Shown piece after piece: positions 1-63,907 of a stretch of DNA of 63,907 nucleotides. How positions within the stretch are numbered: position 1 is the stretch's first letter; the number at the start of each line of letters is the position of its first letter. The DNA is from Bacteroidales bacterium (lineage in GTDB: Bacteria > Bacteroidota > Bacteroidia > Bacteroidales > DTU049): assembly GCA_026418905.1 (NCBI GenBank), contig JAOAAK010000047.1, positions 1-63,907 of the forward strand. Reading direction: 5' to 3'. A program made the translations under genes and the position numbers. Under the pieces are notes generated by a model. The model saw nothing but the letters and a program-made list of their open reading frames with translations, ran no database searches and had not been told where the DNA came from.

Positions 1-13
1 TGGGAGGTTTAAT

Positions 14-1768
14 ATGGCAGATGTTTTGTTCAAAAAAGTGGATTATGACTTGAAAAAACTCATCGAGGATATTCATTTGGGCGAAATCGGTTTGCCTGAT
101 ATCCAACGTCCTTTTGTTTGGCCACGCAGCAAGGTGCGCGACCTGTTTGATTCTATGTATCGCGGCTTCCCTATTGGGTACTTACTCTTTTGGGAAAACG
201 GCTATTCTGAGGGGCATAGGACTATTGGGACAGGGAATAAGCAAAAGGCACCCCGTTTACTGATTGTGGATGGACAGCAGCGCCTCACTTCACTTTATGC
301 GGTAATCAGGGGCATCTCAGTGATCAACGAAAAATATCATGAAGAGCGCATCCGAATTGCCTTTCATCCTCTTGAGGAAAAATTTGAGGTATCCAATTCT
401 GCCATTGAAAGAGATGTGGACTGGATTGTTGACGTGAGCGAGTTATGGAGACCAGAGACCAACGCTTATAAGTTCATCCAAGATTTTTTGCAGCGCTTGA
501 AAGAACGACGTTCCCTATCTCCTGCAGAGGAGCAAAAAATAGCTGTTTCCATTGATCGGCTAATCAAGTTGAAGGATTATCCTATTACTGTATTAGAGAT
601 ATCGTACTCAGTTGATGAGGACCTCGTGGCCGAGATATTCGTCCGAATTAACAGCAAGGGAACGCCACTCAATCAGGCCAATTTCATCTTGACTTTAATG
701 TCCGTATTCTGGGATGAAGGGCGTAAAGAGCTAGAAAGTTTCTGCCAGCAGGCTAAAACACCACCAGTTGGCAACAAAGCTTCTCCTTTCAACTACTACC
801 TGTTACCCAAGCCTGACCAGTTACTCAGGGTTAGCGTAGCCTTAGGCTTTCGCCGTGCACGTCTAGAGTACGTCTACTCCTTGTTACGGGGAAAAGACCT
901 GCAAACCAAACAATTCTCAGATGAGCAGCGAGAAAGGCAATTTGCTATTTTGAAAAAAAGCCAAGAGTATGTCTTAGATTTACAGAACTGGCATGAATTC
1001 TATAAGGTTCTCAAACGCGCTGGATATTCAAGCTCCCAGTTTATCTCGTCTGAAATCTCTATGTTATATGCCTATGCCCTTTGGCTTATTGGCAAACTTG
1101 ATTTTAATGTCGATCACCACCGTTTGCGTGATATTCTTGCGCGCTGGTTTTTCATGGCGGCTCTAACCGGGCGTTACACCAGCTCAGCTGAAAGCCGGAT
1201 GGAGCAGGATTTGGCATTGTTGCGCAGTGCTCAGACGGCGGACAATTTTGTTGACATACTCAATCAGCAAATAGAGACGGTTTTAACCAGGGACTATTGG
1301 GAGGTAACTCTACCAAATGAATTAGAAACCGCAGCGGCACGCAACACAGGCCAGTTTGCTTACTATGCAGCCCTTTGCCTGTTGGATGCTCCTGTACTTT
1401 ATTCAAAGATGAAAGTATCCGAATTATTGGACCCTTCAGCAAAAGCCAAGAAAACAGCATTGGAACGCCATCATCTTTTCCCACGGAAATATCTCCAAAA
1501 AATCGGAATCACTGAGAAACGAATAATCAATCAAACTGCAAATTATGCTTTAGTAGAATGGAGAGACAATGTTGAGATATCTAATCGCCCTCCTAAAGAA
1601 TATGCTCCAAAACTGGAAAAACAGTTTTCAGCAGATGAGATTAAAGAAATGTATGATCTGCATGCCCTACCAGAAAACTGGTATGAAATGGATTATCATG
1701 AATTCTTAAAAGAAAGACAAAAGAGAATAGCAAATATAATCCGTCGAGGCTTTGAAAAAATTAAATAA
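14..1768 (+). CDS. GmrSD-type DUF262/DUF1524 nuclease
   Basis: Predicted modification-dependent or phage-defence nuclease of the GmrSD family, 584 aa. The N-terminal DUF262 (ParB-like NTPase) domain shows DGQQRLTSL at residues 86-94 and, near residue 212, the second family motif RINSKGTPL. The C-terminal DUF1524 (HNH nuclease) domain has ERHHLFPRKYL near residue 485 followed by a conserved Asn-rich stretch. Both halves are present and intact, so the single-chain enzyme should be active. A GGGAGG purine run lies 7 bases before the ATG, a Shine-Dalgarno-like element that most genes here lack. Base composition is visibly richer in G and C than neighbouring genes, which together with the adjacent restriction-enzyme remnant suggests horizontal acquisition. 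The target (modified DNA, phage) is inferred from the family only. Confidence 0.85.
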   Translation: MADVLFKKVDYDLKKLIEDIHLGEIGLPDIQRPFVWPRSKVRDLFDSMYRGFPIGYLLFWENGYSEGHRTIGTGNKQKAPRLLIVDGQQRLTSLYAVIRGISVINEKYHEERIRIAFHPLEEKFEVSNSAIERDVDWIVDVSELWRPETNAYKFIQDFLQRLKERRSLSPAEEQKIAVSIDRLIKLKDYPITVLEISYSVDEDLVAEIFVRINSKGTPLNQANFILTLMSVFWDEGRKELESFCQQAKTPPVGNKASPFNYYLLPKPDQLLRVSVALGFRRARLEYVYSLLRGKDLQTKQFSDEQRERQFAILKKSQEYVLDLQNWHEFYKVLKRAGYSSSQFISSEISMLYAYALWLIGKLDFNVDHHRLRDILARWFFMAALTGRYTSSAESRMEQDLALLRSAQTADNFVDILNQQIETVLTRDYWEVTLPNELETAAARNTGQFAYYAALCLLDAPVLYSKMKVSELLDPSAKAKKTALERHHLFPRKYLQKIGITEKRIINQTANYALVEWRDNVEISNRPPKEYAPKLEKQFSADEIKEMYDLHALPENWYEMDYHEFLKERQKRIANIIRRGFEKIK

Positions 1769-2534
1769 AAGATAATGATGCAATCAAGGCTGCAGTACAT
1801 ATCACAGTTGAAAACTACATTGGTACTGCTTAGTCAACTAAAAATAGCCCCTACTAAGTTTCAGTGCAATCGAGGTCTGCTGACAAATTGCAAGATTGTC
1901 GAGGGAGGTGGTGAATGTAATTCCCTCGATTATTAATACAGAACAGTAGATCGTATCGAAACCGAGCAAAAGGTGGGTGAGGGTTGTCAGGAGCTGATAA
2001 AAACCTACGAGGAAAAAATCAAGCGGGTGATTGACAAGGTGTGGGAGGGGTGAGGTATGATTAAATATAACGAAAATTGATCAACTGGACACTTATTGTG
2101 AAATGATCCAAGCGCTCAGAGTTTAAAACATCTAGCTTCAGACATGGATAACTATTTGCGAAAGACCAACTTTCAGCACTGCTCAGATGCATAACACTAA
2201 AGCAAGCACATTGCCCTGATCAGAGTTTACGTTCAAGAGAATAAGCAAAAAATTAATCCAAAGCATATTTCATTACCCGGTTCATGGTAATTTTCCTCGA
2301 TCTAATGGATGCAATAGTTTGACTTCTTTCTTTTCTATCCCTTATGCAAAAAAATTCTTTAGCAGTAAAATGATTAATAGATTTTAAAAAGAAGTAAAAA
2401 AATGATCGATAGAGAGGTGTCGCGAATTATAACGTACGATAAAACAAAACACCCCTCTTAAAAGTATAAATCAAGTGCGCTAACCTAGCTCAAAATAGTG
2501 TATGCATCAGAAGTCACGTTGCTTGTTTTTTGTG
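1769..2534. other. Gene-poor stretch next to the defence gene
   Basis: Apart from the restriction-modification remnant there is no convincing gene here. An 8-bp inverted repeat TCGAGGGA (1899-1906) / TCCCTCGA (1922-1929) could form a hairpin. An imperfect pair AGAGAGGTGT / ACACCCCTCT flanks about 2412-2460. All frames carry frequent stops, as expected of decayed sequence at an island edge. Confidence 0.5.
1938..2053 (+). pseudogene. C-terminal remnant of a type I restriction-modification protein
   Basis: An in-frame stretch ending in TGA at 2051-2053 encodes a tail reading VDRIETEQKVGEGCQELIKT then YEEKIKRVIDKVWEG. This is the typical C-terminal helix of type I restriction-modification polypeptides (HsdS, or HsdM/HsdS fusions). 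The frame is closed upstream by TAA at 1934-1936 and has no start codon, so only about 38 codons of the parent gene survive. It supports a degraded restriction locus beside the GmrSD gene. The assignment rests on recognition of the tail pattern and is moderately secure; which subunit it came from cannot be decided. Confidence 0.5.
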
Positions 2535-3083
2535 CTAGCGCAACCCTTTTATTTTGCCAGCTTGGAAAAAACGGTCCTGATAATATTTTTCGTCCAACGA
2601 GCTGATGATGACACCCTTCGAAGTGGTGGCATGGATGAATTTCCGATCGCCTAAATACAGCCCTACATGAGATACTTTCTTAAAATCAATCTTAAAGAAT
2701 AAAATATCACCCAATTGGGCTCGCTCAAGTGGTATGAAGTCTACGTTTTTTTGCATGCCGGCAGCACTTCGCTCAAGATCAATACCGTAGACCGTCTTGT
2801 AGATTTGCTGAATCATGCCACTGCAATCTGTTCCTTGTTTGGTGTTGCTTCCATACTTGTACGGCACACCCAACCAACTGTCAATTTCTTCGATAAATTT
2901 CCTGTCGACCTGAGGGGGAAGCTTCACCCCCCACTTTTGTTCGATCTGCTTAAAGTAAGTTGCATGCGTTCGAGCTTCGTGCGTAGCCCGCTGTCGTTCC
3001 CGAATGTGTTCGATCAGCCCACGACACGAAACCAACGACAAAGTTAAAACGAACCAGCTCAAAAGCGTCAGACAAGACCTCAT
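2535..3083 (-). CDS. NlpC/P60 family lipoprotein peptidase
   Basis: Predicted cell-wall endopeptidase cutting peptide stems of peptidoglycan, 182 aa, anchored as a lipoprotein. A hydrophobic N-terminus ends in the lipobox LVSC with Cys20 as lipidation site. The NlpC/P60 fold occupies roughly residues 65-182, with catalytic Cys87 in GTDCSGM, His139 in SHVGLYLG and a third polar residue at His151. Its ATG overlaps the stop of the upstream flavin reductase gene by four bases (ATGA), so it is the last gene of a three-gene unit headed by the giant SPOR-domain protein. SPOR domains bind denuded glycan strands, so a shared job at peptidoglycan is plausible but inferred. Confidence 0.88.
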   Translation of the reverse strand: MRSCLTLLSWFVLTLSLVSCRGLIEHIRERQRATHEARTHATYFKQIEQKWGVKLPPQVDRKFIEEIDSWLGVPYKYGSNTKQGTDCSGMIQQIYKTVYGIDLERSAAGMQKNVDFIPLERAQLGDILFFKIDFKKVSHVGLYLGDRKFIHATTSKGVIISSLDEKYYQDRFFQAGKIKGLR

Positions 3084-3652
3084 TTGTTTTTTTTCTTTTT
3101 TACCGAAAAACCAAACCTGCCAATAAATCTGTCAAAAGTATAATAACCACCATGTAGGTAACCTACGAGCATCTCTTTTTCAATATGAAAATGCTGAGTC
3201 TTGCGATTAAACAAACTTTCTTCGGCTATCACTTGCACAATATCTGCTAAAAACATGTCATGAGAGCCAACGGAAATTATTTCAAATACCTTACATTCAA
3301 GAGAAAGAGGACTTTCGGCAATACACGGGCAAGTGTTTTTCGTGCCAGGTAAAGGTGTCAGGCCAAGTGTTTTAAATTTGTCTATATGGCGCCCACTTCG
3401 CACACCACAAAAGTCTGCATGATAAGCTAATTTTTCAGATACTAAATTGATCGTAAACTCCATGTTTTGTTTAATGATTCCGTGCGAATGACGCTCTGGT
3501 CTTATGGAAACGTATGTTCGGGGCGGAGTTGTGCTTACAATACCAGTCCATGCCACGGTAATGATGTTGGGACACTCCATCGTGCCACAGGTAACCATCA
3601 CCACCGGCAAAGGATAAAGTACTGTCCCCGGTTCCCATGCAATTTTTGCCAT
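3080..3652 (-). CDS. Flavin reductase-like FMN-binding protein
   Basis: 190-aa protein of the flavin reductase / DIM6-NTAB split-barrel family, which binds FMN and reduces it with NAD(P)H or acts as a flavin-linked oxidoreductase. Family hallmarks are the N-terminal LPVVMVTCG strand, TTPPRTYVSIRPERHSHGII and the following EFTINLVSEKLAY segment. No signal peptide, so cytoplasmic. It starts two bases after the stop of the giant SPOR protein and overlaps the NlpC/P60 gene by four bases, so the three are probably co-transcribed, though a functional link between a flavoprotein and wall enzymes is not obvious. The substrate cannot be told from sequence. Confidence 0.85.
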   Translation of the reverse strand: MAKIAWEPGTVLYPLPVVMVTCGTMECPNIITVAWTGIVSTTPPRTYVSIRPERHSHGIIKQNMEFTINLVSEKLAYHADFCGVRSGRHIDKFKTLGLTPLPGTKNTCPCIAESPLSLECKVFEIISVGSHDMFLADIVQVIAEESLFNRKTQHFHIEKEMLVGYLHGGYYTFDRFIGRFGFSVKKKKNK

Positions 3653-3654
3653 AA

Positions 3655-6600
3655 CTATTTTATTTTTTTGCCGCCTTGCACTTTGATGATAAAAGCATCA
3701 GGAAAAACAGGTTTCACCTTTTCATTGAGATACTGACGAGCTTCGTCGTAAGTTGAAAACTTTCCTACAGTATAACAAGTAATATCATCCTGATATATTT
3801 TATCTACTCCCATGTTGGTACTTACTTCAAGCATTTTGTTAACTACACTGACGGGGACCTCATTTCGATACGCACCGATTTGAATTCTAAATTCTATGGG
3901 TTCAACAGCGACCTGTTTTTCGTATTGATAAGATGTACCGAGGGGAACACCTTTTTGTATCAATTGCCTAGCTTCGGCGACCGATATCTTTTTACCTCTA
4001 TAGAGTGCAACCACAAAAGCATCCCGTACGACCGTAGCTCTGAGTTGATCTCTCAAACGATTGGCTTCATTTAAATCAACGAAAAGACCACAAAAATACC
4101 TATAATAACCGTTCTCCATCCTGTCGTAAAATAGCGGATTCAATCCAAAAAGCTCGACCGACGATCGAGGTGTAGCAAAAACCCCCACCTGTACAGTAAA
4201 TACAAGACCATCGACGTTCGATGTTAGTACGGGTGCTGAGGTTTTAGAACCCGGAAATTGAGCGAACGACGTATTCCCCATCCCCTGCGCAATCTGCATA
4301 GCACAAGTATCGAATTTTCTAGCCTCATAGACAGGAATTCGATCATTTCCAGTAAAAGCTACGAGAAAAGCATCCTTGTACCGATCAGCTCTTAATCTGA
4401 GCATCTCTTTTCTGGCATCGTCGTAACAGTAAAAAATACCTTTCAGATAACAATACCAACCATGATGATAATTGACCACCACATCCACTTCGTTAAAGTA
4501 TTCACGAGGATTGACTTCACGTTTGCTAGCTGCAATTTGGACGCGATAGTAAATACCTTTCAAGGTTGACGTTTGTGACGGTTCTCGATAGTTTCTGTTG
4601 GTTACATCGGTTTGCCTAACATTGACGTTTCTTTCTTGAGATGGCGGATTAGTTTGTCGATCAGATCGGTTGGTTTGTTGAGCAAGCATCAACAGTTCAT
4701 CTTTTTTCTCCGATGAGCTAAAATACGTGTCGAAAATTTGTTGTAGCGTTTTTTTCTTCTCTTTTTCTAAGTCTGTTGCAAGACGTTGCATCTTATTGAT
4801 GATGGTATCTTTGGAAACCATCGTAGACAACTTTTGTATGATGTTCAATTCTTTTTCGTTGGCTTTTTCGTATAGTTTCTGTTGCTTGGAAAAATCTTTT
4901 TCTTGAAAAGCCTGAGAGCGTAGTTTTCTAGCTTCTACGATGTCGTTGGTCGTACCGTCGTGTATTTGATCGGATGGATGTAGCCACTCAAGTTGAACAT
5001 GGTTCCAAATGCCATAAATATCCTGAGCAAGGTAATAGTGATAACGAGCTAAGTTATTTTGTTCTTCTATTTTACGTTCGATGGTTGTTTTTTCTTGTGG
5101 TGTTCGCACTCGAGCAAGTTCGTTCTGGAGACTGTCTCTCCGACGTAAGGATTCGTGATATTTTTCCATATGATATTGAGCTACAAGGGAAGGATGAAGA
5201 TCAGAAATTTGGATTTGGTTGTTATTTTCGAGTTTTTTCCCACCTGATGATGGGTCCTGAATCTTTGCCATTTCGTAGTAGTTCTGCGCCATTTTTTCAA
5301 GTGCTGTTACATATTCCTGCTTGGATCTATCGCCAGCTCCTGAAGGATTGTTTTTGAGTTCAACCACCTTGAGCATAATGGCATCACCTGCCTGACGGAA
5401 AAGAAATGCCTGGACGTTTTTTTCTTTACTTTCGTCGCCATCGAGAAATTGTCGTACATTCTTAATGGAGCCTGGGCTAGCATATCCAAGCCAACTCGAC
5501 CAATTTTGAGAACGTTTTTGATCCGAAAGTTGATTGTTACGAGTATTCTCTTGAACTAACAACTCCTTTCTAACTTGGTTTAACTCGTCCGTATTCCACG
5601 GGGGAACGACCGGACCAACTTTGGCTGAAAGGTAAGCAGGTGTTTGCCCAGACGATTTTTTTGCTGTTTGATCAAAACGCTTCTGTAAGTCGTTCCACGA
5701 TTGTTGTACTTTCTGATAATATAGCAATGGAGCTTGAGCTTTTTCTTTCTGTTTTTCCAATGATTGAATTTCCTCATTTACTTCGTTGATATTCAGGCGA
5801 ACAAGATTTAACTCACGTTCTATCTGGAGTCGTTTCTTCTTGTTACGGGTCTTATCTAGAATCGAACTCAAGCTGTCTTCTCTATAAGTCAGGTACTTTT
5901 TTCTCTCAGTAAGAGGGTCGATCTTTTCACGCAATTGATCCAAAATGGCTCGAAGAGAATCTTGTTTGGTCGACGTAGATATCCGAAATAGAGGAGGCGT
6001 CGCATCTGTGATAGCAAGTTTTTGTTTTTCAAGCACAGAAATTCTGGAAGAATCTAAAATTGAAAGCTTTGAAAATTCATTGCGTAGAGATGTGGTTTGT
6101 TTTCTTTGCTGTTCGTAAAATGTTTTCTTCTGTTCGGCATAAGTGATAGCTTCATAAATGGCTTGAATTTCGGCCAACATATTCCAAACATCATCCAGGC
6201 TTGGTGATGACTCTTTCAATTTACTTTCGTATTCATCTTTTTTTTGAATGTAATTTTTCGACAAATTATTTTTAAGGTTATCGTAATAAGTTGCCGAATC
6301 TTGCAGTTGTTTTTCGTACGAAGCAAGATGGTTTAAATTTTCTTCGATACGTTGCCTGAAGACTGTTTCTTTTCGTTTTTTCTCTTCTTCTTGGATCTTG
6401 CTTTGCTGTGGGGGATTATTTTGATTCTGAATCCTGACTTGCTGGGAGTTGTTGGCTGTCGGTTGTTGTGATCGATCAGTCAAAGGTGCAGAATAAGTTG
6501 GATTCTGACCGGAGCTGGTTTGTGAAGGTTTTTGTTTTTCATCTACAACGAGAGAAGCTAGCTGTCCGCTCCTGCTGGCCATGTCATATTCGGATTTTAT

Positions 6601-8571
6601 TTTCTGGCGAATAGCTAATTCCTGACGTTGTTGAGCAAGATTATTTTGTTGTAAATCAATTTTTTGCTTTAAATTTTGAATTTCTCCATTCAGTGCGTTT
6701 TTTTCTTGTAGGTATTGATTTTTTTGATTTTCAAGATTTTGTTTCACATCCGGATCTGAAGTTTTTTTGAGTTGAGCCTCTAAGGAAATTATTTTGTTTT
6801 CAGTTTGTTGAAGTTGTTTTTCCTTTTGTTGAAGTTCCGACAACATAAGCTCATAATTACGCTCTTGGTCGATAAGATAAGCACTGTCGCCCTCAAAGCT
6901 GTGCTCTAGCTGTATCAGCTGAAATTTAAACGTATCGACCTTGTTTATAAGATGAATGAGCAAAACTACAGACGAATCGATATTTCGAGCAAGAGCCGTC
7001 TGTTGTACTCGCCCAGCAAGGTAAAGTAATTCGTCGTATTTTTTTTGTTGAAATCCATACGCCTGATCAAATTGCACATACATCTTTCTAGCTATTTCCG
7101 ATTCTGAGAGTATTTCATTGCTTCGTTTGAGCAACTCATTAGCTTCCGAAAGCATAGATTTTCGCTTTTCAGGATCGTTTTCCTTCAAGGCTTTATCATA
7201 CAAATTTTGTCCTTGCTGATTGAGATTGATAGCCTCGTTCTTTTTTTTGACAGATAATTGATTATAGAAAGCTCTTTTACGACTAAAATCATTAAGTTTC
7301 TTTTCAGCATCAGCAGAATAAAAAAAAGCTCTGTTGATAAGTTGAGTATCAACAGGATTTGGCGGTATGTTGTAGCGTTGCCATAAAACATACTTGGCCG
7401 TATCCTTTGTTTCTGGTATTTCTTCTTTCGTATTCACTTCAAGTGAAGCAATGCGTTGAATTTTTTCAATGGTCTTCACATATTCTTCCGAATTCACTTG
7501 AATATAGTCGACGGCTAGCAATTGTGGCTTATAATCATCGAATTCACGGATGGTTTTATCGATTTTTACCAAAAAAACATGAAGTTTTCCTTCTGCCACC
7601 ATCCTGTTGGAAGCAAACCAAGCATATTTCAACGTAGGATGAGGAACAAAAAGAATATCATCGAAAGGCGTATTGATGGCAAAATCAAGATTCTCGGGCT
7701 CCGACCAACTTTGACTTGATTCATCCCAAACAGCTTTAAAAATATCGTATCCTCCCATAGAATTGTGACCCTTGGAACAGAAATACAACGTTTTCCCGCC
7801 ATCCATGAGCACGGGATAATCTTCATCATAAGGTGTATTGATACGATCACTCAATCGCTCAGGTTTACCCCACTTTCCATTCGGCAGCTTTTGAACCCGG
7901 TAAATGTCTTTGCCTGTCGAGCCATTTTTTCCGTAGCTGCTATAATAGAGATCATTACTCTTCGGATAGAAAAATACCAGCCCGTCGTCCTTCATTTTTC
8001 GATCATAAGAAGTTTTAAGGAAGTCAGGTTTTTTCCCAATGGATCCCTCAAACTTACTTAAATCGTAAGATTTGTAGAACGTCCCATAATCGGCTGTGAT
8101 TTTTTTAAGAACAGCTATTTCACTCAAGTTTTTCATAAGACGTATAGCATTCTCGCACATGTGCAAGCGTAGCTTGGCTTCACGTCTAAATTCGTCCGAT
8201 ATTCCTCGCTTTTGAAGAAAAACTGTAAATGCTCTTGCTGCTTCACCAAATCGAAAGGCTTGATGACAAGCTAAACCCAGATAAAAATAAAAATAGATAG
8301 AATCCGCCGTTTTTAACTTCCCTTGAGACTGCTTGATATATTTAATAGGCAATTCAACATCCCGCCTGTCGCAGTGCAACAAACAAACCCCAAAGCGAAA
8401 AGCATATTCAGCGTTGGTTTTATCGAGACTCAGCAGTTGACTATACAAAGGAAAAGCCTTACAAAAATCTTTCTTTTCATAATGAAGCCTAGCTTCTTTA
8501 TCAATGTTAACAATATCCTGCCTTACCTGAGCAAATAAATGATAATCAACTCTTCCTAAAGAGAACAACAA
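3655..8571 (-). CDS. Giant TPR / PD40 / coiled-coil / triple-SPOR envelope protein
   Basis: 1638 aa as read from the TTG at 8571. Domains in order: TPR-like helices about residues 15-150; PD40 (WD40-like) beta-propeller segments about 160-340 with repeats such as KTLYFCSKGHNSMGGYDIF; a very long Gln/Lys/Glu-rich coiled coil from about 430 to 1290; then three SPOR-like modules starting near 1341 (YYRVQIAASK), 1456 (FTVQVGVFA) and 1558 (FRIQIGAY). The TPR-PD40 front resembles PorE-type proteins of the type IX secretion apparatus, while SPOR domains normally bind denuded peptidoglycan. Most likely a periplasmic envelope scaffold. The reading frame stays open upstream and encodes a hydrophobic signal-peptide-like stretch, so the true start is probably an ACG at 8611-8613 (see findings). 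First gene of a unit with the flavin reductase and NlpC/P60 genes. The exact role is unknown. Confidence 0.8.
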   Translation of the reverse strand: MLFSLGRVDYHLFAQVRQDIVNIDKEARLHYEKKDFCKAFPLYSQLLSLDKTNAEYAFRFGVCLLHCDRRDVELPIKYIKQSQGKLKTADSIYFYFYLGLACHQAFRFGEAARAFTVFLQKRGISDEFRREAKLRLHMCENAIRLMKNLSEIAVLKKITADYGTFYKSYDLSKFEGSIGKKPDFLKTSYDRKMKDDGLVFFYPKSNDLYYSSYGKNGSTGKDIYRVQKLPNGKWGKPERLSDRINTPYDEDYPVLMDGGKTLYFCSKGHNSMGGYDIFKAVWDESSQSWSEPENLDFAINTPFDDILFVPHPTLKYAWFASNRMVAEGKLHVFLVKIDKTIREFDDYKPQLLAVDYIQVNSEEYVKTIEKIQRIASLEVNTKEEIPETKDTAKYVLWQRYNIPPNPVDTQLINRAFFYSADAEKKLNDFSRKRAFYNQLSVKKKNEAINLNQQGQNLYDKALKENDPEKRKSMLSEANELLKRSNEILSESEIARKMYVQFDQAYGFQQKKYDELLYLAGRVQQTALARNIDSSVVLLIHLINKVDTFKFQLIQLEHSFEGDSAYLIDQERNYELMLSELQQKEKQLQQTENKIISLEAQLKKTSDPDVKQNLENQKNQYLQEKNALNGEIQNLKQKIDLQQNNLAQQRQELAIRQKIKSEYDMASRSGQLASLVVDEKQKPSQTSSGQNPTYSAPLTDRSQQPTANNSQQVRIQNQNNPPQQSKIQEEEKKRKETVFRQRIEENLNHLASYEKQLQDSATYYDNLKNNLSKNYIQKKDEYESKLKESSPSLDDVWNMLAEIQAIYEAITYAEQKKTFYEQQRKQTTSLRNEFSKLSILDSSRISVLEKQKLAITDATPPLFRISTSTKQDSLRAILDQLREKIDPLTERKKYLTYREDSLSSILDKTRNKKKRLQIERELNLVRLNINEVNEEIQSLEKQKEKAQAPLLYYQKVQQSWNDLQKRFDQTAKKSSGQTPAYLSAKVGPVVPPWNTDELNQVRKELLVQENTRNNQLSDQKRSQNWSSWLGYASPGSIKNVRQFLDGDESKEKNVQAFLFRQAGDAIMLKVVELKNNPSGAGDRSKQEYVTALEKMAQNYYEMAKIQDPSSGGKKLENNNQIQISDLHPSLVAQYHMEKYHESLRRRDSLQNELARVRTPQEKTTIERKIEEQNNLARYHYYLAQDIYGIWNHVQLEWLHPSDQIHDGTTNDIVEARKLRSQAFQEKDFSKQQKLYEKANEKELNIIQKLSTMVSKDTIINKMQRLATDLEKEKKKTLQQIFDTYFSSSEKKDELLMLAQQTNRSDRQTNPPSQERNVNVRQTDVTNRNYREPSQTSTLKGIYYRVQIAASKREVNPREYFNEVDVVVNYHHGWYCYLKGIFYCYDDARKEMLRLRADRYKDAFLVAFTGNDRIPVYEARKFDTCAMQIAQGMGNTSFAQFPGSKTSAPVLTSNVDGLVFTVQVGVFATPRSSVELFGLNPLFYDRMENGYYRYFCGLFVDLNEANRLRDQLRATVVRDAFVVALYRGKKISVAEARQLIQKGVPLGTSYQYEKQVAVEPIEFRIQIGAYRNEVPVSVVNKMLEVSTNMGVDKIYQDDITCYTVGKFSTYDEARQYLNEKVKPVFPDAFIIKVQGGKKIK

Positions 8572-8624
8572 TATAATAAGCCCCCAAAAACAACCAAATT
8601 TTAACTTTTCCGTCGTTTTTTTTT

Positions 8625-8632
8625 CAAATATA
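8625..8632 (-). promoter_or_regulatory. Bacteroidota -7 promoter element for the giant SPOR gene
   Basis: TATATTTG on the minus strand matches TAnnTTTG exactly. Its final G lies 12 bases before the in-frame ACG at 8613 and 54 bases before the TTG at 8571; other genes here show 8-17 bases. Confidence 0.5.
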
Positions 8633-8714
8633 TGCGAATAATTTTTAATTTACATCAGCTTTATCCGTCATTCTCATTACAATTTTCACATATTTTAACA
8701 TATTTTAAATTTTG

Positions 8715-8722
8715 TAAATTTG
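8715..8722 (+). promoter_or_regulatory. Bacteroidota -7 promoter element for the ftsB-like gene
   Basis: TAAATTTG matches TAnnTTTG and ends 16 bases before the ATG at 8738. The in-frame TTG at 8720 is part of this element and is therefore not the start. Confidence 0.5.
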
Positions 8723-8737
8723 ACAAACATTCCACCT

Positions 8738-9037
8738 ATGAAAGGAAAATTTTGGCTCAATAAATATTTCATTGCTTTTTTTATTTTTTTCGTATGGATT
8801 TTGTTTTTCGATAAAAATAACCTCATCTATCAATGGAAACTGAAACGTCAGATCAATGAACTTAAAAAGGAAGAAGAATTTTATCGGAAAGAAATTCAAA
8901 AAAATCAGTCAAAGCTTCAAGAATTACAAAAATATCCTGAGCGATACGTCAAATTCATACGAGAAAAATACATGTTCAAAAAAGACAATGAAGATATTTT
9001 CGTATTGGTATACCAAAAATCTACGAAGAAAGAATAA
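8738..9037 (+). CDS. FtsB/DivIC-like septum formation protein
   Basis: 99-aa bitopic membrane protein of the FtsB/DivIC family, part of the divisome bridge (FtsQ-FtsB-FtsL) that activates septal wall synthesis. One N-terminal membrane helix (YFIAFFIFFVWILFF) is followed by a charged coiled coil (about residues 35-75) and the family-typical ending in which an R-x-KY motif (REKYMFKKDNED) precedes a short beta segment. The ATG at 8738 is preferred because an in-frame TTG at 8720 lies inside a promoter element. Its last 17 bases overlap the end of the convergent Smr gene. Confidence 0.82.
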   Translation: MKGKFWLNKYFIAFFIFFVWILFFDKNNLIYQWKLKRQINELKKEEEFYRKEIQKNQSKLQELQKYPERYVKFIREKYMFKKDNEDIFVLVYQKSTKKE

Positions 9038-10049
9038 CTACCTCAATAGCACCACCACCGTATTTCAATAAACTAGCTTCACCATATTGAATGTTGTTTT
9101 CAGTTCTTAAGAGGGAATAAAGTTCAAATTTAAGTGTTCCCTTCCCTGCTCCATGGATAAAAATGATTCGCTTGATCCCTTTTTCACGAGCACTATCGAG
9201 ACATTGTTTAGCAAAGGAAATTTGCTTTCTCAATATGTCGGAGGGATGAGTATGTTCGGACGATAGAAAAATTTTCTCGGCATGTAAGTCAACTTCAGCG
9301 GTTTCATCATCGATCATAAAACGGTCAATCAAATAAGATTTAACTTCAGAAGACTGATTGTTCGCTGTTTCTTTTGAAGTAAGTATGTTTTTTTGAGCTG
9401 GTAACTCACCGATGCGATGAATTTTTTCTTCGAAACTTAAAACTTTAATCACATAAGCTTTCTCATCAAAGAAAGGGTTAGGTTGGAAAATCTCTGGTGT
9501 AAGCAGCATATGCCAATTGATAGAAAAACTATGTACCAATGTTTCAAAAAACTGATGTTCTTTGACATCAACGATCATACATTGTATGAGTAAAGTATCA
9601 ATGTGTAAGAGATCCTTATAAGATTTATCCAAAACAACAATGGCATCACCTGGTTGTAGAAAATCATAATGAATCGTTTGATGACCAGCAGCTTTAGATT
9701 TTTCAATCAGATGAAAAGCTATAACAAAAGAAGTAAAGTTAACTAAGTAGCACTCAAATGTTTGAGGTGAATCACTGGAAGGAATGATAGAAAAGTAAAG
9801 TCCTTTATTAAGATGGATATGCTGAGACTTTTTACGGTATTCAGAATCTTTTTCAGCATCTTTTTCCTTTTCTTTTTGCTTCATATCCGATGCGATGTCT
9901 TCCAACAAAATGAGGTCATTACACGTGGTTGGAATTTCGAATCCTTTTTCTATCTCCACAAAAACTATATCACCTTCGATACGTGAAACAACTCCAGATT
10001 GGCGCATCGATATAAATGCAACCTTCTGACCAACCTTAAAAGAAGACAT
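9021..10049 (-). CDS. DUF2027 / Smr domain protein
   Basis: 342-aa cytoplasmic protein with an N-terminal SH3-like DUF2027 region (about residues 1-200) and a C-terminal Smr domain (about 255-342) with VDLHAEKIF and HGAGKGTL, the motifs of MutS2-type Smr nucleases that nick branched DNA or, in other proteins, cleave RNA. Bacteroidota commonly carry this DUF2027-Smr arrangement, whose role is not settled. It begins 9 bases after the cupin gene stop, so the two are likely one transcript, and its 3' end overlaps the convergent ftsB-like gene by 17 bases. Confidence 0.85.
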   Translation of the reverse strand: MSSFKVGQKVAFISMRQSGVVSRIEGDIVFVEIEKGFEIPTTCNDLILLEDIASDMKQKEKEKDAEKDSEYRKKSQHIHLNKGLYFSIIPSSDSPQTFECYLVNFTSFVIAFHLIEKSKAAGHQTIHYDFLQPGDAIVVLDKSYKDLLHIDTLLIQCMIVDVKEHQFFETLVHSFSINWHMLLTPEIFQPNPFFDEKAYVIKVLSFEEKIHRIGELPAQKNILTSKETANNQSSEVKSYLIDRFMIDDETAEVDLHAEKIFLSSEHTHPSDILRKQISFAKQCLDSAREKGIKRIIFIHGAGKGTLKFELYSLLRTENNIQYGEASLLKYGGGAIEVVILSS

Positions 10050-10058
10050 GATAGAATT

Positions 10059-10325
10059 TTATGGAAAATTGTAATGTTTCTTCACCTTGCTCTTAATATC
10101 CCAAACACAGGACAATCCTGCTGGAAAACGAACAAAATCTCCGGCCTTGATTTCATAGTTTCCGTCTGGAGTTTCCACCACCACCTCACCTTCGAGAAAG
10201 TAGCATTCTTCTGTTTCGTCGTAGGTCCAATCAAAACGTGAAACACCTTTTTCCCATATAGGCCATTGAGTAATACCTCTTTCAATGGCCTCACCCATCG
10301 ACATTTTCCTTATCTCAACTTTCAT
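10059..10325 (-). CDS. Small cupin-fold protein
   Basis: 88-aa single-domain cupin, similar to the DUF861/EutQ-like family. The two cupin motifs are visible: EECYFLEGEVVVETPDG, then AGDFVRFPAGLSCVWDI. Cupins bind small ligands or metals; the usual metal-binding His of motif 1 is not evident (Glu-Glu-Cys instead), so the activity is open. It lies between a T9SS cargo gene (29 bases upstream) and the Smr gene (9 bases downstream), in the same orientation. Confidence 0.75.
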   Translation of the reverse strand: MKVEIRKMSMGEAIERGITQWPIWEKGVSRFDWTYDETEECYFLEGEVVVETPDGNYEIKAGDFVRFPAGLSCVWDIKSKVKKHYNFP

Positions 10326-10354
10326 GACTTTTTTGCAAATATAGGATAATTATG

Positions 10355-11917
10355 TTACTTCAGTAAACTTTTATGGATTCTGAGTTGAGCTGTTACAATC
10401 TCAACCATGTAGGAGCCATTTCTTAAAAGGGATACATCGATAACGTTAGTTGGTTTTTCGTAGATCATTATCGTTCTTCCATCTAAAGAACGAATAACCA
10501 CCTGATCAATGATGAAAGGAGATGATATATGAAGTTGATCGGATACAGGATTTGGCCATAGATTAAACGAGGAATAAACTTCACTCATAGAAGTCGAATT
10601 TAATACCGTGATTTGAATAAATGCTGTGTCCTTACAATTGCCGTGCTGAACGATAACTGAAACTACGTAAGTTCCGGTATCACTGAAAGAATGAACGGGC
10701 TGAGCGTCGGTTGAAGTATTTCCATCACCAAAATTCCATAAATAGCTGTCGATGCTACCAGTTGCATTGACAGAAAAAGACACATTAGAGTTTTGTGCTA
10801 AATCTATGAGTGTCGCCGAAGGAATAATTTCAGCTGTGAAACCAGAACAAGTATCCTGGACAAAAAGCTGCCCTGTATATTTAAAAATACCATCATTACC
10901 ATAATTATGAAATGCTCCTACATATCCTACTCGATGAGATGGAAAAACAACTTGAAGGTGCTGAGTAGTATCCATGTTAGGGAAATCAATCCAATTCAGT
11001 CCATCATCTGTGCTGTATGAAATACCCATGTATGGTGTTTGATAATCAGCACCCACACTTACCCATGTGTTTGTCGTACCCTTGACATAGGTAAAATCGT
11101 TCCTATACCATTTTCCATTAAAAGATAGCAATTGCCAACTCTGACCACCATCGTGAGTAATATAAGCGGTGTATGGAGTTTCATTCATTCTAATGATACC
11201 ATCATTGAGCGAACGAAAAACAACCTTGAATTGTTTATTAGCTGGAATAGGTGTTGATAAGACAGTCCACGTATGACCGAAGTCAGTAGATTTAAAAATA
11301 CGGGATTGATTGGTTGAGAAATAGATCGTATTTCCGACAACTGAATAGTAAGACGTTACCCCATACTCATTGTTCAAAGGTCGCGGAATGTTTTCATCGG
11401 GTACTCTAGTCCACGTATTACCTCCATCGTTTGTTGTATAAATCTCGAAATACCCTCCGTTGGGATCACCAATACAAACACCTTTTTGATGATCCCAGAA
11501 GTAGACGATATTAGGAAAACCATTGGGAGCTGAAAAAGTCGCAGAATTTTGATGTGTCCATGTAAGACCCCCATCTGAGGTTTTAAGGATTTTTCCACCG
11601 CCATTAGCGTTATAAAAAGCAACCCATGCTATAAGAGAATCAACAGCTACTATGCACGATGGTCCATGATTGGCTAAATTGGGTATAGAACCAGCCTTCC
11701 ACGTACTTCCACCGTTGGAAGTTCGAGTAAACTCTTGGATTAAAGCCTGTGGATTAGTGCCATCATATCCCAATGCCCAGACTATGTTAGAATCAACTGC
11801 ATACATCCACATGATACCCCGACCCAGTACCCCAAAATTACTGTTTTGCATGACCCAGTTCTGGGCATAAAAAAAAGTGAAATGCAAAACGACTATCCCT
11901 AAACACCATTTTTTCAT
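10355..11917 (-). CDS. T9SS-secreted BNR-repeat/PKD protein, type A sorting domain
   Basis: 520-aa secreted protein. A signal peptide (MKKWCLGIVVLHFTFFYAQ) is followed by a Ycf48/sialidase-like beta-propeller with at least five Asp-box-like repeats (SDGGLTW, NDGGNTW, TDFGHTW, HDGGQSW, TDDGLNW), a PKD domain around residues 385-450 (YLWNFGDGNTS) and a C-terminal type A sorting domain starting FNLWPNPVSDQLHIS. The tail sends it through the type IX secretion system. No glycosidase residues can be confirmed, so it may be an adhesin. An in-frame TTG at 11935 falls within a promoter element, so the ATG at 11917 was chosen. Confidence 0.85.
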   Translation of the reverse strand: MKKWCLGIVVLHFTFFYAQNWVMQNSNFGVLGRGIMWMYAVDSNIVWALGYDGTNPQALIQEFTRTSNGGSTWKAGSIPNLANHGPSCIVAVDSLIAWVAFYNANGGGKILKTSDGGLTWTHQNSATFSAPNGFPNIVYFWDHQKGVCIGDPNGGYFEIYTTNDGGNTWTRVPDENIPRPLNNEYGVTSYYSVVGNTIYFSTNQSRIFKSTDFGHTWTVLSTPIPANKQFKVVFRSLNDGIIRMNETPYTAYITHDGGQSWQLLSFNGKWYRNDFTYVKGTTNTWVSVGADYQTPYMGISYSTDDGLNWIDFPNMDTTQHLQVVFPSHRVGYVGAFHNYGNDGIFKYTGQLFVQDTCSGFTAEIIPSATLIDLAQNSNVSFSVNATGSIDSYLWNFGDGNTSTDAQPVHSFSDTGTYVVSVIVQHGNCKDTAFIQITVLNSTSMSEVYSSFNLWPNPVSDQLHISSPFIIDQVVIRSLDGRTIMIYEKPTNVIDVSLLRNGSYMVEIVTAQLRIHKSLLK

Positions 11918-11932
11918 ATAACTATCTTTCAG

Positions 11933-11940
11933 CAAATATA
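11933..11940 (-). promoter_or_regulatory. -7 promoter element for the BNR/PKD cargo gene
   Basis: TATATTTG on the minus strand, ending 16 bases before the ATG at 11917. It contains the apparent TTG start at 11935. Confidence 0.5.
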
Positions 11941-12195
11941 AAAAAATTAATCTTTTTTTAAATGGTGGATCAAAATTTTAAAGAATTAAATTATGGAATG
12001 AAAAGCGTTTGATAAATAAGTAAACACAATATACTCTCATCGCTTTTAGTAAAAAAGAACCTAAAATGTTATCACGGAGTCTTTTTAAACATCATTCTCA
12101 TTTACACAATCAATCATCCCAGGTCAGTCATCGGATATGGACATCACTCTGCCTCCAGTATTAGCAATCCCAGAAACTGCAAAATCTATGACGGA

Positions 12196-12855
12196 TTAAA
12201 AAGATACTTTTGGAGCTTTTTCTGCACCAGGAGTACTTTGGAAATAACCTTTTTCTTTGAAGTTAAACCAAGAAGCAAAAATGTTCCGAGGGAAAGTACG
12301 GATATACTGATTGTAATTCATAACTACTTCATTGAATGCGTTTCTTTGTGCAAGGATTTCATTTTCTATTTCACGAAGCTGCCCCATCAAGTTCTGAAAC
12401 GCTTGGGTAGTTTTAAGATCAGGATAACGTTCTATGACCACTAACAAACGACTCAATGCACCTGAGAACTGGTTTTGAACCTCTTCAAATTTTTGGATAG
12501 AAGCAGGATCGAGATTATCTGCATTAACTTGGATGCTGCTTGCTTTGCTTCTGGCTTCGATAACTTCAGTAAGGGTTGATTTTTCGAAATTAGCAGATCC
12601 CTTAACTGTAGCAACTAAGTTATCTACAAGATCGTATCTTTTTTGATAGACATTTTCAACTTGAGCCCATTGTTTCTTGACTGATTCTTCTTTTTTCACC
12701 ATTTTATTATATGCCGTCCATATCCAAATCACAATTGGGAAAATTAGTATGATGAGAATAAATATTAACAAACTCGATCCTAAGCAACCTGTTTTTGGCT
12801 TGGCATCTGGTGGCAAAGCACCTTTGGGTAAATTATTTTTTCCTTCACTTTCCAT
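12196..12855 (-). CDS. LemA family membrane protein
   Basis: 219-aa LemA protein with one N-terminal membrane helix (about residues 28-50, LLIFILIILIFPIVIWIW) and a long helical domain containing the family signature YNKMVKKEESVKKQWAQVEN and QKRYDLVDNLVATVKG. LemA proteins are membrane-anchored helical-bundle proteins of unclear function. The 15-residue cytoplasmic lead is rich in Pro and Lys. It begins 33 bases downstream of the htpG stop in the same orientation, so the two may be co-transcribed; no separate promoter element is obvious between them. Confidence 0.9.
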   Translation of the reverse strand: MESEGKNNLPKGALPPDAKPKTGCLGSSLLIFILIILIFPIVIWIWTAYNKMVKKEESVKKQWAQVENVYQKRYDLVDNLVATVKGSANFEKSTLTEVIEARSKASSIQVNADNLDPASIQKFEEVQNQFSGALSRLLVVIERYPDLKTTQAFQNLMGQLREIENEILAQRNAFNEVVMNYNQYIRTFPRNIFASWFNFKEKGYFQSTPGAEKAPKVSF

Positions 12856-12888
12856 AAATATGAATTCTAAGCATAAAAATACAAGTTT

Positions 12889-14787
12889 TTATTTTAACAA
12901 TTCAAAATTTCTTTGAATGAAACGAGTTAATTTTTCTCCTTTAAGCAAGCCCTGTTCTAACATCGCTAAATCCAGAAGATGTTGAATTTTATTTTTTCTT
13001 TTTTCCTCGTCAACCGTATCGGCCAGATCTGTGATCACCGGATGATTAGCGTTGATGATGAGAGTATATGCTCTTTCCATACCAGGATCCATGAGGCCAC
13101 CAGAAACCTGACTCATATCATGTAAACGACGCATAAATTCTGGTTGCACCAGTTTAACAGCAGGTTCACTCTCGTGTAATGATTCTATTCGTACGGTGAT
13201 ATGATTGTCAGTAATAGCAGTTTTAAACCACTCTTCAAGCGTTTTCTTTTCGTCAGCACTTAATTTTTCGATGTTTTTCTTTTCATCCTTTTCAATAAGC
13301 CTATCGCTCACATCAGCATCTACTCGTTTAAAACTTACCTTGTCAAGTTTTCTTTCTAGAAAATCAATGAAATGTACATCGACAACTGAATTCAACACAA
13401 GCACGTGATATCCCTTCGATTTAACCTGTTCAATATAACTAAATTGCTCTTCAGGATTGTTGGTATACAAAACAACAAGCTGTTTGTGTTTATCCTTATG
13501 TTTGTCTTCGATTAATTTTTTATATTCATCCCATGTATGGTATTTTCCTTCAGTGTCTTTGTAAAGAGCAAATTTTTCAGCTCTTTCGTAAAATTCCTCA
13601 TGAGTCATCATGCCATAACGAATAAAAATTTCGATGTCTTCCCATTTTTTTTCGAAATCCTCACGGCTTTCTTTAAAAAGTTCCTCCAGTTTATCAGCCA
13701 CTTTTCTAGTGATGTGATTGTTGATTTTTTTAAGGTTGGGATCGCTCTGAAGATAACTTCTGCTTACATTGAGTGGTATATCAGGTGAGTCAATAACACC
13801 GTGCAAAAGCATAAGAAAATCTGGAACAATGTTTTCTACGTTATCGGTAACGAATACCTGATTACAATATAGTTGAATCTTATTTTTATTGAGTTCGAAA
13901 AATTTTTTCAATTTCGGAAAGTAAAGAATTCCACTGAGGGTAAAAGGATAATCGACATTGAGATGAATCCAAAATACAGGTTTGTCATAAGAGTAGGGGT
14001 AAAGCTCATAGTAAAATTTTTCGTAATCTTCCGATTTAAGTTGTTGAGGTGGTTTTTTCCACAATGGTTCAACTTTGTTGATGATGCGAGGTTTTTCTAC
14101 GGTTCGGTAGGTGGGTTTTCCTTCTTTATCGGTGACTCCTTCGACTTGTTCGGTAACTTTTTCCGTGCCAAATTGAATAGGATAAGGTAAGAAGCGAGCA
14201 TATTTTTTTAGGATATTTAAAATACGGATTTCATCGTTAAAATCCTCATGTTCCTCATCAAAATAAACTATTACTTCTGTTCCACGATCAACTTTATCGG
14301 CAACTTCAATAGTAAACTCGGGTGTTCCGTCGCATGACCATTTCACAGCTACCTGATCAGGAAGATAGCTTTTAGTAATAAGTTCAACGCGCTTGGCTAC
14401 CATGAAAGAACTGTAAAAGCCAAGTCCAAAATGCCCAATGATCCCTGTGTCTTTCTGATCAGTATGTTGAAGATATTTTTTGATAAACTCTTCTGCACCA
14501 CTAAAGGCTATTTCATTGATATATTTGAGAACTTCCTCTTCAGTCATCCCAATTCCACGGTCAATAACTTTGAGTATCTTTTTCTTCGTATCCAATTCAA
14601 CTTTTATCGTCAAATCCCCTAGTTCCAAATCTGCTTTTCCCAACGAAACAAGTTTGGTAAGTTTCGTCGTTGCATCCACAGCATTACTGATAAGTTCGCG
14701 AAGAAATATTTCATGTTCACTGTAAAGAAACTTTTTGATAATCGGAAAAATATTTTCAGTCTGAACATTGATGGTACCTTTTCTCAT
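12889..14787 (-). CDS. htpG: Molecular chaperone HtpG (Hsp90)
   Basis: 632-aa cytosolic Hsp90-family ATPase that assists folding of client proteins under stress. The N-terminal GHKL ATPase shows LRELISNAVDA, DRGIGMT and GHFGLGFYSSFMV, the nucleotide-binding motifs. The middle domain and C-terminal dimerisation domain are both present and the length matches bacterial HtpG. The gene stands upstream of lemA on the same strand. No clear TAnnTTTG element or CIRCE/HrcA operator is visible before it. Confidence 0.97.
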   Translation of the reverse strand: MRKGTINVQTENIFPIIKKFLYSEHEIFLRELISNAVDATTKLTKLVSLGKADLELGDLTIKVELDTKKKILKVIDRGIGMTEEEVLKYINEIAFSGAEEFIKKYLQHTDQKDTGIIGHFGLGFYSSFMVAKRVELITKSYLPDQVAVKWSCDGTPEFTIEVADKVDRGTEVIVYFDEEHEDFNDEIRILNILKKYARFLPYPIQFGTEKVTEQVEGVTDKEGKPTYRTVEKPRIINKVEPLWKKPPQQLKSEDYEKFYYELYPYSYDKPVFWIHLNVDYPFTLSGILYFPKLKKFFELNKNKIQLYCNQVFVTDNVENIVPDFLMLLHGVIDSPDIPLNVSRSYLQSDPNLKKINNHITRKVADKLEELFKESREDFEKKWEDIEIFIRYGMMTHEEFYERAEKFALYKDTEGKYHTWDEYKKLIEDKHKDKHKQLVVLYTNNPEEQFSYIEQVKSKGYHVLVLNSVVDVHFIDFLERKLDKVSFKRVDADVSDRLIEKDEKKNIEKLSADEKKTLEEWFKTAITDNHITVRIESLHESEPAVKLVQPEFMRRLHDMSQVSGGLMDPGMERAYTLIINANHPVITDLADTVDEEKRKNKIQHLLDLAMLEQGLLKGEKLTRFIQRNFELLK

Positions 14788-15359
14788 GATAACTTTTTGT
14801 TGGTTGCACTACAAAACAAATACCAATTCAATTCCTGACAATTTGTCATAGATTCATTTTCAAAAACTAGAGTAAAGCCAAAAAACTTTCACGACAAATA
14901 AGAATACAATTGTTAACAATGCTATTATTTTCTCTGACTACTTAAAAATTTACAAAAGTTCCCTCATTAAAATTGGTTATAAGAAAGAAAACCGTGAAAT
15001 ACATGTTTGTTTTTTTCGAACTTAGAAAAAATGCTGATGTTCTTTTCACATGTAAAAAGAAAGCAGCAACCCCATCCTAGCAATGAGCTAACGTTAGCAT
15101 AAACTTAAAACTCAATCCTCTTGTTTCAAAGCGAAGCAAAATTTTCAAAAGCAGTTAAAGTTGGCTTTTCATCAACTCCTTGCCACAAGAATCTCGATCG
15201 AAGAATACTAAAATATTTTTGCTATCTAGTTGCAAATCAATCAATTATATAGTTTTAATTATACAGGCTATGCAATTAGCATAAAAACCTAAAAAGATTA
15301 TCCTCATACTTTAGAGTTTTTCTTTTAAACTCTCAAGAAATTAACATGGGACTAGTATT
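14788..15359. other. Intergenic stretch without recognised genes
   Basis: AT-rich sequence with stops in all frames between htpG and queD. The only notable structure is a 12-bp palindrome, GCTAACGTTAGC at 15087-15098. No tRNA, riboswitch or conserved RNA was recognised. Confidence 0.5.
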
Positions 15360-15806
15360 TCAAATAAGATCGCTTCTCCATTCAGCAAAAGAAGTAGGTG
15401 TTTCATATAAACGAATTGAATAGAGGGCTACACCATCGGGTAAAAGTTTTAACAAGATATTGCTAAAGTACTCAACAAGATTTTCACTCGTTGGCTGAAA
15501 AGGAAAGAAGATAACACGTTCGAATTGTTTGAATAGTTCTTCAGGTATTTGCTCACGATGTTTTTCATTTAAAAACAAGCTATGATCGTACACATCGATA
15601 ATATGCTCCTTGACCAACGAAGACAGATCGCCAAAGTCCATGACCATTCCATCTTTGGGATGATTCGGGCGCACGAGAGGCTCACCACTCACGGTCACCT
15701 CTAATATATAGGAATGACCGTGAATGTTTTTGCATTTTCCATCATAGCCCAAAAGAGCATGAGCTGATTCGAAAAAAAAACGCTTGGTTATTAGAATCTT
15801 CACCAT
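15360..15806 (-). CDS. queD: 6-carboxytetrahydropterin synthase QueD / PTPS family
   Basis: 148-aa enzyme of the 6-pyruvoyl-tetrahydropterin synthase fold. QueD converts dihydroneopterin triphosphate to 6-carboxy-tetrahydropterin in the queuosine pathway. Zinc ligands His16, His29 and His31 (ESAHAL, NIHGHSY) and the catalytic Cys25 are visible, as is DFGDLSSLVKE. No other queuosine gene is nearby, so a PTPS-III or folate-related role cannot be excluded. It overlaps the upstream membrane-protein gene by 7 bases and forms a unit with it and the CPBP gene. Confidence 0.88.
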   Translation of the reverse strand: MVKILITKRFFFESAHALLGYDGKCKNIHGHSYILEVTVSGEPLVRPNHPKDGMVMDFGDLSSLVKEHIIDVYDHSLFLNEKHREQIPEELFKQFERVIFFPFQPTSENLVEYFSNILLKLLPDGVALYSIRLYETPTSFAEWRSDLI

Positions 15807-16375
15807 AAAATATCAATCATGATGAACAACATGGCAAAAATATACAAGGTAGATGCAAAAAGGTAAGTATATGGAAATAATTTTTCAGCTCTACGAAACC
15901 AAACTTCAGAAAAAGTATAGAAATACATTAGACCAAGCAGCAGGAACAATAAAATAAAAAGTAACACAACAACATACCAAGAATGCATCAAAAAATACCC
16001 TAATCCCATTCCAGTAATAAACCAATCAAAAGACATGGCAAATGCAACCCAAAAAAATTGCTCCATAGTACTGACTTCAACTTTAACCCACAAATTTCGT
16101 GGCCTGACGTAGACGTAAAAAGTCTTAAAGCTCATCACGGCCAATATCCCCATACTTATGTATATAGCAGAAGTCAAAGGTTCAACAAGCTTATAAGAAA
16201 CTATTGTTCCTAGATAAAACATCAAAGAAAAAACTACTGAGTACAAAAACAATCCAAGTAAACTTTGATTTTTAGTAATCAACTTACGCCTTTGCAAAAG
16301 AATCGCACTCGTAGAAGGCACGAAAAGAGCCAACAAAGAACAAACTACTGTCAAAATATGCCATTCATTGCTCAT
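15800..16375 (-). CDS. MntP-like six-helix membrane protein
   Basis: 191-aa protein of about six hydrophobic helices. Its order of helices and the segment MSFDWFITGMGLGYF recall the second half of manganese efflux pump MntP, whose matching motif contains a conserved Asp (SLDAMAVGVGL-like). In the first half the corresponding Asp appears to be lost (LLALFVPSTSAILLQ). Distant homology to MntP is inferred from pattern only; it could equally be an unrelated small integral membrane protein. It overlaps queD by 7 bases and the CPBP protease gene by 11 bases, so it is translationally coupled to both. Confidence 0.55.
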   Translation of the reverse strand: MSNEWHILTVVCSLLALFVPSTSAILLQRRKLITKNQSLLGLFLYSVVFSLMFYLGTIVSYKLVEPLTSAIYISMGILAVMSFKTFYVYVRPRNLWVKVEVSTMEQFFWVAFAMSFDWFITGMGLGYFLMHSWYVVVLLFILLFLLLGLMYFYTFSEVWFRRAEKLFPYTYLFASTLYIFAMLFIMIDILW

Positions 16376-17279
16376 TCGAATGCTTCATTTGATGAAAAAA
16401 GTAAAGAAGAATTACAGTCACTAAGGTAAAAAGGAATGTTAGCCACCACGAAAAAGTAAAAACAGATGGATCTTCTAGATTGATATTTGTGTAATCTAAC
16501 AAATACAATCTTTTGAAAACAAAAGCAAGTCCATTGTTTAAAAAATGAAAGAACATCGTACTCCAAAGGGAACCAGTTTTATAATAAATATAGCCCAACA
16601 ACAAACCTAAAACAAATCTTGGTAAAAAACCATAAAAATCAAAATGAAAAGCACTGAAAACGATGGCCACTAATACTATGGCAACCCAAGATTTCGTAAA
16701 TCGCATAAGCCATGTCTGTAGTGTACCACGGAAAAAAATTTCTTCGCTTAAAGCTGGCAGTACAGCAATAAGCAAAAATGAAAAAAACCAACCTTCCCAT
16801 CCAGGGTAAGAAGATAAAAGGTTAATGGTTTCCTGTGCACTCTCTTCCCATGATTTAAACTGTTCTTCAATAGCTGCCCATGAAGACGGTAATGTGATGC
16901 TTTTATTTAGTTCATATAACCATGCTATGGGAAACTGCGAAAAAATCAATATTAAAAATACGATCATCAAGCTTAATACGGGAACGAACCGATCCATGCC
17001 CCAAAAAGTAGCAGGTCTTTCTAAAAAACCATGAATGAAAATGATAGCCGGAATTATAAAAAAACCAAGATGCTGAAAAAAAAGAAGAAACAAGGAGTAA
17101 TAATAGATATCATTCTTTTCTATACCCATTAAACCTAAATAAAAATCTACTCCCCAAATCATCGCTCCAAACGAAAACGAAAGGAGCATGATAATTAGAG
17201 CTGAAGTTAACGTAATCAAAATCAAAGCCAGCAATTGAACGATGAAACTTTTTCCTTCGAGAAAGCCCTTTTTTAGCAT
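16365..17279 (-). CDS. CPBP family intramembrane metalloprotease
   Basis: 304-aa polytopic membrane protein of the CAAX-protease/bacteriocin-processing (CPBP, Abi) family. The catalytic motifs are present: EEIFFRG in one helix, AFHFDFYG and FFHFLNN in later helices, supplying the Glu and His residues expected of the active site. Substrates of bacterial CPBP enzymes are mostly unknown. The ATG at 17279 is chosen because the open frame beyond it runs into the divergent dus gene. The promoter element on the minus strand (17301-17308) fits this start. First gene of the CPBP / MntP-like / queD unit. Confidence 0.85.
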   Translation of the reverse strand: MLKKGFLEGKSFIVQLLALILITLTSALIIMLLSFSFGAMIWGVDFYLGLMGIEKNDIYYYSLFLLFFQHLGFFIIPAIIFIHGFLERPATFWGMDRFVPVLSLMIVFLILIFSQFPIAWLYELNKSITLPSSWAAIEEQFKSWEESAQETINLLSSYPGWEGWFFSFLLIAVLPALSEEIFFRGTLQTWLMRFTKSWVAIVLVAIVFSAFHFDFYGFLPRFVLGLLLGYIYYKTGSLWSTMFFHFLNNGLAFVFKRLYLLDYTNINLEDPSVFTFSWWLTFLFTLVTVILLYFFHQMKHSNEQ

Positions 17280-17291
17280 TGTCCTTATGAT

Positions 17292-17299
17292 TATTTTTG
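17292..17299 (+). promoter_or_regulatory. -7 promoter element for dus
   Basis: TATTTTTG ends 9 bases before the dus ATG, implying a transcript with almost no leader. Confidence 0.45.
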
Positions 17300-17300
17300 T

Positions 17301-17308
17301 CAAAATTA
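17301..17308 (-). promoter_or_regulatory. -7 promoter element for the CPBP protease unit
   Basis: TAATTTTG on the minus strand, ending 22 bases before the ATG at 17279. It lies next to the divergent dus element, so the two promoters share DNA. Confidence 0.45.
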
Positions 17309-18267
17309 TGAAAAACTTTTTGCTTGACTTTCTTTCTAGAAGGCCACTAATCCTTGCACCGATGGAAGGAATAAACGACATTATTTTCAGAGAACTTTGC
17401 ATGAACTATGGCTGTGATGTTACTGTAACTGAATTTATTTCTTCCGAGGCTCTCATCCGTAGTGTAGAAAAAAGTATTCAAAAAATCAAAAAAATTGAAA
17501 AGGAGCCCTTTCTTTGGGTGCAAATTTTCGGACATGATGCCTCGACTATGCGAAAAGCAGCTGAAAAAGTAGTTGAATTTGGAGCTGACGTAATTGATTT
17601 AAATTTTGGATGCCCGGTAAAGAAAATCGTATCCAAAGGTGCTGGCGCTGCACTTTTGAAAGATCTTAACAAGCTACAAGGAATAGCCTCTGAGGTAGTT
17701 AAACATGTGAACGTTCCCGTAACAGCTAAAATACGCCTGGGATGGGACGAGCAATCTATAAACGTAAGAGATACTGTATTACGCCTACAAGATGCAGGAA
17801 TTAGTCTAGTGAGCATTCATGCCCGAACACGCGCTCAAATGTATGGAGGCAAGGCAAGATGGGAATTTATTGAGCAAGTCACCAATGATCAAGCAGTTAA
17901 AATACCAATTATTGGAAATGGAGATATCACCGATGGTCAGATTGCCCAAAAAGCTCTCGAAACTACTCGCATAGCAGGACTAATGATAGGTAGAGCCGCC
18001 ATAGGTAATCCGTTTATCTTCAAACAAATAAAGCATTATTTTCAAACTAAACAAGAACTTGTGATTCCCTTGGAAGAAAGAAAAAATGTTTTTTTACTAC
18101 ACTTACAACGATCTATCGAGTTGAAAGGTGAAAAACGTGGTGTTTTGGAAATGCGTAGACATATTCCTCATTATTTTAAAGGTATACCTCATTTCAAGGA
18201 ACGAAAAGTTAGATTGCTACAAGCATCCTCTCTTGAGGAAATCGTTCATTTAATAGAAAATTTATGA
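17308..18267 (+). CDS. dus: tRNA-dihydrouridine synthase (DusB-like)
   Basis: 319-aa flavoenzyme that reduces uridine to dihydrouridine in the D-loop of tRNAs. The TIM-barrel shows APMEGINDIIFRELC at the N-terminus, the FMN/active-site segment DLNFGCPVKKIVSKGAGAAL, KIRLGWD, HARTR and IGNGDI with GLMIGRAAIGNP. The ATG at 17308 places the family's usual APMEG about a dozen residues in; upstream codons would add a tail overlapping the divergent protease gene. Its stop overlaps the start of the acyltransferase gene by four bases (ATGA), indicating coupled translation. Confidence 0.92.
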   Translation: MKNFLLDFLSRRPLILAPMEGINDIIFRELCMNYGCDVTVTEFISSEALIRSVEKSIQKIKKIEKEPFLWVQIFGHDASTMRKAAEKVVEFGADVIDLNFGCPVKKIVSKGAGAALLKDLNKLQGIASEVVKHVNVPVTAKIRLGWDEQSINVRDTVLRLQDAGISLVSIHARTRAQMYGGKARWEFIEQVTNDQAVKIPIIGNGDITDGQIAQKALETTRIAGLMIGRAAIGNPFIFKQIKHYFQTKQELVIPLEERKNVFLLHLQRSIELKGEKRGVLEMRRHIPHYFKGIPHFKERKVRLLQASSLEEIVHLIENL

Positions 18268-19385
18268 GTAAAAAATTTGAGCATATCAGAGCTTACGAAG
18301 ACAGTGATGTCGACACGATTTTACAGCAACTTGCCGATGATAACGATCTGCGCCAATCAATCTCTTTTTTACCCGAAGACTTTTCTAAAATTTTTTCCCA
18401 ATTACAGGAAATTAAAACCATACGCGATTTTCAGCAAAGAATAATTTACCCTTTTGCCAACTGGATCGTACAAAAAACTGTCGAGGAACTCACATATAGC
18501 GGTATTGAAAACCTCCATGCCGATGTTCCCTACTTATTTATTTCCAATCACAGAGACATAGTCATGGACCCCATGTTAATTAATTATGTTCTATATCGAT
18601 CCCATTTTCCGACCACCCAAATAGGAATAGGAAACAATCTTCTCATCAAACCATGGATAGAAAAAATTGTGCGTTTAAATAAATCATTTGTTGTCTATAG
18701 AAATTTGAAAGGAAAAAGACTTTTTTTTGAACTCAAGCAATTATCAGAATACATCAAATATACTTTGATTGAGAAAAAAGAATCTGTATGGATTGCCCAA
18801 CGTGAAGGGAGAGCCAAAAATGGCATAGATGAAACACAACTCTCTTTGCTTAAAATGTTGAATCTATCATTCAGAAATAATAAAGGTTATTATCACATAG
18901 TCCCTGTCACTTTTAGTTATGAATTTGATCCGTGTGATGCCCTAAAGGCTGTTGAGCTAAGCAAAGCATGTGAAGGATTATCAATGAATAAAAACCCTGA
19001 AGACGACCTACTTCACATGAAACTTGGCCTTTTAGAAAATAAAGGTAATGTTCACGTTCATTTTGATAAACCTCTCTACATAGAATTACCCATTGAAAAC
19101 CAATTCTTAAAAAAAATTAAACTTGCTCTCGACGAAAATATTCAGAAAAATCAACGCTGTTTTTCTACTCATTTGTATGCATACTGGAAGATCTTCGATC
19201 CAAATTATCCCCTTCGTTCAAATGATTTTGAAAGGGCTCGTCAGTACTTTGAACAGCAAAAGAATAAATATAAACTCACTGAAAGCATGGAACGATTTCT
19301 CCTATTGCCTTATGCGCATTCTGCAAGAAATTGCTTCAGTAAAAATTCCTCTTTCAATAAACTAGAAGATAATCAACGCAAGTGA
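18264..19385 (+). CDS. PlsC-like acyltransferase
   Basis: 373-aa member of the glycerol-3-phosphate / 1-acylglycerol-3-phosphate acyltransferase superfamily, acting in membrane phospholipid synthesis. It contains the block LFISNHRDIVMDP, a variant of the catalytic N-H-x-D motif, and later WIAQREGRAKNG in the position of the family's glycerophosphate-binding EGxR box. It lacks membrane helices in the front half. Bacteroidota have long relatives of this type, so substrate specificity is uncertain. Co-transcribed with dus through a 4-base overlap; it converges on the TonB receptor gene. Confidence 0.82.
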   Translation: MSKKFEHIRAYEDSDVDTILQQLADDNDLRQSISFLPEDFSKIFSQLQEIKTIRDFQQRIIYPFANWIVQKTVEELTYSGIENLHADVPYLFISNHRDIVMDPMLINYVLYRSHFPTTQIGIGNNLLIKPWIEKIVRLNKSFVVYRNLKGKRLFFELKQLSEYIKYTLIEKKESVWIAQREGRAKNGIDETQLSLLKMLNLSFRNNKGYYHIVPVTFSYEFDPCDALKAVELSKACEGLSMNKNPEDDLLHMKLGLLENKGNVHVHFDKPLYIELPIENQFLKKIKLALDENIQKNQRCFSTHLYAYWKIFDPNYPLRSNDFERARQYFEQQKNKYKLTESMERFLLLPYAHSARNCFSKNSSFNKLEDNQRK

Positions 19386-19444
19386 AAATACTACTCTCTA
19401 GGCAAAAGTCACCCAAAACTTGAAATAACTAAAATTTCACTTGC
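19378..19444. repeat. Inverted repeat across the 3' ends of two convergent genes
   Basis: GCAAGTGAAA (19378-19387) and TTTCACTTGC (19435-19444) are perfect complements 47 bases apart. The arms cover the stop codons of the acyltransferase and TonB receptor genes. It may end both transcripts or simply stabilise their 3' ends. Confidence 0.4.
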
Positions 19445-21795
19445 AATAGGCCAAAAACGTGAAGAGGAGCTTGAGGAAAATATCCATCCATGACTTGTTC
19501 TGCACCACCAGAAATATATCGATAGACCCATGCATTGGTCTCATATTTCTCCGAAAAAATGTTTCGCAAAGAAACGCTAATATCAATACCTTTTGACCAT
19601 TGTGGACTGAAATGAAATCCAATATTAAAGTTAAAAACAGTATATGGATCTAACGAACGTTCTTTGCTTGAAGTGAGATCAATATACTGACGTGCTACAT
19701 GTTTAGTTTCAAGACCCAACGTCAAAAATTTCGTAAGTTCATACGTAAGTTGTGAGTTAAAGATGTAAGGTGGAGAGAAACTGATGTCAGTAGATTCAAA
19801 AAATGCACTATCTTGTGACCATGTATCCCAATTGTCAATATAGATGGTAACATTTTTCATTTTATTAAGAGAATATGTCAGATTAAAGTCCCATGTTAAC
19901 TTACTTAATGGTTTCCATTGTCCTAAAAACTCTATACCGGTGCGATAACTGTGAGGTACATTAACGTAAACCGGAACCCCTACACTGTTAATTTCACCTG
20001 TTTGAACAAATTGATTACGATACAACATGTAGAAAGGATTGAGTTGAAATGTGTATGTGTTACCCTTCTTCTGTATTACCATTTCAAGATCATATAAATG
20101 CTCAGGTACAGGAATTTGACCTGAATCAGCTTCGACGAGCATGTAACGAGTTGGTTCACGAGAAGCCATGCCCCAATAGATAAAAAATTTCCATTGATTT
20201 AAGTTATAAGAAATTCCCGTTTTAGGATTCAAAAAAACGTATGTTTTTTTCAAATTGAGGTTCCCTACCTCATCATCTAGGCCCCATATTTTATGCTGAA
20301 TACCCCGTATCTGTACGTCAATAAAAGTGCTAAGATTTTTGTTAGGGTTCATGCTAAATTTTGCATAAAAACTTCCATCATCTTTAAGTCCATAAGCTCG
20401 ATAATATTCGTGATCGACTTTAATAGGTCCAGCATATTTCATCCAAATGAGGCGACCAAAATGTCTGCCATCATAACGTGAAATGGTTCCACCTACATTC
20501 AAAGTCCATTTTTGATGAGAATTGTAATCTAGTGAATACACAAAACCATAAAAATCATTATCGAGAAATTTTCTTCGAATAAGATCAGTCTGAGTAATTG
20601 TGTCATTTTCAATCACTATCAAAGGCAATCGATATTCGGTTAATTCTTGATTTTCTTTATATTGCTCATAATATCCAAAGCCTGTAGTCAGGAACGCTGT
20701 AACCGAAGAGGAAAAAAATTCACTAAATTGATGTGAATAAACCAGATGATAATGCCCTTGTTGATAAAAATCGATTTCATTTTTATATGTATAAGGATTA
20801 TATGTGCGATTGGTTTTAAGAGAATCTTTAGGTACCCCATACCATGCTTGATAAGTTTTTTCCTGGCCACGTAGCACCATAAAACGCAAAATATCTCTAG
20901 CTCCAAACCAACCACTGTTGATCTGGAAGGATTGAAGTTGGGCAAAAGCTCGATCAATGTATCCATCACTATGTAAATATGATGCTCTTCCATCTATAAC
21001 CCAATGTTGATTTAAAAGGCCTGTACCGAAACGCAAGGTCGAACCATACGTTTTGTAACTACCGGCGCGTAGTAGTAAAGTAGCGTAGGAATCAGGATTG
21101 AAATCCATGGTATTGATGTTAATGGATGCTCCAAAAGATGCTGTTCCATTAGTTGAAGTTCCTACACCACGTTGCACTTGTAAATCCCTAGCAGAAGAGA
21201 GAAGATCAGGAATATCTACCCAAAAAACTCCATGAGATTCAGGATCGTTATAGGGGACTCCGTTTAAAGTTACGTTGATTCGAGCCTGATCCGTACCACG
21301 AATCCATATGTTCGTATACCCTATTCCAGTTCCAGCATCAGTATTTACAGTCACTGATGGAAGTAAATTTAAAACAGTGGGGATATCTGTGCCAAAATTT
21401 TTTTGCTCTATTTGTTGCTGATTGAGCATAGTAAAGGTGGGAATCTCTCTTCCACCCAAGCGAATACCTTGAATTACAACCTCCTGTGTAAGGTACGACC
21501 TGGGTTGCAGATCCACTATGATATTGTTTTCAGGTAATTTTTTTATAATGACTGTGTCGTTAAAGTAACCAAGATAGGAAACGATTAGCTTGATGGGAGG
21601 ATCTTTTTTAAGCTTTATGACAAACTTACCACTATAGTCTGAATATGTTCCAATGAATGTTTCGTGAACCATAATCTGCGCACCAACTAGAGGTTTGCCT
21701 GTATGGGCATCACGAATTTCACCCTGAATCTCGTATTGACTATAAATTTTAAACCAACTCGTGAAAATCAGTAAAACAAACAAATTTCCTTTCAT
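19429..21795 (-). CDS. TonB-dependent receptor, predicted thiamine(-precursor) uptake
   Basis: 788-aa outer-membrane receptor. After a signal peptide come a carboxypeptidase-D-regulatory-like domain (about residues 22-100), a plug (about 115-225, with IWIRGTDQARINVTLNGVPY) and a 22-strand-type barrel ending LLQVKF, with the C-terminal aromatic expected by the BAM machinery. A TPP riboswitch lies directly upstream on the same strand, so the ligand is probably thiamine or a thiamine precursor; TPP-controlled TonB receptors are known in Bacteroidota. The ATG at 21795 abuts a hairpin that could hide it. No partner inner-membrane transporter is in the window. Confidence 0.9.
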   Translation of the reverse strand: MKGNLFVLLIFTSWFKIYSQYEIQGEIRDAHTGKPLVGAQIMVHETFIGTYSDYSGKFVIKLKKDPPIKLIVSYLGYFNDTVIIKKLPENNIIVDLQPRSYLTQEVVIQGIRLGGREIPTFTMLNQQQIEQKNFGTDIPTVLNLLPSVTVNTDAGTGIGYTNIWIRGTDQARINVTLNGVPYNDPESHGVFWVDIPDLLSSARDLQVQRGVGTSTNGTASFGASININTMDFNPDSYATLLLRAGSYKTYGSTLRFGTGLLNQHWVIDGRASYLHSDGYIDRAFAQLQSFQINSGWFGARDILRFMVLRGQEKTYQAWYGVPKDSLKTNRTYNPYTYKNEIDFYQQGHYHLVYSHQFSEFFSSSVTAFLTTGFGYYEQYKENQELTEYRLPLIVIENDTITQTDLIRRKFLDNDFYGFVYSLDYNSHQKWTLNVGGTISRYDGRHFGRLIWMKYAGPIKVDHEYYRAYGLKDDGSFYAKFSMNPNKNLSTFIDVQIRGIQHKIWGLDDEVGNLNLKKTYVFLNPKTGISYNLNQWKFFIYWGMASREPTRYMLVEADSGQIPVPEHLYDLEMVIQKKGNTYTFQLNPFYMLYRNQFVQTGEINSVGVPVYVNVPHSYRTGIEFLGQWKPLSKLTWDFNLTYSLNKMKNVTIYIDNWDTWSQDSAFFESTDISFSPPYIFNSQLTYELTKFLTLGLETKHVARQYIDLTSSKERSLDPYTVFNFNIGFHFSPQWSKGIDISVSLRNIFSEKYETNAWVYRYISGGAEQVMDGYFPQAPLHVFGLLQVKF

Positions 21796-21820
21796 TTTTG
21801 CATTTTTTTAAATGCAAAAA
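21795..21820 (-). promoter_or_regulatory. Hairpin that sequesters the receptor start codon
   Basis: On the minus strand TTTTTGCATTT (21820-21810) and AAATGCAAAAA (21805-21795) form an 11-bp stem with a 4-base loop. The last base of the stem is the A of the receptor ATG. It fits the expression platform of the riboswitch just upstream. Confidence 0.55.
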
Positions 21821-21852
21821 CGGCAAGGGGTGGAATCCATTTTTGCGAATCG

Positions 21853-21950
21853 AACTGCACTCCCTTCGCCGGTATTACCCGGATCAGGTTCAAAGGGTGT
21901 AATCTCAGCCCGAAGAATTGCTTGCAAGTCTTCGAGCACCCCTGTGTTGA
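21853..21950 (-). promoter_or_regulatory. TPP riboswitch (THI element)
   Basis: The minus strand carries the conserved TPP aptamer blocks in order: GGGGTGC (from 21942), a P3 stem, GGGCTGAGATTACACCC, GAACCTGATCCGGGTAATACC and GGCGAAGGGAGTGCA (to 21856). Placement before the TonB receptor gene predicts repression of uptake when thiamine pyrophosphate is plentiful. A second CACCCCT at minus 21832-21826 can compete with the aptamer 5' arm AGGGGTG (minus 21943-21937), a plausible switching helix. Confidence 0.93.
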
Positions 21951-22033
21951 GAATTACAATGCAAACATTATAATTTTTTCTAAAACGTAACAGATGATAT
22001 ATATCATATATATAAAACAAGCTGATGAATTGC

Positions 22034-23119
22034 TCAATGTGTTTGCTGGCGTTTTTGAAAATGCTTTGAATCTCCCCACTGACCAAAACCGGGTTCTAAG
22101 CCAGCTTTATAAATTTCTTGCGTAATGCGAATCTTTAACAATTCTATTTGTTGTTTACTTCCGGCTTTGTTTTCGTAGAGCCAATATTTATCATGATATT
22201 TTTCCGGGGTTATGTTGGGCATCACAATATTGGCACCAGCTTTAAAAGCCATGAGTCGTCCTGATGGATGTAATGTCTCCATGGCTGTCGTAGCAGCTAT
22301 ATTAATGTCTCTCATTAAAAGTCGCAAGCACGCCACCATTTTAATCGAAAGCATAAACCTTTCATAAGGTGGCAAAAGTTCATGTTTTCGTTGATACATG
22401 GGGGTGTTTTTGTGCTCAATGTAAGGACCCATCCCACACATGTCGATGTCGAATTCCTTCATAAAAAGAAGATCCCGCGCAAGAGAACGAATAGTCTGTC
22501 CTGGCAAGCCTATCATCACACCTGTTCCCACTTGATAACCAATTTTTTTCAACGTATATAAACATTCAAGCCTTCTTTCATATGTATGATATCCATCCAC
22601 TGGATGTATTTGATGAAAAAGTTCTTGATCAGAAGTTTCAATACGCAACAAATAGCGATGAGATCCAGCTTCGAACCAACGCCGATACGTCTCTTCTTCC
22701 TGCTCACCAAGGGAAAGAGTAATGCCAAGACTTTTATCTCCAATTTGCTTAATTCCTCTTATCAGTCTTTCAATTCTCTCTACCCATGCAGGAGACGATA
22801 ACTCCCCGCCTTGAATCACTATGGATCCAAAATTATTTTTATACGCATATTCAGCGGCTGCATATACCTCTTCATCTGTCATTACATAACGATCAATCGT
22901 ATGATTGCTTCGCCGAATGCCGCAATAAAAACAATCTTTCATGCAATGGTTAGATAACTCAATTAGCCCACGCATGTAAACTTTATTTCCAATTTCTTGA
23001 AGTCTAACTTCGTGAGCTTTCTGAAACAATAACTGAGCATCCTCGTCATTTAAAGAGAGTAAATGCTCAATCTCTTCAATATTAAAATGGGTCTTTTCTA
23101 AAATTGATTTCAATTCCAT
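22034..23119 (-). CDS. hydE: [FeFe]-hydrogenase maturase HydE (radical SAM)
   Basis: 361-aa radical SAM protein. HydE helps assemble the 2Fe subcluster of [FeFe]-hydrogenase. The radical SAM Cys triplet is Cys59, Cys63 and Cys66 (CMKDCFYCGIRRSN), and the characteristic HydE segments GIRRSN, TLSLGE, RYLLRIET, GLPGQT, MCGMGPYIEHKNTPM and ATTAMETLHPSGR follow. It sits alone between the thioredoxin gene and the TPP riboswitch; neither HydF, HydG nor a hydrogenase is in the window, so those should be elsewhere. PylB (methylornithine synthase) is a homologous alternative, less likely given these segments. Its presence points to anaerobic hydrogen metabolism. Confidence 0.88.
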   Translation of the reverse strand: MELKSILEKTHFNIEEIEHLLSLNDEDAQLLFQKAHEVRLQEIGNKVYMRGLIELSNHCMKDCFYCGIRRSNHTIDRYVMTDEEVYAAAEYAYKNNFGSIVIQGGELSSPAWVERIERLIRGIKQIGDKSLGITLSLGEQEEETYRRWFEAGSHRYLLRIETSDQELFHQIHPVDGYHTYERRLECLYTLKKIGYQVGTGVMIGLPGQTIRSLARDLLFMKEFDIDMCGMGPYIEHKNTPMYQRKHELLPPYERFMLSIKMVACLRLLMRDINIAATTAMETLHPSGRLMAFKAGANIVMPNITPEKYHDKYWLYENKAGSKQQIELLKIRITQEIYKAGLEPGFGQWGDSKHFQKRQQTH

Positions 23120-23173
23120 ATGATGGATAAAATAAACACAAACGCGTTAATCAATGAAAGGTTATGATGTTAA

Positions 23174-24544
23174 TCATTTTAAGGATTTTTTAAGTTCGTC
23201 CATATTTTTAGGTTTAGCTATGATTTTACCTTCAAAATCAACCACAAAAAACAAAGGAGTTCCAAACACGGCCCAACGAATGGCATTTTCACCTTCATAA
23301 CCTTTTAGATCGGTGATCGATGGCATAGGAAGATGTAGTTCACGGATACCTTTCACCCATGCGTCTTTATCCTCATCCAATGAAAAACTCAACACAACAA
23401 GATCTGGAATAGTTTCAACATAAGACAAAACTTCTGGCAATTGATGATGACAATGTTCACATTGGGAATTCCAAAAAATGATAAGTACTTTTTTACCTAA
23501 ATAATCAGACAATGATACTTTATTTCCATTTGGATCTAAGCCTTCTAAAACAGGAGCTTGCATACCGGGTTTAAGATTACGAAGCGAAAAAGCTCTTCTT
23601 TCGTAAGCATCTGGAATCCCTCCTTCGCAATTGCTATGATGGTAGTACAAATCGTAAAGATGAAGGTAAACACCCTCAAAAGGGCTGTCTTCAAAAGTAT
23701 TCATGAGTAAATGCAAGACAAAATTAAACTGCGTGTTGTTCCATGAAAAAGTACTCAGAATGAAATCGCAAGCCTTTTTATAATTTTCTTCCGTTGCCGA
23801 ATCAAGTAAATTGTTTAAATAAAATTCCACAGCTCGAGCAATAACACGAGTGTTGACCAGACTTGAATCCTGTTTGTCTATTCTGTCGAACAACCTTCGC
23901 TGAAGAAAATGGTACTCATTGCGATAACCATGATCGGGATTTTTTTTCTTATAATCATCAAAAAGTGGTGGAATAGATGCATATTGAACTTTCACTGCAA
24001 ACGATTGGGGATACAATTGTTTCATAGAATCAAGAACTCGTGTGTAATTGTGAAGTAACCTTTTTATATTTTCTTTCACCTGAACCAGTTGATCGTATCG
24101 ACCAGTTTGATAATAGTAGTTTCCACGAGTTTCCAAGCTATCAAGTTTATCTTGAAAGCGTTGAAGGTAACTGTATAAGGAATTTTCCTGTGAATTTCTG
24201 ATGATCAGTTTATTGTTAGTTGTAATTCGTAATTGAATAGTGGACTCTCGATGAATAATGATATACCAACCATCATCGTTCAGGCTTGTGCTTATTCGAT
24301 ATTCTCCTGTTTCGGGGATAGTATCTCGAGTTAAGATCGCTTTGAATCCAGAAATGGGGATGCTGTCTATGATTTCCTCCTCAAAACCTCTGATTTTCCA
24401 AAAATAAACATATTTTTCCTTTGGCTTTCTATCGAAATTAATCTCTAGAGTGAATTTACCAGAGTTATTAGAATTCTGACAGAACGAAAAATTAAAGATC
24501 CCCAAAATTAAAACAAAAAAATGTATAATTTTATGCATATTCAT
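23174..24544 (-). CDS. TlpA-like thioredoxin-fold lipoprotein/periplasmic protein
   Basis: 456-aa exported protein. A signal peptide (HKIIHFFVLILGIFNFSFC) leads into a DUF4369-like N-terminal region, a helical DUF5106-like middle and a C-terminal TlpA/redoxin domain from about residue 320. The redox motif is CEHC (IIFWNSQCEHCHHQLPE). Such proteins reduce or isomerise disulfides in the periplasm. The start at 24544 is preferred because it lies 5 bases after the amidase stop; an open frame extends to 24610 but overlaps that gene. Serves as second gene after the amidase. Confidence 0.82.
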   Translation of the reverse strand: MNMHKIIHFFVLILGIFNFSFCQNSNNSGKFTLEINFDRKPKEKYVYFWKIRGFEEEIIDSIPISGFKAILTRDTIPETGEYRISTSLNDDGWYIIIHRESTIQLRITTNNKLIIRNSQENSLYSYLQRFQDKLDSLETRGNYYYQTGRYDQLVQVKENIKRLLHNYTRVLDSMKQLYPQSFAVKVQYASIPPLFDDYKKKNPDHGYRNEYHFLQRRLFDRIDKQDSSLVNTRVIARAVEFYLNNLLDSATEENYKKACDFILSTFSWNNTQFNFVLHLLMNTFEDSPFEGVYLHLYDLYYHHSNCEGGIPDAYERRAFSLRNLKPGMQAPVLEGLDPNGNKVSLSDYLGKKVLIIFWNSQCEHCHHQLPEVLSYVETIPDLVVLSFSLDEDKDAWVKGIRELHLPMPSITDLKGYEGENAIRWAVFGTPLFFVVDFEGKIIAKPKNMDELKKSLK

Positions 24545-24549
24545 ACACC

Positions 24550-25572
24550 TCATTTTTTGACTTTTCTGCTCACAACTATGGCATCTTTGTACCCTTGAGA
24601 AATGATCCATTTTTTGTGTTTATCGGCTTCGTTATTGCTGGAAAACTTTCCCGAAAAATAAACATAATAACTTCCTTGTTTTTCAACAGAGATAGGTCTA
24701 AAATTTCTAAATTTTTCATGGCTTGTATCCAAAGGTGTTTTCAAGCTAGCAAACTGAACTAGGTAAACAATATTATGTTGTGTACTTTGAATAGAAAACA
24801 TTTCAACAGGATTAATTTCCGTTCCTTGAATCTGATTTCTATATTCAACTAAAGCTTTATAAATTGCATAAGCTAACTTTTCTTTGACAGAATCCTTAGC
24901 AAGAAGCTTTTCTTGCTCCGCATTTGAAATAAATTCAAGCTCGATAAGCACAGATGGCATTGTTGTTTTCCATAATACAAAAAAAGGAGCTTGTTTAATT
25001 CCTCGATTATCAAAATGAGTCAGTTGTTCAAAATGCTTTTTGATGATGGTTGCAGCCTGTAAACTCTTTTGCAAATAGATACTTTGAAGATTACTGAATA
25101 TGATATATGCTTCCGCTGAATTGGGATCAATGCCCTTGTAAACAGATTGATAGTTTTCTTCCATGGTCACAACAGAATTTTCTTTCATGGCAACTTCTAA
25201 GTTTTCATCAGATTTATCCATTCCCATAACGAAAATTTCAAAACCTTTTACGTCCTTTTTTTTGCTGGCATTACAATGGATGGAAACAAACAAGTCAGCT
25301 TGGTTTTTATTAGCTATACTAGCCCTTTCATGCAATGGTAAAAAAATATCCTTTTTCCGCGTTAAGATTACTTTTACATCCGGCATGGTAAGCAAATACT
25401 TTTCCAATCGCAATGCAACATCAAGGACTATTTGTTTTTCTTGAAGTAACTTACCGGTGGCTCCAGGATCCTTGCCTCCGTGACCAGGATCCAAAACAAC
25501 TACCCACGTATCATTTTTTTGCCCATGTAATAATGCATATGAAAAACAAAGAATTAAAAACCAGTTTTTCAT
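24550..25572 (-). CDS. N-acetylmuramoyl-L-alanine amidase with SPOR domain
   Basis: 340-aa secreted Amidase_3 enzyme that cuts the amide bond between MurNAc and the stem peptide and helps separate daughter cells. Signal peptide MKNWFLILCFSYALLHGQ; zinc and catalytic positions include His31 (LDPGHGGKDPG), Glu45, the His of SIHCNA and the Glu of LIELEFISN. A C-terminal SPOR domain (about 270-340) starts VYLVQFASLKT and would target septal peptidoglycan stripped of stem peptides. Divergent from the LptD gene, with promoter signals between the two starts. Confidence 0.93.
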   Translation of the reverse strand: MKNWFLILCFSYALLHGQKNDTWVVVLDPGHGGKDPGATGKLLQEKQIVLDVALRLEKYLLTMPDVKVILTRKKDIFLPLHERASIANKNQADLFVSIHCNASKKKDVKGFEIFVMGMDKSDENLEVAMKENSVVTMEENYQSVYKGIDPNSAEAYIIFSNLQSIYLQKSLQAATIIKKHFEQLTHFDNRGIKQAPFFVLWKTTMPSVLIELEFISNAEQEKLLAKDSVKEKLAYAIYKALVEYRNQIQGTEINPVEMFSIQSTQHNIVYLVQFASLKTPLDTSHEKFRNFRPISVEKQGSYYVYFSGKFSSNNEADKHKKWIISQGYKDAIVVSRKVKK

Positions 25573-25582
25573 TTCAAATACG

Positions 25583-25590
25583 TAATTTTG
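25583..25590 (+). promoter_or_regulatory. -7 promoter element for lptD
   Basis: TAATTTTG, 36 bases before the GTG at 25626. It argues against starts further upstream inside the divergent amidase gene. Confidence 0.4.
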
Positions 25591-25625
25591 CTTCTATCTT
25601 TACAAAAATACTTTTTTTGAATAGA

Positions 25626-28076
25626 GTGAAAAACACGGCTTTTTTATTTTTCATGCTGTTCATCATGACGGCAGGATTTGCCCAAGAAATGAGTAGCGAT
25701 ACCTTCCCTATGTCAAATCTTATACCAAATCCCATACACTATTCCTGCGATGATTCTTTAATTTATGAATTCAAAGAAAAGAAAGTTTGTCTTTATGGTA
25801 AAGCTCATGTCGAATATGAAGACATTGTTCTAGACGCTGGATGTATTTGCATTGACTTTGGACAAAGCAAACTCATAGCCAAAGGTATCATAGATAGTAG
25901 TGGGAAGTATGTTCAGCATCCCATTTTAAAAGACAAAGAAAGAGAGGTCAAAACAGATAGTTTATGGTATTATTTTGAAACCAAGAAAGGATTTATTTAT
26001 AACATTCACAGTGAAGAAGCTGGTGGCTACCTACATGGAGAAAAAATTAAACAACTGAATGATTCTATTTATCTTGTTAAACGTGGTGCTTTTACCACAT
26101 GTGAGTTGGAACATCCTCATTATAGCATTTGTTTCGACAAAGCAAGGGTAGAACGCAACCATCATATTTTGACCGGTACCATCTGGCTTGAAGTAGAGGA
26201 TATACCTACGCCTCTTGCTCTGCCTTTTGGATATTTTCCTAATCAGAAAAAACGATCATCGGGTTTTCTTATACCATCTTACGGAGAAAGTGCTAACCGT
26301 GGCTTTTTTCTCGAAAATGGAGGATATTATTTTGGGATTAGCGATTATATTGATCTTGCTCTAAGGGGCGATATTTATTCTCGAGGAAGCTGGGCTGCTA
26401 AGATTTATAGCAATTACAAAAAACGATACAAGTTTGAAGGATCTCTTAACTTAAATTATGCTATCAACGTATTTGGTGAGAAATTCACTAGCCAATATCA
26501 GCGTCACAAGGATGTTTTCATTCGATGGCAACACCAACAAGATCCACGCGCCCGTCCTCGAAGTCGTTTTTCAGCTAATGTTCAGGCAGGTTCTTCCAAC
26601 TATACTACCTTCAATCCATCTAGTGCCAACGACTACCTTAGCTCAAACTATTCTTCATCCATTGCCTATTCGACTCAACTTTCTTCTGCTTTCAATCTCG
26701 CCATCACGGCCAATCATTCTCAAAATAAGCAAACTCATCAATTTGCCATTACACTACCGGATCTGCTTTTAACTAGCTCTCGATGGTACCCTTTCCGCAA
26801 TCCTCAAAAGCCATCCTTACGGTTTAAATGGCTTGAAAAAATAAATACATCCTACATGTTTCAAGCAAAAAACTCATTGGAAACCTTAGACACACTTCTT
26901 TTTTCATCTTTTAGTCCTAACAATTTCAATTATGGCATAAAACATCATATCCCTTTTTACCTTCCCCTAAACCTTTTCCGAGTAATAACGTGGAACACTT
27001 CTTGTTCATTTACAGAAAAATGGTATTTTCGGACCATTCGAAAACGCTACGATAATCAATTAGACAGCATTCTGACCGACACGTTAAGGGAATTTAAGCC
27101 CGTTCACGAGATAGCTCTTAATTCAAATTTCTCCACCCAATTCTTCACATTTATTTTATATAAAAAAGGCCCTATACAAGCTATCCGACACGTTTTCACA
27201 CCGAACATTGGCTTTTCATGGCGACCAGATTACACCACATCCATATGGCGATACTATCGATATTTCGTGCCACCATCTTCGACACAAGCAATTCCATATT
27301 CTATTTTCACCAATCCTATTTTTGGCGCACCACCTTCAGGAAAAGCAGCTTTGATCACCTTTAATTTTAATAACAATTTGGAAATGAAAGTAAAATCAAA
27401 AAATGATACCATCACTGGTACAAAAAAAATTACTCTGGTAGATTATTTTAACATTAATTTCTCTTATAATTTAGCTGCCGATAGTCTACGCTGGTCTACG
27501 GTCAACATGAGTGGTAGAACCGCCATAGTCAAAGGATTAGACATTCGATACACAGCACAATTTGATCCCTACGCCGTTGATAGTCTTGGTAAAAATCTCA
27601 ATACACTTGAGTGGACAGCAAATCGACGCTTGCTTAGGAAAAACTCCTCCAATGTCATCCTTAGCTTGAATTATAGCATTAATCAAAGCACATTCATCAA
27701 AAATAAAAAAGCGCAAGATACTACATTTTACATACCAACCTGGTCACTTACCATTTCATATACGTTTCAATATACTGAAAATTTATTAGTAGGGATTACT
27801 AAGCCGTACCAAAGAATTCAAACACTCTCTATCACAGGTGATTTCAAACCAACTCGTAATTGGCGCATGAGTTTCATGACAGGTTATGATTTTATCAACA
27901 AGGGGTTGAGTTACACCAGTATCAACATTCACCGCGACCTTCACTGTTGGGAAATTATTTTCAATTGGATTCCCACTGGATTTCGCAAAAGTTATAATTT
28001 TACCTTGCGTGTTAAATCTCCTATACTACAAGATCTAAAAATTACCAAGAAAACAGATTTCAGGGACTACTACTAA
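25626..28076 (+). CDS. lptD: LPS-assembly outer-membrane protein LptD
   Basis: About 816 aa. LptD forms, with LptE, the outer-membrane translocon that inserts lipopolysaccharide in the outer leaflet. A signal peptide (TAFLFFMLFIMTAGFAQ) precedes an OstA/LptA-like beta-jellyroll (about residues 40-200) and a large C-terminal beta-barrel with repeated aromatic strands. The GTG at 25626 was chosen because it opens right before the signal peptide and after the promoter; in-frame ATGs at 25533 and 25539 would overlap the amidase gene. Another envelope-assembly gene, lptC, lies at 47689-48243. Confidence 0.82.
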   Translation: MKNTAFLFFMLFIMTAGFAQEMSSDTFPMSNLIPNPIHYSCDDSLIYEFKEKKVCLYGKAHVEYEDIVLDAGCICIDFGQSKLIAKGIIDSSGKYVQHPILKDKEREVKTDSLWYYFETKKGFIYNIHSEEAGGYLHGEKIKQLNDSIYLVKRGAFTTCELEHPHYSICFDKARVERNHHILTGTIWLEVEDIPTPLALPFGYFPNQKKRSSGFLIPSYGESANRGFFLENGGYYFGISDYIDLALRGDIYSRGSWAAKIYSNYKKRYKFEGSLNLNYAINVFGEKFTSQYQRHKDVFIRWQHQQDPRARPRSRFSANVQAGSSNYTTFNPSSANDYLSSNYSSSIAYSTQLSSAFNLAITANHSQNKQTHQFAITLPDLLLTSSRWYPFRNPQKPSLRFKWLEKINTSYMFQAKNSLETLDTLLFSSFSPNNFNYGIKHHIPFYLPLNLFRVITWNTSCSFTEKWYFRTIRKRYDNQLDSILTDTLREFKPVHEIALNSNFSTQFFTFILYKKGPIQAIRHVFTPNIGFSWRPDYTTSIWRYYRYFVPPSSTQAIPYSIFTNPIFGAPPSGKAALITFNFNNNLEMKVKSKNDTITGTKKITLVDYFNINFSYNLAADSLRWSTVNMSGRTAIVKGLDIRYTAQFDPYAVDSLGKNLNTLEWTANRRLLRKNSSNVILSLNYSINQSTFIKNKKAQDTTFYIPTWSLTISYTFQYTENLLVGITKPYQRIQTLSITGDFKPTRNWRMSFMTGYDFINKGLSYTSINIHRDLHCWEIIFNWIPTGFRKSYNFTLRVKSPILQDLKITKKTDFRDYY

Positions 28077-28109
28077 AAGATAATTCGTAAGCTTATCAAA
28101 GTGTTAACA

Positions 28110-30683
28110 TTAACGCAATATAGTGATTGTCCCTTGATAATCTTCAGTTTTACCATTATTGTAGTTTAGTCTCAGAATATAGTAATAAGTTCCGGAAGGT
28201 AAGTTCTCGCCATCGAATTCATTGTGATAATTACTACTTTCAAAAACTTTTTTACCCCATCGATTGTAAATCCAAAGATGACTATTGGGATAGTGTTCTA
28301 TATTTACAATACGAAATACATCATTAAATCCGTCTTTATTTTCAGGAGTAATGATGTTAGGAATCATAATGCCACAATCAAGAACAGTAACTGTGGTAGA
28401 ATCGGTTATAGTATCACAACCAATGATCTGCACAGTATAATGATAAACGCCAGGATCTGGTATTTGAATAATGATTTTAGGTGTTGTGTCACCACTAGAC
28501 CAAATGTATCTATAGTAAGGAAGATTCTGAGTGACATCGTATTGTTTTTGCTGAAATGGACAGATTTCATCAGACACCAAACTTACCTGCGCAGATGGTA
28601 TAATGGTAACACGAATAGTATCTTTATCTCCACACATGTAATTAGGACCATAGCCTACCCTCACCCAATATTCATGAGATCCATATGAGTTAATTTGAAG
28701 TATTTGCGACGTATCTCCTGTTGACCATTGATACCTAAAACCAGGGTTTCCAGCATCCAATAGAATAGGGCCACTTAAAGCACAAGTGTCGTTTCCAAGA
28801 TTGACTGATGCATTGGGATAAAACTCGACAAAAATTTCATCACTGTCAAAGCAAGTCACCTGAGAAGTTTCATTGACAGCTGTCACTGAATAGAAACCCG
28901 TTTGATTAACTTGAATGGACTGATTCAATGAACCTGTGTTCCAGAAATAATATTGAGCATTAGGTGCACTGAGAGTTAAAGTTTGTCCATCGCACAAAAT
29001 GGTATCGTTACCAAGGTTCACATCAGGCACATCAACAACCTGAAGAGTAATGGTGGTATCCCACGAACAACCGTATTCATCATAAACAACTACCGTATAA
29101 TTGTAAGTTCCCGGCGATTGTGGAACTACACGAGCAGTAGTATCATCTATCTGGTAAATAAAAGGACCATAGTAGATTACCGAGTCAATCTCTACATAGT
29201 AAGACCACCCACCCGATGATGATGTATTGCTAAGCGTGAGTCCCCACCAGAAAACATACCCATTGTCTATTGCCCAATTATCACATATTTCAATGCTCCA
29301 CGTTCCATTAAGTGGACACCCTACCAAGCCAGATAAAGGATTCTGTGGTGTAATGTAATTAGTATGATTGACCGTATCTGTTGGAGGTATAGGAGTTGGA
29401 CCAGAACCGTCAAGTGTATTCAACAATCCCTGCTGAGGATAGATCTGACTCCAACAATAAAGCCATCCTGTTCCAGGAGGATTTAAAGAAGCATTGCATG
29501 GAAAAGTACTATTATCATTGTAATTTGCTTGTCCCAAATCATTTCCCCCAGAATTATCGTAACTATCTAGCAATACACTTTGCCCATTAGGACAAATGAT
29601 TCTAAAAGAAAGATCTCCAGCAAAAGTATGTTCCATGTTAATACAAATAGCCAAAATGTCACTTGCATTTTGAATGGTTGAACCGGGAGGAAACGAAGTA
29701 AAAGTCACGGGGGTTTGATAGCATGTTTGAGGACAATTGGGACCATCAGGGATAAAAGTCGTACTATCGTAAGACTCAGAGATTACAATGTTAGAATTTG
29801 TTGGATTAATTACGATTTGATTCCCTGGACCCATACCACTATGAATATATATGGTATCACCTTCGCAAATGTGTGGAAGCGGTGTTAGATGTGCTATAGG
29901 ATTATCAGCTATTCGAACACGAAGTTGCAAAAGTTGAGTATTGGTGCACCCTCTTACATCAGTAACAGTTAAATATACTGTATAGCCCCCCGTCACAGGA
30001 TATGTATGCCATACCACTCTACCATTAGCTTGTGTTCCATCTCCAAAGTCCCAATGATAAGTAGATGTAGTGCTATCTTGATGATACAGAATGTCATTTT
30101 GTGGAAAAGCACCGGGACCGGCTCCCAAAGCTGCAAACTTTATAGGTGTTCCAGCACAAATATTAATGTAATTACTATCATCAGGTAAAGGAATCATTTC
30201 AAGTGTATCAACAGCAGCAATTACAGTCTGGCATTGTGGGATACAAGATACTGCAGCATTCCAACCTGATCGATTATTAACATTATTACTCTTGAAGCGA
30301 ATTGTTAATTTACCTGATGTATTATAGATCGAAGCTTGAACAACGGTATTTGGGTTAGTTAAAGGATGAGAATTATTATACCACCCAATGAGTGGAGAAC
30401 TAATACTTGGCCCATCATAAATAAAAAGTGTATCATCGTTGGCAATATCAAAAGCAGCAAATTCAAGACGTATATGAGTATTGACGGGATTTGAACTTGC
30501 AAATGTAATCCATCTATCTTGATTGTTCGTATAATTACTAGTTTCCGTACCATCATCATAAAACCAAAAAGAGCATCCTGTTTGCGTGGTATTATGCGTT
30601 GCTGCGTTTAAATATACTTTGGGTTGTGAGGAAATTATTAAATAACTAAAAAGGCCCCCTATTAAAAAACATATTCTTTTCAT
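28110..30683 (-). CDS. T9SS type B cargo with CUB, PKD and P domains
   Basis: 857-aa secreted multidomain protein. Signal peptide; a CUB-like domain (about residues 25-150, ending in VSC); a PKD domain near 205-255 (YHWDFGDGTQANG); a proprotein-convertase P domain near 320-545 (ILAICINMEHTFAGDLSFRI, GTWSIEICDNWAIDNG); several Ig/PKD-like modules with repeated Asn-Leu-Gly-Asn-Asp (LGNDT); and a type B C-terminal sorting domain (PNIITPENKDGFNDVFRIVN) of the gliding-motility-associated kind. It should be exported by T9SS and perhaps deposited at the cell surface. No protease catalytic domain is visible, so a scaffold or adhesion role is inferred. Convergent with lptD. Confidence 0.88.
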   Translation of the reverse strand: MKRICFLIGGLFSYLIISSQPKVYLNAATHNTTQTGCSFWFYDDGTETSNYTNNQDRWITFASSNPVNTHIRLEFAAFDIANDDTLFIYDGPSISSPLIGWYNNSHPLTNPNTVVQASIYNTSGKLTIRFKSNNVNNRSGWNAAVSCIPQCQTVIAAVDTLEMIPLPDDSNYINICAGTPIKFAALGAGPGAFPQNDILYHQDSTTSTYHWDFGDGTQANGRVVWHTYPVTGGYTVYLTVTDVRGCTNTQLLQLRVRIADNPIAHLTPLPHICEGDTIYIHSGMGPGNQIVINPTNSNIVISESYDSTTFIPDGPNCPQTCYQTPVTFTSFPPGSTIQNASDILAICINMEHTFAGDLSFRIICPNGQSVLLDSYDNSGGNDLGQANYNDNSTFPCNASLNPPGTGWLYCWSQIYPQQGLLNTLDGSGPTPIPPTDTVNHTNYITPQNPLSGLVGCPLNGTWSIEICDNWAIDNGYVFWWGLTLSNTSSSGGWSYYVEIDSVIYYGPFIYQIDDTTARVVPQSPGTYNYTVVVYDEYGCSWDTTITLQVVDVPDVNLGNDTILCDGQTLTLSAPNAQYYFWNTGSLNQSIQVNQTGFYSVTAVNETSQVTCFDSDEIFVEFYPNASVNLGNDTCALSGPILLDAGNPGFRYQWSTGDTSQILQINSYGSHEYWVRVGYGPNYMCGDKDTIRVTIIPSAQVSLVSDEICPFQQKQYDVTQNLPYYRYIWSSGDTTPKIIIQIPDPGVYHYTVQIIGCDTITDSTTVTVLDCGIMIPNIITPENKDGFNDVFRIVNIEHYPNSHLWIYNRWGKKVFESSNYHNEFDGENLPSGTYYYILRLNYNNGKTEDYQGTITILR

Positions 30684-30726
30684 CTCTTTTTTTTACAAAT
30701 TTCTGACTATTTTTCTTATGTAAAGT

Positions 30727-31710
30727 TTATTCAATAATTATTTTTTTAATTTTTCCCCTTATTTCACTCCATTTTTCAACCGGTAATTTAGCTCCAATAA
30801 TTTGAATTATTTCTCGCGCTACGAAGTTAGCAATTTTTGCCGTTTTTTCCATAGATAGACCTTGACTTAAACCAAACATAAATCCAGCAGCAAATAAGTC
30901 TCCAGCTCCTGTAGTGTCAAGAGGTTCAACAGCTTCGGTTGGACTATAAACGATAGCATCCTTGTAAATTATGATAGCACCATCTTCTGCCAACTTAAGA
31001 GCAACTATTTTGCCCATAGATTTCCAGAAATCTATGGATTCTTCAGATTTTTGATGACAAAAAGCTATACATTCTTCTCGATTGACAAAAACCAGATCAA
31101 CATATTTCCGAATCATTTCATACAAAAAATCTCTATGTCTTTCAACCACAGCAAAATTAGCAAGATCCAGGCCCACTTTTAAATTAATTTCCTTTGCAAG
31201 CTTGAGTATACTTTCAAAAAAATCATGATTTTCTACTAAAAATCCCTCTACGTACAACCAATCAAATCTTTCTTGCCGTATCGCTTGATGTATGGCATCG
31301 ATAGTTAAGTGCAGAGATGCTCCCAAAAAGGTGGCAAATGTTCTTTCACCATCTGGGGTTACAAGTACTATAGAAACACCGGTTGGTTCCTTGCAAAGAT
31401 CAATAAAAGTATGAACGCCTTGTTTTTTTAAATCCAATTGAAAAAAATCTCCAAAATTATCATTACCTACAACACCCACGAATGAAGAATTTATGTTCAG
31501 TTGCGCCATACCGACAGCTGTATTAGCTGCTGAACCACCGCTAACAATTTTTTGAGGAAAATCTTTCACAATTTCCAGAATGTTTCTTCGCATGCTCTTT
31601 TCAATCAATTGCATGCTGCCCTTTACTAAACCAAGTTGTCGCAATACCTCATGAGAAGGAAGCATGACAAGTAAATCTACCAGTGCATTACCAACCGAAA
31701 TAACTTTCAT
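30727..31710 (-). CDS. PfkB-family sugar/nucleoside kinase
   Basis: 327-aa cytoplasmic kinase of the PfkB/ribokinase family, similar to adenosine kinase-like proteins. N-terminal GNALVDLLV, the substrate-binding GGSAANTAVGMAQL and the C-terminal catalytic motif DTTGAGDLFAAGF, whose Asp acts as the base, are all present. The substrate (adenosine, ribose or fructose phosphate) cannot be settled by sequence. An in-frame TTG at 31725 falls in a GAATTTTG sequence that resembles a promoter -7 element, so the ATG at 31710 is taken. Confidence 0.88.
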   Translation of the reverse strand: MKVISVGNALVDLLVMLPSHEVLRQLGLVKGSMQLIEKSMRRNILEIVKDFPQKIVSGGSAANTAVGMAQLNINSSFVGVVGNDNFGDFFQLDLKKQGVHTFIDLCKEPTGVSIVLVTPDGERTFATFLGASLHLTIDAIHQAIRQERFDWLYVEGFLVENHDFFESILKLAKEINLKVGLDLANFAVVERHRDFLYEMIRKYVDLVFVNREECIAFCHQKSEESIDFWKSMGKIVALKLAEDGAIIIYKDAIVYSPTEAVEPLDTTGAGDLFAAGFMFGLSQGLSMEKTAKIANFVAREIIQIIGAKLPVEKWSEIRGKIKKIIIE

Positions 31711-31742
31711 CTTATTTTTTCGCAAAATTCAGTTTTTTTTTG

Positions 31743-31771
31743 TTTGGTAAAAAAATTTTTTTCTAACTTTG
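31743..31771 (+). promoter_or_regulatory. Promoter of tRNA-Asn
   Basis: TTTG (31743-31746), 17 bases, then TAACTTTG (31764-31771): a textbook Bacteroidota promoter ending 9 bases before the tRNA. Confidence 0.7.
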
Positions 31772-31780
31772 CAACGTTAT

Positions 31781-31854
31781 TCCCCCATAGCTCTGTCGGT
31801 TAGAGCATCTGACTGTTAATCAGAGGGTCGTAGGTTCAAGTCCTACTGGGGGAG
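31781..31854 (+). tRNA. tRNA-Asn (anticodon GTT)
   Basis: A 74-base cloverleaf: acceptor TCCCCCA pairs with TGGGGGA, the anticodon loop CTGTTAA gives GTT, and the T-arm is GTAGGTTCAAGTCCTAC. The CCA end is not encoded. Confidence 0.97.
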
Positions 31855-32036
31855 CAAATTCGATGAGCATTTCTTTTGTTTCTAAGAATTTTATCAGCGA
31901 TTTGTATGATTTCCTATGAGTAATGAGGTTTAACGCTTATCTTGCTTAAATAATAAAAAAACGAAGGCAAAACGGATTTACAATTTGTGTTTCATTTTGG
32001 AAAAGAAATGAAATACGAATATAACAATTTTTACTC

Positions 32037-32801
32037 CTAAAACACTCGCTTATCACTCCATTTACTCATCTCTGAATATGGTTTCCGTTCCAACACATCG
32101 ATACGATAAAAAGACATGTTTTTCAATATTCTTTGCTGACGACGATAAAGAATAGGGCTTCGCGTATATGGATTCCATTTGCGTGGGTTAGGGAGTGTAG
32201 CTATAAGCAAAGCAGCTTCAGAAGCATTTAGATAATAAGGATGTTTCTTAAAATAAGCATAAGATGCTGCTTTTACTCCATAAATTCCGGGACCCATTTC
32301 AACTACGTTAAGGTATACTTCCATGATACGACGCTTGCCCCAAATGAGTTCTATAAGAATAGTAAAATATGCCTCAAGTCCTTTTCGAACCCATGTTCGA
32401 TCGGGCCATAAAAAGACATTTTTTGCTGTCTGTTGAGATATGGTACTACCACCTATTTTTTTTTTGTGAGTTTTGTTGTATTCATAAGCATAGCGGATAG
32501 CATCCCAATCAAACCCCCAATGATTGAGAAAAAAACCATCCTCAGATGCTATAGCAGCTTTCCACAAGTAAGGACTGATGGAATCAATTGACACCCACTT
32601 ATATTGGAATTTGATCTTTTCATTTGTGGCTACCCATTGCTCATAACTTCTAATAACCATTAAAGGGGTAAAAGCGATTGGCATCCATCTGTACAGAAAA
32701 ATCAGCATTATCGAAAATAAAACAAAAACTACAACTAGGTTTCGTATGATATAAAAAGTTTTAATAAAAAAAGATTTGGGTACAAAAAATTTTTTATTCA
32801 T
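32037..32801 (-). CDS. mtgA: Monofunctional peptidoglycan transglycosylase
   Basis: 254-aa GT51 enzyme polymerising lipid II into glycan chains without a transpeptidase domain. One N-terminal membrane helix (about 18-38) anchors it. The catalytic Glu87 lies in AIASEDGFF, and the downstream motifs GGSTISQQTAKN and RRIMEVYLNVVEMGPG are intact. Its ATG overlaps the deoC end by 8 bases. Last gene of the DUF2723 / deacetylase / deoC / mtgA unit. Confidence 0.93.
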   Translation of the reverse strand: MNKKFFVPKSFFIKTFYIIRNLVVVFVLFSIMLIFLYRWMPIAFTPLMVIRSYEQWVATNEKIKFQYKWVSIDSISPYLWKAAIASEDGFFLNHWGFDWDAIRYAYEYNKTHKKKIGGSTISQQTAKNVFLWPDRTWVRKGLEAYFTILIELIWGKRRIMEVYLNVVEMGPGIYGVKAASYAYFKKHPYYLNASEAALLIATLPNPRKWNPYTRSPILYRRQQRILKNMSFYRIDVLERKPYSEMSKWSDKRVF

Positions 32802-33615
32802 GAATTTTTTGCAAAAGCTGATCGAGCAACCTACTTGCTCCTATTCGGAAAAGCGAAGGTGTGAGCCAGTCTTTACCTAAAATTTTTTTAACCAGTGCAT
32901 AATATTGATAAGCTGTCGCTGCTTCAGTTATGCCACCTGCAGCTTTGAAACCTACTTTTTTACCAGTTTTTTGATAAAAATCCTTGATGGCTTCAAGCAT
33001 AACCCACGAGGCTTCAAGTGTTGCAGCAGGTTGAATTTTGCCAGTTGAAGTCTTAATGAAATCGGCACCGGCCTTCATCGAAATCATCGAAGCCTCGTAA
33101 ATGAGCTCTGAATCCTTCAATTCACCTGTCTCAAGAATAACCTTAAGATGAGCGTCACCACAGACTTTTTTATGTTCGTAAACTTCTTTGAAAATGAAAT
33201 CTCTATCCCCAACTAGCATTTTTCCGCGAGATATAACCATGTCAATTTCTGTCGCCCCTTCATTTAAAGCATATTTTACCTCCTCTAACCTAAGATAGAG
33301 AGGACTTTGACCGGATGGAAATGCACCTGCAACGGCAGCTACCTGAATCCCTGTCCCCTTTAGAGCTTCAGCAACCTGGCGTACAAAAACAGGATATACA
33401 CAAACTGCTGCCACAGCTCTTTTATTATCTCCAAGGTTTATCGTACGAAGTGCTTTTTGGACTAAATTTTTTATCTTTTCTTCATGATCAGTAGCTTCGA
33501 GAGAGGTTAGGTCGATAAAACCAATGAGCTCTCCATAAATCTGTTCCTGTTCAATCATCTCTGAATACAATTCATTTTTTATGCTATCCCATTTCTCGAT
33601 TGAAAAACTTTTCAT
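32794..33615 (-). CDS. deoC: Deoxyribose-phosphate aldolase
   Basis: 273-aa class I aldolase that splits 2-deoxyribose 5-phosphate into glyceraldehyde 3-phosphate and acetaldehyde during deoxynucleoside breakdown. The Schiff-base Lys is Lys188 in FIKTSTGK, the second active-site Lys is in KVGFKAAGGI and an Asp sits in EIDMVIS. The ATG at 33615 overlaps the stop of the deacetylase gene by four bases (ATGA), which fixes this start; a longer open frame to 33702 would overlap that gene. Presence of a nucleoside enzyme inside a wall and glycan gene string is unusual. Confidence 0.93.
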   Translation of the reverse strand: MKSFSIEKWDSIKNELYSEMIEQEQIYGELIGFIDLTSLEATDHEEKIKNLVQKALRTINLGDNKRAVAAVCVYPVFVRQVAEALKGTGIQVAAVAGAFPSGQSPLYLRLEEVKYALNEGATEIDMVISRGKMLVGDRDFIFKEVYEHKKVCGDAHLKVILETGELKDSELIYEASMISMKAGADFIKTSTGKIQPAATLEASWVMLEAIKDFYQKTGKKVGFKAAGGITEAATAYQYYALVKKILGKDWLTPSLFRIGASRLLDQLLQKIHE

Positions 33616-34247
33616 ATGTGAACTTTTTTTATGACAAAATCTGTTATGGTTCTGCACGTATATCCTTCGTTTTTCAAAAAATCTAAATAAGCAGGTAGGC
33701 ATTTTAGTAAAGTCGCTCTAGATTTGACGTTATCATGAAAAACTACTACAGATCCAAATCTAGTATATCTTATTAGACGTTTCAAGCATGAAACATGTGT
33801 TTCAGTAGACGCATAATCCATGCTTAATGTATCCCACATCACAACTAGATATCGTTGTTTTATTTGCAGATACTGAGAATAAGTAAGTTTCCCATAAGGA
33901 GGACGAAAGAAAGGTGTTTGAAAAAAACTTTCACAAGCTATCACATTTTCAACATATGTATTTGTCGATGTTTTCCATCCATTAAGATGGTGAAAAGTGT
34001 GGTTTCCCGTTTCATGATTAAAAGAAGTTATTGTTTCATAAAGATGTGGATATTTTCGAACATTGTCGCCAACACAAAAAAAGGTTGCTTTAACGTTTTT
34101 CACTTCTAAAATTTCTAGTATTGCCTCGGTTGTATGAGGTGTAGGACCATCATCAAATGTCAAATATACAATTCTATCATTTCGGTCACCACGCCAGATG
34201 ACTTTATCATGAAAAATATTCATAATCAAATAAGGCCTAACGAGCAT
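33612..34247 (-). CDS. Polysaccharide deacetylase (NodB homology)
   Basis: 211-aa carbohydrate esterase family 4 enzyme removing acetyl groups from N-acetyl sugars such as peptidoglycan or cell-surface glycans. The five NodB-type motifs are visible: VYLTFDDGPTPHT, NHTFHHLNGW (metal His), FFRPPYGK, and later MWDTLSMDY and FGSVVVFHD. No signal peptide or membrane helix is evident. The start lies 3 bases after the DUF2723 gene stop, and the stop overlaps deoC. Confidence 0.9.
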   Translation of the reverse strand: MLVRPYLIMNIFHDKVIWRGDRNDRIVYLTFDDGPTPHTTEAILEILEVKNVKATFFCVGDNVRKYPHLYETITSFNHETGNHTFHHLNGWKTSTNTYVENVIACESFFQTPFFRPPYGKLTYSQYLQIKQRYLVVMWDTLSMDYASTETHVSCLKRLIRYTRFGSVVVFHDNVKSRATLLKCLPAYLDFLKNEGYTCRTITDFVIKKVHI

Positions 34248-34250
34248 AGT

Positions 34251-37200
34251 TTAAAATGAAGACATAAACATTTGTAAGTATGAATCAAATTTTTCTTTGT
34301 TTCCTGAAAGCATATTTTTCACTCTGTCTTTAACAGTGGAATCAATATTTTCTGTATTGTTGATTTTTTCAAGGTTATTGATGATTTGCTGCATTACAAA
34401 TAAATTCTGTTGCTTGTCAATAGAAACATAAGCTTGCAAATCATTGCGTAATGTAAATAGATAATCTAGTTTTTCCACTGTCAATTTCATGAGATCTTCG
34501 AGTACTTGTAAACCTTTATCATAAGCTTTTGCTTCAAGATAGGCTTCAGCAATAGGCAAAACGAAAAAATTGTAATAAGCTTTATCTTTAGGAAAGAGCT
34601 CACAAGCCTTATCAAGAACTTTAAGTGCACTATCTATTTTATTTTCTCGGATGAGAGCCTTAGCAAGACGAGCAAAATTTTGTCTAAAATTCATCACAAA
34701 ACGCAGGTTATTTTCATCTAAATACACATCATCACCATTGACGTTACCCCAAACAAATTTATTCATCATGTTGTCATACATAGCTTGTGTATTGACCCAA
34801 CCATAAGAACCATCTTCACTCAGTTCAGGAGTATAAATAGGAACTAATCTGTAAACCATTCCTTCCAATGCAAAATAATTCTGCAATCCATAATACACAT
34901 CAGAACCTGTTGTTACGGCAAAGCATATGGGACGTTTCCAGTCAAAATGAGCTAAAATGTCAAGTAGGAATAAGGCATTCTTTTGTAATGCACGACGATT
35001 AATTTCAAATTTTACACTATCTACAATTTTATCAGCCATATGTGGAGGAACAACACCATTTTCCAAAACAGTTTTCTTATCCACAGGTATGTAAAATTTT
35101 CTAGTTGGAAAGTAATCAAGCGTCATTCCTTGGAAATGCATTTTGAGCTTTTCTGGTGATTTATGTAAAATATTGAACAATTCCTTTAAATTAACATAAC
35201 CTTTCACATTAAGACCAAGTTCTTTTCCATCAAACAAGTAAACAATATCTCTAGTACCCTGCCGGTATTGTTCATGTGACATTGACATGGGCACAGGATC
35301 AGAGTCATATGCTTTCTTTTTGACCTGATCAGCGTACCAATCGGTGTTGAAAAGAGACATGTTAACTACTCTCACATCTGTTCGAAAGCCTTCTACTTCC
35401 TGAACATACCATAAGGGAAAAGTATCGTTATCGCCATTGGTAAACAGAATAGCATTAGGAGGACAAGAAGCTAAATAATTCTTAGCAAAATCTCTAGCTG
35501 TATATCGATTGCTCCTATCGTGATCATCCCAATTTTCATGAGCCATGATGTAAGGTACAGCAAAAAAAGTCATTAAGGTAACCCCTATGGGAGTTACTGA
35601 GTTATTAAGAAGTTTAATTTTTCTGAGCCAATTGGTCAGAGCAACAATGCCGAGACCAATCCAAACTGCAAAAGCGTAAAAACTTCCCACATATGCATAA
35701 TCTCGTTCACGTGGCTGATATGGATACTGATTCAAATATACCACAATAGCAATCCCAGTCATGATGAAGAAAAGAAAAACAATGAAAAAATCCTTAGGAT
35801 GCTTATTTAAATGATAAAACAAGCCAATTAAACCAAGAATCAATGGTAAAAGATAATATTTATTATTTCCTTTGTTGTTTTTTAAATCAGAAGGCAATTT
35901 GTCTTGATCACCATAAAGTGCTTGATCAATAAAAGAAATCCCAGTTATCCAGTTTCCCTCATGAGGAGCACCATGTCCTTGAATATCATTCTGCCTACCA
36001 GAAAAATTCCACAAAAAATAACGAAAATACATGTGACCTAACTGGTATTTAAAGAAAAAGAGTAAATTCTTTATAAAGGAGGGAGGATTTTTAGGACGAT
36101 TTCTGTCGTATACCACCTTCCCGTCTCTTCCAATCACTGGATTGCCTTGTTGATCGACGGCGGGGTAATAAAGGTCGCTTTCTTTCATGCCTGTCCAAGA
36201 TATGTAGGCATCAATGTGCGAATCTTCCTGATTGCTCCACATTCTGGGGAAAATAGTACAAAATTTACGTTGATAGCGAGGAATAGCTTTTTTCCTTTCG
36301 TCAATAATAACATATTTGCCCAACTTATCGTCTCTTTCATATTTGGGAGTACCATCTTTCCATTTTGAGCCATCTTCAAAAGGAGCATTAAAATATTGGC
36401 CGTAGAATAAGGGAACTGTTCCATATTGCTCACGATTTAGATAACTGAGTAAAGCTGGTGCATCTTTAGGTGCATTTTCATTGATAGGCGTACCAGCATT
36501 GCTTCGGATAACCAAGGTCAAGAAAGTAGAATATCCAATAAGGATAAAAGTAAATGCCAAGGCAATAGTATTCCAAACTATTTTTCCCTTTCGATGGGTA
36601 TAAATGATGGCCCATGTTAGCAAACCAGCCCAAAAAAGAAAGTAAAAAATGGTACCACTATTAAAGGGCAAACCTAGCTGATTAACAAAGAAAATCTCAA
36701 TCTTACCAGCCCAATTAATAAGACCAGGAATTAAAAGATAAAACATAAAACCTAGTAAAATAACTGATAAAATTAAAGCAACGACGACCCCTTTCAAATT
36801 TACTTTAAACTTACGATAATAATAAATCATTACAAGTGCAGGTAAAGTCAGCAAATTGAGCAAGTGAACACCGATGGAGAGACCTACCATGAAAGCAATG
36901 AAAATCAACCAACGATATGAAGAGGGTTGGTCTGCTTCCTCATCCCATTTAATCATAGCCCAGAAAACCAGTGCCGTAAAAAAAGATGATGTTGCATACA
37001 CTTCACCCTCGACAGCATTGAACCAAAACGAATCTGAGAACATATATGCAAGGGAACCTATCAAACCTGCACCTAACACAGTTAGAACTTCAATGTCAGA
37101 AAGTTCTTCCTTTACAAAAAGCCTTCGTGCATAATACGTAATAATCCAGAAAAGAAACATAACAGTGAAAGCACTCACCAAAGCCGACATTAAATTTACC

Positions 37201-37433
37201 ATAAAAGCAACGTTCTCGGGCGATGAAGCAAATAATGTAAAAATTCGAGCAAGCAATTGAAAGGTGGGGGCTCCGGGAGGGTGACCTACTTGTAGTTTAT
37301 ATGACGTTGCAATGTATTCTCCACAATCCCAGAAACTGGCTGTAGGCTCTGCTGTAGAAATATAAACAAAAGCACCCACAGCAAAAATTAACCAGCCTAA
37401 AATAATGTTAAGTTTACGGTAATAGCTAAACAT
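34251..37433 (-). CDS. DUF2723 membrane protein (GT117-like)
   Basis: 1060-aa protein with a polytopic N-terminal membrane domain (about eleven helices up to residue 300 and more near 520-640) carrying the family start TAEPTASFWDCGEYIAT and GHPPGAP. DUF2723 proteins resemble protein O-mannosyltransferases and are classed as glycosyltransferase family 117; roles in protein or cell-surface glycosylation are the usual inference. A soluble C-terminal region after residue 850 includes TPR-like helices. The two long stretches of soluble sequence probably face the periplasm. First gene of a four-gene unit with promoter at 37450-37457. Confidence 0.87.
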   Translation of the reverse strand: MFSYYRKLNIILGWLIFAVGAFVYISTAEPTASFWDCGEYIATSYKLQVGHPPGAPTFQLLARIFTLFASSPENVAFMVNLMSALVSAFTVMFLFWIITYYARRLFVKEELSDIEVLTVLGAGLIGSLAYMFSDSFWFNAVEGEVYATSSFFTALVFWAMIKWDEEADQPSSYRWLIFIAFMVGLSIGVHLLNLLTLPALVMIYYYRKFKVNLKGVVVALILSVILLGFMFYLLIPGLINWAGKIEIFFVNQLGLPFNSGTIFYFLFWAGLLTWAIIYTHRKGKIVWNTIALAFTFILIGYSTFLTLVIRSNAGTPINENAPKDAPALLSYLNREQYGTVPLFYGQYFNAPFEDGSKWKDGTPKYERDDKLGKYVIIDERKKAIPRYQRKFCTIFPRMWSNQEDSHIDAYISWTGMKESDLYYPAVDQQGNPVIGRDGKVVYDRNRPKNPPSFIKNLLFFFKYQLGHMYFRYFLWNFSGRQNDIQGHGAPHEGNWITGISFIDQALYGDQDKLPSDLKNNKGNNKYYLLPLILGLIGLFYHLNKHPKDFFIVFLFFIMTGIAIVVYLNQYPYQPRERDYAYVGSFYAFAVWIGLGIVALTNWLRKIKLLNNSVTPIGVTLMTFFAVPYIMAHENWDDHDRSNRYTARDFAKNYLASCPPNAILFTNGDNDTFPLWYVQEVEGFRTDVRVVNMSLFNTDWYADQVKKKAYDSDPVPMSMSHEQYRQGTRDIVYLFDGKELGLNVKGYVNLKELFNILHKSPEKLKMHFQGMTLDYFPTRKFYIPVDKKTVLENGVVPPHMADKIVDSVKFEINRRALQKNALFLLDILAHFDWKRPICFAVTTGSDVYYGLQNYFALEGMVYRLVPIYTPELSEDGSYGWVNTQAMYDNMMNKFVWGNVNGDDVYLDENNLRFVMNFRQNFARLAKALIRENKIDSALKVLDKACELFPKDKAYYNFFVLPIAEAYLEAKAYDKGLQVLEDLMKLTVEKLDYLFTLRNDLQAYVSIDKQQNLFVMQQIINNLEKINNTENIDSTVKDRVKNMLSGNKEKFDSYLQMFMSSF

Positions 37434-37449
37434 ACGACAAAGATTTGAG

Positions 37450-37457
37450 CAAAATTA
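37450..37457 (-). promoter_or_regulatory. -7 promoter element for the DUF2723 operon
   Basis: TAATTTTG on the minus strand, 17 bases before the ATG at 37433. Confidence 0.5.
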
Positions 37458-37583
37458 CACATTTTTCATAAGCTTTATGAAATATTATTAAAATGGCAAA
37501 CATCTTTCCTTTTGAAAAGTTATATCTTATCTCACAAAATTGAAGAATTTATAGATATTTGTTCTTTGTAAAATTTTCGTTTG

Positions 37584-39875
37584 ATGAAAAACTATTTTTG
37601 TCGTATCATTATGATTTTATTATTTATTCAAGCTATTCTTTCATGCAAAAAGAAAGAAATCTCGAAAATCATTATCGAAGATTTTATTGCCTCTGACTTT
37701 CTCATAACACCTCAGAACGAAATAAACTTTATAGGTCTTAACTCAGATGGGGAATTATCGATGGTATACCTAAATCCTGATGGAAGCATTAATAAAATCG
37801 TAAACTTTTATGAAAAATCTAACTTACCATTGCGTATCTTTCCTACAAAATCTAATCCCAACGATTTCTACCTTAATACTAGGAATGCACTTTATTGTAT
37901 TAACCCTGAAATGATTGAATATCATATTGTTTTTTTCCATCATGATGTGGATATATATTTGACTTCTCTTTGCAAGAATGATGGAAGTATTTTCTCTTTT
38001 TCAAACCTAAGGGATTCCATATTAAAAAATTCACGTTATGCTCAAATTGTCCGAATCATTCCTAAAAATAGTTTTGATTTTATTTCAAATTTTATTTCAA
38101 TTTTCCCCAAAATGTACGATGTTCATCCCATTTCCATCATCGGTCAGAATGAAAACGCTATATTGCTCGTTCAACTCAAGAACCAAGGAGAATATCTCTC
38201 CTATTATGCTCTGATTTGGTTGTCTTCAAAGAATTTAAACTCATTGAAAACTATCTTCTTTTATGGTGAAAACGAGGATAAAATTCCCGTTAAACTTATC
38301 AAAATCGACGATTCAAAATTTGCGGTTATCGAAAACTATAGTTCAAAATTAACGAAAGATCATGATATTTATGTACATATTTTCGAGGGAGAAAAGGAAA
38401 CGATAAACTTTTCTATCTCTGGCCAGGAAGATGAAATGGCTACCGATGCGATTCTCACTGATGATCATTTATACATAATTGGCTACATCAACAAACCAAA
38501 TGGTGAAACCGACTATTTCATAAATAAGGTTAATCCAAGTGGTGACGTGGTTTGGCGAAAAACTTTTGAAGGTCTTTACTTTGAAACAGCAAATAAAATC
38601 TTTGATCCTGGAGATGGATTCTTATACATTCTTGGTGAAGCCAAAACAAAATGGCATGAACCACCTAGAAAATGGTTATGTAAAATGGATAAAAATGGTC
38701 AAACAGAATGGAACATTCAACTACCTATTCAAATTTTCTCCATTTCAGATTTAAAAGTGCAAAACAATGAAATTAAACTTTTAGCTATCCAGAAAGGCGA
38801 ACAAACCAATCGACCCAACTTAATCTTATATGTGTTAAATAACAATGGAAAAATTAAATACCAAAACGACTTTTTGAATCAAAATCATTATAAGAAGATC
38901 TACCCTTGCTTTGGCAAATTTGTAATGATCAATGACACACCTTCCATTTGTATTGGTGGCTTTTATGAAAAAAACAAACGAAATCTTTTCCACCTTCTGG
39001 CCCTTACAGAAAATGACTTTTCGCAGATCTATTTTTACTACTATTTATCAAATTATCCCATGTCGTTTTACCCATTCTGGGCTGAACCAATCAACAATGT
39101 ACTTTACGTCAGTGGAAGAAGCTACCATGAAAGATTACAGATGATGCTTCCTTCTATTTTGAATATTAATTTGAAAAACGGAAATTGGTATTCTTTCACT
39201 GTTCCCATGTCAGATCAAATGACTATTTGGGTAAATGTCACCATCATAAATGACGACAGGGTTATCACTTTAAATAAAAATAAAATCAGAAACCTAGATT
39301 TTTACAACATTACGGAAATCAGTCTTTCCCAGATGACAATTTTAAAAACAATTCCACTCCATCTAGATACCAACCTTGTTCCACAATCACTTACATATAT
39401 CAACAATCAGTATATTTTGGCTGGTTATGAAAGAGGAGAGAAAAAACTTTTTTTAAGCCGCATATCTGATGAGGGAACAATTCTCGAAACACAAATCACT
39501 CAATATTCAATGTTAGAAGGTTTTAATCCGATACTTTTAACAGATGGAAAATACATTTATGTTGGGATCAATTCCATCCCCGACGATGAAAATCCTTATT
39601 ATCATCCAATCTTACTTAAGTTTTCATCACGTTTATTCAAAAAAGATGTGATTAATCTAAACAATAGCGAACATGAATTATTAACCGCTATGAAACTCAC
39701 AAACTCAGATCAACTCATTTTTACCTCTTCCCCGGTAGACAAATATCATATCGATTATCTAGATAATGAAGATAATATTTGGATACCCCTTAATATGATG
39801 ATTCCAGATCGCGAAAAAATAAGTAAAACTTATGTTTATCGAGTATATACGTCTACATTTGATTCTGTTGACTAA
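37584..39875 (+). CDS. Lipoprotein of unknown function, propeller-like
   Basis: 763-aa exported protein. The N-terminus MKNYFCRIIMILLFIQAI ends in the lipobox ILSC followed by Lys-Lys-Lys. The rest is rich in repeated beta-strand motifs (for example DDHLYIIGYIN, DGFLYILGEAK, NNVLYVSGRSY, NNQYILAGYER) typical of a beta-propeller, and lacks recognisable catalytic residues. I do not recognise a family. It stands alone and converges with the ChaN-like gene, overlapping it by four bases. The ATG at 37584 is taken rather than the TTG three bases before. Confidence 0.7.
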   Translation: MKNYFCRIIMILLFIQAILSCKKKEISKIIIEDFIASDFLITPQNEINFIGLNSDGELSMVYLNPDGSINKIVNFYEKSNLPLRIFPTKSNPNDFYLNTRNALYCINPEMIEYHIVFFHHDVDIYLTSLCKNDGSIFSFSNLRDSILKNSRYAQIVRIIPKNSFDFISNFISIFPKMYDVHPISIIGQNENAILLVQLKNQGEYLSYYALIWLSSKNLNSLKTIFFYGENEDKIPVKLIKIDDSKFAVIENYSSKLTKDHDIYVHIFEGEKETINFSISGQEDEMATDAILTDDHLYIIGYINKPNGETDYFINKVNPSGDVVWRKTFEGLYFETANKIFDPGDGFLYILGEAKTKWHEPPRKWLCKMDKNGQTEWNIQLPIQIFSISDLKVQNNEIKLLAIQKGEQTNRPNLILYVLNNNGKIKYQNDFLNQNHYKKIYPCFGKFVMINDTPSICIGGFYEKNKRNLFHLLALTENDFSQIYFYYYLSNYPMSFYPFWAEPINNVLYVSGRSYHERLQMMLPSILNINLKNGNWYSFTVPMSDQMTIWVNVTIINDDRVITLNKNKIRNLDFYNITEISLSQMTILKTIPLHLDTNLVPQSLTYINNQYILAGYERGEKKLFLSRISDEGTILETQITQYSMLEGFNPILLTDGKYIYVGINSIPDDENPYYHPILLKFSSRLFKKDVINLNNSEHELLTAMKLTNSDQLIFTSSPVDKYHIDYLDNEDNIWIPLNMMIPDREKISKTYVYRVYTSTFDSVD

Positions 39876-40732
39876 TATGTTTTAGTCATCGAGGTAGGAA
39901 CTATCAGATAAAAATTTGCTCGTGGCAACTCTTTGAAAGATATGTTTTCAATTTCTTCCATTTCTACTGTTGTCAAAGTAACAATCTTTAAGTTAGGTTG
40001 TTTTCTTTTCAAATACCAAACGATACCTTCGAAGTTATCAGAGTGATAAGCCCCATTAATATGAAAAAAAGTTATTCCTGGATTCCAATTTTTCAGGATG
40101 AAATGTGCCATGGTTGCGTCTTTGACTGCCTGAGCCTGAGCGAAAGTAATGCCAGTCTTATGACTACCCATATTTAACATATTCTTATAGCATCCTAATG
40201 TCGAATCGAATTCAATGGGAAGAGGTGCAATGTGTAGCTTAGCATCAGCGGATAAAATATCAAGTGCAGCAAGACCTTTCGAATGTACTAAGGCAGCATA
40301 TCTTCGTGGAACATTGGTCGCTACAAACAAAATTCCTTTTTCTTTTGCAAATTCAAGAATAGGCTTGTAATCTGTTTGATAATTATTCCAAAGTTTTGCT
40401 TCTTCTTCAAAATTCTTTTGCTTAATTAATCCACTTAAATATTCATCTATTAACAACTGATCATCTCTTTCAAACATTTCTGCTCCCACAACCAATTGCT
40501 TTCCTTTTTTCTGATACAATGCCTTTACCAGTTCAAATTCCAACCAATGAGCAATGGGATTGTTGTGCAATTCACCAAATAAAACTATATCTTGCCTAGA
40601 TAAATCATCGATCCATTGATTCCATTGAACGTCCCGTCCATTTTGATCAACAAGTCGATAAGCTTTTTTGTATTGGCCATTTAAAATTGTTGCTAACAAA
40701 AAAAATGAAAAAAATAACCACAAGCTTTTCAT
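39872..40732 (-). CDS. ChaN / Tiki-superfamily exported protein
   Basis: 286-aa secreted protein of the ChaN-like family (haem-binding, TIKI/TraB-like fold). Signal peptide MKSLWLFFSFFLLATILNGQ is followed by IVLFGELHNNPIAHWLEFEL and VVGAEMFERDDQ, the conserved N-terminal Glu/His motifs, and near the end FFHINGAYHSDNFEGIVW with the third conserved His. Homologues bind haem or have metalloprotease-like sites; which applies here is unknown. Overlaps the convergent lipoprotein gene by four bases. Confidence 0.8.
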   Translation of the reverse strand: MKSLWLFFSFFLLATILNGQYKKAYRLVDQNGRDVQWNQWIDDLSRQDIVLFGELHNNPIAHWLEFELVKALYQKKGKQLVVGAEMFERDDQLLIDEYLSGLIKQKNFEEEAKLWNNYQTDYKPILEFAKEKGILFVATNVPRRYAALVHSKGLAALDILSADAKLHIAPLPIEFDSTLGCYKNMLNMGSHKTGITFAQAQAVKDATMAHFILKNWNPGITFFHINGAYHSDNFEGIVWYLKRKQPNLKIVTLTTVEMEEIENISFKELPRANFYLIVPTSMTKTY

Positions 40733-40741
40733 ATTGAATGC

Positions 40742-41551
40742 TTATTTTAAAGGTGAATTTTGTTCTTTTTTCATATGATGATACACAAGACGATCGACCA
40801 AGGATGGAAAGAATTTTCCAAGAAAAACTGTAAGTTTTCCCTGCGTTGTCATAATGACCTCTCGTCTTCTTTTATTAATACCTTTTGCTATTTTTCGTGC
40901 TACTTCCTCAGGTGTCATTAGCTTTTCTTCTTTAAGTGGCGTATCTCCTTGCACAGTACCATCTGCAGTAAGGGCCGAAAATCTGATATTGGATGCAGTA
41001 AATCCTGGACACGCTATCATTACATGCAGTCCTTCTTTCATGGTCTCAATTCTCAAAGTGTTTAAAAAGCCATGCATAGCAAACTTTGATGCAGAATAGC
41101 CCGTTCGCGCAGGAAGGCCCTGATAACCAGCAATAGAGGAAACTCCCACTACAGATCCACGCGACTTAAGCAAATATGGTAAAGCAAACTTAGTACAATA
41201 AACCGTCCCCCAAAAATTTACATCCATCAATTTTTTCAAAACAGCAAGATCAACATCTTCAAACAGTGCTCGCATAGATATACCAGCGTTGTTAATGAGA
41301 ACATCAATCTTATTAAAACGTTCAACTGTCATATGAATAAGACGCTGGCAATCTTCTTCTCGTGTAACATCACCTTTAACAATCATCCATCTTTCATTGG
41401 GATGATTATTAACTACTTCCAGCATTTTTTCTTCACTTCTTGCAAATAAAACCACTCGTGCTTCAAGTTCATTCAAAAAGAGTTCAGCCAAAGCTTTTCC
41501 TATACCCGACGATGCACCAGTAATGACAACTACTTTATTTGTAAACTTCAT
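40742..41551 (-). CDS. Short-chain dehydrogenase/reductase
   Basis: 269-aa classical SDR with the Rossmann start VVVITGASSGIGKALA, NNAGIS, the catalytic Ser in GVSSIAGYQG, and the YSASK motif (Tyr and Lys). The cofactor is NAD(P)H; the substrate is unknown. It lies divergent from gpmA. Two minus-strand promoter elements precede the ATG at 41551; an earlier TTG at 41572 falls inside one of them. Confidence 0.88.
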   Translation of the reverse strand: MKFTNKVVVITGASSGIGKALAELFLNELEARVVLFARSEEKMLEVVNNHPNERWMIVKGDVTREEDCQRLIHMTVERFNKIDVLINNAGISMRALFEDVDLAVLKKLMDVNFWGTVYCTKFALPYLLKSRGSVVGVSSIAGYQGLPARTGYSASKFAMHGFLNTLRIETMKEGLHVMIACPGFTASNIRFSALTADGTVQGDTPLKEEKLMTPEEVARKIAKGINKRRREVIMTTQGKLTVFLGKFFPSLVDRLVYHHMKKEQNSPLK

Positions 41552-41558
41552 TTTTTTG

Positions 41559-41577
41559 CAAACATAGCTCAAATTTA
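41559..41577 (-). promoter_or_regulatory. Two candidate -7 elements for the SDR gene
   Basis: TAAATTTG (minus 41577-41570) and TATGTTTG (minus 41566-41559) both match TAnnTTTG. The second ends 8 bases before the ATG. Confidence 0.45.
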
Positions 41578-41619
41578 TCTAACTTGTCTAATAAAAAAGC
41601 CGTCAAAAAGAAAAAGTTC

Positions 41620-41627
41620 TAAATTTG
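41620..41627 (+). promoter_or_regulatory. -7 promoter element for gpmA
   Basis: TAAATTTG, 16 bases before the ATG at 41643. The apparent TTG start at 41625 is inside it. Confidence 0.5.
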
Positions 41628-41642
41628 AAAAAATTCTCACAT

Positions 41643-42389
41643 ATGAAAAAACTAGTTTTATTAAGACACGGAGAGAGCATCTACAACAAGGAAAACAGAT
41701 TTACTGGATGGATTGACGTAGATTTAAGTGAAAAAGGAGTTGAGGAAGCTAAGGAAGCTGGTCAAGCTCTTAAAAATGAAAAAATCGAATTTGACCTAGC
41801 TTACACTTCCGTACTTAAAAGGGCTATTAAAACCTGCTGGTTAACTCTTGAAGCTATGGATAGAATGTGGGTGCCAATCATACCCCATTGGAGATTGAAC
41901 GAGAAACATTATGGTAAACTACAAGGCCTAAATAAAGCAGAAATGGCAGCTAAATACGGAGAAGAACAGGTTTTGTTGTGGCGTCGAGCCTATGACGTTC
42001 GCCCCCCTTTGCTTGATGAAGAAGAGGTTAAACCCATGCTTCTCGAAAAAAGATATCAAAACATTGATGATATGATTTATTTACGCGGCGAATCGCTTCA
42101 AGATACCATACGTCGTGTAATTCCGCTCTGGGAAAACCAAATAGCACCCAACTTACTTGAAGGAAAAAACATTCTTATTGTAGCTCATGGTAACAGCCTT
42201 CGAGGTATCGTCAAATACTTGGAAAACATGAGCGAACAAGATATTCTGCACTATAACATTCCAACTGGTATACCTCTGCTTTACGAACTTGACGAAAACT
42301 TAAAACCCATCACCTCTCGTTATCTTGCAGATGAAGAAAAAGTCCGTGAAGCTATTGCTAAAGTTGCTAATCAAGGTAAAGCAAAATAA
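41643..42389 (+). CDS. gpmA: 2,3-bisphosphoglycerate-dependent phosphoglycerate mutase
   Basis: 248-aa glycolytic enzyme interconverting 3- and 2-phosphoglycerate. The catalytic His9 lies in LLRHGESIYN; FTGWIDVDLSEKG, RLNEKHYGKLQGLNK (with the acid Glu) and VAHGNSLRGIVKYLE are the other family motifs. Length matches the family. The ATG at 41643 replaces the promoter-embedded TTG. It is followed after one base by glmM. Confidence 0.95.
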   Translation: MKKLVLLRHGESIYNKENRFTGWIDVDLSEKGVEEAKEAGQALKNEKIEFDLAYTSVLKRAIKTCWLTLEAMDRMWVPIIPHWRLNEKHYGKLQGLNKAEMAAKYGEEQVLLWRRAYDVRPPLLDEEEVKPMLLEKRYQNIDDMIYLRGESLQDTIRRVIPLWENQIAPNLLEGKNILIVAHGNSLRGIVKYLENMSEQDILHYNIPTGIPLLYELDENLKPITSRYLADEEKVREAIAKVANQGKAK

Positions 42390-42390
42390 A

Positions 42391-43770
42391 ATGAGTTTAA
42401 TCAAATCCATAAGTGGCATCCGAGGCACCATCGGCGGAAAAGAAAATGATACGCTTCATCCATCCATCATCGTTAAACTCGTCCTTGCTTATGGAGAACT
42501 CATCAAAAATAAAAATCAACATATACTTCCTCTTCTAATACTCGTAGGCAGAGATGGTAGGACCTCTGGTGAATTTATTCAATCGATCGTTGAAGGAACA
42601 CTTCTTTCGCAAGGTTTCGAAGTCGGTAGCCTCGATCTGACAACCACTCCAACCATTGAAATAGCCATTCCCTTTCATAAAGCAGCCGGTGGAATCATGA
42701 TCACTGCTAGTCATAATCCTCCTGGATGGAACGCACTTAAATTTCTAGATGAAAATGGGGAATTTTTAAGCCCTAAAGCTATAAAAGAACTTATCGAACT
42801 TTCAGAGAATTACGATTTTGCCACGGTTCCTGAAGATGCTCTTCGTTCTAAAAAAAATATAGGCTCTTTTATTCCAGAACACATCAATCAAATACTTTCA
42901 TTGGATCTTGTTGATGTTGAAGCCATACGTAAGCGACGTTTTAAAGTTGTTGCCGACGTTATTAATTCTACCGGGGCTCTCGCTTTACCCCTCCTTTTTG
43001 ATGCTCTAGGCGTCGAAGCAATCTTGATTAACGAAACTCCATTTGGAAAATTTGCCCATGAACCCGAGCCTTTACCTGAAAACCTCCAAGAACTCTCTAA
43101 GATTGTCCAAATTTATGGAGCCGATTTAGGTATTGCTGTCGATCCTGATGTTGATAGGCTCGTTCTTATCCAATCCGACGGAACTCCATTCTCAGAAGAG
43201 TATACTCTAGTGGCAGCAGCTGATTATGTTTTATCTCAAAAACGAGGTAATACCGTATCCAATTATAGTTCTACCATGGCTTTACGTGACGTTACACACC
43301 GTTATGGCTGCATTCATTATCAGTCACCCGTTGGTGAGATTCATGTTGTCGAAAAAATGAAAGCAGTCAATGCCATCATCGGAGGTGAAGGAAATGGAGG
43401 TGTTATTTTGCCTTCCTTGCATTATGGAAGAGATGCTCTCGTAGGTATTGCTCTTATACTATCAGGGCTTGCCCAAAAGAAAATCTCACTTAATGAATGG
43501 AGAAAACTCCTTCCATCTTATGAAATGATAAAGACAAAAATTAAACCTTCTCTCGATTTCGCATTTGAACATTTTATGAGAAAAATAAAAGAACACTTTA
43601 CACCTCACGCTGCTGAAATCATAGAAGATGATGGTATAAAATTAATTTTTCAAGAAAGCTGGATTCATATTCGCAAATCTAATACAGAACCTTTAATTCG
43701 TATCATTGCTGAAGCTAAAAATGCTAATGAAGCAAACCATTTAATAGAATTAGTCAAAAAAATGATATAA
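42391..43770 (+). CDS. glmM: Phosphoglucosamine mutase-type phosphohexomutase
   Basis: 459-aa alpha-D-phosphohexomutase family enzyme. GlmM converts glucosamine 6-phosphate to glucosamine 1-phosphate for UDP-GlcNAc, the precursor of peptidoglycan and LPS. Motifs: the phosphoserine loop GIMITASHNPPGWNALKF, the metal-binding DPDVDRLV, GGEGNGG and the phosphate-binding RKSNTEPLIRI. A phosphomannomutase or phosphoglucomutase role cannot be excluded. Preceded by the gpmA stop by one base, followed by a strong terminator. Confidence 0.88.
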   Translation: MSLIKSISGIRGTIGGKENDTLHPSIIVKLVLAYGELIKNKNQHILPLLILVGRDGRTSGEFIQSIVEGTLLSQGFEVGSLDLTTTPTIEIAIPFHKAAGGIMITASHNPPGWNALKFLDENGEFLSPKAIKELIELSENYDFATVPEDALRSKKNIGSFIPEHINQILSLDLVDVEAIRKRRFKVVADVINSTGALALPLLFDALGVEAILINETPFGKFAHEPEPLPENLQELSKIVQIYGADLGIAVDPDVDRLVLIQSDGTPFSEEYTLVAAADYVLSQKRGNTVSNYSSTMALRDVTHRYGCIHYQSPVGEIHVVEKMKAVNAIIGGEGNGGVILPSLHYGRDALVGIALILSGLAQKKISLNEWRKLLPSYEMIKTKIKPSLDFAFEHFMRKIKEHFTPHAAEIIEDDGIKLIFQESWIHIRKSNTEPLIRIIAEAKNANEANHLIELVKKMI

Positions 43771-43796
43771 AAAAACCCTCCTTTTGGAGGGTTTTT
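43771..43796. terminator. Bidirectional rho-independent terminator
   Basis: AAAAACCCTCC / GGAGGGTTTTT with loop TTTT, T-tracts on both strands. It ends glmM on the plus strand and the coaX-to-ferredoxin unit on the minus strand. Confidence 0.9.
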
Positions 43797-43800
43797 AATA

Positions 43801-43968
43801 TTATGCCGGATGGATAGCTTCTACAGGGCAAACATCTGCACAAGCTCCACAATCTGTGCAAACTTCGGGGTCAATTTTGTAAATAGGACCCGGACTAATT
43901 GCTCCAACCGGGCACTCATCTATGCACGTTCCACATGCCGTGCAATCTTCACTAATTACGTATGCCAT
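43801..43968 (-). CDS. 2[4Fe-4S] ferredoxin
   Basis: A 55-residue clostridial-type ferredoxin carrying electrons at low potential. Two CxxCxxCxxxCP clusters are visible: Cys9, 12, 15, 19 and Cys37, 40, 43, 47 (CTACGTCIDECP and CTDCGACADVCP). It starts MAYVISEDC and ends AIHPA. It lies 48 bases after fabH at the end of the long operon. Together with HydE it suggests anaerobic electron transfer. Confidence 0.95.
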   Translation of the reverse strand: MAYVISEDCTACGTCIDECPVGAISPGPIYKIDPEVCTDCGACADVCPVEAIHPA

Positions 43969-44016
43969 TGCTTTAGATTTTGATGTCCAAAATTAAACTT
44001 TTTTTTAAAAAAAACT

Positions 44017-45021
44017 TTAAAACTGACTACCATCATATGCCCACTTCAAATAAATAGCACCCCATGTAAAACCTGCGCCAAAAGTCGCAAGAATAATATT
44101 ATCACCTTCTCTGAGCTGATTTTCATAATCCAACAAACATAAAGGCAGGGTAGCAGCAGTTGTATTACCATAGCGTTCGATGTTAATCATGACCTTGTCT
44201 TTATCGAGTCCCATCATATGAGCTGTAGCTTCAATAATTCGAATGTTCGCTTGATGAGGAACCAACCATTGAATATCTTTGTAAGTCAGGTTATTTCGTT
44301 TCATGATTTCCAAAGACACTTCTGCCATTTTAGAAACAGCCCATTTAAACACAGCCTGTCCTTCTTGATAAATAAAATGCTCCCGGTTTGTTACAGTTTC
44401 TATGGAAGCAGGATAGCAACTTCCACCTGCTTTTTGATAAAGATGGTGTCTTCCTATTCCATCGCTTCTCATAATCATGTCGATAACACCATAAGGGGAA
44501 TCTTCTTCAGCGACAACCAACACAGCGCCAGCCCCATCCCCGAAAATAGGACAGGTCGTTCGATCTTCATAATTGACAATGCTTGACATCTTTTCAGCCC
44601 CAACCAGTATTGCTTTCTTGACTTTGCCAGCTTCAATATAAGATGTTACAATAGAAAGGCCGTAAAGAAAACCGCTGCAACCAGCATTGATGTCAAAATG
44701 AAAGGCGTTTTTAATTCCAACTTTATCAGCAATAATATTGGCTGTTGCAGGAAAAACATTATCTGGTGTTACTGTAGCACACAAGAGTAAATCAATTTCG
44801 TCTGGAGAAGTATTTGTTTTTTCAAGCAATTTTTGAACAGCAGGGGCGCCTAAATCACTTGATCCCTTACCTATTTCTTTTAAAATATGACGGGTCTTGA
44901 TACCTATTCTCGTCATAATCCATTCGTCAGATGTATCTACCATCTGACTAAGCTCGTCGTTGGTTAAAATATAATCGGGAAGCACCCCTGTAACTCCCCT
45001 GATAACAGCTCTATAGGCCAT
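44017..45021 (-). CDS. fabH: 3-oxoacyl-ACP synthase III
   Basis: 334-aa beta-ketoacyl-ACP synthase III that starts fatty-acid chains by condensing acetyl-CoA with malonyl-ACP. Catalytic triad: Cys115 (INAGCSGFLYGL), the His of VPHQANIR and the Asn of ERYGNTTAATLP. It lies 10 bases after rpmF. The usual partner plsX, commonly between rpmF and fabH, is absent here. Confidence 0.96.
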   Translation of the reverse strand: MAYRAVIRGVTGVLPDYILTNDELSQMVDTSDEWIMTRIGIKTRHILKEIGKGSSDLGAPAVQKLLEKTNTSPDEIDLLLCATVTPDNVFPATANIIADKVGIKNAFHFDINAGCSGFLYGLSIVTSYIEAGKVKKAILVGAEKMSSIVNYEDRTTCPIFGDGAGAVLVVAEEDSPYGVIDMIMRSDGIGRHHLYQKAGGSCYPASIETVTNREHFIYQEGQAVFKWAVSKMAEVSLEIMKRNNLTYKDIQWLVPHQANIRIIEATAHMMGLDKDKVMINIERYGNTTAATLPLCLLDYENQLREGDNIILATFGAGFTWGAIYLKWAYDGSQF

Positions 45022-45031
45022 GACTTACGTT

Positions 45032-45214
45032 TTAGGAGCGATTTACTTCAATGACCTGCCGCCCACGATAATAACCACACTCCATGCAAACATGATGTAA
45101 CTTAACAGCAGCACCACAATTGGAACAAAAATAAATGGTCGGAGCTGTTTTTTTAAACTGTGACCTTCTTTTCCTTGTTCTACTCTTCGAAAATCGATAC
45201 TTCGGATTAGCCAT
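45032..45214 (-). CDS. rpmF: 50S ribosomal protein L32
   Basis: 60-aa small ribosomal protein. Family start MANPKYRFSKSRTRKRRSQ; zinc ribbon with Cys30, Cys33, Cys43 and Cys46. The ATG at 45214 overlaps the yceD stop by 8 bases, the common yceD-rpmF arrangement. An open frame extending to 45250 runs into yceD and is rejected. Confidence 0.97.
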   Translation of the reverse strand: MANPKYRFSKSRTRKRRSQFKKTAPTIYFCSNCGAAVKLHHVCMECGYYRGRQVIEVNRS

Positions 45215-45698
45215 TTCTCTTTGATATTTGATGAAACAAAGGTAATTCATCCCGAACTTTCAGAGATTGAATGATTTTTTCCATCTCTGGATCACACTCT
45301 CCTTCAGGATGAACAATTTTCATTGGCAAAGATAGAAAAATTATTTCTCTGATAAAAAAATTAAAATCTATCTCGTTTTCATTTTCATTGTAATAAATTA
45401 AATTTTCGTCAAAAGAAATTTCCTTTTTATATGTTTCCTGAGCAATTAGATGTTCTTTTCTTGAAATTGATAAAGTTACTGGCAGTAAACACCTATCACA
45501 AACATGAGTTACACTTCCCTCGAAATTAAAATCAAACTCCATTATTCGTTCTTTTTTTCTAAGCACCACAGAAATATTAACATCCGCAAAGTCAAGTTGA
45601 TCAAAATCGTCATTTTCAAAAAAAGAAGTATCTACGTGCCAGTTGAAGTAATGAACACCATCTCTCAATCCACGAAAAGCTATGATAAAATTTTTCAC
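45207..45698 (-). CDS. DUF177 (YceD) protein
   Basis: 163-aa YceD-type protein, linked to 23S rRNA accumulation in bacteria and plants. A zinc-binding CDRCL motif is present in THVCDRCLLPVTL, with a second Cys near the end (EGECDPEM). Upstream gene of rpmF in the yceD-rpmF pair, with translational coupling by overlap. Confidence 0.85.
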   Translation of the reverse strand: MKNFIIAFRGLRDGVHYFNWHVDTSFFENDDFDQLDFADVNISVVLRKKERIMEFDFNFEGSVTHVCDRCLLPVTLSISRKEHLIAQETYKKEISFDENLIYYNENENEIDFNFFIREIIFLSLPMKIVHPEGECDPEMEKIIQSLKVRDELPLFHQISKRNG

Positions 45699-45701
45699 GA
45701 A

Positions 45702-47171
45702 TTATTTTTTTGATGACTGAGTTTGCTGTTGTTGTTGTAAAAACTTTGCCAAAAATTTATCTTGGGATGGTGCTACCTGTGGTCCTGCAGGGTAAGTTTT
45801 TTGCGTAACAGGATGAATAAGTTCGTAATTAATAATTTCTAAAGTTTTATTGTTCATGCGTTGAATTCCTCTCACTTGAACATTTTTCTGGCTTTCTTTC
45901 ATGGTTTTTGCTTCCTCGGGAGTTATTTTTACCTTGTAAGATAGGTTATTGAATTCAATAGGTAATTCGTTCTGCGTAGCATCATATGTTCCAAGTTTTA
46001 CTGGGAAAAATACATATTTATATGAAGCCAGAATTTCCTGTTCCTCCTTTTCTTTCTGAGCTTTAAGCATGGCTTCGTATTCTTTTTCACAATCTTTAAT
46101 TTTTAAGTTCTTCTGCCGCTCATATTCTTTTATCCTTTTGTTGTATTGATCATTTGTTTCAAATTCAGCTTTGGGTTTCGCTAAATCAGCAAAAGAATCC
46201 ATTTTTTGTCTTAAACAATCATAAAATTTAAACTCATTTGCATTGAACAATTTCACTATTCCGTCAGAACCAGCAGTTAAAATATACGATTTAGGTTCGA
46301 AGACATATAATTTTCTTATGACATTCTTCGAAATATTTTTCTTACTTACAGAATTTCCATTGTTCATATCAAAAACCTGGAAATCGCCATTCTTTTCAAC
46401 GGTAAATAAAAATCTGCCATTCAAAAAAAACTTAGCATCCATAACTGGCGATGAAAAAGTAGTAAACAAAAACCGTCTGGAATTGTTATCTACATTCCAC
46501 ACGACCACCTGATTGTCATCTCCACAGGAAACAATATATTTTGCATCGGGAGAAAAAACTACACTGTTTACTGCCGCTTGGTGCCCTTGATAAGAACGAA
46601 TAAGATTTCCATTTTCTAGTGAATATAAATAAACTTTTTTATCCCAACTACCTAAAGCTACATATTTATCGTTTGGATCGATATCCACGGAAGTAACACT
46701 ACTTTTGGGATCTTTGAAAGTATATACTTTACTTCCTTGAGCCACATCCCAAACAATTGCAGTAAAATCTTCACTCCCGGAAACTACATACTTACCATCC
46801 GATGTAAAAGCAAGAGCATTTATTTTATCAGCATGTGCTAATATTTCCTTTGTAAGAGACATATTTTGCATGTCCCAAATCTTTATTTTTTTATCCCAAC
46901 CAGCTGTGGCAATCATTTTGGTCTTTACATTAGGAGCCATAGCAAGCACAAATGATTGATGTGCATCTAAAGACTTTTCCACTACTCCTTTAATTAGATC
47001 CAGAACATACATTTTTCCGTCATAACTAGATACAACAGCTTTTCCACCACTTTCCATAAAAAAAACATTCGATAAAATTTGCTGAGATACTGTAATTTCT
47101 TTAAGCTGAACTTGACTAAACAAGATACCCCACAACCATCCCCCTAAAATAAAGACCCAGCATTTCATCAT
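45702..47171 (-). CDS. WD40-repeat exported protein
   Basis: 489-aa protein with a signal peptide (MMKCWVFILGGWLWGILFSQ), a seven-bladed WD40-type propeller over about residues 25-315 (GWDKKIKIWDMQ, GSEDFTAIVWDVA, GSWDKKVYLYSLE, GDDNQVVVWNVD) and a C-terminal Lys/Glu-rich helical and beta region ending in a Gln-rich tail. Probably periplasmic or surface scaffold; no enzyme residues seen. Member of the long operon, 3 bases before the yceD start. Confidence 0.75.
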   Translation of the reverse strand: MMKCWVFILGGWLWGILFSQVQLKEITVSQQILSNVFFMESGGKAVVSSYDGKMYVLDLIKGVVEKSLDAHQSFVLAMAPNVKTKMIATAGWDKKIKIWDMQNMSLTKEILAHADKINALAFTSDGKYVVSGSEDFTAIVWDVAQGSKVYTFKDPKSSVTSVDIDPNDKYVALGSWDKKVYLYSLENGNLIRSYQGHQAAVNSVVFSPDAKYIVSCGDDNQVVVWNVDNNSRRFLFTTFSSPVMDAKFFLNGRFLFTVEKNGDFQVFDMNNGNSVSKKNISKNVIRKLYVFEPKSYILTAGSDGIVKLFNANEFKFYDCLRQKMDSFADLAKPKAEFETNDQYNKRIKEYERQKNLKIKDCEKEYEAMLKAQKEKEEQEILASYKYVFFPVKLGTYDATQNELPIEFNNLSYKVKITPEEAKTMKESQKNVQVRGIQRMNNKTLEIINYELIHPVTQKTYPAGPQVAPSQDKFLAKFLQQQQQTQSSKK

Positions 47172-47191
47172 TTTTATTTTTTTCTGTAAAG

Positions 47192-47692
47192 TTATAAATT
47201 ATTTTTCTTTTGCTTATCCAAAAAAGTCATTGTCCCAAAAATTTCTATTTTTATAATCCTGTAACTCATACCAATTTCTTTCAACATCTTTAACACCCCA
47301 GCAAAGACACATATCATACCACCAATAAAAATACCAACTACGAAGTAATAATGGAGCGGTATAATAAAACTTAGGCCAATGAGCAAAGAGGTAAGAATAA
47401 AGAAAGCTATCCCGACGATGTACATGGTCACAGCCAACTTAATGTGGCGAACTCGTTCAAAAAACAACAAAAGTTGTTCATCTATATTTTTAAGGCGTTC
47501 TACTTCCCATGGTTTTAATTCTTGTTGGTGTTGTTGAATAAGTAGCTTTCTTCTTTCCTCATCAAGTGCTCGTATTCTATTCACAACCAAAGAATATTTA
47601 TTATTTGTTCCGAGCAAAAGCAAACTACATGCTGATATCATCAGACCAGGAGCAAGCATGGATTGAATAAAAAGAACAACATCATGAATCAT
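47192..47692 (-). CDS. DUF2721 membrane protein
   Basis: 166-aa inner-membrane protein of the DUF2721 family: an N-terminal helix (LAPGLMISACSLLLLG), the conserved NRIRALDEERRKLL, and two further helices near 85-130. Function unknown. Its ATG overlaps the lptC stop by four bases, and the WD40 gene follows after 20 bases. Confidence 0.85.
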   Translation of the reverse strand: MIHDVVLFIQSMLAPGLMISACSLLLLGTNNKYSLVVNRIRALDEERRKLLIQQHQQELKPWEVERLKNIDEQLLLFFERVRHIKLAVTMYIVGIAFFILTSLLIGLSFIIPLHYYFVVGIFIGGMICVFAGVLKMLKEIGMSYRIIKIEIFGTMTFLDKQKKNNL

Positions 47693-48243
47693 ATTTCATT
47701 GATTTGTATTTCGCCTCTGGGTCTTAAAATTTTATATTGTTCAAATTTTTCATCGCTTTCAAAACCATCTCCCCAAATAATTTTATCTGGTGTTACAATC
47801 CGCACGAAAGCACTTGAAAAGATCTTATGTCCGACTTCATCCCAAATCAATTCTTCCGAAGTAAGTCTTTTCCCATCCTGAGTTTCAACAACAACATTAT
47901 ATCTCAAAATAGTTTTTTTTTGGTGCAAAATCCGTTCTGCATATTTCGAGGATATCTTGGCTTGTAAAACTCCAAGTGAATCATAGAAAGCTAGCAACAT
48001 ACCAGCTGGTAATTTAATAATTTCACCCTCCTTCTCCCTGTATCTTTTAGCAACTGTAGCTGTCAATCTTACTTTAGGCAATCCATACTCTGTGTATAAA
48101 AAATCAATATCCTTTGCTATTTCGATGGGAAATGTATCTACTTTTACATCAATATTTCTCAATTTACCATTGCTGCAAGAAAGTAAAAAACTAAGCATCG
48201 TCAGACTTGCAACAATCCCAAATACTATGAGCCTGTCATTCAT
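47689..48243 (-). CDS. lptC: LptC lipopolysaccharide export lipoprotein
   Basis: 184-aa LptC-type protein. LptC is part of the periplasmic bridge carrying LPS from the inner membrane to LptD. Lipobox region LLSC, then the LptC beta-strand fold (MLLAFYDSLGVLQAKISSKYAERIL, LTSEELIWDEVGHKIFSS). The ATG overlaps the TPR gene stop by four bases (ATGA). Members of this family in Bacteroidota are lipidated rather than anchored by a helix, as inferred here. Confidence 0.83.
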   Translation of the reverse strand: MNDRLIVFGIVASLTMLSFLLSCSNGKLRNIDVKVDTFPIEIAKDIDFLYTEYGLPKVRLTATVAKRYREKEGEIIKLPAGMLLAFYDSLGVLQAKISSKYAERILHQKKTILRYNVVVETQDGKRLTSEELIWDEVGHKIFSSAFVRIVTPDKIIWGDGFESDEKFEQYKILRPRGEIQINEI

Positions 48244-49664
48244 CGTGACCGAACCGTTGTGGTTTCGGAATACCAACAATTAATTGTATAAGGCATTCCT
48301 GATTGAAGATTGTAAAAAAACAATTTTTCGTTATCAGGAAACCCACTTGCAGCCGCCCCCATTTTCTGATTGATTACGCCAAGTAGCTTTTCATCCTGCG
48401 TCAATGATTTAGCCTTAAGATATTTATCATAAGCTGCCCAGTATCCTGCACGTTTAGCAACTTCGTTATCACCACAAGATGAAGCTGTTGCCATGTAAAG
48501 ATCTCCAATAAGAATGTAAGGCATGGGATCATTAGGTTTAATAGAAATAGCATTAAGTGCAGCAGAGCGAGCATTCGAAAATTGATTTAAAGCTTGATGT
48601 GCATTTGCAAGGGTCATATTAGCTTCAAATTTACTTTCGTTATCAGTTAACTTAGGGATGGCATCGTTCAGATATTTAATGGCATCATTGAAGCGTTTTA
48701 CTCTCATAAAAGCCTTAGCGAGCATAATGCCCGATTCGGGACTAGGATTGATTTTGTATAATGCTTCAGAAGACTTGAAAAACAAGTCACTATCTGTACA
48801 ACCCTTTCTTGAAAGAAGGGAAGTAATTCGCTGTAGCCATTCAGAGTTAGTTTGATTTTCATCGAATTTAGGTCCATAAATCTTAATGATCATGTCACAG
48901 TTAGCCCAAGGTTCAAAAAGATTGTTAAGATTGCTCTCCGTTATTTTGTATTGCTCAATTTTTTTTCTAACCTTATCCGTATCATTACCTGCTGACTTAT
49001 ATTCTTTACTCAAGTCGGCAAGTTTATTTAATGTAAGATCAATTAACCAATCATAATTGGTATATACCTTCGAGGTATCAAGTTTTCCAATCTTAACCAG
49101 ATCGATGGTAATCTTATACAACAGAGATATAACAGCACTTTCAGATTCTTTTCCTTGCAATTTAACAGATCTTTCTAGTGTAAGGTAAATTTTATCCAGT
49201 TCACGAGGTCGGTATTCATACATATCTACGGCTTTTCTACCAAGAATATAACCTTCTCCGTATTGCTTGGAACATCCAAAAGTTTCAATATTTCTATCAT
49301 ATAGCAACAATAAGGTGTCAATATAACGTTCTTTTTTGATAGAATCTTTCTCCTTTTTGATAAAGTATTCATAAATCTTCAATCCATCAAAATATAGGTT
49401 CTGGCTCACTAGAGGAGCATTTCTAAAGCAGTAACGCCATGGATCCAGCAAGTAATTAATGGCATCATTGGTATAATTACTGTTTTTCCACTGCTTGAAA
49501 TTTTCGCGATAAATAGAAAAATTCTTCACGGTCGTAACACTGTCAGTACCGTATTTAGGCGCTTTCACACTACAGGACTTTGGAAAGCTTACATCAGCCA
49601 GTTGAGCATGACAATAACCAGCTACTAATATTACCCCAAAAATCCAGAACACTTTTGTTTTCAT
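48240..49664 (-). CDS. TPR-repeat periplasmic protein
   Basis: 474-aa protein with a signal peptide (MKTKVFWIFGVILVAGYCHA) and alpha-helical repeats throughout, with TPR features in the C-terminal half (GIMLAKAFMRVKRFNDAIKYL, ANMTLANAHQALNQF). Likely a protein-interaction scaffold in the periplasm; no specific family recognised. It starts 15 bases after the OMP gene stop and is translationally coupled to lptC. Confidence 0.75.
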   Translation of the reverse strand: MKTKVFWIFGVILVAGYCHAQLADVSFPKSCSVKAPKYGTDSVTTVKNFSIYRENFKQWKNSNYTNDAINYLLDPWRYCFRNAPLVSQNLYFDGLKIYEYFIKKEKDSIKKERYIDTLLLLYDRNIETFGCSKQYGEGYILGRKAVDMYEYRPRELDKIYLTLERSVKLQGKESESAVISLLYKITIDLVKIGKLDTSKVYTNYDWLIDLTLNKLADLSKEYKSAGNDTDKVRKKIEQYKITESNLNNLFEPWANCDMIIKIYGPKFDENQTNSEWLQRITSLLSRKGCTDSDLFFKSSEALYKINPSPESGIMLAKAFMRVKRFNDAIKYLNDAIPKLTDNESKFEANMTLANAHQALNQFSNARSAALNAISIKPNDPMPYILIGDLYMATASSCGDNEVAKRAGYWAAYDKYLKAKSLTQDEKLLGVINQKMGAAASGFPDNEKLFFYNLQSGMPYTINCWYSETTTVRSR

Positions 49665-49679
49665 GGCTTAAACACTTTT

Positions 49680-50963
49680 TTATCTGTAAAATCTTTTTTC
49701 AAACCATTTTTCTGAAAAAACCATGCCAAATTTGAATAAAACATATTGTTGACGAATTAGCTTGTGGTCTAAAGTACCTAAATTTCCTAATTCAATACCA
49801 AAGATCAATTTTGATTGCTGTAACTTCTGGTATATAGGTGCAAGTGGCATAATAATCCCTACACTTCCAGATACAGAATTAATTCTTTGATGATTCACCA
49901 CAAAAGGGATTTGCTCATATCTCATCCCCAAAACCCAGGTTGAACGTTTAAAGAAATTTTGGCTTTTTGAATCAAGTGTAATAAATCCTCCAGCAGAAAA
50001 GACAATTTCCTCCTTCAAGGTATCAATATTGCTCAGGGAGGAGTAAGTACTCCAGTTGGTATAAGAGGCATTCACGCCAAACCCTCCATATTGCTTGTTC
50101 AGAAAGAATAATCCCCATTTCCATTCTGATGGCAAATATGCATTTCCTTTGCTTTTTTCATTCATTGCTACCGTATCATAAATATATTCGAAATCACCTG
50201 AAATATAATACCTGAAGGCATGAAAAGTTATTTCTTCACTAATTTTTTGTCTAATTTTACCACTGATACCCATGCTCATTTCCCAATCGTTAAAATTCAT
50301 TCTGCATATTAATCCTCCATCAACAATAATTCCTTGGTAAAAATCCTGACTCAAAAGTTTTGTATGCAGAAAATTTGTTCCTGAAAAAACAATTTTTTTA
50401 TCGTGAGATATAGAACCATATAAGTAGTTGAATTTCAATCCTATCAAGAAATATTTTCTCACCATGATACCTGCTCCTAACCATGCATTATTCAATCCTC
50501 CTTTCCCCTCATACGTATTGACAGTCTGAAAAGTGTCAACCAAATCTGAAATGCGAATTTTATAATCAATGGTTGTCAATGGAGCAAAACCCATTCCAAG
50601 ACTTAGATTTTTGAAAATCTTAAATCCCGCTCCAAAAGAGTTCAAACTCATGTTAAATGGATATGCAACCCTATTTTGTGATTGTATTCTAGCAAACTGA
50701 CCTGATACATTTCCTGAAAAAAGAAAAGGTAAAGAATCTTCTGAATGTCCTATCATAGCTAAACCAGATGGATTCTGGTAAGAAATAAAAAAAGGAGAGG
50801 CATAAGCAATGTTCATCCCACCCATGGTAAAAGCTAAAGCATCGTTACCTTCTCTGTGCGGAAAACCAAATCCAAAACGTGAATATGGAGTATAATAAGT
50901 ACTCTGGGCTAATAAATATCCCATAAAAAATAAGAACACATTTAAAAAAAGTATCTGTTTCAT
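49680..50963 (-). CDS. Outer-membrane beta-barrel protein
   Basis: 427-aa exported protein: signal peptide MKQILFLNVFLFFMGYLLAQ, then amphipathic strands with many aromatic and Gly residues and an N-terminal motif SRFGFGFPHREGNDALAF like FadL/OMPP1-type proteins that carry hydrophobic compounds. A barrel is inferred from the strand pattern; the substrate is unknown. The ATG overlaps the coaX stop by four bases. Confidence 0.75.
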   Translation of the reverse strand: MKQILFLNVFLFFMGYLLAQSTYYTPYSRFGFGFPHREGNDALAFTMGGMNIAYASPFFISYQNPSGLAMIGHSEDSLPFLFSGNVSGQFARIQSQNRVAYPFNMSLNSFGAGFKIFKNLSLGMGFAPLTTIDYKIRISDLVDTFQTVNTYEGKGGLNNAWLGAGIMVRKYFLIGLKFNYLYGSISHDKKIVFSGTNFLHTKLLSQDFYQGIIVDGGLICRMNFNDWEMSMGISGKIRQKISEEITFHAFRYYISGDFEYIYDTVAMNEKSKGNAYLPSEWKWGLFFLNKQYGGFGVNASYTNWSTYSSLSNIDTLKEEIVFSAGGFITLDSKSQNFFKRSTWVLGMRYEQIPFVVNHQRINSVSGSVGIIMPLAPIYQKLQQSKLIFGIELGNLGTLDHKLIRQQYVLFKFGMVFSEKWFEKRFYR

Positions 50964-51691
50964 GTTTGTTTCAATCTCATTGCTGCATAATAAAGCCCCA
51001 AAAGTACAAGATCTGGCTCTGCAAAAATCCGATTTTTATCGGAGATTGCAAAATATTTTATATCACCACCAGATATATACACTTTCCCTGTAGGATAATT
51101 TGTGAAAAAATCGTGAATTCTGTGCAATAATTCAGCTTTAACACCTTCCATAACACCACTCAATATAGCATCCCTAGTTGAATGACCCATCATATGAGCA
51201 AAAGTTTCTGGTTCTATAAACGGTAGTAAATCAGTAAAATTGTGTAAAGATCGAAAACGCATATATAAACCCGGACTTATAGCACCACCTTCAAGTTTTA
51301 AAGGTGCTAACATATAATCATATGTAATGGCAGTCCCAAGTTGAACGATAAGTAAAGGAGTGTGAAAACGAGAAGAATAATAGGCTCCCAATGATGCAGA
51401 GATTCTATCCTCACCTATTTCATCCCAGGAATAGTTTAATTGTACGAATGAATGCGCTATTGACTTCAACGAAATAAAATCAAGTCTATTGAGTTGATTA
51501 CGAACAACAGAGCTAAGCTTTTTTACAGATGAATAAACCTTCAAATCTGCTTTCAAAATCTTATTATCGCTTAAAAACTCAACGAATTCTTTTTCTGACG
51601 AAGGAAAAGTATTTACGTCTATTTTCTCATACTTAGTTGCTAATGCCCACTTAGTTAGACTGTTACCTACATCCAGTAAAAGAAATTTCAT
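50960..51691 (-). CDS. coaX: Type III pantothenate kinase
   Basis: 243-aa ASKHA-fold kinase phosphorylating pantothenate, the first step of CoA synthesis. Motifs: DVGNSLTKWA with Asp7, QLGTAITYDYM (Asp of the second phosphate site), and GGAISPGLYMRFRSLHNFT. It heads the minus-strand ten-gene run. A CoA-pathway gene beside fabH on one transcript fits coordinated lipid supply. Confidence 0.92.
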   Translation of the reverse strand: MKFLLLDVGNSLTKWALATKYEKIDVNTFPSSEKEFVEFLSDNKILKADLKVYSSVKKLSSVVRNQLNRLDFISLKSIAHSFVQLNYSWDEIGEDRISASLGAYYSSRFHTPLLIVQLGTAITYDYMLAPLKLEGGAISPGLYMRFRSLHNFTDLLPFIEPETFAHMMGHSTRDAILSGVMEGVKAELLHRIHDFFTNYPTGKVYISGGDIKYFAISDKNRIFAEPDLVLLGLYYAAMRLKQT

Positions 51692-51708
51692 AAAAAACGT
51701 GTAAAATT

Positions 51709-51738
51709 TTTGTAAAATTAAAAAAAGTTATATCTTTG
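51709..51738 (+). promoter_or_regulatory. Promoter of tRNA-Phe
   Basis: TTTG (51709-51712), 18 bases, TATCTTTG (51731-51738), then 16 bases to the tRNA. Confidence 0.7.
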
Positions 51739-51754
51739 CAAACGCAAAAAGGTT

Positions 51755-51827
<73 letters not shown>

Positions 51828-51833
51828 CCTAAA

Positions 51834-51861
51834 AAAAAAGCTGGCTTAAGCCAGCTTTTTT
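51834..51861. terminator. Bidirectional terminator after tRNA-Phe
   Basis: A perfect palindrome, AAAAAAGCTGGCTT / AAGCCAGCTTTTTT, with runs of A and T at its ends. It serves tRNA-Phe and the convergent T9SS cargo gene. Confidence 0.88.
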
Positions 51862-51884
51862 CATATACCACATGTCTGACAAGA

Positions 51885-54068
51885 TTATCTCATAATGTGG
51901 ATTGAACCACGGTATTCGCGAATTAAACCATTGCTAAATTTAGCTTTGATGTAAAAGTGATAAACACCTGGCTCAGCTAGCTTACCATTTATTTTTCCAT
52001 CCCATCCTTCCTCGGGATCACTAGTTTTAAAGACTTCATTCCCCCAGCGGTTGTAAATATAAAATAGATAAGAACCATGTTCAGAAGATAATCCACGTAT
52101 CACTGGTTTAAAAACGTCGTTCAAGCCATCCTGGTTGTGAGGAGTAAACGCAGAAGGAATATAACAAGACACATCTACCATAACTTCGACATGAGTAAAA
52201 GCTGTATCCTTGCAGCCTTTATCTGAAGTTACTACTTGCATAACATTGTAGCTTCCAGGTGAAGAGAAAACATGGATTGGATTAGGATCAGATGAATATG
52301 GTTCAGAAGAACTTACATCATTAAAAAAATAAAAATAATAAAATGCTCCTTGGCTTTGATCAATAAATTGCACAGTTGGATTATCCATACTCACCGTAGA
52401 GGGTTCTGCTGAAAATCCAGCTATCGGTAAAGGATAAACTTCGATATAATTGTTTTTTTCAGTAAAAGTAGGACAGTCATTGTTAGAAACCACATCCAAT
52501 CTAACACTATAATTACCTGGCTGAGTATAAACTTTTTTCGCTATTTCTTGGGTGGAAAATGTTCCATCTCCAAAACTCCATTTGAAACTTTTAAGTGGTT
52601 CAGAATAAGTTGGTACAAAAGAAACAACTAAATCCTCACAACCTTTAGGTGAAGGAGTAGCCACAAAATCGATGTGGGGAGTTGAATAAAAACCAATATT
52701 TACGGAAGCAGTATTGGTGCAACCTGTTGCTAAATTAGTCCCCGTTACATAATATGTAGTAGCCTGTTGGGGAGAAACATATATCGTAGGAGTTTGTTCG
52801 TTAGTGGACCAAAGATATGTATCTGCCCCACTTGCCATTAAAATAGCTGTATCTCCTCCACAAATATATGGAGTAGATGTTGAAGCTGAAACGGCAGGCT
52901 TGGGGTTTACCAAAATAGTAATAGAAGCTGTTTTCGTACATCCCGTAGAAGCAATACCTGTAACCGTATAAGTAGTAGTTGATGTAGGAGAAACAACTAT
53001 GACGCTATCATTTTGCCCATTTGACCATTGATAAGAGTTTAAACCGTTAGCTCTTAAAGTGACGTTTTCCCCTTCACAAATAACGGTATCACTGGCAGAC
53101 ACAGTCATATTTTTCATCGTAACCCTAAATGTATCACGTGCAATGTATTGTGAAAAGTCGCAATTTTCATAAGTTATCACACCTATGTATTCAGTATTGG
53201 TAGTAGGAGTTACTTGTATGGTCGGACCATAACCTAATAAGTTACCATTTTCATACCAAGCAATATTAAAATTGGGTGGACCTGCTGGCGTAAACCGCCA
53301 TGCTTCATTAGTGGCAGACCATGGACCTGTATTACGACCAGGAGGTGTAAATCCTACTGAACCTGTTGAGTTTTGAATTCCAATAACTGCATTCCCACTA
53401 TTCCAAGAAGTACAAGTTGGTTTATTGAAAACATAAACTTCAATTACATTGGTTCCTTCATACAAAACCACCTGGGAAGTTGATTTTAAACTATTACAAC
53501 TATAATGAGGCACTTGGTCAAAATTAAACACAAAAGTTCTGCAAGGGTAGGAACCCAAGACAGCCCACCGGATAGATCCTCCATATCGAGGATCCAAATC
53601 ATGATATACTCCAAAAACAGCATTTTTAATAAGACTAGCACTAGGTACTGGCGAAGAAAAAGACCACGGGCAAAAGGTTGAACCTGGATCAGTAAGTGTA
53701 ATAACACCATTTGAACCTACCCACACCTTATTGTAGGATCCACCAAAAAAACAAAAATTAAATGGTAGTGTAATTGGACTACTCCAAATATCATCCTGTC
53801 CAATTGAAAAAGGATTTCCTTGTGAGACAGGATATGGTGGATTAAATGGGATAGAACTAACGCTGTAAGTATTGGTACTACCTGTTTGTAAATAATTGGC
53901 TTTAAGTGTAATGGTGGTAGGCCCACATAGTACAGTATCATCCACGCCAGAATTACCAATCATAGACTTTACATCAATGTACGGACATCCAGGTGCCTGC
54001 CCAAACATAAGTAAGGTCCACATGCTAAAAAAAATCCCCCATTTCTTCATGACCATGTCAAATTTCAT
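51885..54068 (-). CDS. T9SS type B cargo with PKD and Ig-like domains
   Basis: About 727-aa secreted protein. Signal peptide (KKWGIFFSMWTLLMFGQA), an N-terminal beta-sandwich domain about residues 25-260 (NKVWVGSNGVITLT, FVFNFDQVPHYSC), Ig-like repeats with Cys-rich motifs (VSASDTVICEGENVTLRA, TTYTVTGIASTGCTKT), PKD domains near 470-620 (FKWSFGDGTFS) and a type B sorting domain (CYIPSAFTPHNQDGLNDVFK). Probably an adhesin or surface component. Three in-frame ATGs (54068, 54056, 54050) follow a promoter at 54081-54088; the first is used, with the other two possible. Confidence 0.87.
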   Translation of the reverse strand: MKFDMVMKKWGIFFSMWTLLMFGQAPGCPYIDVKSMIGNSGVDDTVLCGPTTITLKANYLQTGSTNTYSVSSIPFNPPYPVSQGNPFSIGQDDIWSSPITLPFNFCFFGGSYNKVWVGSNGVITLTDPGSTFCPWSFSSPVPSASLIKNAVFGVYHDLDPRYGGSIRWAVLGSYPCRTFVFNFDQVPHYSCNSLKSTSQVVLYEGTNVIEVYVFNKPTCTSWNSGNAVIGIQNSTGSVGFTPPGRNTGPWSATNEAWRFTPAGPPNFNIAWYENGNLLGYGPTIQVTPTTNTEYIGVITYENCDFSQYIARDTFRVTMKNMTVSASDTVICEGENVTLRANGLNSYQWSNGQNDSVIVVSPTSTTTYTVTGIASTGCTKTASITILVNPKPAVSASTSTPYICGGDTAILMASGADTYLWSTNEQTPTIYVSPQQATTYYVTGTNLATGCTNTASVNIGFYSTPHIDFVATPSPKGCEDLVVSFVPTYSEPLKSFKWSFGDGTFSTQEIAKKVYTQPGNYSVRLDVVSNNDCPTFTEKNNYIEVYPLPIAGFSAEPSTVSMDNPTVQFIDQSQGAFYYFYFFNDVSSSEPYSSDPNPIHVFSSPGSYNVMQVVTSDKGCKDTAFTHVEVMVDVSCYIPSAFTPHNQDGLNDVFKPVIRGLSSEHGSYLFYIYNRWGNEVFKTSDPEEGWDGKINGKLAEPGVYHFYIKAKFSNGLIREYRGSIHIMR

Positions 54069-54080
54069 TAATTTTGATTG

Positions 54081-54112
54081 CAAAATTATTTAAAAGTTTA
54101 ATTAACAACAAA
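54081..54112 (-). promoter_or_regulatory. Promoter of the type B cargo gene
   Basis: Minus strand TTTG (54112-54109), 20 bases, then TAATTTTG (54088-54081). The apparent TTG start at 54083 is within the -7 element. It overlaps the 5' flank of the divergent PPOX gene. Confidence 0.6.
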
Positions 54113-54116
54113 TTTT

Positions 54117-54584
54117 ATGGGGAGACTCAGAACGAATTTATCAGAAAAAGAGTTAGAAAATATCATTCGAAACTGTAAGGTTTGCTATCTATCGATGGTA
54201 GATTTAAATGGAAAACCATATGTTGTTCCAATGAATTTTGGATATGAGAATCATACATTGTTTTTTCACGGGTATGGTGAGGGGAAAAAGATTCAGATTT
54301 TAAAAATAAACCCAAATGTTTGCATAGCCTTTAGCACAAGTGAAGAATTAGTTTGGCAACACGAAGACGTGGCTTGTAGCTATTTCATGAAATATAAAAG
54401 TGTTCTTGTTGAAGGAAAGGTTTATTTCGTTGAGGATTTGGAAGAAAAAAGAAAAATTCTCAACATTATCATGAAACATTATACAGGAAGGGATAATTTT
54501 CAGTATAATATTCCTGCACTTAAAAATGTGTGTGTGTTTTACGTTCCCATTGAAAAAATACAAGGACGAGCATTAAAGTATTGA
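54117..54584 (+). CDS. Pyridoxamine 5'-phosphate oxidase-like (NimA-like) protein
   Basis: 155-aa FMN-binding split-barrel protein similar to the NimA group, which in Bacteroides reduces nitroimidazoles. Family elements: CYLSMVDLNGKPYVVPMNFGY, then LFFHGYGEGKKIQIL and VCIAFS. No signal peptide. Divergent from the T9SS cargo gene and convergent with the PorE-like gene, from whose stop it is separated by nothing more than the adjoining base. NimA-type activity is inferred, not shown. Confidence 0.83.
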   Translation: MGRLRTNLSEKELENIIRNCKVCYLSMVDLNGKPYVVPMNFGYENHTLFFHGYGEGKKIQILKINPNVCIAFSTSEELVWQHEDVACSYFMKYKSVLVEGKVYFVEDLEEKRKILNIIMKHYTGRDNFQYNIPALKNVCVFYVPIEKIQGRALKY

Positions 54585-56870
54585 TTATTTTTCCAAAATC
54601 CATAAGTGTGAATCATTTAAAACTTTTTTCAATTTATTGATTTCTTGAATGGCTTCTGCTTTGTTGTCGAAAGAAATAAGAGATACCCTAAAAGTTCCTG
54701 TAGATGATAAGCCAATGATTTCAGCATTTTTAAAACCTTTTGCTATCACCTCATCTCTATATTTTTCAGCATTTTTTAAAAAAACAAAGCTGCCGCCAAT
54801 GATATGCCATTTTGGTTTGCGGGGTAATAAAACATCACTGTTCGAAACATTTTGCACAACATCTTGTTGACCTGGAAGAAAACCAACCACCTTAAATTCA
54901 ACACGACGATTAAGTTGCCGTCCTTCTTCGGTTTCGTTCGTGGCAATAGGTTGATAAAACCCATATCCCTTGTATGAAAGTCTCTGACTTTCAACTCCTG
55001 CAGCAATAAGATAATCAACCACAGCTTTAGCTCGCTCGTAAGAAAGTTTTAAATTATATTCCTCTGACCCACGATTATCTGTATGACCTGAAACTTCAAT
55101 TTTAATTGATGGCATTGTCTTTAATAAAGAAACTAAACGATCCAACTCGTTTTTAGATTCTGGGCGCAACGTTGCTTTGTCGTAATCAAAATAAATATTT
55201 CGCAAAACAAATCTGTCACCAATCCTTTCTCCAACATTAATTCGGTCAATAATAGTATCGGGCTTAACTTGAACAAATATGTTTCCCAAAAAATAAGGTC
55301 GTTGAAAACTTAAACTATCATACACATCGGAGGGAATTTCAAATTCATCTTCGATACGCAAACCAAAATCCGTTGTTAATTCCAATTTGTACTTTTTACC
55401 CACAGGGAGATTCATGGCATATTCACCTGTTTCTTTATCTGAGTAGGTTTGAGCTACCAACTCTCCAGTTTGAGCATTATATGCTCGGAGATAAGTTGGA
55501 ATAGGTTTGTTATTAATAGTATCCATAATCTTACCATGCAACGTAACCATGTTTTTCATTTCTTCAAGTTGTTCGATGGCGTAAATATCCCAGCTTCCTT
55601 TTCCATCTGGTTGATTGGTTGCATAAAATGCCAACTTTCCATCCTGAGTTGGGAAAAAGAAAACATCGTCTCCAGTAGTGTTGATAGGATAACCAACATT
55701 GATAGGTTTAGACCATTGACCTGATTTATCATCATATGTGACATAGAAAATATCGTAGCCTCCCATGGTTTCGTGCCCTTTAGAGCTAAAGTAAATAGTT
55801 TTCCCATCAGCCAGAATAAAAGGCGAATCTTCATCATATTCAGTGTTAAGGCTTGGACCGGCATTGACTGGTTTTGACCATTTGTTATGGCCTAATCTTT
55901 TTGAAATCCAAATGTCTTTACCTCCATATCCACCAGGACGATTAGAAACAAAATATAATGTTTGTCCATCGGGACTTAAACAAGCATGGTTTTCATAATA
56001 CTTCGAATTGATTTCTTGGGCTAGTTTTTCAGGAGCAGACCATTTACCATCAGCCCACGTACTCATATAAATATTACCATCTCCTTTATCGCTCTTGTAA
56101 ATGAAAAGATATTTTCCATCCCAGGATATACTGATAGAAGCTTCGTGGTTTGGAGTGTTAACACTTCCAGGTAAAGATCTGACATTGGATGCCTTAAAAC
56201 TCTTAGGGTCAAAGTCAGCTATGTATATGTCCTCGAAGAACATACCTTTTTCATCTTTTCTTCCACCTGTTGTTTCAGGACGCCGGGAAGTAAAAATGAT
56301 ATATGAAAGATCGGGGGCCATCACTGGTGCATATTCAGGATAAGCTGTATTTAAATCTCTAATAAGAGTCCTTCGAATCTTTAAAGGATATTTCATGATT
56401 TTTTTTGCATTCAAAGCAGTTTGAATTAAATAATCTGTTTCTTTAATCCACTCTTTATCTTCAACCGTTAAATAGTATTTGAATCGATTGAGATATTCGA
56501 TGGCCCTGTCAAAACTATCTTTTCGTAAATATGATTTGCCTAAAAAATAAAATGTAAATACTGAAGCTGTTTTTTCCTTAAAATCACCATAATAATCCGC
56601 TGATACATTTTGAGCTGCCCTATTAAGATACTCAATGGCTCGATTCTTATTTTCATCCACAAAATAATAACTTAGCCCCAACAAAAATTGAATATTTGAA
56701 TTGTTAGGAACCATGCTGTCCAACTTTAAAAGTATGGGAATAGCCTCATTGTAATTTTCGTAGAAAATATATGTATCAGCTAATTCGTATAGTTTCTTAA
56801 AACGAGCATTAAATTGTGAAGTTGATGGGAGAGCGATAACGATGAAAGCAATACATAACAATTTATTCAT
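54585..56870 (-). CDS. PorE-like TPR / PD40 / OmpA protein with SPOR tail
   Basis: 761-aa exported protein. Signal peptide; TPR-like repeats about 20-150 (NIQFLLGLSYYF, TFYFLGKSYLRKDSF); PD40 beta-propeller about 185-430 (GQTLYFVSNRPGGYGGKDIW, YFSSKGHETMGGYDIF); a carboxypeptidase-regulatory-like domain about 445-520; an OmpA C-terminal peptidoglycan-binding domain about 550-670 (IYFDYDKATLRPES, VSGHTDNRGSEEYNLKLS); and a SPOR-like tail (WHIIGGSFVFLKNAEKYRDE). The first four domains match PorE of the T9SS apparatus. The SPOR-like tail is an addition; compare the giant protein at 3655-8571. Start ATG at 56870. Confidence 0.87.
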   Translation of the reverse strand: MNKLLCIAFIVIALPSTSQFNARFKKLYELADTYIFYENYNEAIPILLKLDSMVPNNSNIQFLLGLSYYFVDENKNRAIEYLNRAAQNVSADYYGDFKEKTASVFTFYFLGKSYLRKDSFDRAIEYLNRFKYYLTVEDKEWIKETDYLIQTALNAKKIMKYPLKIRRTLIRDLNTAYPEYAPVMAPDLSYIIFTSRRPETTGGRKDEKGMFFEDIYIADFDPKSFKASNVRSLPGSVNTPNHEASISISWDGKYLFIYKSDKGDGNIYMSTWADGKWSAPEKLAQEINSKYYENHACLSPDGQTLYFVSNRPGGYGGKDIWISKRLGHNKWSKPVNAGPSLNTEYDEDSPFILADGKTIYFSSKGHETMGGYDIFYVTYDDKSGQWSKPINVGYPINTTGDDVFFFPTQDGKLAFYATNQPDGKGSWDIYAIEQLEEMKNMVTLHGKIMDTINNKPIPTYLRAYNAQTGELVAQTYSDKETGEYAMNLPVGKKYKLELTTDFGLRIEDEFEIPSDVYDSLSFQRPYFLGNIFVQVKPDTIIDRINVGERIGDRFVLRNIYFDYDKATLRPESKNELDRLVSLLKTMPSIKIEVSGHTDNRGSEEYNLKLSYERAKAVVDYLIAAGVESQRLSYKGYGFYQPIATNETEEGRQLNRRVEFKVVGFLPGQQDVVQNVSNSDVLLPRKPKWHIIGGSFVFLKNAEKYRDEVIAKGFKNAEIIGLSSTGTFRVSLISFDNKAEAIQEINKLKKVLNDSHLWILEK

Positions 56871-56879
56871 TTTTTTTTG

Positions 56880-56887
56880 CAAAATTA
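56880..56887 (-). promoter_or_regulatory. -7 promoter element for the PorE-like gene
   Basis: TAATTTTG on the minus strand, 10 bases before the ATG at 56870. Confidence 0.5.
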
Positions 56888-56892
56888 AGAGT

Positions 56893-56922
56893 TTTGTAAT
56901 TTAAAAAAGTTCTATAATTTTG
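56893..56922 (+). promoter_or_regulatory. Promoter of the tRNA-Pro / tRNA-Arg / cysteine synthase unit
   Basis: TTTG (56893-56896), 18 bases, TAATTTTG (56915-56922), 11 bases before the tRNA-Pro. Confidence 0.7.
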
Positions 56923-56933
56923 CAAATCTCAGA

Positions 56934-57008
56934 CGGGGCATAGCGTAGTCCGGCTAGCGCGCCTGCTTTGGGAGCAGGAGGTCGCAGGTTCAAATCCTGC
57001 TGCCCCGA
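56934..57008 (+). tRNA. tRNA-Pro (anticodon TGG)
   Basis: 75-base cloverleaf: acceptor CGGGGCA with TGCCCCG, anticodon loop TTTGGGA, T-arm GCAGGTTCAAATCCTGC. CCA not encoded. Confidence 0.97.
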
Positions 57009-57014
57009 CGATCC

Positions 57015-57088
57015 GGTCTCGTAGCTCAGCTGGATAGAGCAGCAGCCTTCTAAGCTGCGGGTCGCAGGTTCGAATCCTGCCGGGATCA
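57015..57088 (+). tRNA. tRNA-Arg (anticodon TCT)
   Basis: 74-base cloverleaf: acceptor GGTCTCG with CGGGATC (two G-T pairs), anticodon loop CTTCTAA, T-arm GCAGGTTCGAATCCTGC. Six bases separate it from the tRNA-Pro. Its discriminator base is followed by a single C and then the ATG of the cysteine synthase gene. Confidence 0.96.
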
Positions 57089-57089
57089 C

Positions 57090-57998
57090 ATGAATTCTTC
57101 TGATATTTTGAAATTGATTGGGCGAACTCCTTTAGTTGAATTAAAAAAAATTCAAGTATCGAACAGTGTTAGGGTTTTCTGTAAGCTCGAATACTTTAAC
57201 CCCGGTAAAAGTGTTAAAGATCGTGCTGCTTTTTTCATGATTGAAGGCGCTTATTCTAAAGGATTGTTATCATCTTCAAGTTACATTGTTGAACCAACGA
57301 GTGGAAACACCGGCATTGGTCTTGCTTGGATTTGTGCAACCCGAAAAATACCTCTTGTTCTTGTCATGCCGGAACACATGAGTGAAGAAAGAAAAAAACT
57401 CCTCAAATACTTGGGAGCTCAGCTCATACTAACTCCCAAAGAAAAAGGCATGAAAGGGGCTGTTGAAAAAGTACAGGATATTGTTCAATCTGACCCAAAA
57501 GCTGTCTTTCTTAATCAATTCAACAATTCCGATAACGTGCGAGCACATTATACTACCACTGGAGTGGAAATCTGGGAGGATCTTGGTAATCAGATTGATG
57601 TATTGGTAGCAGGAGTAGGAACTGCAGGAACTATAGTTGGTGTATCCACATTTATTAAAGAACGAAAAAAAATTCATGTTTTTGCTGTTGAACCCTTAGA
57701 AAGTCCTGTTCTTTCGGGCGGAAAGCCAGGACCTCACAATATTCCTGGTATCGGAGCTGGTTTTATTCCCGGTAATTACATCCCTTCACTTGTTGATGAA
57801 ATAATTACTGTTCCTTCAGAGGAAGCTTTGAAAACTGCAAAAACTTTGGCTTTGATCGAAGGAATACCATCAGGAATTTCCGGAGGAGCAAACGTTTGGG
57901 CAGCTTTACAAGTAGCTAATAGACCTGAATTCAAAAATAAAACCATCGTTACCTTTATTCCAGATTTTATCGAAAGATATTTATCTGTTATCTTATAA
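57090..57998 (+). CDS. Cysteine synthase (O-acetylserine sulfhydrylase)
   Basis: 302-aa PLP enzyme (CysK/CysM family) making cysteine from O-acetylserine and sulfide. GRTPLVEL, the PLP Lys43 in NPGKSVKDR, the substrate loop EPTSGNTGIG, GVGTAGTI and GISGGANVWAA are conserved. The usual C-terminal ERYLS is present but the residue before it, normally Gly (GERYLST), is Ile. The ATG is the second base after the tRNA-Arg discriminator base, with no room for its own promoter or ribosome binding site, so it should be co-transcribed with the tRNAs. Confidence 0.93.
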   Translation: MNSSDILKLIGRTPLVELKKIQVSNSVRVFCKLEYFNPGKSVKDRAAFFMIEGAYSKGLLSSSSYIVEPTSGNTGIGLAWICATRKIPLVLVMPEHMSEERKKLLKYLGAQLILTPKEKGMKGAVEKVQDIVQSDPKAVFLNQFNNSDNVRAHYTTTGVEIWEDLGNQIDVLVAGVGTAGTIVGVSTFIKERKKIHVFAVEPLESPVLSGGKPGPHNIPGIGAGFIPGNYIPSLVDEIITVPSEEALKTAKTLALIEGIPSGISGGANVWAALQVANRPEFKNKTIVTFIPDFIERYLSVIL

Positions 57999-58637
57999 GT
58001 AAACCTTCATCATTATTTTAAATTACGAGAAATGATATGCAACTAACATATGAATAACGACTCTATTATGCACTAACAAAAAACCATACATTTTTTGTAG
58101 GAAAAAATCCCTATCCAATTACCTCCATTTTCTTGCATCAATACAGCATAAATTACACTAAAAATCAGTCATTGCGGACAGTTTCATATAACAAAACAAA
58201 CCCAACTCAATCATAACTAACTTCACTGATTTCAGTCATTTAAAGCAAACAAAATATCTCAAACATCTTGTTATTGACATGCATTTAAAAAATTATTCTC
58301 ATGCTCATTGTCACAATAGAAACTTAATAGAAATTTATGTATTTTAATATAACCCCAAAATATTTACCCCTAATTTTTTTAAGAAAATTTTTTTTCTTTT
58401 TCCTTCTTTGCAAATTATGTTACACCATTTTCAGAAAATTATTACCCATCCTACTCAAAAAAATTATTTATTTGTTTACCTTTTCCCCATAACTTATTTA
58501 ATAAACAAAATTTGTTTAACTCACTTTAATTTCGAAACAAGTTTGAAACAAAAAAATTCACTCTTATCTTTCTCATGGAAACTTTTTTCATTCTGAATTG
58601 CTATGTAAGTATATTTTCACATGCACAAAAGCAATCC
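57999..58637. other. AT-rich intergenic stretch
   Basis: About 640 bases between the cysteine synthase and SBBP genes with no recognisable gene, RNA or repeat. A 62-codon open frame at 58408-58596 has a biased low-complexity composition and no recognised domain. Confidence 0.5.
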
Positions 58638-60803
58638 TCATGAGTCCTGACCCCCCAGATAAGTAGAATAAATCAATTTCTTTCCATTTTTATGTATTTT
58701 GGTAACAAAAACATCATTAAATCCTTTCATCATTTTTTGATATGCTCCAACTGTGACATCAAAAGTCCTTGATCTAGTACAACCTGCTACATATGCATTA
58801 CCTGTCCCATCAATAGCTATACCCCAACTCCATTCATCACTATCTCCACCTAAATAAGTAGAATATATTAAGCCTGTTCCTAAAATGTTCAACTTCGTAA
58901 CAAAAACATCTTTATCTCCTCCTCCATGTTTTCTTTCATATGCTTTTGAGGTTACATCAAAATCGTTCGATTCAGTAAAACCTGTTATGAAGACAAAACC
59001 AGCATTATTTACGGCTATATCAGAACTCCATTCATTGCCGTTTCCACCTAAATAGGTAGAATACACCAACTCAGTACCTACATTGTTAAGCTTCGTAATA
59101 AAAGCATCATATCCTCCCGCATTCTTTTCTTGATATGCTCCTTTTGTTACATCGAAATCCGTCGATTCAGTAAAACCCGTTACATATGCATAACCCTTAT
59201 CGTCCACTGTGATACCCCAACCCCATTCATTTCCACTTCCTCCTAAATAAGTAGAATACACCAAACTTGTACCATCACTATTTAGCTTCGTCACAAACAC
59301 ATCATATTTCTCTCCTCCATGCTTCACCTGATACGCCCCCACAGTCACGTCAAAATCTACCGATTTCGTCCATCCCGTTATATATGCACAACCTGTACCA
59401 TCCACAGCAATGTCATAACCATAATCAGCATCGCTTCCCCCCAGATAGGTTGAATACATCAAAGCTGTACCCGAACTGTTAAGTTTTGCAACGTAAGCAT
59501 CTTTTTCCTTTCCTGCTATCGTTTGATAAGCCCCAGATGTCACATCGAAATCATCCGATTCAGTCAAACCCGTCACGTAGACACAACCCTTATTATCCAC
59601 AGAAATATCGGATCCTGCATCATTCTCACTACCCCCAAGAAAGGTTGAATACATCAATCTTGTACCTGTATTGTTGAGCTTAGCAATAAAAGCATCTCCT
59701 TTCCCTCCATACCATGTCTGAAATGAACCAATTGTTACATTAAAATCGGCAGAATAAGTTTCACCAGTGATATAAACACAACCCATACTATCGACAGTTA
59801 TTCCAAAAGAATAGTCATTACGCTTTCCACCCAAATAAGTTGAATACACCAATGCTGTGCCAGAATTATTTAATTTTGTAACAAACACATCATATTCACC
59901 ATCATTCTTATTTTGAAATGATCCTATCGTTACATCATAATCCTCAGACCAGGTATAACCCGTTATGTACGCACAACCAGTACCATCCACTACTATATCT
60001 TCAGCTTGTTCATCAAAATATTGTCCAAAACTCCTAAAATGCATGAGTGGTTTAATTACCAATCTCCCATGGTAATCGCATTTCTCGATTCCAAAACCCC
60101 ATGTACGTTCTCTTTCTTCGTACCAACTTTTTACTAACACACCATCATTATCATACGTTAGTAAATTCTCTATTTCCACCATTCCAAATTGTGTTTCAAA
60201 AGTCAAACTTCCATTCTCTTTTTTAATTCGATCCATACCACGTAAAGTAAATTTTATTTTATTTACATTTCCTTCCTCACGCACTATCCATTCATAGCGC
60301 AACTCACCACCGTCAAAATAATATCTTACATCAATCCCATCGTACACATCCTTCAAAATTACCTCTCGAAATAAACCTACCTCTCTCACATGTCCACCAT
60401 CGTTTGTTAAGTAATTATAATAACCACCTGCCCTTCTCCTACCTTCTCGAACAGGGTTTAAATTATGTTCCTTAAACTCCATCAATACCCGATGTCCTGC
60501 CACAACATCTTCGTATAACTCCATCTCATCTATCCATTTTGTTCCTTTTCCCTCCCCTACTTCTCTGATCCTTTCTTCAGATCGATAAAACGTATAATTT
60601 ATTCCATATTTTGTAATCCACACATTTATACCATGCATTTTACATAAATAAAATACTTCATCAGGCCACTGACCTTTGTTCTCTATGAAATAAGTCCGCT
60701 CCAATTTTGACACACTTTTTAGCACAAGCAGACTTTCACTAATAGGTTTTCCTGCGACTACACCAAAGCTAATAATTCCAAAAATCAAAAATACGTTATT
60801 CAT
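58638..60803 (-). CDS. SBBP-repeat (seven-bladed propeller) exported protein
   Basis: 721-aa protein. A signal peptide-like start, an N-terminal beta-rich domain (about 35-240, RTYFIENKGQWPDEVFYL and YGINYTFYRSEE) typical of SBBP proteins, then seven near-identical repeats of 65-66 residues, each with YITG/YVTG and STYLGG. Seven repeats make one complete propeller; the last ends at STYLGGQDS just before the stop. No T9SS sorting domain follows. Such proteins are exported surface or cell-envelope proteins of unknown function. Promoter element at 60822-60829. Confidence 0.82.
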   Translation of the reverse strand: MNNVFLIFGIISFGVVAGKPISESLLVLKSVSKLERTYFIENKGQWPDEVFYLCKMHGINVWITKYGINYTFYRSEERIREVGEGKGTKWIDEMELYEDVVAGHRVLMEFKEHNLNPVREGRRRAGGYYNYLTNDGGHVREVGLFREVILKDVYDGIDVRYYFDGGELRYEWIVREEGNVNKIKFTLRGMDRIKKENGSLTFETQFGMVEIENLLTYDNDGVLVKSWYEERERTWGFGIEKCDYHGRLVIKPLMHFRSFGQYFDEQAEDIVVDGTGCAYITGYTWSEDYDVTIGSFQNKNDGEYDVFVTKLNNSGTALVYSTYLGGKRNDYSFGITVDSMGCVYITGETYSADFNVTIGSFQTWYGGKGDAFIAKLNNTGTRLMYSTFLGGSENDAGSDISVDNKGCVYVTGLTESDDFDVTSGAYQTIAGKEKDAYVAKLNSSGTALMYSTYLGGSDADYGYDIAVDGTGCAYITGWTKSVDFDVTVGAYQVKHGGEKYDVFVTKLNSDGTSLVYSTYLGGSGNEWGWGITVDDKGYAYVTGFTESTDFDVTKGAYQEKNAGGYDAFITKLNNVGTELVYSTYLGGNGNEWSSDIAVNNAGFVFITGFTESNDFDVTSKAYERKHGGGDKDVFVTKLNILGTGLIYSTYLGGDSDEWSWGIAIDGTGNAYVAGCTRSRTFDVTVGAYQKMMKGFNDVFVTKIHKNGKKLIYSTYLGGQDS
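58640..60020 (-). repeat. Seven tandem ~195-bp coding repeats (SBBP)
   Basis: Repeating units encoding YITGxT...DVFVTKLN...YSTYLGG, period about 195-198 bases, conserved at DNA level. They could recombine and change the repeat number. Confidence 0.85.
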
Positions 60804-60821
60804 TTTAAAATGATTTTAAAA

Positions 60822-60829
60822 CAAAAATA
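60822..60829 (-). promoter_or_regulatory. -7 promoter element for the SBBP gene
   Basis: TATTTTTG on the minus strand, 19 bases before the ATG at 60803. Confidence 0.4.
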
Positions 60830-61224
60830 AAAATTTATAACAAAAAATATTTTGGTACATATGTTTTAATCTAATTTATCTTTTTAAGCTATTCAAACTA
60901 AAATTTTCATATTCATTTTGTTGTTAAAATATCCTTAAAATGCTAACATTCTTATCCAAATTTTTAAAACCAACATTTTGGAAAGCCAATATTTATTCAT
61001 CTTTTATTTTTCCCCCTCCAATTCCATGCAAAATTTCAGCTAGCAATAGCAAATCACGTATATAGAAGAAATAAAAAGGTCTCGCTGCAATTCAATTTTT
61101 CTCATTTCAAGTTTTGTGAAATAAGTGTCGTGTAATTTAATTGGTTCCCCATCTTGCTGGCTCAAATTTTATGAGTTTTTTTTAAAATATTTCAGTAAAC
61201 TTTAAGTATGTTTTCGTAAAATTT

Positions 61225-61232
61225 TATTTTTG
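61225..61232 (+). promoter_or_regulatory. -7 promoter element for the M1 aminopeptidase
   Basis: TATTTTTG, 8 bases before the ATG at 61240, implying almost no leader. Confidence 0.45.
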
Positions 61233-61239
61233 AAAAAAA

Positions 61240-63165
61240 ATGAAAAACTTCCTTATTATTTTTTTCATCATCAATTTGGTCACATGGGGGCAAGGTGATT
61301 TTACGTGGGTTGAAACGGAATCTGAACAGAAAAAAGCCTTGATAAGTCAATTTTACCATAAATCAAGAAAAACGGCTGGAGCCAACATAGATGTGAAGCA
61401 CATTCGATTTCATTGGAAAGTAGATCCCGCGATTCATTACATCAATGGATTTGTTAAATATACGTTTCGGTCACTGGAAGACTTGCAGAGTACAACCTTA
61501 CTTTTGGACAATCCTCTTGTCATTGATAGCATCATCTATCATGGACAAACAATAACCTACTCTCGCCCGAACGATACCCTTGTTATAAATTTTCCTACCA
61601 CTATTTTAACCGGGCAGATTGATAGTTTTACTATTGTATATCAAGGTGCCCCTAACACATCTGGGTTTGGTTCTTTTGAAACCTCAACCCATGGCAACAA
61701 CATACCTGTAATGTGGACACTCTCTCAACCATATGGTGCCTATGAATGGTGGCCTACTAAAAATGACCTTAAAGACAAAATTGATTCCATTGATGTTATC
61801 ATTACCATGCCCTCTGCATTCGTAGCTGCAAGTCACGGACTTCTTTTTAAAGATACAGTTGTTCAAGGACAAAGAGTTATGCACTGGAAGCACCGATATC
61901 CCATCGTCTCTTATTTAGTGGCATTTGCCGTATCCAACTACGAACGACAAAATAACCAGGTACAATTATCACAAGGATCTCTTCCTTTAGTGAATTATGT
62001 TTACCCTGAACATGCTCAAGATGCACTTAATGCCATTTTTGCACTCAAGCTGGTTATGCAGTTTTATGATTCGCTCGTAGGACCATATCCCTTCATGCAA
62101 GAAAAATACGGCCAAGCAGAATTCAACTGGGGCGGTGGTATGGAGCATCAAACTATAAGTTTCATAGGAAATATGACAAATTATGAACTATGTGCCCACG
62201 AGCTCATACACATGTGGTTTGGAGATGCCATCACTTGTGGAAGCTGGCAAGATATTTGGCTTAACGAAGGGTTCGCCACCTATTTTACAGCTTTAAATTA
62301 CGAACGTTTCTTTCCGACTACCTATTGGATGCCATGGAAAATCCATGCCATTCAGTATATTACTTCAGAACCTTATGGTAGCGTTTATGTATACGATACC
62401 ACTGACGTTTATCGCATTTTCGACGGAAGATTAAGTTATTACAAAGGCGCATATGTACTTCATATGCTACGGTGGATACTTAGCGATTCTACATTTTTCT
62501 CTGCCATAAGAGCCTACTACGCCAGTCCTCAGTTTAAATATGGTTTTGTTCGAACCGAAGATTTCAAGCATTTTCTAGAACAACATTCTGGTAAAAACTT
62601 GACAGAATTTTTCAACGATTGGGTTTACGGTGAAGGACATCCCATATACTCATGGGAACTATATTACCATAACGATGACAGCACAAAAATCATTCTTCAT
62701 CAATCAACGTCACATCCATCAGTTGATTTTTTTGAAATGCCTGTACCTGTTTATTTTTTTAAAGGCAATCAGATATATTCCATCGTACTTAACCATACTC
62801 AGCCACATCAAACCTTCTACGTTCCTTTTCCTTTTCCAGATTCCATTCAATTAGATCCGCAGCTCTGGATTTTAAAACAATTGCCAGTTCAAGGAATTGT
62901 TGGCACTGATGCTTTGCCAGAACAACCCCTCTTTAAGTTATATCCTAATCCAGCCGATAAAGAATCATCCATCAACATAGAATTTCCATACGTCGGACAA
63001 ATCAGTATTATTAGCACAGACGGAAAAGAAGTACTTACACTATGGCACCAACAAAAAAGTATCCTAGATCCAAATGTGTTAAAACCTGGTGTTTATTACA
63101 TATCATTCAAAAATGAAAGAATTACAGCTTTTCATAAACTAATCATTTCTAACACAAAAAATTAA
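61240..63165 (+). CDS. M1 family metallopeptidase, T9SS type A cargo
   Basis: 641-aa exported zinc aminopeptidase-like protein. Signal peptide; substrate motif GGGMEHQ (normally GAMEN); zinc site HELIH at residues 320-324 with the third ligand Glu343, exactly 18 residues further on, in WLNEGFATYFTA; and the transition-state Tyr within YYKGAYVLHML. The C-terminal type A sorting domain (LYPNPADKESSINIEFP) sends it through T9SS. It is likely to digest extracellular peptides. Promoter at 61225. Confidence 0.92.
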   Translation: MKNFLIIFFIINLVTWGQGDFTWVETESEQKKALISQFYHKSRKTAGANIDVKHIRFHWKVDPAIHYINGFVKYTFRSLEDLQSTTLLLDNPLVIDSIIYHGQTITYSRPNDTLVINFPTTILTGQIDSFTIVYQGAPNTSGFGSFETSTHGNNIPVMWTLSQPYGAYEWWPTKNDLKDKIDSIDVIITMPSAFVAASHGLLFKDTVVQGQRVMHWKHRYPIVSYLVAFAVSNYERQNNQVQLSQGSLPLVNYVYPEHAQDALNAIFALKLVMQFYDSLVGPYPFMQEKYGQAEFNWGGGMEHQTISFIGNMTNYELCAHELIHMWFGDAITCGSWQDIWLNEGFATYFTALNYERFFPTTYWMPWKIHAIQYITSEPYGSVYVYDTTDVYRIFDGRLSYYKGAYVLHMLRWILSDSTFFSAIRAYYASPQFKYGFVRTEDFKHFLEQHSGKNLTEFFNDWVYGEGHPIYSWELYYHNDDSTKIILHQSTSHPSVDFFEMPVPVYFFKGNQIYSIVLNHTQPHQTFYVPFPFPDSIQLDPQLWILKQLPVQGIVGTDALPEQPLFKLYPNPADKESSINIEFPYVGQISIISTDGKEVLTLWHQQKSILDPNVLKPGVYYISFKNERITAFHKLIISNTKN

Positions 63166-63246
63166 TTTTCAAGTGTTGTATTTACAAATCTCATTTGCAC
63201 AAAGACCATAATAATTTGTATTTTCATCAATCTAATTGTACCCAAA

Positions 63247-63353
63247 TGTTAACCGAACAAAAACTCGATTAAATTATCTTACGACTTGATTATCAGAATT
63301 TTATTTTTTCATTTTTTCATATCATATGAAAAAATGTTAACCTATTGTTAACC
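63247..63353. repeat. Three TGTTAACC direct repeats
   Basis: Copies at 63247-63254, 63335-63342 and 63346-63353, all upstream of the SUMF1-like gene. Confidence 0.5.
63311..63335. repeat. 12-bp perfect dyad ATTTTTTCATAT / ATATGAAAAAAT
   Basis: Arms 63311-63322 and 63324-63335 with a single central C. It is an operator candidate or a weak terminator for the aminopeptidase gene. Confidence 0.5.
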
Positions 63354-63396
63354 TTAAATTGCCCGTAAACCAAAATTTTCCCAAGTTATGCAGTAT

Positions 63397-63404
63397 TATA
63401 TTTG
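63397..63404 (+). promoter_or_regulatory. -7 promoter element for the SUMF1-like gene
   Basis: TATATTTG, 13 bases before the ATG at 63417. Confidence 0.5.
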
Positions 63405-63416
63405 TAAAAAAAAGAA

Positions 63417-63907
63417 ATGAAATCATTGTTTAATATTTTATTGCTTTCAGTCATATCAGGTAATGTTCTGGCAGGAAACATTCAAGTTAGTAATGCCAGA
63501 TTCACAGGTAAAGATACAGCAACCAATACTGTTTACGTTACTTTTGATTTAACTTGGGATATGTCTTGGAGAAGGCCAGCCCCAAGAAATTGGGATGCAG
63601 CATGGGTTTTTGTCAAATTTAGACGAAATCCTGTCCTCAATGTATGGGAACATATGGTTTTTCCTTTTGTCGATGGAACAGGCACGGGGGATGGTCATAT
63701 TCCTGCTCCAGGATCGGTCATCAGAAGTAGCAATGATAATGGAGCAGGTGGTTCGTTCGGAGTTTTTATTTATGGAAGCAGTAATTTCGAACCTCAAACA
63801 GTTAACTATACTAATGTTAGACTCAGATGGAATTACGCAAGTCAAGGAGTTTCCGACTGGGATAGCGTAGAAATATGTGTTTTCGCTATCGAAATGGTAT
63901 ATATTCC
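63417..63907 (+). CDS. SUMF1-like protein, N-terminal part (cut by window end)
   Basis: First 163 codons only; it runs off the window. A signal peptide (MKSLFNILLLSVISGNVLAG) is followed by a beta-rich domain with WDAAWVFVKFR, LRWNYASQGVSDWDSVEI and the ending VFAIEMVYI. In Bacteroidota this front domain commonly precedes a formylglycine-generating-enzyme (SUMF1/EgtB) domain, which would begin after the cut. Calling it that family is inference from the pattern IEMVYI. The ATG at 63417 is supported by the promoter element at 63397. Confidence 0.65.
   Translation, partial: MKSLFNILLLSVISGNVLAGNIQVSNARFTGKDTATNTVYVTFDLTWDMSWRRPAPRNWDAAWVFVKFRRNPVLNVWEHMVFPFVDGTGTGDGHIPAPGSVIRSSNDNGAGGSFGVFIYGSSNFEPQTVNYTNVRLRWNYASQGVSDWDSVEICVFAIEMVYI

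Follow-up and report, generated by a model that had tools for sequence, protein, structure and literature searches.

A cysteine synthase gene that starts one base after a tRNA-Arg gene in a Bacteroidales genome

The window, a stretch of 63,907 nucleotides from a Bacteroidales genome, carries on its plus strand two tRNA genes followed directly by a protein gene (56934-57998). Infernal places tRNA-Pro(TGG) at 56934..57008, with A57008 as the discriminator and C57009 behind it at position 74, and tRNA-Arg(TCT), with anticodon UCU, at 57015..57088, where pairing of 57015-57021 with 57081-57087 in the acceptor stem leaves A57088 as the discriminator. A lone C (57089), occupying tRNA position 74 and forming the first base of CCA, is all that stands between this discriminator and the ATG (57090-57092) of cysK, which encodes a cysteine synthase A of 302 aa (57090..57998). 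The Infernal models stop at the discriminators and ARAGORN adds one base to each tRNA (57009 and 57089). The tRNA 3′ end abuts cysK with no leader apart from this one base, and the positions that the first-pass annotation had given for discriminator, C and start codon are correct by both Infernal and our reading of the sequence. No tRNA is found 3′ of cysK in the window, so the gene is not tRNA-bounded on both sides. Antisense to both tRNAs, a 62-aa ORF lies on the minus strand at 56901-57089; ORFs of this kind are often misannotated as proteins. We also considered, and rejected, an element that had integrated at the 3′ end of the tRNA: a search of the window for the 23-base tRNA end, allowing up to 3 mismatches, gave no second copy and thus no attachment repeat.

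The cysK product scores 386.6 bits against the NCBIfam model for cysteine synthase A (TIGR01139), above its cut-off of 350.95, and is the sole match of its protein search (E up to 0.001) in a 2.1 Mb draft genome of 47 contigs that is 97% complete. In assigning its start codon, we compared 37 related loci: 8 of the same family, and 29 of the order outside that family. In 36 of them the nearest in-frame ATG lies at residue –1 to +3 of our cysK (the exception, L165, has it at –5), and in 35 the range narrows to –1 to +2. Upstream in the same frame, no ATG, GTG or TTG occurs before a TAA at 57051-57053. Because the related loci agree and the frame offers no earlier start, the ATG at 57090 is, by homology, the expected start of cysK; a true start further downstream, which had been named as a possible objection, is thus at odds with 36 of the 37 related loci.

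A promoter motif of the Bacteroidota type lies ahead of tRNA-Pro at 56894..56922 on the plus strand, consisting of TTG (56894-56896), an 18-nt spacer and TAATTTTG (56915-56922). The published motif has TAnnTTTG at –7 and TTTG near –33 (PMC7366714). Taking the distance from motif to transcription start as 4-5 nt, as is done in PMC6847099, transcription would be expected to start at about 56927-56928, 6-7 nt before tRNA-Pro. By eye, TAATTTTG is likewise seen ahead of tRNA-Pro in five loci of g4, a genus of the same family, and TACCTTTG in the relative G001. Our search, limited to the strict Bacteroidota motif and an E. coli-type consensus, found TTG-N18-TAATTTTG to be the only strict TAnnTTTG on the plus strand in 56850-57200, and no E. 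coli-type site in the same interval, either between the tRNAs or immediately 5′ of them. No terminator-like site was found in 56000-59000. The two tRNA genes and cysK therefore show the sequence features of a tRNA-mRNA operon, namely the same strand, adjacency, a promoter motif only 5′ of the tRNAs and no terminator between. With a single promoter motif and no terminator found, co-transcription of tRNA-Pro, tRNA-Arg and cysK is likely, and one promoter probably serves all three, in line with the earlier view that a promoter exists only before tRNA-Pro. Alternatively, cysK could have a weak promoter of its own inside the tRNA genes, giving a leader that overlaps tRNA-Arg and expression independent of tRNA processing. 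Weak sites or those of alternative sigma factors would be missed by a strict motif and an E. coli-type scan, a point in favour of this idea. However, the interval holds no TAnnTTTG but that at 56915 and no E. coli-type site, and the constrained, GC-rich tRNA sequence would leave little room for an AT-rich promoter, so that we regard a separate cysK promoter as unlikely.

The first-pass annotation had read the arrangement as coupling a sulfur-amino-acid enzyme to tRNA production, and had proposed comparing the junction across related genomes. This comparison does not bear the coupling out. In the 29 best order-level cysK loci, no tRNA lies 5′ of the gene within the upstream sequence covered (at most 1.5 kb, and shorter for L085); the single tRNA found among these loci lies 3′ of the gene on the opposite strand. 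The 8 family-level loci likewise show no 5′ tRNA within the fetched flank. These 8 come from 10 other genomes of the family with a match, with G002 and G006 left out, and loci of other phyla are excluded from the count. A conserved cysK-tRNA pairing was rejected on this count (0 of 37 related loci). In three g4 genomes (L158, L160 and L161), a distant cysK copy has tRNA-Ser(TGA) just 3′ of it on the same strand. The Pro-Arg pair, for its part, is followed by another gene in g4: in five of six genomes an outer-membrane gene (217-220 aa; PF13568 in the G010 copy) begins 6 nt past the discriminator. The sixth genome, G007 (83% complete), gives only a partial tRNA-Arg-like match. A relative of this outer-membrane gene stands behind Pro-Arg in G001 at a gap of 92 nt, and the nearest relative in our own genome is on another contig with no tRNA nearby. 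It is hard to see in these loci a regulatory device tying cysteine synthesis to tRNA supply. The promoter motif common to the tRNAs and cysK would suit such a device, but with no 5′ tRNA at any of the 29 order and 8 family loci, tRNA-Ser after the gene instead in three family loci and a different gene behind Pro-Arg from one genus to another, we consider it scarcely credible.

Our search returned no other genome of the same genus, so a single genome represents the exact cysK junction. A false assembly join through a tRNA-Arg sequence common to other species has to be weighed. The draft genome is split into 47 contigs, and in G085, of the same order (L099), tRNA-Arg plus the C lie within a 77-base identical stretch, a possible substrate for such a join. 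Yet the sequence downstream (58001-63907) has a tetranucleotide correlation of 0.786 with its own genome, against 0.396 to 0.51 with four relatives, and the cysK GC3 of 0.257 fits its neighbours; cysK alone (0.9 kb) discriminates poorly by tetranucleotides (0.596 own vs 0.58 for G001). Also against a false join, the 721-aa protein encoded at 58638-60803 matches 18 other stretches of this genome. Together these make a false join very improbable. The 721-aa protein, on the minus strand, itself contains repeated stretches. In another genome, G062, two altered tRNA-Arg copies (L098:6-257, minus strand) have a CTA anticodon with mismatched acceptor and anticodon stems, and are called tRNA-Pyl by ARAGORN; they are probably degenerate duplicates.

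Short distances between a tRNA and the next gene recur elsewhere in the genome. Counting ORFs of 60 aa or more as gene starts, 12 of 30 tRNA units lead to a same-strand gene start within 45 nt with no terminator flagged, or 11 of 30 if one by-eye hairpin with a T run is taken as a terminator. The gaps are 1 nt for cysK, 4 for lipB, 15 for an argD-like gene and for rpsT, 16 for tig, 18 for asnS, 21 for an unnamed 223-aa gene, 23 for rlmN, 24 for a tolQ-like gene, 25 for secE, 39 for an unnamed 487-aa ORF and 42 for tuf, where secE and tuf were named by eye and several names rest on profile matches under curated cut-offs. The same test gave 9 of 32 units in G003, 7 of 26 in G010 and 5 of 19 in G001, two of the last being doubtful short ORFs. 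For G012, which belongs to another family, it gave 2 of 27, one of them doubtful. The tRNA sets of these relatives are incomplete (39 of 40 in G003, 30 of 36 in G012, 24 of 37 in G001 and 34 of 39 in G010). In G012 a gene lies within 120 nt of 12 tRNA units, and 9 of these have a terminator flagged. The cysK junction may thus be an extreme form of the tRNA-mRNA operon in a family in which short tRNA-gene gaps appear to be a habit. At a given junction, gap lengths differ between genera: lipB lies at 4 nt here and at 35 in G001, rpsT at 15, 18, 23 or 29, and the outer-membrane gene at 6 nt in G003 and G010 vs 92 in G001. By this comparison of gap lengths, the exact one-base spacing is not a conserved trait. 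The lipB junction (C29:86512-86583, L139) consists of tRNA-Thr(CGT) with an encoded CCA, one more A and then the lipB ATG; the same tRNA-Thr(CGT) stands 35 nt before a lipB-like gene, named by eye, in G001.

Very short leaders look ordinary in this window, as predicted leaders of <10 nt occur in 4 of the 15 genes with a strict –7 motif. Of the 41 genes in the window, these 15 carry the motif no more than 150 nt upstream, against about 5 expected from its rate in the window. Published figures are low and count against a leaderless cysK mRNA: in B. thetaiotaomicron only about 3.7% of leaders are <10 nt (PMC7366714), and in F. psychrophilum 5.5% of mRNAs have no leader (PMC9723704).

The string formed by a tRNA end, C and ATG is found in 89 of 296 Bacteroidota genomes. 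We examined 112 string sites in 110 loci, a set that includes an accidental site of our own genome (L169) and excludes the cysK site itself; many of the listed sites outside the set are identical to examined strings, in family f103, and a few are near contig ends. An ARAGORN tRNA precedes 89 of the 112, and at only 3 of these 89 was an intact gene of a recognisable kind found to begin. All three encode GIY-YIG proteins (PF01541), starting at tRNA-Ser-C-ATG one base after tRNA-Ser on the minus strand, in genomes G132, G269 and G135 of three families (L331:564-803, L341:537-803 and L350:564-803). The proteins are 37-59% identical to one another. Their relatives in phage and plasmid collections amount to 4 weak phage records and 1 plasmid record, with none in viral contigs, and these small genes are possibly mobile genes that settle at tRNA-Ser ends. 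Other candidates were rejected: L366, PfkB-like with a broken frame; L369, without a Pfam match; nine loci (L178, L179, L193, L196, L338, L343, L368, L378 and L385) judged by eye to be short, unconvincing or running through another tRNA; and ORFs such as L312 and L337, which are not behind a called tRNA. The notion of widespread genuine genes at tRNA-C-ATG was likewise dropped, with 3 of 89 sites heading an intact gene and the rest, mostly judged by eye, mostly chance. In sum, the string is common and mostly accidental, and a conserved 302-codon gene at it is not common; the exact one-base spacing appears to have arisen with different genes, but seldom.

In a further explanation, the junction is a tolerated accident of genome compaction: cysK would be transcribed by read-through, the tRNA 3′ end matured mainly by exonucleases following a downstream cut, and cysK poorly expressed or started at a downstream TTG. 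The varying gaps at single junctions (lipB 4 vs 35, the outer-membrane gene 6 vs 92) and the in-frame TTG codons at 57108 and 57114 (residues 7 and 9) would fit. On the other hand, the cysK gene is intact, its search found no second match in the genome, a TTG start would cost residues that relatives have (ATG at –1 to +2 in 35 of 37 loci), and the exact tRNA-C-ATG spacing is common to three GIY-YIG genes in other families. An accident of this kind seems rather unlikely.

The identity of the single base deserves attention. In our genome a C directly follows the discriminator in 38 of 38 tRNA genes (31855, 51828, 57009 and 57089 in the window), and the next two bases vary. A full CCA follows in 3 of 38, one being the tRNA-Thr(CGT) before lipB. 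The earlier claim that none of the window's tRNAs encodes CCA thus stands for all four of them, and genome-wide three tRNAs do encode it. Among relatives, C74 was read in 24 of 24 tRNAs in G001 and 30 of 30 in G012, and is partly lost in genus g4 (25 of 39 in G003, 18 of 34 in G010). A mixed sample of relatives has it in 46 of 50, the four exceptions being tRNA-Pro of g4. A pattern for tRNA ends, applied to 99 genomes of the phylum, gave 3763 matches with C vs 1126 with another base, counts that include chance non-tRNA matches, and by these counts C is commoner than the other bases at position 74 in all 99. Since it is encoded in every tRNA gene of this genome and predominates in the phylum sample, C57089 is best read as tRNA position 74, and is probably no mRNA leader. 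If the tRNA keeps this C, AUG would be the very start of the cysK mRNA. A conserved C74 may also have another reason, namely contact with loop L15 of RNase P RNA.

The first-pass annotation had RNase Z cut after the discriminator and free an mRNA that begins C-AUG. Of this, the junction of tRNA end and gene holds, and the C is reassigned to position 74, with the cut possibly after it. Cuts between the two Cs of CCA are described in two actinobacteria, P. acnes, where no obvious RNase Z is reported (PMC3848588), and in S. coelicolor (PMC4681348). In B. subtilis, a U no more than 2 nt from the discriminator stimulates RNase Z (PMC10100781). Such a U is absent at the tRNA-Arg/cysK junction (C, A, then U) and in 25 of 38 own tRNAs, which, by the B. 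subtilis rule, counts against a simple RNase Z cut here. The genome encodes homologues of both enzymes on which tRNA punctuation depends, with activity predicted from homology: an RNase P RNA of class A, and an RNase Z homologue (L149) that covers profile positions 2-299 of 302 at 284 bits, just under the curated 293.

We consider it probable, if well short of certain, that tRNA-Pro, tRNA-Arg and cysK form one unit in which cutting out the tRNAs frees a leaderless cysK mRNA. The unit would be transcribed from the Bacteroidota-type promoter at 56894-56922, and both tRNAs would be excised by RNase P together with a nuclease that acts at tRNA 3′ ends, either RNase Z or its equivalent. The 3′ cut of tRNA-Arg would fall after A57088 or, more likely, after C57089, and the freed cysK mRNA, beginning C-AUG or AUG, would be translated without a leader. 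The uncut transcript would be a poor template, because the folded tRNA would sit where the ribosome has to bind. Against the model, the tRNA lacks a full cloverleaf in the predicted minimum-energy fold of 57015-57140: the 3′ strand of its acceptor stem pairs with bases early in cysK, and the cysK AUG is partly paired; only the centroid fold keeps the acceptor and T arm. The anatomy, promoter motif, missing terminator, start codon and recurrence of short gaps are read from the sequence, and from them we infer co-transcription, cleavage position and leaderless translation. On these grounds, tRNA maturation that makes a leaderless cysK mRNA appears the most likely mechanism.

A broader hypothesis is that bacterial tRNA punctuation operates in part of the Bacteroidota, where a cut after C74 would routinely make mRNA 5′ ends, including those of truly leaderless, AUG-first mRNAs of such housekeeping genes as cysK and lipB, and tRNA processing enzymes would be obligate makers of mRNA. 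We put this forward tentatively, as possible rather than probable. If true, ordinary enzymes would need tRNA 3′ processing for their expression, and the mRNA ends of tRNA-adjacent genes would not be findable by promoter search. The encoded C74 of Bacteroidota tRNA genes would have a consequence, perhaps a purpose, and such junctions would let leaderless translation be studied in a natural setting, in a phylum where Shine-Dalgarno sites are hardly used. Mitochondrial tRNA punctuation would then have a simple and direct parallel in bacteria.

There are three known systems with which the junction can be compared. Leaderless mRNAs of actinobacteria and mycobacteria, and those cut by MazF in E. coli, have the AUG at or near the 5′ end and no ribosome-binding leader (PMC3848588, PMC4681348, PMC4633059). 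AUG as the true start is likewise found for cysK by homology. The ends of those mRNAs come from a transcription start or a toxin nuclease, whereas the cysK end would come from tRNA maturation. Among the matches listed from open-licence literature, no description of tRNA-made leaderless mRNAs in Bacteroidota was found. In bacterial tRNA-mRNA operons, tRNAs and a protein gene share one transcript and are parted by processing. In E. coli, tRNA genes lie upstream of tufB, and tuf of our genome also follows a tRNA (42 nt). To our knowledge, known bacterial operons of this kind keep a leader and a Shine-Dalgarno site, and the cysK gap is one base. The Salmonella operon of yifK with the argX-hisR-leuT-proM tRNAs differs from cysK in that the yifK mRNA lies upstream of the tRNAs (PMC3879156). 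A third likeness is to mitochondrial tRNA punctuation (for example PMC8437803, PMC9958991, PMC10941002, PMC4633059), where a tRNA abuts the coding sequence, and as there, excision would free an mRNA whose 5′ end is at or next to the AUG. The cysK case is unlike it in being bacterial and in having a tRNA only 5′ of the gene, with excision and leaderless translation as predicted steps. The cysK junction is most aptly seen as the bacterial counterpart to tRNA punctuation and as an extreme form of known tRNA-mRNA operons, in a lineage where these are frequent.
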